In this document: one piece after another, positions 1-19,482 of the stretch | How positions within the stretch are numbered: position 1 is the stretch's first letter | Layout: every line of letters starts with the position of its first letter | Origin: Acidobacteriota bacterium | GTDB lineage: Bacteria > Acidobacteriota > Terriglobia > Bryobacterales > Bryobacteraceae | Assembly (NCBI GenBank): GCA_026394095.1 | Contig: JAPKYY010000211.1 | Span: 1 to 19,482 of the forward strand | Direction of reading: 5' to 3' | DNA: 19,482 bases | Program-made: the position numbers and the translations under genes | The notes under the pieces: generated by a model | Seen by the model: the letters and a program-made list of their open reading frames with translations, nothing else | Told to the model about the DNA's origin: nothing | Databases searched by the model: none

Positions 1-2994
1 CGTGAGCGGACTATCCCAAACTGTCAGTAGCTGCCGGGCTGCTTGCGGGTCGGCCTTGAAGCGAGCCAGGTTCTTGGCGTGCAGTTCGCTCAGAACCGTT
101 TTCTCTTCTGCTGTAGCTGGCCGGCTCAAGGCACGCTCAAAGGCCCAGTCGATTTGTTGACTCAGCGTCTTGCCACCTTCACTAAGCATCTTCTGCGCAA
201 AGACTCTGGAAGCCTCTACATAAGTAGGATCATTCAGCAGAACCAGAGCCTGCAGCGGAGTGTTCGAGTTGCTCCGGTTGACGGTGCACTCTTCCCGCGA
301 AGGCGCATCAAAGGTCATCAGGCTCGGATGCAAAAAGGTGCGCTGCCACTGTGTGTAAAGGCCACGGGCGTAAAGGTCCCGTCCCTTGCTTGCTGCATAA
401 TCGCGTTTGGGGAAGTTGAGCGAAGCAAGATAACCTTCAGGCTGATAGGGGCGAACACTCGGGCCGCCGAAGCGCTCCGTGAGCAGTCCGGCACTAGACA
501 AAGCAAGGTCATGCACAACTTCGGCATCCACCCTTACCCGAGCCTGACGCGCCAGCAGGCGATTCTCAGGGTCTTTCTCCAGAGCTTCCTTGGCAGGGAC
601 AGAGCTTTGACGGTAAGTCTGGCTCAGCACAATCGACCTGACCAGTCGGCGGCTATCCCAGTCGCTGCGAAACTCGCTGGCAAGATGATCGAGCAGATCA
701 AGGTTCACCGGGCTTTCCCCTTGTGAGCCAAAGTCGTCGAGCACCTTGGTAATACCGGTGCCAAAGAAGAGGCGCCACATCCGGTTCACCTGAACACGAG
801 CCGTGAGCGGATTGTCTTTCGAGACAATCCAGTTGGCAAGGTCAAGCCGTGTAGCGCGGCCACTGGTATTTAGCTTGCCGAATTTGACAGGGATGGCCGG
901 CTCAACAATCGGGCCTGTTTCATCGAGAAAGTTCCCGCGCGGAAGAATGCGCGTCTCTGCTGGCTCAACAGCTTCTGTTGCCAGCACCTTCGGGATAGCA
1001 GCATCGAGATAAAAGCGCTGCTGCTCCAGGCGAGCGATCTCGTCCAACCCACCTTCCATCCACAGTCGGTGCTGCGGCAGGGTCTTTGGGTCGATCTCGC
1101 CCTCTTTGCGTAGCGCCTTCACTACAGGCTCCGGCAGGCCACCAGGGTTCTTACCATCCTTATTGCGGGATCCAGTTGTGTCCGTGCCTTCAGGCCAGGA
1201 GTGCTGGCCACTCGTGAGAGCCACGCGGAAGCGGCCAATCACCGCCTTGCGCGTAATTGAGTCATGACGGATCTTCACCGTGATGGTGTCATTGCCGTTT
1301 GCAGTAAAGCCTTCTTTAAGTCGAAGCGCCAGAAAGGGATTCTTGTTTTCGCCATAGGTAAGCACGCCCCAGCCTGTATTGGGGTCGTTGTCGATGGCAG
1401 AAAGTGGCGGCTGTTCCCACGAAGGGTCAGAGATGTTCGAAGTCGCGCTGCTGAATGCGAGGGCCTTTTTACCGTGGAGCACTTCCACCTCCGTAACCAC
1501 AAGCCGGTCCCCACCACGTGAGATGCCGTTGCTGGGCAGCGTGTCGTCCTGCACCACCTCAAGGCCGAAGGCCGTGTAGGTGCCTGCTGCGGGCTTGAAG
1601 GTGACGGTGTAGGTTTCGTTGTCGGGGTTCAATCCGCTGGCCACAATGAGGCCGTTACCAGGGGCGCGGTATTGCCGCAAGATGCCGCCGACATAGGGCA
1701 TCATCTCGATCTCTTCTTCGTTGTAGATCTTGAGCGTGGCGCCGTTCTGTGAGGCGGCTGTAAGAGGGCGCTGGATCTTCCAGGCGAGCTTGCCCGCTTC
1801 GTAATCCGCGAGCAGTTGCTTCTGCCAGGCTTCGTCGGTGGCCTTGGGTGTGCTGGCCTTCTTGATTGCCTCGATCCGGGCAAGGATTGCGTCCATCTTC
1901 TGCTTCTGTTCGGGGCTGGGCAGAGGCATCACGCTACCCCAGGCCTTGCTGCCACGGTCCGGCACGAGGCCCGTTTCTTTGATGTCGGCAAAGAAGGCCT
2001 TCATCGCGTAGAAGTCTTTGGCCAGCAGCGGATCAAACTTGTGATCGTGGCATTCCGCGCAGCCGAGCGTCGCGCCAAGCCAGACGGCTGACACGGTACG
2101 CACGCGGTCCGCACCGTATTTGGCCAGATATTCCTTGGGCTGCAAGCCACCTTCAGCAGAAGTGCGATTGAGGCGGTTGAACGCAGCCGCAACCTTCTGA
2201 TCGGTGGTCGAGTTAGGCAACAGGTCACCGGCGAGTTGTTCGCGAGTGAAGACATCAAAGGGCTTGTTGTTCAGGTATGAGTTGAGGACGTAATCGCGAT
2301 AAGGCCACGAAGGATAAAGGTTATCGCCGTGAAAGCCGGAGGTGTCGGCGTAGCGCACGGCATCCAGCCAGTGCATGGTCATCTTCTCGGCATGGGCTTT
2401 GGAGGCAAGCAACCGGTCCACCAGCTTTTCATAAGCATTGGGCGTTTTGTCGGCTAAAAATTGGTTCACCTCTATCGGGGTGGGCGGCAGGCCAGTGAGG
2501 TCCAGCGTCACACGACGGATCAGCGTGCGCCGGTCTGCTTCAGGGGCCTGCTTGAGGCCAACCTGGTTAAGCCGCGCCTGCACAAAGCTGTCGATTGATT
2601 TGCCTTCAGGCTTGCGGATAGGCTCATAAGCCCAGTGGCCTTCGTAGACGGCACCTTCGGCCACCCATCGCCGGATCGTGTCCTTCTGTTTGTCTGTGAG
2701 TTCCTTATGCGCCGAAGGAGGAGGCATCAGCCGGGCAGGGTTCGCATGAAAAACACGGGCAATGATTTGAGACTGGTCGGGGTTGCCAGGGACGATCGGC
2801 GTCCGCCCGGCGCGATTAGCCTTGGTGGCTTCTTCCCGGATATCGAGGCGAAGGTTGGCCATCCGCGAACTCTGGTCCGGCCCGTGGCAACGAAAGCAAG
2901 TGTCGGCCATGATCGGTCGGATGTCACGGTTGAAACTGACCGGCGATTGTGCAAGTACAGGGGCAGAGAGAGCCAGAAATACGAAGAGCCTCAT
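1..2994 (-). CDS. PSCyt1-PSCyt2-PSD1 domain protein (secreted, cytochrome-c-like), 3' end beyond window
   Basis: The minus-strand frame is open from an ATG at 2994 to base 1 with no stop (998 codons). The first 15 residues are a hydrophobic signal peptide ending in VLAQ. A CxxCH haem-binding motif at residues 33-37 (CFRCHGPD) sits in a Planctomycete-type cytochrome C domain (PSCyt1, about 20-110). A PSCyt2/DUF1549 domain follows (about 135-345) with a second motif CAECHDHK at 312-319, then a linker/beta-rich region (about 435-600), then a PSD1/DUF1553 domain (about 710 to the edge) containing NPLTARVQVNRMW and NSNTPLQALVLLNDP. By comparison with the family only a few dozen C-terminal residues are missing. 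The family is secreted and its substrate is generally unknown; complex-polymer degradation or redox roles have been proposed. It lies 29 bases downstream of the phosphatase gene on the same strand and may be cotranscribed with it. The identity is clear, the function is not. Confidence 0.9.
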   Translation of the reverse strand, partial: MRLFVFLALSAPVLAQSPVSFNRDIRPIMADTCFRCHGPDQSSRMANLRLDIREEATKANRAGRTPIVPGNPDQSQIIARVFHANPARLMPPPSAHKELTDKQKDTIRRWVAEGAVYEGHWAYEPIRKPEGKSIDSFVQARLNQVGLKQAPEADRRTLIRRVTLDLTGLPPTPIEVNQFLADKTPNAYEKLVDRLLASKAHAEKMTMHWLDAVRYADTSGFHGDNLYPSWPYRDYVLNSYLNNKPFDVFTREQLAGDLLPNSTTDQKVAAAFNRLNRTSAEGGLQPKEYLAKYGADRVRTVSAVWLGATLGCAECHDHKFDPLLAKDFYAMKAFFADIKETGLVPDRGSKAWGSVMPLPSPEQKQKMDAILARIEAIKKASTPKATDEAWQKQLLADYEAGKLAWKIQRPLTAASQNGATLKIYNEEEIEMMPYVGGILRQYRAPGNGLIVASGLNPDNETYTVTFKPAAGTYTAFGLEVVQDDTLPSNGISRGGDRLVVTEVEVLHGKKALAFSSATSNISDPSWEQPPLSAIDNDPNTGWGVLTYGENKNPFLALRLKEGFTANGNDTITVKIRHDSITRKAVIGRFRVALTSGQHSWPEGTDTTGSRNKDGKNPGGLPEPVVKALRKEGEIDPKTLPQHRLWMEGGLDEIARLEQQRFYLDAAIPKVLATEAVEPAETRILPRGNFLDETGPIVEPAIPVKFGKLNTSGRATRLDLANWIVSKDNPLTARVQVNRMWRLFFGTGITKVLDDFGSQGESPVNLDLLDHLASEFRSDWDSRRLVRSIVLSQTYRQSSVPAKEALEKDPENRLLARQARVRVDAEVVHDLALSSAGLLTERFGGPSVRPYQPEGYLASLNFPKRDYAASKGRDLYARGLYTQWQRTFLHPSLMTFDAPSREECTVNRSNSNTPLQALVLLNDPTYVEASRVFAQKMLSEGGKTLSQQIDWAFERALSRPATAEEKTVLSELHAKNLARFKADPQAARQLLTVWDSPLT

Positions 2995-3023
2995 GCCCCC
3001 ATTCTATGTTTGTTGACGATAGT

Positions 3024-3788
3024 TTAGAGGCCGAGGTAACGGCGAACTTCGGGCTCCATCCCAGGGGCGCAGGCAACACCATTGCCCTCATAGATCGAAT
3101 CCTTGCCGTTGAGGGCAAAGAACTTCGCCCCCGCTTCGCGAAGAATACAGGTAGGCGCGCAAAGATCCCACGGGGCGACACTCGGTTCCATCCAGATTTC
3201 CATGCGGCCACTGGCCACCAACATGGCATCGTAAATTCCCCCAAAGACGCGCACACACCAGAAAGTCGATAGCCATTCAAGCAGCGGCAATCCAAAAGGT
3301 GGGTTCACCGCAGCAGTAAGCTTGTTGACGCAGATCACCGCCTGCTTGGGGCTGTCGATCGTGCTGGCCTTGATGGGCGTGCCATCCCAGAACGCGCCAT
3401 GGCCCTTGGCGGCATAATACATTTCACCCAGCATCGGCAGGTAGCAGATGCCTACAACCGGTTCGCCCTTCTCTTCGAGGCCAATCAGAATCGCCCAGAG
3501 GCGGTTGTTGCGTACAAAATCCCGCGTGCCGTCGATCGGGTCAATAATCCAGCGGCGGCCGCTGCTGCCCTCGCGGCTGGCGCCTTCCTCACCGAGAAAA
3601 CCATCTTCAGGAAAAGCCTGAGAGAGGATGCTGACGATCAGCCTTTCGCTCTCCTTATCGGCACGGGTCACAGGCGAATCGTCAGATTTGGTTTCGGCGA
3701 CAACGCCCTGGTTCAAAATGCGGATGCAGGCCTCACCCGCCTTACGGGCGGCTGATTGTGCAAAGAAAAGTTCACTTTCGTAGTTCAT
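3024..3788 (-). CDS. Inositol monophosphatase / histidinol-phosphatase family phosphatase
   Basis: The 254-residue product matches the Mg-dependent, lithium-sensitive phosphatase fold of the IMPase family, whose usual length is about 250-270. Visible motifs are the acidic GEEG at 66-69, the metal-binding signature WIIDPIDGTRDF at 80-91 (D83, D86, G87, T88), and the second signature PWDLCAPTCILREAG at 206-220 with D208. These supply the usual metal ligands. The Arg after DGT is more like histidinol-phosphate phosphatases (HisN type) than classical SuhB, but the substrate cannot be settled from sequence. The frame stays open upstream into the antisense of the next gene; I chose the ATG at 3788 because the conserved N-terminal helix starts there and the upstream extension has no family resemblance. 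It is divergent from the acyl-CoA synthetase with only 27 bases between the start codons. Confidence 0.9.
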   Translation of the reverse strand: MNYESELFFAQSAARKAGEACIRILNQGVVAETKSDDSPVTRADKESERLIVSILSQAFPEDGFLGEEGASREGSSGRRWIIDPIDGTRDFVRNNRLWAILIGLEEKGEPVVGICYLPMLGEMYYAAKGHGAFWDGTPIKASTIDSPKQAVICVNKLTAAVNPPFGLPLLEWLSTFWCVRVFGGIYDAMLVASGRMEIWMEPSVAPWDLCAPTCILREAGAKFFALNGKDSIYEGNGVACAPGMEPEVRRYLGL

Positions 3789-3815
3789 GCAAAACGGGAT
3801 GATAACATCGTCCAA
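3789..3815. promoter_or_regulatory. Short divergent intergenic region with possible extended -10
   Basis: Only 27 bases separate the divergent ATGs. On the plus strand a TGA spacer followed by TAACAT (3800-3808) resembles an extended -10 element. A start site 7-8 bases later would fall on or next to the ATG at 3816, which would give a leaderless transcript. No Shine-Dalgarno-like sequence precedes that ATG. No convincing -35 box is present. The call is inference from spacing and a weak hexamer match. Confidence 0.25.
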
Positions 3816-5567
3816 ATGAGTACGCGTACCGTATTTACAGCACTGGAAGAAGCAGCAGCCAGGTATGGTGATAGCACTGCCTTGATTCAACCCATGGGCG
3901 GCGGCAAAAACGCTACCTATTCGTGGAATCAATACAAGCAAATCGTTCAGGAAATTACCTGTGGATTGCGATCTCTGGGCATTGGGCGCGGCGACGTTGT
4001 TGCCATCCAGAGTGAGACGCGTGCAGAATTCTACTTCGTCGACATGGGCATTATCTCGAACGGCTCCACCGCAGCGGCAATGTACACCGTCTACCCGCAG
4101 GGCGAAGCAATTGCGAAACTGAACGCCTGCAAGGCGAAGCTGGCCTTTGTCGAAAACCCCAAAATGCTCGCCACACTCGCAGCAAGTCTGTCCGGGGCAG
4201 AGCCCATGGACATCCGCTGGGTACTGATGACGGGTAAAGCCGATGATGTCATGACCCTCGATGACTTGCGCGAATTGGGCCGCAAGGCAATGTCTGCCGA
4301 TCCACAACTCTTCTCGCGAATATATGTGGAAACAAAGCCAGAAGATTGCGCGATCATCTATCTGACTTCGGGCTCGACGGGCGAGCCAAAGATGGGCATG
4401 GTGACCCACCGCGCGATTGTCTCAAACGTAGCTGCAGCACCAGCCGTGCTGCCACTGGGCCCAACCGACATTACAATCGCCTTCCTGCCCAGCGCCCACA
4501 TTACCCAACGACTGGTCTTGCAGTTGATGCCTTTGGCCTTTGGCATGGTGATCTATTTCAGCGAAAGCTTGTCCAAGTTGCCAAAAGAAATTCAAAGCGT
4601 GCAGCCCACCTTCCTGCTGGCCCCACCGCGGCTCTGGGAGCGCATCTACACCAACGTGGTAACCGAGATGAAGAAAAAGCCGCCCCTCGTGCAAAAGCTC
4701 TTCCACGGCGGCCTCGGGCTGGCACTGAAAGCGATGGATTACAAGCGGGCAGACAAGTCCGTACCCTTCTGGGTAAGCACGCCCCTCGGTTTGGTAGACA
4801 AAGTGATCTTCAGCAAAGTGCGAGAGAAGCTCGGCGGCAAGATCAAGCTGGCCGTCTCGGGCTCAGCTCCATTGGGCAAAGATCTCGCGAATTTCTTTGG
4901 TGCAATTGGCGTCAATCTGATCGAAGGCTTTGGCTTGACCGAAGGCGGCGTGACCCACATCAACCCGGTGAAGAAGCCCATTGTAGGGTCGATCGGGAAA
5001 CTACTGCCAACCGTGGAATGCAAGCTGATGCCGGATGGGGAAATTGCCCTCAATGGCCCAACCTTGTTCAGTGGCTATTACAACGACCCTGAAGCCACAG
5101 CCAAGGTCTTTGCCGACGGCTGGTTATTGACCGGCGATATTGGTAGCGTGGATGCAGAGGGCTACTGGTACATCACCGGTCGCAAGAAAGAAGTACTGGT
5201 CGCATCCAATGGCAAGAAGATTTATCCAAACCGCATTGAAGGCATGTTCAAGGGAGAATCTTTGATCAGTCAGGTAGTCTTGGTTGGCGACAAGCGGTCC
5301 TTTGTGACTGCCTTGTTCAGCTTGAATCCAGCGGTGGCTGAGGCCGCGGCAGAGCCGGCAGAAGAAGTAATTCAGCGGCTGGTGAAAGAAGTCAATCGTA
5401 AGGTGGAGCCGCACGAGCAGATTCGCAAATTCAAGATTCTGCCCCGTGAACTTTCGATCGATCATGGCGAAGTGACCCCTACAATGAAGATCCGCAAGAG
5501 CATCGTGTTTGAACACTTTGCGGCTGAGATCAATGAAATGTATGCAGGCAAAGAGGAGATGAACTAG
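3816..5567 (+). CDS. AMP-forming long-chain acyl-CoA synthetase
   Basis: The 583-residue product is an ANL-superfamily adenylating enzyme that converts fatty acid, ATP and CoA to acyl-CoA, AMP and pyrophosphate. Motifs in order: phosphate-binding loop TSGSTGEPK at 184-192, GFGLTE at 371-376, TGD at 439-441 (ribose-binding Asp441), hinge GRKKE at 455-459, and a C-terminal catalytic Lys at 558 in GEVTPTMKIRKS. It belongs with the long-chain synthetases by its length and GRKKEVLVASNGKKI. The loop is slightly unusual: the Gly that normally follows PK is Met193, with Gly at 194. The ATG at 3816 begins a family-like N-terminus; earlier in-frame non-ATG starts would run back into the divergent phosphatase gene. 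It is first in a plus-strand unit with PPK2 and an old yellow enzyme. Acyl chain preference is not predictable here. Confidence 0.93.
   Translation: MSTRTVFTALEEAAARYGDSTALIQPMGGGKNATYSWNQYKQIVQEITCGLRSLGIGRGDVVAIQSETRAEFYFVDMGIISNGSTAAAMYTVYPQGEAIAKLNACKAKLAFVENPKMLATLAASLSGAEPMDIRWVLMTGKADDVMTLDDLRELGRKAMSADPQLFSRIYVETKPEDCAIIYLTSGSTGEPKMGMVTHRAIVSNVAAAPAVLPLGPTDITIAFLPSAHITQRLVLQLMPLAFGMVIYFSESLSKLPKEIQSVQPTFLLAPPRLWERIYTNVVTEMKKKPPLVQKLFHGGLGLALKAMDYKRADKSVPFWVSTPLGLVDKVIFSKVREKLGGKIKLAVSGSAPLGKDLANFFGAIGVNLIEGFGLTEGGVTHINPVKKPIVGSIGKLLPTVECKLMPDGEIALNGPTLFSGYYNDPEATAKVFADGWLLTGDIGSVDAEGYWYITGRKKEVLVASNGKKIYPNRIEGMFKGESLISQVVLVGDKRSFVTALFSLNPAVAEAAAEPAEEVIQRLVKEVNRKVEPHEQIRKFKILPRELSIDHGEVTPTMKIRKSIVFEHFAAEINEMYAGKEEMN
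5552..5558 (+). promoter_or_regulatory. Ribosome binding site for the PPK2 gene
   Basis: AGAGGAG lies inside the last codons of the acyl-CoA synthetase gene, 9 bases before the ATG at 5568. It supports that ATG, which directly abuts the TAG stop of the previous gene, and suggests translational coupling. Confidence 0.65.
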
Positions 5568-6380
5568 ATGGGTGAAATCAGTTCAGCGCTATTGGTGAAG
5601 CCAGGGTCAAAGCTGAAGCTTGCTGACATCGACCCGGAAGCAACGCCCGGTTGTGCCAGCAAAGAAGAAGGTCAGGCCAGACTTGAGAAAAACATCAACC
5701 GTTTGAGCGTCCTGCAGTATCTGCTCTATGCTGAAGGCCGAAGATCCGTCCTGGCCGTTCTGCAGGGGATTGACGCCGGCGGCAAGGACGGCACGATTCG
5801 CAAGGTCATGTCCGGGTTGAACCCGCAGGGTGTTGTCGTCACCAGCTTTAAGGCACCAGCCGGCGAAGAAAAGGATCACGATTACCTTTGGCGTGTACAC
5901 AAGGCAATGCCGCGCAAAGGGCAAATTGGAATCTTCAATCGCAGCCACTACGAGGACGTGCTGATTGTGCGCGTTCACAACATGGTGCCCAAAGAAGTTT
6001 GGAAGAAGCGTTACGAACAGATCAATCACTTTGAAGAGATGTTGCACGAGAGTGGAACAGAGATCCTCAAGTTCTTCCTCTACATTTCCAAAGATGAGCA
6101 GAAGAAGCGTTTCGAGGAGCGAATCTCAGACCCCGAGCGCAACTGGAAATTCAATATCGAAGACCTTGAAGAACGTAAGCATTGGGATGAGTACGTAGAA
6201 GCGTTCGAGGCCGCCCTTGAGAAGTGCAGCACAAGCTACGCTCCCTGGTATGTGATTCCGGCAAACCGCAAGTGGTACCGCAATCTGGCCGTTTCAGAGA
6301 TCCTTCTGGAAACCCTGGAAGGCATGGCGATGCAGTATCCGAAACCTACGGCCGATCTTGAAAAGATCACCTTTGAATAG
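5568..6380 (+). CDS. Polyphosphate kinase 2 family protein (polyphosphate:AMP/ADP phosphotransferase, class III-like)
   Basis: The 270-residue, single-domain product has the PPK2 fold. The Walker A loop is GIDAGGKDGT at 67-76 (Lys73), the Walker B region is IGIFNRSHYEDVL at 120-132, and the lid contains RNWKF at 191-195. The NRSHYED form and the N-terminal extension fit the short PPK2 subgroup annotated as polyphosphate:nucleotide phosphotransferase. Characterised class III members transfer phosphate from polyphosphate to both AMP and ADP; whether this one uses AMP, ADP or both is inference from class resemblance. It is cytoplasmic, with no signal peptide. Its ATG touches the stop of the acyl-CoA synthetase gene and its stop is 4 bases before the next ATG, so cotranscription is very likely. 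The context suggests AMP recycling for the upstream synthetase. Confidence 0.93.
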   Translation: MGEISSALLVKPGSKLKLADIDPEATPGCASKEEGQARLEKNINRLSVLQYLLYAEGRRSVLAVLQGIDAGGKDGTIRKVMSGLNPQGVVVTSFKAPAGEEKDHDYLWRVHKAMPRKGQIGIFNRSHYEDVLIVRVHNMVPKEVWKKRYEQINHFEEMLHESGTEILKFFLYISKDEQKKRFEERISDPERNWKFNIEDLEERKHWDEYVEAFEAALEKCSTSYAPWYVIPANRKWYRNLAVSEILLETLEGMAMQYPKPTADLEKITFE

Positions 6381-6384
6381 CCCA

Positions 6385-7443
6385 ATGGCCACCAACCTCT
6401 TCACCCCGCTGCGATTGCGTGGCGTGGAGTTTCGCAATCGTATCGGTGTTTCACCGATGTGTCAGTATTCCGCAATCGACGGCTTTGTCAACGACTGGCA
6501 TTTGCAGCATCTGGGCGCTCGTGCCGCTGGTGGCCCTGGGCTTGTGATTGTAGAGGCCACAGCAGTAAGTGCCGAGGTCCGTATCACCCACGGCTGCTCC
6601 GGGCTTTGGGACGACGCGCAAATCGAAGGGATGGCGCAAATTGCTGCCTTTGTGAAGTCGCAAGAGTGTGTAGCCGGGATACAGATCGGCCATGCGGGCC
6701 GCAAAGCAAGTGCGCAGTTGCCCTGGGAGGGCGGCGGCCCACTCAGTGTCGACCCTTGGCAGAGCGTTGCCCCCAGCGCAATCGCCTTTGACGACGGTTG
6801 GCATACACCACGAGAGTTGACCGTCGCAGAAATTCACGGGCTCACGCAGAGCTTTGCCGCTGCTGCCCGCCGCGCGCTAGCGGCAGGATTCCAGGTGATT
6901 GAGATTCATGGCGCGCACGGGTATTTGATGAACGAATTCCTCTCGCCATTGGTGAATCAGCGCACCGACGAGTATGGCGGGAGCTTTGAGAACCGGACGC
7001 GATTCCTGCGGGAAGTGATTGCGGCCGTCCGTAACGAATGGCCTGAAGACCTGCCTGTGTTTCTGCGGATATCGGCCTCTGATTGGGTAGAGGGTGGCTG
7101 GACAATAGACGACTCGGTGGAACTGGCGAAGATGGTAGGGCCACTTGGTGTCGACCTGATCGACTGTTCTTCGGGCGGCGCTGTAGCTTACGCAAAGATG
7201 CAGGTGGGGCCCGGCTATCAGGTACCCTTTGCCGAGGCTGTACGCAATCGCGGCGGCATTGCTACGGCAGCTGTCGGCATGATCACAGAGCCCCATCAGG
7301 CCGAGGCCATTCTCGCTGGCGGGCAGGCCGATCTGGTGCTGCTGGCTCGCGAGTTCTTGCGCAACCCCTATTGGCCGGTTCATGCAGCGCGCGCCCTGGG
7401 TGTCGAACCACGCATTCCAAACCAGTATTTACGGGCGCTTTAG
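6385..7443 (+). CDS. NADH:flavin oxidoreductase, old yellow enzyme family (YqjM/xenobiotic reductase type)
   Basis: The 352-residue product is an FMN-dependent ene-reductase of the class typified by YqjM and XenA. Diagnostic residues are present at expected positions: Cys26 and Tyr28 in SPMCQYS, substrate-binding H175 and H178 with Tyr180 in IEIHGAHGY, the family motif NQRTDEYGGSFENR at 191-204, and a C-terminal PNQYLR (345-350) resembling the inter-subunit arginine finger of the YqjM class. The family reduces activated C=C bonds with NAD(P)H; the natural substrate is unknown. I chose the ATG at 6385 because the protein then begins MATNLFTPLRLRG, typical of the family; an upstream non-ATG start would overlap the PPK2 gene. 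No clear Shine-Dalgarno is seen. Its 3' end overlaps the convergent acyl carrier protein gene by 15 bases. Confidence 0.94.
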   Translation: MATNLFTPLRLRGVEFRNRIGVSPMCQYSAIDGFVNDWHLQHLGARAAGGPGLVIVEATAVSAEVRITHGCSGLWDDAQIEGMAQIAAFVKSQECVAGIQIGHAGRKASAQLPWEGGGPLSVDPWQSVAPSAIAFDDGWHTPRELTVAEIHGLTQSFAAAARRALAAGFQVIEIHGAHGYLMNEFLSPLVNQRTDEYGGSFENRTRFLREVIAAVRNEWPEDLPVFLRISASDWVEGGWTIDDSVELAKMVGPLGVDLIDCSSGGAVAYAKMQVGPGYQVPFAEAVRNRGGIATAAVGMITEPHQAEAILAGGQADLVLLAREFLRNPYWPVHAARALGVEPRIPNQYLRAL

Positions 7444-7704
7444 CAGCTTTTCGATTCCCTCAACCATCTCGGGAATGCTCTTGATCTGACGGGCAGCCTC
7501 GTCCGGGATGTTGATGTCGAATTCGTTCTCCAGCGCGAAGAGGATGTTGATGCCGTCGAGGGAATCGAACTTGAGTTCCTCAAACGTAGCTTCACGCCCG
7601 ATCAAATCGGGGCTCATCTTCTGTGTGTCGGCGATCACCTTGATGACGCGATCGGTAAGGTCTAGTCCTCGATCAGCGTCTCGGACGGTTGGTTGGTCGT
7701 GCAT
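7429..7704 (-). CDS. Acyl carrier protein (stand-alone)
   Basis: The 91-residue product is a small acidic four-helix carrier domain. The phosphopantetheine attachment site is Ser48 in FDSLDGINILFALENEF, followed by the usual helix III motif INIPDEAA. The length is slightly above the usual 75-85 because of about 14 extra N-terminal residues. No alternative ATG or GTG allows a shorter complete domain, so the ATG at 7704 is the most likely start, placing 43 bases inside the deacetylase gene in another frame. The helix II motif is DSLDGIN rather than the DSLDTVE of canonical fatty-acid ACPs, so it may serve a specialised acyl transfer; no ketosynthase or fab gene is nearby. It is last in a minus-strand unit with an enolase-superfamily gene and a polysaccharide deacetylase. 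Confidence 0.88.
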   Translation of the reverse strand: MHDQPTVRDADRGLDLTDRVIKVIADTQKMSPDLIGREATFEELKFDSLDGINILFALENEFDINIPDEAARQIKSIPEMVEGIEKLLKRP

Positions 7705-8399
7705 AGCAACTCACTGATGGTCTCAAATTTATAGCCCTGTTTCTGAAGATAAGGCAAAGCCCAGGTTAGGGCATCGAGAGTGTTCTGAATATCGGGGTTG
7801 ATTTGCAGGCCTCGTCCATCATGCAGGCAGATGATTCCGCCCGGTCTGGCGCGGTCTGCAATTCGGCGGGCAACCTGGTCGGCAAGGTACTTCCAGTCAA
7901 GGCCAATGACAGTCCACATCACCCCCATCAAGTCGTGACGGGATTGCGCGGCCCCAAGCCCAAACCAGCGGCAACCGAAAGGGGCACGGAAGTACTTGGG
8001 GCGAAAGTACAGAACATCTTCAAAGGTCTGTTGAGCCGCTGCGATTTCGCGCTCAATGTAGTCTGCGCTTCGCAAGTAGAGCGGCTTGTGGCTATAGGTG
8101 TGATTGCCGATTTCGTGGCCACGGCAGAAGACTTCCTGTGCGACATCTGGCAGGCGGCGGACGTTGGCGCCGCACATAAAGAAGGTGGCGCGAACGCCAT
8201 AGCGATCCAGAAGATCAAGGAGTTCGATGGTGGATTCACTGGGGCCATCGTCAAAGGTGAGGGCGAGGGTCTTCCTGCGCGTGTCACCTTTATACACGCT
8301 TGGGGCCAGCCAGTCGCACCAGGGTGCGCGCACAGCGCAAGCCATACCGGCTGCGGCAATGGAAATGGGGGTAAGCGGATTACTAAGAAGCTCAACCAT
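7662..8399 (-). CDS. Polysaccharide deacetylase (NodB homology domain, carbohydrate esterase 4)
   Basis: The 245-residue product carries the NodB motifs in order: TFDDGP at 48-53 (catalytic base and metal Asp), HEIGNHTYSH at 95-104 (metal histidines 100 and 104), RAPFG at 138-142, and the C-terminal CLHDGRG at 191-197. These are the metal and catalytic residues of metal-dependent N- or O-deacetylases of sugar polymers. The N-terminus (about 8-32) is moderately hydrophobic and may be a weak signal or anchor, but it is not a classical signal peptide. I chose the ATG at 8399; a GTG at 8426 would add nine residues and overlap the upstream gene by 19 bases. It lies 8 bases after the enolase-superfamily gene and overlaps the ACP gene, so the three are probably one transcript. 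The substrate is unknown. Confidence 0.9.
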   Translation of the reverse strand: MVELLSNPLTPISIAAAGMACAVRAPWCDWLAPSVYKGDTRRKTLALTFDDGPSESTIELLDLLDRYGVRATFFMCGANVRRLPDVAQEVFCRGHEIGNHTYSHKPLYLRSADYIEREIAAAQQTFEDVLYFRPKYFRAPFGCRWFGLGAAQSRHDLMGVMWTVIGLDWKYLADQVARRIADRARPGGIICLHDGRGLQINPDIQNTLDALTWALPYLQKQGYKFETISELLCTTNQPSETLIED

Positions 8400-8407
8400 A
8401 CTGCGAT

Positions 8408-9502
8408 TTACTGATCTACTGCCCACTGTACGCTGTGATCGCTGTAAACGGCCCAGGTGCCAGCTGGCTCAAGCAGCGTGAAAGTGCTCCAGGGCCCGGG
8501 TTTCCAGGGGTATTTCTCGATGACAGCCTCATTCACTTCGACGCCGAGTCCAGGCGTGCGGGGTACGATCAGGTCTCCATCCACGATATTGAGCGGCTCT
8601 TTGAGGATCTCTTCGGCCAGCGGGAATTCGTACATGATCTTCTGCCCGGGCTTGCGGTAGAGCGGGTACTCGAGCCACTCAACGACGTGTTCTGGCCAGC
8701 AAATTCCGATATGTGCAGCGGCGATGATCTCGAGCAGAGTGCCCCAACTATGGAAGGCGAAGCGTAGCTCGTTCTTTTCGATCTCTGTGAAGAGCCGGCG
8801 ACCCATCCCGTAGCCGCCCTGGCAGACGACGTCGGCCTGGATGAAGTCGACACAGGGGCCATCCATCAGGTCGAGAAAGCCATCCTCTGAGTGTTCATGC
8901 TCACCCGCAGCGAGAGCGAGAATATCCTCTTCGTGCAAGGCACGGTAAAGTTCGTGCCGGTGTGGCGTGAAGGGCTCTGCTTCGAGATCCGCTTCAGGCC
9001 CCATGCCGGGACGCATCTTGTAAGCTTTAAATCCGAGCCTTACAACCTCTGCTGCTTCATCTGCGTAGTCCTGAGGCGACATATACATGCCAGCCGAGCC
9101 GTAGAGCCGGATTTTGTCCCGCACTCGGCCACCAAGGAGTTCCGATACAGGCAGGCCCTTTGCTCGCGCCGCCAGATCGTAAAGAGCAACCTCGACGGTG
9201 AAGTAAATCTTGGCCACTTGCGGGTCCTGGCCAGGCCCAAGCAAAAACTGCACACGAAGCGCATCTGGATCGGCCAGGGACTTGCCGGTGAGCCAGGGGC
9301 CAATAATATTTTCGATCATGGATTGCGCGGCTTCGCTTCCTTGCCCTGGAGCGTAACCGATGCGGCCTTTGTCACTCGTGACGCGGATGAGCATCGCGTC
9401 GCGCTTGAAGATAATGCGCTCGCCGCCGTGGTACTTGAGCTTGAGCGGCTCCGGGAAAGGGAAGCTGAGCAGGTGGGGCTCTACGCGCGCAATCCTTGAC
9501 AT
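8408..9502 (-). CDS. Mandelate racemase/muconate lactonizing-type enolase superfamily protein with apparent internal deletion
   Basis: The 364-residue product has an enolase-superfamily N-terminal capping domain (about 1-125, including VEVALYDLAARAKGLPVSELLGG) and part of a TIM barrel. The second-strand catalytic K162-x-R164 is present in YKMRPGMGPEADLE. Later elements also remain: AAGEHEHSED at 198-207, D224 in QADVVCQGG, and H251 in FHSW, matching the Asp-His dyad of the mandelate racemase group. In relatives, about 45-55 residues follow the GPE-DLE segment, including the third-strand Asp metal ligand (in a VDA/VDAH context), before a WLEEP segment. Here DLEA at 172-175 joins directly to EPFTPH, so the Asp ligand is gone. 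The reading frame is intact. It may be catalytically impaired, a recent in-frame deletion, or an assembly error. The ATG at 9502 is clear; the deacetylase gene follows 8 bases after the stop. Confidence 0.85.
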   Translation of the reverse strand: MSRIARVEPHLLSFPFPEPLKLKYHGGERIIFKRDAMLIRVTSDKGRIGYAPGQGSEAAQSMIENIIGPWLTGKSLADPDALRVQFLLGPGQDPQVAKIYFTVEVALYDLAARAKGLPVSELLGGRVRDKIRLYGSAGMYMSPQDYADEAAEVVRLGFKAYKMRPGMGPEADLEAEPFTPHRHELYRALHEEDILALAAGEHEHSEDGFLDLMDGPCVDFIQADVVCQGGYGMGRRLFTEIEKNELRFAFHSWGTLLEIIAAAHIGICWPEHVVEWLEYPLYRKPGQKIMYEFPLAEEILKEPLNIVDGDLIVPRTPGLGVEVNEAVIEKYPWKPGPWSTFTLLEPAGTWAVYSDHSVQWAVDQ

Positions 9503-9544
9503 GTTGCCATGCTATCCCATGGGCTGGTTCATACTTAGGTGGAC
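9503..9544. promoter_or_regulatory. Divergent promoter region (inferred)
   Basis: These 42 bases separate the divergent starts of the enolase-superfamily and MutS-like genes and must hold both promoters unless they lie inside the genes. On the plus strand CATACT (9530-9535) resembles a -10 box and would start transcription close to the ATG at 9545. An AGGTGG (9537-9542) is only 2 bases from that ATG, too close for a normal ribosome binding site. No clear -35 boxes are seen. Confidence 0.2.
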
Positions 9545-11326
9545 ATGAATGCTGAACAGGTTCGAGAGCGCTACGCGGGACGGGTGAATGCCCTGGAGAC
9601 CAGAAAAGCTGAGGCTGAGAATGCTGCGGCCTCTTCCGGCTTGCTGATGATTGGATTGGGTGTGGCCGCAATTGCCAGCATCTACTTTGCGGTGCAGGGA
9701 GAGTTGAATTGGTGGTTGGCCGTGGCACCGCTTCCCTTGCTTGTCTTCGCAATCAGGCGCTTTAACGCCAGCCGAGATGAGGTTGGGCGACTCGCTCGCG
9801 TCTTTCGCTGGTATGAGCGTGCCATGCAAAGAGTGGCAGGGGAGTGGGTTGGTGTTGGTGCTTCGGGCGAGCGCTTTGAAGAAGCGGAGCATCCTTATGC
9901 AAGTGATTTAAGCTTATTCGGCGAGGGGTCGCTCTTTCAGCTGGTGTGTACTGCCCGCACTACGATTGGTGAGCTTGGCCTGGCAAGGTATCTCAAGGAG
10001 CCCGTAACGCTTGAGGAGAGCCGCTTGCGCCAGGAGGCTGTACTCGAGTTGCGCGAGATGTATGAACTGCGCGAAAGCGTGGTGGCAATGGGACGCTTTG
10101 AATCCTTTGAGTCGCGTTGGGAGACCTTCATTGAATGGCTGGAATTGCCGCCAATGAACTTTCACCCGATGTTGCGGGTGGGAATGATGGTCACTGTTTC
10201 CATCCTGATCCTGCTCGTGGCGGCCGGTGGATTCAAGTTTCTGAGTTGGGAGGCTGTGGCGCGGTTTGCAGTGCCGGTACTCGGAATTCAGGCAATGGTG
10301 GGGCTACAGTTTCGAGACCGCATCAGTCAAATGCAGGCCTGGCTGGGATCGGTATCAATTGAGGCAGAAGTCCTTCGCGATGGATTGGAACTACTTGAGA
10401 AACAGAATTTTAAAAGCGCAAAGCTTATTGGCCTGGTGGCCCGGGTCAAGGGCAGTGGCGCTGCGGTTCGGCACCTCGAACGGCTGCTGAGCGCGATGAG
10501 TGAACGCAACAAGGATTGGTTTTATTTGCCTTCTCTTGTTTTGGTCTTAGGTACTCAATTGGCGATTGCCATCGAAACCTGGCGGGCCAGAAATCAGGCA
10601 GCACTTCCGGACTGGCTGGCGGCGTGGGGCGAGTTTGAGGCGCTGCAATCCCTGGCGACTTATGCTTTGGAAAACTCGGACAACGTGATGCCCGAACTGG
10701 TTGCCGGTGAGGTTGTCTTTCGCGGAACAGCGATTGGGCATCCGCTCTTGCCGCTGGAATCCTGCGTGCGCAACGACATCGCCTTTGATGCCTCAACGCG
10801 GCTCTACATCATCAGTGGTTCCAATATGTCGGGCAAGAGTACGCTGCTGCGGGCGGTTGGAATCAACGCCGTACTGGCTTTTGCCGGAGCTCCCGTGCGG
10901 GCGACTGCGTTGCAGGTATCGGCGCTATCTGTGTGTGCCTCGCTCAGCATTGTCGATTCGCTGCTTAACGGCAAGTCGAAGTTCATGACCGAGATGGACC
11001 GATTGCGGATCATGATCGAGCGTGCCCGGGCAGGCGATGCTGTGTTGTTTCTGGTGGATGAGATTATGAGTGGCACAAATTCCCGGGATCGCCGCCTGGC
11101 CACCGAAGCAGTGGTGAAGACGCTGCTACAGCATGGGGCGATTGGTGCTCTTTCCACTCACGATCTGGCGTTGACTGAAATCGCCACTGAGGACTTGCAC
11201 GGCGTGAATGTACACATGTGCTCAAAAGGAAATGGTGACCCGCTGGACTTCGACTATACGTTGAAGCCCGGGGTCACCACGGAATCAAATGCGATGGCGA
11301 TTGCCCGCCTGGCTGGTGTCGCCTAG
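9545..11326 (+). CDS. Membrane-anchored MutS-family ATPase (MutS-related protein without mismatch-recognition domain)
   Basis: The 593-residue product ends in a MutS-type ABC ATPase domain: Walker A GSNMSGKST at 425-433, signature and Walker B LFLVDEIMSGTNSRDR at 501-516, and H-loop STHD at 537-540. A MutS core-like helical region (about 118-330) precedes it. The N-terminal mismatch-binding and connector domains of MutS1 are absent. Instead there are two hydrophobic segments near 32-50 and 56-70, and others near 210-228, 240-254 and 327-343, implying a membrane protein with a cytoplasmic ATPase. It is therefore unlikely to do classical mismatch repair; the function of such membrane MutS homologues is not established. 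I chose the ATG at 9545; a GTG two codons earlier is possible. It is monocistronic and its TAG stop shares the bases CTAG with the stop of the convergent amidohydrolase gene. Confidence 0.88.
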   Translation: MNAEQVRERYAGRVNALETRKAEAENAAASSGLLMIGLGVAAIASIYFAVQGELNWWLAVAPLPLLVFAIRRFNASRDEVGRLARVFRWYERAMQRVAGEWVGVGASGERFEEAEHPYASDLSLFGEGSLFQLVCTARTTIGELGLARYLKEPVTLEESRLRQEAVLELREMYELRESVVAMGRFESFESRWETFIEWLELPPMNFHPMLRVGMMVTVSILILLVAAGGFKFLSWEAVARFAVPVLGIQAMVGLQFRDRISQMQAWLGSVSIEAEVLRDGLELLEKQNFKSAKLIGLVARVKGSGAAVRHLERLLSAMSERNKDWFYLPSLVLVLGTQLAIAIETWRARNQAALPDWLAAWGEFEALQSLATYALENSDNVMPELVAGEVVFRGTAIGHPLLPLESCVRNDIAFDASTRLYIISGSNMSGKSTLLRAVGINAVLAFAGAPVRATALQVSALSVCASLSIVDSLLNGKSKFMTEMDRLRIMIERARAGDAVLFLVDEIMSGTNSRDRRLATEAVVKTLLQHGAIGALSTHDLALTEIATEDLHGVNVHMCSKGNGDPLDFDYTLKPGVTTESNAMAIARLAGVA

Positions 11327-12612
11327 TTGGGGCGCTGACGGTATTTGTCGTAGAGCCGGGTATGCTTGGATTCCAGGCTCTGCTGACGGCCCTGGATGAA
11401 GAGCATCTTGATGTCGGTTTTGACTTCAAGCGGATCTCCATTGGTGACCAGGATATCGGCATACTTGCCCTTCTCAATCGAGCCGTACTTGTCTCCGATA
11501 CCCCAGATCTCTGCGGCACTCAGTGTGATTGCCTTGAGTGCTTCATCGTAGGGCAGGCCGTAGGATGAGGCGCTGGCTGCTTCAAACGCGATGTTGCGGG
11601 CGAACTGATTCTGGAAGCTGCCGAAGGCGAACTTGACGCCAGCCTTGTGGAGCTGTGAGGGTAGTGAGTAGTTGAAGTCGTAGGACATGTCTGCCTCAGG
11701 CGGCAACTGAGTTACCGGGCCGAGAATGCAGGGGATCTTCTTCTTCGCAATCTCTTCTGTCGCCTTGCCTGGCTCGCGTACGTCGGCGAGGATGATCTTC
11801 ACTTTCTCCTCTTCTGCGAACTTGATGGCAGCGAGGATTTCACGCTCCTTGGATGCGGTGATCATAAGGGGAGCCTTGCCTTCAAAGAGCGGGATCATCG
11901 CATCAAAACGAACGTTTGTCTTGAGCCCCGGGGTCTTGGCAGTTTTGGCCTGCATGTAGGTGCGGGCTTCGCTGAAGAAGCGCTTGATCTCCTGCATCTG
12001 TGTGTCGAAGCGGCGCTTGGATTCAGCGAATGAGCCACGGCTGAACTGGAAGGTGTCGAAATCAAAAGTGCGCGATTGCATTGTGGGGAAGCGCATCTGA
12101 TAAGCCGCAGTGCGGTTGATCTCCATCTCTTCATAGGTATAACCGTCGAGGTGGATCAGAGCCGCCTGACCCATGATGATGCCGGTGCCGCCACCGCCGA
12201 AGCCGCCTCCGCCAGGGAGTGTCAGGACGGTTGAGATGCCGTTGGCGCGAACAACCGGTATGTGTTCAGTCTCAGGGTTGATGGCGACGATGGCGCGGAG
12301 TTGCGGGTTGAAGTCACCAAGCTCACCGGTATCGTTGGTCTCGCGGATCGAGGAGATCTCAGAGAGGCCGATGTTAGTGGCTGAGTTGATGATGCCGGGG
12401 TAAACCTGCAGGCCTTTGCCATCAATGACGCGGACGCCTTTCGGGGCGGACTTGGCACCGATGTCGGCGATCTTGCCGTCTACGACCAGCAGGGTGGTGT
12501 TGTCGATCTTGGGGCTCGAGACGGGAAAGACCGTTACGCCCTTGAGAAAGAAGCTGTCTTTGTCGCTGGCGAAAAGAGCAGCGCTAACCAGGAGAATACT
12601 CAGGAAACGCAT
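11323..12612 (-). CDS. Secreted amidohydrolase-like protein lacking metal-binding histidines (paralogue A)
   Basis: The 429-residue product has a Sec signal peptide (MRFLSILLVSAALFAS) and the amidohydrolase/imidazolonepropionase-like layout: N-terminal beta sandwich with DGKIADIG, then a barrel, then the C-terminal signature LSAAEIWGIGDKYGSIEKGKYADILV (about 364-389). The HxH metal motif after the first strand is replaced: PGIINSATN at 72-80 has Ala78 and Asn80 where the middle paralogue has His. The second histidine pair is also lost (Met250, Thr252), as is the catalytic Asp (Phe333). It is therefore probably non-catalytic. A glycine-rich loop (GGGGFGGGG, 134-142) precedes the segment GIIMGQAALIHLDG. 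It is third in the minus-strand operon and has its own strong ribosome binding site. I rejected a longer frame start at 12720, which lacks a signal peptide and overlaps the previous gene. Confidence 0.87.
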   Translation of the reverse strand: MRFLSILLVSAALFASDKDSFFLKGVTVFPVSSPKIDNTTLLVVDGKIADIGAKSAPKGVRVIDGKGLQVYPGIINSATNIGLSEISSIRETNDTGELGDFNPQLRAIVAINPETEHIPVVRANGISTVLTLPGGGGFGGGGTGIIMGQAALIHLDGYTYEEMEINRTAAYQMRFPTMQSRTFDFDTFQFSRGSFAESKRRFDTQMQEIKRFFSEARTYMQAKTAKTPGLKTNVRFDAMIPLFEGKAPLMITASKEREILAAIKFAEEEKVKIILADVREPGKATEEIAKKKIPCILGPVTQLPPEADMSYDFNYSLPSQLHKAGVKFAFGSFQNQFARNIAFEAASASSYGLPYDEALKAITLSAAEIWGIGDKYGSIEKGKYADILVTNGDPLEVKTDIKMLFIQGRQQSLESKHTRLYDKYRQRPN

Positions 12613-12613
12613 G

Positions 12614-13942
12614 TTATTGGGGCCTCCTTGTGGCCGGAGTCTGCCGGCGCAGTTTGTCTTCGAGCGCTTTCTTCTGCGCTTCGATCTTGACGCGGGCACT
12701 GGCGTCGTCATCGCGGTCAAAGTACTTCACGCCGTCGATGTAGACCTGCTGGGCACGGGCGAAGCTCGAGAGCGGGTGCTTGTCCCAGATGACGAAGTCG
12801 GCGTCTTTGCCAACTTCAATCGAGCCGACATACTTGTCGACCTGGAGGTGGATGGCCGGGTTGATCGTAACCAGCTTGAGTGCCTCTTCTTCGGTGAGGC
12901 CACCGTACTTCATCGTCTTGGCAGCTTCAGTGTTAAGGCGGCGGATGGTGTCGGCGGAATCTGAGTTCACGCTGGCGAGGACGCCTTTGCGGGCCATGAT
13001 GGCCATATTGTAGGGGATTGCGTCGTAGGCTTCGATCTTGAAGGCCCACCAGTCGCTGAAGCCTGCTCCGGCCGAGCCGTGCTTGGCCATTTCTTTGGCA
13101 ACTTTGTAGCCTTCGAGGATGTGCTCGAAGCTGGTGATCTTGAAGCCAATTTGCTCAGCGATTCGGATCATCATCAGAATCTCGTCAGCCCGGTAGGCGT
13201 GTACGTGGACAAGGCGCTTGCCTTCGAGTACCTCTACGAGCGGCTCCAGTTGGAGGTCGCGGCGCGGCGGAATCACTGCTTCGCCTTTGGCCTTTTTGGC
13301 TTCGTAGTCTTTCCAGGACTGGCGATATTCTTTGGCTTTCGTGAAGGCCTCGACGTAGACATCTTCGATGCCCATGCGGGTGGCAGGGTAGCGGAGAGTG
13401 TTGACGTTGGCTGCACCGACGCGGCCACCGGTGGGGTTGCCCTGGCGCTTGGGGTTTTCGCCAAGGGCGAATTTGATGCTGGGTTGGGCCTTATCCCAGA
13501 ACATCTCCTCGGCCTTCTTGCCCCAGCGGAGCTTGATCAGGCTGTTCTGGCCGCCGATGGCGTTGGCGCTGCCGTGCAGGACGTTGGCGATGGTGGTGCC
13601 GCCGGCGATGGCGCGGTAGATGGCGACGTCTTCGGGGTTCAGCACATCTTCGATGCGCACCATGGAGGAGACCGAGATGGAACCTTCGTTGATCGAATCG
13701 GCAGCAATGTGGGAGTGGCTATCGATGATGCCGGGCAGGATGAACTGGCCCGAGGCGTCGATGACCTTGGCGCCGGGCGGCACCATCACTTTCTCGCCAA
13801 CCTCTTTGATCTTGCCGTTCTCGACGAGGATTGAGCCCTTGATGGTGCCCTTGGTTACGGTAAGGATGTTGGCGTTCTGGACGACCAGCGGGGGATCGGC
13901 CGCGAGCAGGAGACAAGGTAGTAGCAGGAGTGAAAATTTCAT
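12614..13942 (-). CDS. Secreted metal-dependent amidohydrolase (imidazolonepropionase-like), intact active site
   Basis: The 442-residue product starts with a Sec-type signal peptide (MKFSLLLLPCLLLAAD). It keeps the amidohydrolase ligands: HSH at 76-78 in PGIIDSHSH, a likely carboxylated Lys137 in SLIKLRWGKK, HVH at 246-248, His274 in FEH, and Asp328 in NSDS. The C-terminal segment GSIEVGKDADFVIWD is the usual return to the beta sandwich. The family hydrolyses amide or cyclic amide bonds with one or two metals; a secreted peptidase-like or cyclic imide/dipeptide substrate is plausible but not shown. Its ATG overlaps the TGA of the upstream paralogue by 4 bases (ATGA), and GGAG (13951-13954) lies 8 bases upstream. 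One base separates its stop from the next start. The C-terminus is a charged, Lys/Arg-rich tail. Confidence 0.9.
   Translation of the reverse strand: MKFSLLLLPCLLLAADPPLVVQNANILTVTKGTIKGSILVENGKIKEVGEKVMVPPGAKVIDASGQFILPGIIDSHSHIAADSINEGSISVSSMVRIEDVLNPEDVAIYRAIAGGTTIANVLHGSANAIGGQNSLIKLRWGKKAEEMFWDKAQPSIKFALGENPKRQGNPTGGRVGAANVNTLRYPATRMGIEDVYVEAFTKAKEYRQSWKDYEAKKAKGEAVIPPRRDLQLEPLVEVLEGKRLVHVHAYRADEILMMIRIAEQIGFKITSFEHILEGYKVAKEMAKHGSAGAGFSDWWAFKIEAYDAIPYNMAIMARKGVLASVNSDSADTIRRLNTEAAKTMKYGGLTEEEALKLVTINPAIHLQVDKYVGSIEVGKDADFVIWDKHPLSSFARAQQVYIDGVKYFDRDDDASARVKIEAQKKALEDKLRRQTPATRRPQ
12623..12629 (-). promoter_or_regulatory. Strong ribosome binding site for amidohydrolase-like paralogue A
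   Basis: On the minus strand AAGGAGG, a full anti-16S match, lies 10 bases before the ATG at 12612 and within the end of the preceding gene. It decides the start of paralogue A against the longer upstream frame. Confidence 0.75.
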
Positions 13943-15270
13943 CGTGAGAACTCCGGACGTTGGGGTGTTTCTTCTGGTGCGGGGTCGAACTTGACGCCGT
14001 CAATCAGGACAAATTGCACGCGGGTGGAATCCTGGAAGAGATCTCCCTTTGTGATGGTGAGGTTCGCGATTTTGCCTTTCTCAATAGAGCCGAGTCGGCT
14101 TTGGATGCCGTAGATCTCGGCGGCTGAGAGGGTCATGGCTCGCAGTGCTTCGGCTGCAGGGAGGCCAGCGTCAATGGCCTTCTTCACCGCGCGGATGGTG
14201 GCAGCGGGAGTGTCTACTCCGATGCTCGAGAAAGTAAACTTGACTCCGGCTTTGGCGAGGACGCCGGGTGTCGAGGCAGCTTTATCGCGCAACTCCAGCA
14301 CCTTGATGTCCTCGTGATCTTCGGGGTCCTGATCGCGTGGGGCTTCGGGCCAGCGCAGGTTGACGATTGCAGCCACTCCGGCTTTGGCGATCTCGTCGCC
14401 GCGACGGAAGCCTTCATGCAAGCCGTAGAGTACCGGCTTGGTCGGGAAGTCTTTTGTGAGGCGGATCATCCGGTCGATTTCATATGCGCGTACGGCAGGG
14501 AAGAGTGTGCGTGGGGCTTCGATGATGCCTTCGAGAGCGCGCTCATAGGCGGGCCGGGCCAGTTGCGGGTTCTTCGCGAACATCTCGTTGGCCGACTTGT
14601 AATGCTCGGCGTCGATGTAGGTTTGGCGCAGGTAGGCGATGACGCCCATCAGCGAGTTGGGGAAGCCTCCACCGCGGTTGGTGGCAAGGGTCGTGTAGAT
14701 CCCAACTGAGGGTGCGACGATCATCTGCCCGGCGCGCTCGGCAGCCAGGTTGATCACCGCACCTTGACCGGCGAAGATACCGGAGGTGGGGAAGGTGACG
14801 GCGCTGGTGAAGCCGGCGGCGCGTGCCAGCGGCAGGCGGCGGTCTGTTGTCTTGACCAGGTCTGCGGCTTTGATCCAGGGCGTGGTGAGGGGACGATCTT
14901 CAGGCCCACGCGAAATGGTTGCCGCAGGTGCCGGTGCCGGGCCGCCAGCACCGCGGCCCTGAGGCAAAGCCAGACCTGCGGTGGGAGCTGCATCGAGACC
15001 GAGAGTGGAGAGGCCGTCGATGAGGCCCGGGTATACCGTGAGGCCTTCCCCTTCGATGATCTGTGCCCCTGCAGGCGCTGCGATCGATTCGCCAACGGCA
15101 GTGATAAAGCCGTCCTCGACAAGGACTGCGCCCCTGGCAAGAATGGGTCCGCTGACCGGGACGATTTTTGCGTTTCTGATGAGTATCGGAGGCCTGCCCT
15201 GCGCGAAAAGACCGGAGGCGGTCAGGGCGCAGGCGGCGGATTTGAGAAAATGTCGGCGCCGTATCGTCAT
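13939..15270 (-). CDS. Tat-exported amidohydrolase-like protein lacking metal-binding histidines (paralogue B)
   Basis: The 443-residue product begins with a twin-arginine signal (RRRHFLK at 4-10, hydrophobic stretch, LFAQ). The amidohydrolase layout is clear: DGFITAVGE, PGLIDGLSTLG (81-91) and the C-terminal LSAAEIYGIQSRLGSIEKGKIANL. The HxH motif is replaced by Leu87 and Thr89 and the second His pair appears as Pro258 and Val260, so metal-dependent catalysis is unlikely. An Ala/Pro/Gly-rich insert lies at 102-118. It is first of three paralogues in the minus-strand operon and overlaps the next start by 4 bases. The mix of Tat for this member and Sec for the other two is notable, since Tat usually exports folded proteins. 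Its start is 33 bases from the divergent purM. Confidence 0.87.
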   Translation of the reverse strand: MTIRRRHFLKSAACALTASGLFAQGRPPILIRNAKIVPVSGPILARGAVLVEDGFITAVGESIAAPAGAQIIEGEGLTVYPGLIDGLSTLGLDAAPTAGLALPQGRGAGGPAPAPAATISRGPEDRPLTTPWIKAADLVKTTDRRLPLARAAGFTSAVTFPTSGIFAGQGAVINLAAERAGQMIVAPSVGIYTTLATNRGGGFPNSLMGVIAYLRQTYIDAEHYKSANEMFAKNPQLARPAYERALEGIIEAPRTLFPAVRAYEIDRMIRLTKDFPTKPVLYGLHEGFRRGDEIAKAGVAAIVNLRWPEAPRDQDPEDHEDIKVLELRDKAASTPGVLAKAGVKFTFSSIGVDTPAATIRAVKKAIDAGLPAAEALRAMTLSAAEIYGIQSRLGSIEKGKIANLTITKGDLFQDSTRVQFVLIDGVKFDPAPEETPQRPEFSR

Positions 15271-15303
15271 ATGGATTGCTAAAGTATAGAAGATTTCCTA
15301 TTC
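15271..15303. promoter_or_regulatory. Bidirectional promoter region with overlapping -10 elements
   Basis: The 33 bases between divergent ATGs contain AGTATAGA at 15283-15290. On the plus strand TATAGA (15285-15290) can serve purM; on the minus strand TATACT (15288 to 15283) can serve the amidohydrolase operon. The two hexamers share bases. Start sites 6-8 bases away would leave leaders of only a few bases on both sides. No good -35 boxes are seen. The hexamers are visible; their use is inference. Confidence 0.4.
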
Positions 15304-16338
15304 ATGCCCATAACTTATAGTCAAGCTGGCGTCAGCATCGAAGAAGGCGAAAAAACCGTCGAGTCGATCAAGGATGCCGCCAAAAGAACCTTCTCTTCCA
15401 ACGTGCTTACGGGCATTGGTAGTTTTGGCGCTGCTTTCCGTATCAAAGGTTACAAGCAGCCCGTTTTGATCTCGAGTGCCGACGGAATCGGTACGAAGCT
15501 CAAGGTCGCCATTGCCGCCAAGAAGCACGATACGGTTGGCGAGTGCCTGGTGAACCATTGTGTCAACGACATCATGGTGCAGGGGGCAGAACCGTTGTTC
15601 TTTCTCGATTACTTCGCCATGGGGGAACTCGATTCTGCTATTGCTTCGAGCGTGATCCGCGGCATCGCCCGTGGTTGTGAGCGCAATGCGTGCGCACTCA
15701 TTGGCGGCGAAACGGCTGAGATGCCGGGGCTCTACAAGAAAGGCGAGTACGACGTCGCAGGCTTTATTGTTGGCGCTTGTGAAGAAAAGCAACTGATCAC
15801 CGGTGCGACGATTGCCCCGGGGGATGTGCTGCTCGGGCTACCTAGCGACGGGTTGCATACCAATGGGTATTCACTCGCCCGCAAGCTGCTGTTCGAGGTA
15901 GCGAAGTACAAGGTGACGACCGTGTTGCCAGAGCTTGGCGAGAGCGTGGGCGATGCGTTGCTGCGGGTGCATTTGAGCTATGCCAATGCCCTTCGGGCGC
16001 TGCGCAAGATCAAGGTGCTCAAGGGTGCCGCGCACATCACGGGTGGTGGCATTACCGACAACACGCCGCGCATGCTTCCGGCCGGGACGAACGCAAAGAT
16101 TGTGAAGAAGAGCTGGAAGGTTCCGGCTTTGTTTGAATTGCTGCGCGAGATCGGACAGGTGCCTGAGGATGACTGGCGCCGCACCTTCAATCTCGGGATT
16201 GGGATGATTGTTTGTGTTGCCGCTGCGGATGTTGAGAAGTCAACCAAGGCGCTGGTGAAGGCCGGCTTTGCTCCGGTTGAAGTGGGCCGCGTGGTGAAGG
16301 GCAAGAAGACTGAGAAGCCAAAGGTGATCTACGCGTGA
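15304..16338 (+). CDS. purM: Phosphoribosylformylglycinamidine cyclo-ligase (AIR synthetase)
   Basis: The 344-residue product matches PurM in full, which closes formylglycinamidine ribonucleotide to 5-aminoimidazole ribonucleotide with ATP, the fifth step of purine synthesis. Family landmarks are SADGIGTKLKVA at 58-69, NDIMVQGAEPLFFLDY at 88-103, GGETAEMPG at 134-142, GLPSDGLHTNGYSLAR at 178-193, and the Gly-rich HITGGGITDN near 245-254. The length is typical. The ATG at 15304 gives the normal N-terminus (ITYSQAGVSIEEG). There is hardly any leader. Its TGA stop is embedded in the GTGA that starts purN, so the two are translationally coupled. Confidence 0.97.
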   Translation: MPITYSQAGVSIEEGEKTVESIKDAAKRTFSSNVLTGIGSFGAAFRIKGYKQPVLISSADGIGTKLKVAIAAKKHDTVGECLVNHCVNDIMVQGAEPLFFLDYFAMGELDSAIASSVIRGIARGCERNACALIGGETAEMPGLYKKGEYDVAGFIVGACEEKQLITGATIAPGDVLLGLPSDGLHTNGYSLARKLLFEVAKYKVTTVLPELGESVGDALLRVHLSYANALRALRKIKVLKGAAHITGGGITDNTPRMLPAGTNAKIVKKSWKVPALFELLREIGQVPEDDWRRTFNLGIGMIVCVAAADVEKSTKALVKAGFAPVEVGRVVKGKKTEKPKVIYA

Positions 16339-16901
16339 AGCGTATCGGCATCCTGTTGAGCGGCCGCGGATCGAACTTTCAGGCGATCCATCGGGCGGTA
16401 GAACGGGGTGAGGTACAGGCCGAGATTGCCTGCGTGATCTCGAATGTGCCGGATGCGGGTGGCGTCGCTTATGCGCGAGAGAAGGGCTTGCCGGTGCATG
16501 CGCTTTCGTCTCGTGGGGTGCCGCGGGCCGAGTTTGATCAGCAGGTGATTCGGATCCTCAACGATGCCGGGGTGGATCTGGTGTGTCTGGCTGGCTATAT
16601 GCGGTTATTGAGCAAGGAGTTCATTGCTGCCTTTGCCGGGCGGATTGTGAATATTCACCCGTCGCTGCTGCCGGCTTTTCCTGGCTTGCATGCGCAGAAG
16701 CAAGCTTTTGATGCAGGGGTGAAGGTAACAGGATGTACCGTCCATTGGGTGGACGAGGGACTGGATACGGGGCCGATCATTGCTCAGGCCGAAGTTACAG
16801 TGCAGCCGGATGACACGGAAGAGACTCTTAGCGCACGAATTCTAGAGCAAGAGCACAGGCTGTATCCGGCCACGATTCAGGCGATTTTGCATCTAAGGTA
16901 A
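16335..16901 (+). CDS. purN: Phosphoribosylglycinamide formyltransferase 1 (GAR transformylase)
   Basis: The 188-residue product is PurN, which transfers formyl from 10-formyl-tetrahydrofolate to glycinamide ribonucleotide. The N-terminus ILLSGRGSNFQAI binds the ribonucleotide phosphate. The catalytic trio Asn106, His108 (NIHPSLLPAFPG) and Asp144 (VDEGLDTGPII) falls at the same numbering as the E. coli enzyme. The start is a GTG overlapping the purM stop by 4 bases, with AAGGTGA (from 16321) a suitable distance upstream. The protein is slightly shorter than the usual 200-215 residues but complete. PurN and PurM act two steps apart, with PurL between; no purL is in this window. Confidence 0.96.
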   Translation: MKRIGILLSGRGSNFQAIHRAVERGEVQAEIACVISNVPDAGGVAYAREKGLPVHALSSRGVPRAEFDQQVIRILNDAGVDLVCLAGYMRLLSKEFIAAFAGRIVNIHPSLLPAFPGLHAQKQAFDAGVKVTGCTVHWVDEGLDTGPIIAQAEVTVQPDDTEETLSARILEQEHRLYPATIQAILHLR

Positions 16902-16943
16902 ATTTCTGGCAGTATTTGGACAGCTTTTGCGCTTTAGTTGACT

Positions 16944-16952
16944 AGAGGAAGG
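16944..16952 (+). promoter_or_regulatory. Ribosome binding site for the protease-nuclease gene
   Basis: AGAGGAAGG lies 9 bases before the ATG at 16962, one of the best Shine-Dalgarno matches in the window, and decides this start over an upstream in-frame non-ATG codon at 16938. The rest of the 60-base gap after purN shows no clear promoter or terminator. Confidence 0.65.
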
Positions 16953-16961
16953 TGTAGATCC

Positions 16962-19070
16962 ATGCTCATTGATCGCTCCCTGATTGAAGGTTCTGCCAAG
17001 CGGCTGGACTTTTCCCCATCGAAACTAGACCAGACGCTCGGGGATGGCCCCCTTGATCTGAGCTCAACGCAAAGGTCGAAGAGATTCCGGCAGGTAACCG
17101 AAGAGAACCAGGACCCCGCGGTTGCGGCCTCAGCTCTTGAGCGGATCGTTGGCGGGAACGATCTTGTCGGGATCAATTACCTCTCGAAAGGTATGGCGGC
17201 ATCGCGGCCGGTTTGCCGGATTCAACTGAAGGACGCCAATTCGCGGCTGGTGGGTTATGCGACGGGCTTTCTGATTGGGCCTGGATTGCTGATGACCAAT
17301 CACCACGTGTTTGGGGTAGCCGGGGATGCGGTGAACTCGCTGCTGGATTTCGACTATGAGCAGGACCTGACGGGGAAGGATCGACCGCTGATTCAATTTC
17401 GACTGGCACCGAACCAATTCTTCTATGCCAACAAGCAGCTTGATTTTGCGGTGTGTGCGGTGAGCCCGAAGTCTGTTGATGGCACGCGGGAGCTGAAGGA
17501 TTGGGGCTGGCTCTTTCTGGACGGGGAGCCAGGGAAGGCTGACCTTGGTGAGTACCTGACGATCATCCAGCATCCGGCGGGGCAGAAGAAGCAGGTTTGT
17601 GTGCGTGAGAACAAGCTGTTGAAGCTTCAGGCAGACACGCTTTGGTATATGACCGATACGCTGGGCGGGTCTTCAGGCTCGCCGGCTTTCAACCGGTTCT
17701 GGCAGGTGGTGGCGCTGCATCATAGCGGGGTACCGAAGACGAATTCTAAGGGGCAGTGGCTGACTCGGGACGGCAAGGTGTGGATGGAAGGGATGGATGA
17801 ATCGCTGGTGGACTGGATCGCGAATGAGGGGATTCGAATCAGCTCGATCGTTAAGGATTTGAAGGCGAAGTTTGGGACGAATGCCGTGGTGAAGGCGGCG
17901 CTGGAATCGGGCCCGTTTGTGGCGAATGAGTCGGTATCTGTCTCGAGGCCGGCTGGCGCAAACTTGTGGGTGGAACAGGACGGGAGCGGCACGAGTCTGG
18001 TTGTGCCGTTGCGGATCCCGATTGATTTGGTGCAGCGGTCGATGCCCGCTGTGGTGAGTAGTGAGGACCCGGCTCCGGTGGTGGTGGATTCGCCTGGGGT
18101 GCTGGTTGAAGCGGTGAATATCGATCAATCGACGCTGGGTTCGCGGCCCGGGTACAAGCCTAATTTTCTCGGGAGCGGCAAGTTGCTTGTGCCATTGCCC
18201 AAGATTCCGGCTGGGCTGAAATCGCAGGTGGCGACACTTAGTGGCAAGGCTAGCGAGTCGGAGTTGAAGTATTTCAACTACAGCGTAGTGATGAACAAGA
18301 AGCGCAAGCTGGCTTTCTTTGCGGCGGTAAACATTGATGGTGATGGGCAACAGGATGTTGGCAAGCGCGAGGGTGATTCGTGGTTGCGGGATCCGCGGAT
18401 TGACGCTGCTGCGCAGGTTGGGGATGAGTATTACGGCAAGCAGAAATTGTTTGAAGTGGATCGTACGAAGAACCCCTTCGACCGTGGGCATCTGGTGAGG
18501 CGTCTTGATGCGACTTGGGGCAAGACGGTGGAAGAGGCGAAGATGCATGGAGATGATTCGTTTCACTTCACCAATTGCACGCCGCAGTTTTTCAAGTTCA
18601 ACCAGGGGGCGAAGCTGTGGCTCGGCCTTGAAGAGTTTGTTTTGGGCCAGGCGATTGATGGCAAACGGAAATTGTGTGTGATGAATGGGCCGATCTTTGA
18701 TGGCCCGGTGGCGCCGAAGGGCAAGTTGCCTAAGCCGGGCGGGAAGAAGGCTGCCGACCCGAAGTTTGGCGGGCTGCCGATACCGAAATTCTTCTGGAAG
18801 CTCATGGTTGGGGTGAAGGGCGGAAAACTGGCGGCTTCGGCCTATCTTTTGAGCCAGCAGGATCAGGTGCAGGGCATTGACCGCATTCATGAGTCGGATC
18901 TGCTGGAGAAATTGACTGCGGCCGAGGCAAGGGTCTTCCAGATTTCGATCGCAGATCTGGCGAAGTTCAGCGGCCTTGATTTTGGAGCGCTGGCTGCGGC
19001 GGACACGATGGTGGCGGCAGCAGGTGGGGTTCGCGAGATCCAGATGGTTGAGGAGATCGAGCTGCAATAA
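16962..19070 (+). CDS. Trypsin-like serine protease fused to DNA/RNA non-specific endonuclease
   Basis: The 702-residue product has two enzymatic domains. An N-terminal stretch ending in ALERIVGGNDLVGINYL (about 58-74) resembles the lead-in of bacterial trypsin-like peptidases of conflict systems. The protease domain (about 80-300) shows His115 in MTNHHVF, Asp161 in LDFAVC and Ser238 in GGSSGSP, a complete triad of the V8/HtrA-like type. A linker of about 100 residues with Pro/Val-rich parts follows. The C-terminal NUC1 domain (about 395-670) has DRGH at 507-510, with His510 as general base, and Mg-ligand Asn538 in FTNCTPQ, then FNQG and WLGLEEF. There is no signal peptide or membrane segment, so it should act in the cytoplasm, where both activities would be toxic unless controlled. 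Proteolytic self-activation is an attractive but unproved model. The gene stands alone downstream of purN. Confidence 0.93.
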   Translation: MLIDRSLIEGSAKRLDFSPSKLDQTLGDGPLDLSSTQRSKRFRQVTEENQDPAVAASALERIVGGNDLVGINYLSKGMAASRPVCRIQLKDANSRLVGYATGFLIGPGLLMTNHHVFGVAGDAVNSLLDFDYEQDLTGKDRPLIQFRLAPNQFFYANKQLDFAVCAVSPKSVDGTRELKDWGWLFLDGEPGKADLGEYLTIIQHPAGQKKQVCVRENKLLKLQADTLWYMTDTLGGSSGSPAFNRFWQVVALHHSGVPKTNSKGQWLTRDGKVWMEGMDESLVDWIANEGIRISSIVKDLKAKFGTNAVVKAALESGPFVANESVSVSRPAGANLWVEQDGSGTSLVVPLRIPIDLVQRSMPAVVSSEDPAPVVVDSPGVLVEAVNIDQSTLGSRPGYKPNFLGSGKLLVPLPKIPAGLKSQVATLSGKASESELKYFNYSVVMNKKRKLAFFAAVNIDGDGQQDVGKREGDSWLRDPRIDAAAQVGDEYYGKQKLFEVDRTKNPFDRGHLVRRLDATWGKTVEEAKMHGDDSFHFTNCTPQFFKFNQGAKLWLGLEEFVLGQAIDGKRKLCVMNGPIFDGPVAPKGKLPKPGGKKAADPKFGGLPIPKFFWKLMVGVKGGKLAASAYLLSQQDQVQGIDRIHESDLLEKLTAAEARVFQISIADLAKFSGLDFGALAAADTMVAAAGGVREIQMVEEIELQ

Positions 19071-19076
19071 GACGTG

Positions 19077-19112
19077 GCTGTGGTGTCGGCTGTGGTGTCA
19101 GCTGTGGTGTCA
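19077..19112 (+). repeat. 12-base tandem repeat, three copies
   Basis: Three direct copies of GCTGTGGTGTC(A/G) lie end to end; the first ends in G, the other two in A. They sit 6 bases after the stop of the protease-nuclease gene and just before the transposase-like remnant. No reading of them as part of a gene is supported. Confidence 0.85.
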
Positions 19113-19116
19113 GCAT

Positions 19117-19329
19117 CGATTGGCCTTGGCCAGCGAGAAGAACCGGATCAAGAAGGTGGTGCACGATGCTAACGTGAAGCTGAGTAGCGTGCTGACGAGT
19201 CTTTCCAGGGTATCTGGGCAAGCGCCGGAAGTGCTTCAGCAAGCCCTCGCCGAGCTTGGCGCAGGTTCAGCTGAGCCCAAGCGCGAGGGTGCCCGGAAAA
19301 AAGGCGCAGTTCGGCTGAAGGCTTACTGA
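19117..19329 (+). pseudogene. Decayed fragment resembling an IS110-family transposase
   Basis: The frame reading through to the TGA at 19327-19329 contains KNRIKKVVHDANVKLSSV followed by LTSLSRVSG. It resembles the middle segment of IS110-family transposases, typically of the form NR-x2-KVLE-x-ANIKL-x-SV-x-SD-x3-SGR. The similarity fades after APEVLQQALAELG into a basic tail. The start of the transposase, its N-terminal DEDD domain and its C-terminal domain are absent, and there is no plausible start codon with a ribosome binding site. I infer a short remnant of an insertion sequence that was deleted on both sides. It could instead be a small unrelated gene, which I consider less likely. Confidence 0.5.
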
Positions 19330-19482
19330 AGCAGTTCGTAAATATAAGCAAATTGTCAAATAACCTGCGCGGCGGCCAGAGGATTTGAGTCCCTGGTGGC
19401 ACTGCCCCGCGCGACTAGAGGTAGCTTTTGGCTTTGATCCTCGTTTTCAGTAGAGTTGCCGCTTGAAGTTGGAATCCCCACC
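19330..19482. other. Non-coding tail of the window with nested inverted repeats
   Basis: No gene is seen in these bases. A nested structure is visible: GCGCGG (19367-19372) can pair with CCGCGC (19407-19412), and inside it CCAG-A-GGA (19376-19383) can pair with TCC-CTGG (19390-19396) around a TTTGAG loop, with one bulged A. A short T-run (CTTTT) comes about 11 bases after the outer stem, too far for a typical intrinsic terminator. The structure could be a remnant transposon end, a small RNA, or chance in GC-rich DNA. The last bases do not fold as a tRNA end. Confidence 0.35.

Follow-up and report, generated by a model that had tools for sequence, protein, structure and literature searches.

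How would a bacterial cell keep safe a single polypeptide that carries both a complete serine protease and a complete nuclease, with no export signal and no dedicated immunity gene seen beside it? The question is raised by a 702-aa protein encoded near the right-hand end of the DNA analysed here, a 19,482-nucleotide stretch (the window) from an acidobacterium. By its domain content the protein is best classed as an acidobacterial, solo, single-chain member of the published but predicted NucA-trypsin conflict system, and as such it is new. Confidence is about evenly balanced for the fuller reading, in which this solo member would be made with a V8-like zymogen that cuts itself near Glu60 and then frees the nuclease from a disordered linker.

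An intact fusion gene at an apparent contig end

The frame is open through 702 codons plus the stop, and an alternative TTG start at 16938 would add 8 residues (Table 1). The sequence-only reading had placed a His-Asp-Ser triad and a DRGH endonuclease site in one cytoplasmic chain, and this holds in every part: H115, D161, S238, D507-R508-G509-H510 and N538 lie at the positions it gave; Pfam finds Trypsin_2 at residues 100-252 (E 2.5e-16) and Endonuclease_NS at 428-676 (E 2.8e-35); across 12 aligned rows, the window's and those of close relatives, the catalytic residues of both domains never vary; and hydropathy finds no signal peptide or transmembrane helix, the best 19-residue mean being -0.05 for stretches starting within residues 1-22 and 1.28 anywhere. 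Its ribosome binding site likewise has a counterpart in a ribosome-binding-like stretch ahead of the ATG. No NCBIfam family matched the fusion protein, and no promoter or terminator consensus was found in 16700-19482.

Table 1. Features of the fusion gene in window coordinates; residue numbers refer to the 702-aa protein
Feature	Position	Strand	Basis
Protease-nuclease fusion gene, 702 aa	16962..19070	+	Open frame and Pfam
AGAGGAAGG, ribosome-binding-like stretch	16944..16952	+	Sequence; 9 nt before ATG
Residues 1-59, helical variable N-terminal segment, candidate pro-segment	16962..17138	+	Mostly low-confidence AF2; variable in alignment A2
Residues 60-65, E-R-I-V-G-G, conserved junction, candidate activation cleavage site	17139..17156	+	Glu60 conservation, pLDDT, alignments
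Residues 64-317, chymotrypsin-fold protease, V8/FAM111A-like; H115, D161, S238; T233, H253	17151..17912	+	
Residues 324-382, linker, probably disordered	17931..18107	+	pLDDT <50 throughout, about 30-34 at 331-380
Residues 346-354, LVVPLRIPI, strand-like linker motif	17997..18023	+	
Glu383, candidate release site just ahead of the nuclease	18108..18110	+	Glu position count in relatives
Residues 393-702, NUC1/EndoG-type nuclease; D507-R508-G509-H510, N538	18138..19067	+	

The gene is confirmed as real, intact and under purifying selection. Across seven pairs dN/dS is 0.033-0.166 in the protease and 0.079-0.130 in the nuclease, values which argue that this is no chance open reading frame; the linker gives 0.12-0.39 and the N-terminal segment 0.02-0.27. 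In the window's genome (88.9% complete) the fusion gene is the sole Endonuclease_NS match, and a search of the same genome for EAD1 gave no match, the control genomes being silent too.

Immediately upstream lie a formyl transferase gene and an AIR synthase-like gene, which we take to be purN and purM. Farther left are amidohydrolases, a MutS_V protein, PPK2 and others that look metabolic; three amidohydrolase-family ORFs stand side by side on the minus strand at 11323-15270. A Pfam scan of 14 window ORFs found no recognised defence domain, no secretion family, no STAND NTPase and no additional peptidase. The contig apparently ends at 19482, 412 bases past the stop, where the extracted locus (L001, 4021 bases) is cut, so that the right side of the gene is unreadable beyond this point. 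The mobile-element debris claimed there is borne out in part: 19353-19482 (89%) and 19359-19446 (91%) each have a single partial copy, on two further contigs of the genome, and the 69-aa frame at 19120-19326 has a single weak relative among 20 other genomes. By eye, 19071-19482 resembles the end of an IS110-type transposase.

Relatives and a published conflict system

In the available text of Kaur et al. 2020 (PMC7159879) the pairing of NucA and trypsin forms the "NucA-trypsin" conflict system (System 3), mostly of alphaproteobacteria, whose two domains may share a single chain; Table 1 of that paper gives 45 for NucA, and the trypsin-like peptidase is predicted to deploy or release the NucA nuclease by proteolysis. 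A later paper (PMC8195603, 2021) refers, in the part available, to the system as activated by proteolysis. EADs serve as coupling modules of the conflict systems in PMC7159879; EAD1-coupled components occur in a subset only, and a STAND NTPase or extra peptidase in some operons, outside the core. The window protein resembles the system in its NucA/Endonuclease_NS domain with catalytic residues and its fused trypsin-like peptidase, and most of the systems of Kaur 2020, as far as its text is available, also lack secretion features. It differs in that the gene is solo, its surroundings showing neither EAD1 nor STAND nor a second protease, and in that its host is acidobacterial, the string "acidobacteri" being absent from the PMC7159879 text as available. 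The link to predicted bacterial conflict systems drawn by the sequence-only reading stands, though for defence as such the link is an indirect one. Since both the pairing and the release idea are in PMC7159879 (available text), its latent effector freed by proteolysis is a sound rediscovery and not a new kind; where that reading named the linker or an unseen inhibitor as the target, the likeliest first cut would lie near Glu60. A literature search by title, with most subscription papers outside its scope, found no experiments on the NucA-trypsin system.

A one-genome-per-species scan gives 29 loci, 28 of them in Bradyrhizobium or other Bradyrhizobiaceae/Xanthobacteraceae (55-59% identity, near full-length match) and the remaining one in a Bryobacteraceae MAG (86% identity). 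In a 35-protein tree the window and MAG proteins form a pair (100/100), and the Bradyrhizobium clade is its sister group (100/100 at the node joining them); L032, a further two-domain protein of acidobacterial origin, groups elsewhere, with a Rhizobium gallicum protein (94/98). On this sequence phylogeny a transfer of the fusion gene between phyla is likely. Occurrence of the family is patchy: 6/61 genomes of relatives (three, the window's included, with both domains of this form, two HtrA-like or one-domain, and one TIR-NUC1), 5/247 of the phylum (four besides the window's matching in one domain), 3/289 of the Bradyrhizobium class sample (one being the Bradyrhizobium centre itself) and 52/195 of the Bradyrhizobium group, divergent and one-domain matches included. 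Plasmid records match in 113 cases, 29 of which span 80% or more of the query at a single place, and include Rhizobium, Nostoc, Paenibacillus, Cupriavidus and a Nonomuraea record of 11.9 Mb; phage records hold no match to the protease-nuclease query, and none of 16 viral-contig candidates was confirmed. One Bradyrhizobium copy (L062, 2923-4347 and 3596-5134) is interrupted at about residue 249, its parts lying in overlapping, different frames.

Throughout the Bradyrhizobium clade the fusion gene is single and in one conserved place, its neighbours being, as read by eye, ruvX on one flank and gatC-gatA-gatB on the opposite one; in the 86% relative, also read by eye, its neighbours are an ABC-transporter gene and a TetR-like gene, one to either side. 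From these surroundings the gene of the close family appears to travel, or to be retained, alone. The one recurrent small neighbour considered, a 70-aa ORF, precedes the gene at 21 of the 28 alphaproteobacterial loci and was taken up as a candidate immunity gene, but it is found in 156/195 Bradyrhizobium-group genomes against 52/195 for the protease-nuclease query, too widespread for a dedicated inhibitor, and was dropped; the earlier remark that no immunity gene is visible agrees with what is seen, i.e. no dedicated one.

The surroundings of divergent relatives are more telling than those of the close family, but mixed. Among 18 plasmid regions viewed (flanks of 8 kb or 3 kb), 16 are annotated and five of these have conflict-type genes: PLD, S1/P1 nuclease and CHAT in Rhizobium leguminosarum; PLD, patatin and pYEATS in Mesorhizobium; SIR2 in R. 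johnstonii; S1/P1 nuclease in a Rhizobium sp.; and NACHT about 6.5 kb away in Nostoc. The other 11 show no obvious conflict gene by annotation. Close orthologues, read by eye, have housekeeping genes around them; in part, this is what the sequence-only reading held would speak against its view. In two Rhizobium plasmid operons (L084, L090) an S1/P1 nuclease gene lies a few bases ahead of the protease; the annotation gives protease and nuclease as separate, adjoining genes in L090 and as a single fused gene in L084. At three Bradyrhizobium loci (L048, L049, L057) a related protein of ~369 aa, 59-65% identical between loci, adjoins the trypsin-NUC1 gene, with a SLOG-cluster-4 match in L048 and L049 (the two scanned singly) and an S1/P1 nuclease also present in L049 and L057; it is a possible nucleotide-sensing partner of the system. 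A scan of 136 neighbour proteins (130 of the 142 called near 18 loci, and 6 from plasmid loci) gives Trypsin_2 in 4, EAD1 in 2 and caspase in 2 among the families listed (first 25 of 137 Pfam), and PADLOC matches to PglZ, pAgo and capH in the set as a whole (first 25 of 56 families listed); for want of a matched control set no enrichment is claimed. At L056 a caspase-domain gene is immediately followed by the gene for a 1799-aa protein, which combines PLD with two trypsin-like stretches. BrxL is found near the HtrA-type relative L059, not the V8-like form.

Domain partners vary as well. The same protease is fused to EAD1 (L036), TPR-S (L042) and EAD11 (L058, whose gene overlaps an EAD11-NACHT-HEAT gene), and occurs with an EEP nuclease (L039, L040); the nuclease is joined to TIR in L035, a 386-aa protein from a genome of the same order as the window's, and both L035 and L060 keep the nuclease without the protease. 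These observations bear on an alternative in which protease and nuclease would be independent activities, or would serve stress-response recycling of nucleic acid, with no mutual control and a role other than phage defence. It gains from the solo position among metabolic genes in the window and the Bradyrhizobium clade, from the want of relatives in phage records and viral contigs, from L060 and L035, and from the 11 plasmid regions just mentioned; it loses by the fusion of the same protease clade to EAD1, EAD11 and TPR-S modules, by the patchy occurrence, and by the CHAT, SIR2, patatin or PLD genes that adjoin some divergent relatives, and on balance it is judged unlikely.

Protease, junction, linker and nuclease

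Comparison with known enzymes points to a V8-like protease. With the V8-like glutamyl endopeptidases (SspA/V8, Esp, B. intermedius GEP) it shares the chymotrypsin fold, the triad, and the Thr/Ser190 and His213 of the S1 pocket (numbering assigned in this analysis), since Thr233 and His253 match V8; both are as constant as Glu60. It differs in being cytoplasmic and nuclease-fused, in having Asp232 where V8 has Ser, and in the residue that follows Glu60, which is Arg and not Val. FAM111A is a human protein and is not known to be fused to a nuclease. Its serine protease domain is the top Foldseek match of the window protease (8s9k, E 3.3e-11), and a viral-structure search returned general protease and nuclease folds. 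In the part of PMC10920703 available, FAM111A is an intracellular, autocleaving protease that depends on dimerisation. The V8-like zymogen reading is new here, the word "zymogen" being absent from the available text of PMC7159879. A weak PADLOC match of the protease domain to RT-Protease_XI (E 8.5e-05) does not amount to membership, the Pfam scan of the fusion protein giving no reverse transcriptase family.

Glu60 is Glu in 34/34 aligned rows, four of which are HtrA-like and doubtfully aligned at this residue, and in 10/10 held-out proteins, which contain two close pairs and were added onto the same alignment (A2) and so are not fully independent of it. The 34 rows are the 36 of A2 less L060 and L035, which have no protease; the held-out set is 10 of the 113 plasmid records, 8 others being already in A2. 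Extrapolation from the VIA alignments to V8, Esp and B. intermedius GEP puts residue 61 at the mature N-terminus. On these alignments the first cut would likeliest fall at the N-terminal junction near Glu60, rather than in the linker.

The linker (residues 301-392) has the highest dN in 7/7 pairs. Of the 28 V8-like two-domain rows of A2 (L036, L058 and the four HtrA-like rows also omitted), 23 have a Glu that precedes the GY motif of the nuclease by 12-14 residues. So do 6/9 scored held-out proteins, L088 being unscored because no start could be located for its nuclease; elsewhere in these linkers, three-residue windows have Glu in 134/846 (rows) and 35/198 (held-out) cases. A four-residue cleavage motif shared by the N-terminal and linker sites was tried and rejected, occurring in 18/28 training rows but 0/9 held-out proteins. 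Because that longer motif fails out of sample, and because L035, a TIR-NUC1 protein without protease, also has Glu at this position, the linker Glu is only suggestive, and Glu383 is a suggestive candidate for the cleavage site. The LVVPLRIPI-type motif is found in 17/32 two-domain rows (1.2 expected by shuffling), the search pattern having been made from the same rows as scored; among the 15 rows that lack it, the linker is at most 80 aa long in 10 and longer in five. The motif has no secondary structure in the first AF2 model and is a possible latch or peptide signal.

The nuclease domain has the DRGH motif, the Asn metal ligand and the EndoG-type fold, and resembles Endonuclease G/CPS-6 in fold and sequence profile. 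Endonuclease G is a mitochondrial apoptotic nuclease, restrained by its compartment and not known to be fused to a protease. In a divergent Bradyrhizobium subfamily (L043, L045; 708 aa) D-F-G-H replaces D-R-G-H in the nuclease. Two AF2 models of the fusion have pTM 0.52 and 0.47, too low to place the domains relative to each other and so to judge occlusion of the nuclease.

Proposed activation and its alternatives

In the reading favoured here, a cytoplasmic V8-like protease would be made as a zymogen; upon a trigger, perhaps crowding or dimerisation via the N-terminal helices, it would cut the conserved E60-R61-I62 junction with Glu specificity, and the new N-terminus would complete the S1 pocket as in the V8-like glutamyl endopeptidases. 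The active protease would then cut the disordered linker, possibly after Glu383, and the EndoG-like nuclease, latent until freed, would degrade nucleic acid in its own cell, with self-killing or defence as the putative outcome. The most specific form of the proposal, a one-chain, self-timed death switch in which a Glu-specific zymogen would cut itself at Glu60 and then cut after a second Glu at about Glu383, is possible but doubtful.

Several points are counted against the zymogen. Glu60 may be structural, and the doubtful HtrA-like rows, the 0/9 held-out motif, the Glu of protease-free L035 and the absence of a defence domain among the 14 window ORFs scanned all tell against it. Model confidence is low around the junction (pLDDT <50 at residues 56-66), and several Spl chains start at model residue 65, not 61. 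SplB carries the same Thr and His as the V8 S1 pocket, and its specificity differs. A review places His213 in Glu- and Gln-specific proteases alike, denies it the decisive part in charge recognition, and gives Val as the favoured N-terminal residue of V8, where the window protein would have Arg.

Asp232, moreover, could mean Arg/Lys specificity, with the cut after R61. In this form of the same family the R-I-V-G-G junction would be opened as in trypsinogen, by an Arg/Lys-specific or sibling protease, in a cascade acting in trans. The IVGG-like sequence after R61, Asp232 at the trypsin-189 place (Asp in 30/34 rows), the trypsin-like neighbours of some divergent relatives (4/136 proteins among the families listed, one in L047) and the cascade idea published in PMC7159879 (available text) are consistent with such a cut. 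However, R61 is Arg or Lys in only 22/34 rows, against the full conservation of Glu60, Ser237 occupies the place where trypsin-type activation needs Asp194, and T233 and H253 are as in V8, which makes the cut after R61 rather improbable.

Least probable by far is an exported effector or nutrient-scavenging enzyme using a signal-less route: NUC1 enzymes are often secreted, and plasmid relatives lie inside a type II secretion operon in Cupriavidus (one of the 11 regions above) and near type I secretion genes in Rhizobium gallicum, but the fusion protein has no signal peptide or transmembrane segment and the 14 window ORFs scanned include no secretion family.

The solo, single-gene version is the simplest form of the NucA-trypsin system to test, i.e. 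one gene with two active sites, and its constant Glu60 junction yields a sharp prediction on how a cytoplasmic protease-nuclease without an immunity gene is kept safe. The death switch, if true, would be a bacterial counterpart of the caspase-to-nuclease cascade within one polypeptide, with no separate inhibitor or partner, and would be applicable more widely, to the cytoplasmic V8-like proteases that are joined to EAD1, EAD11 or TPR-S.
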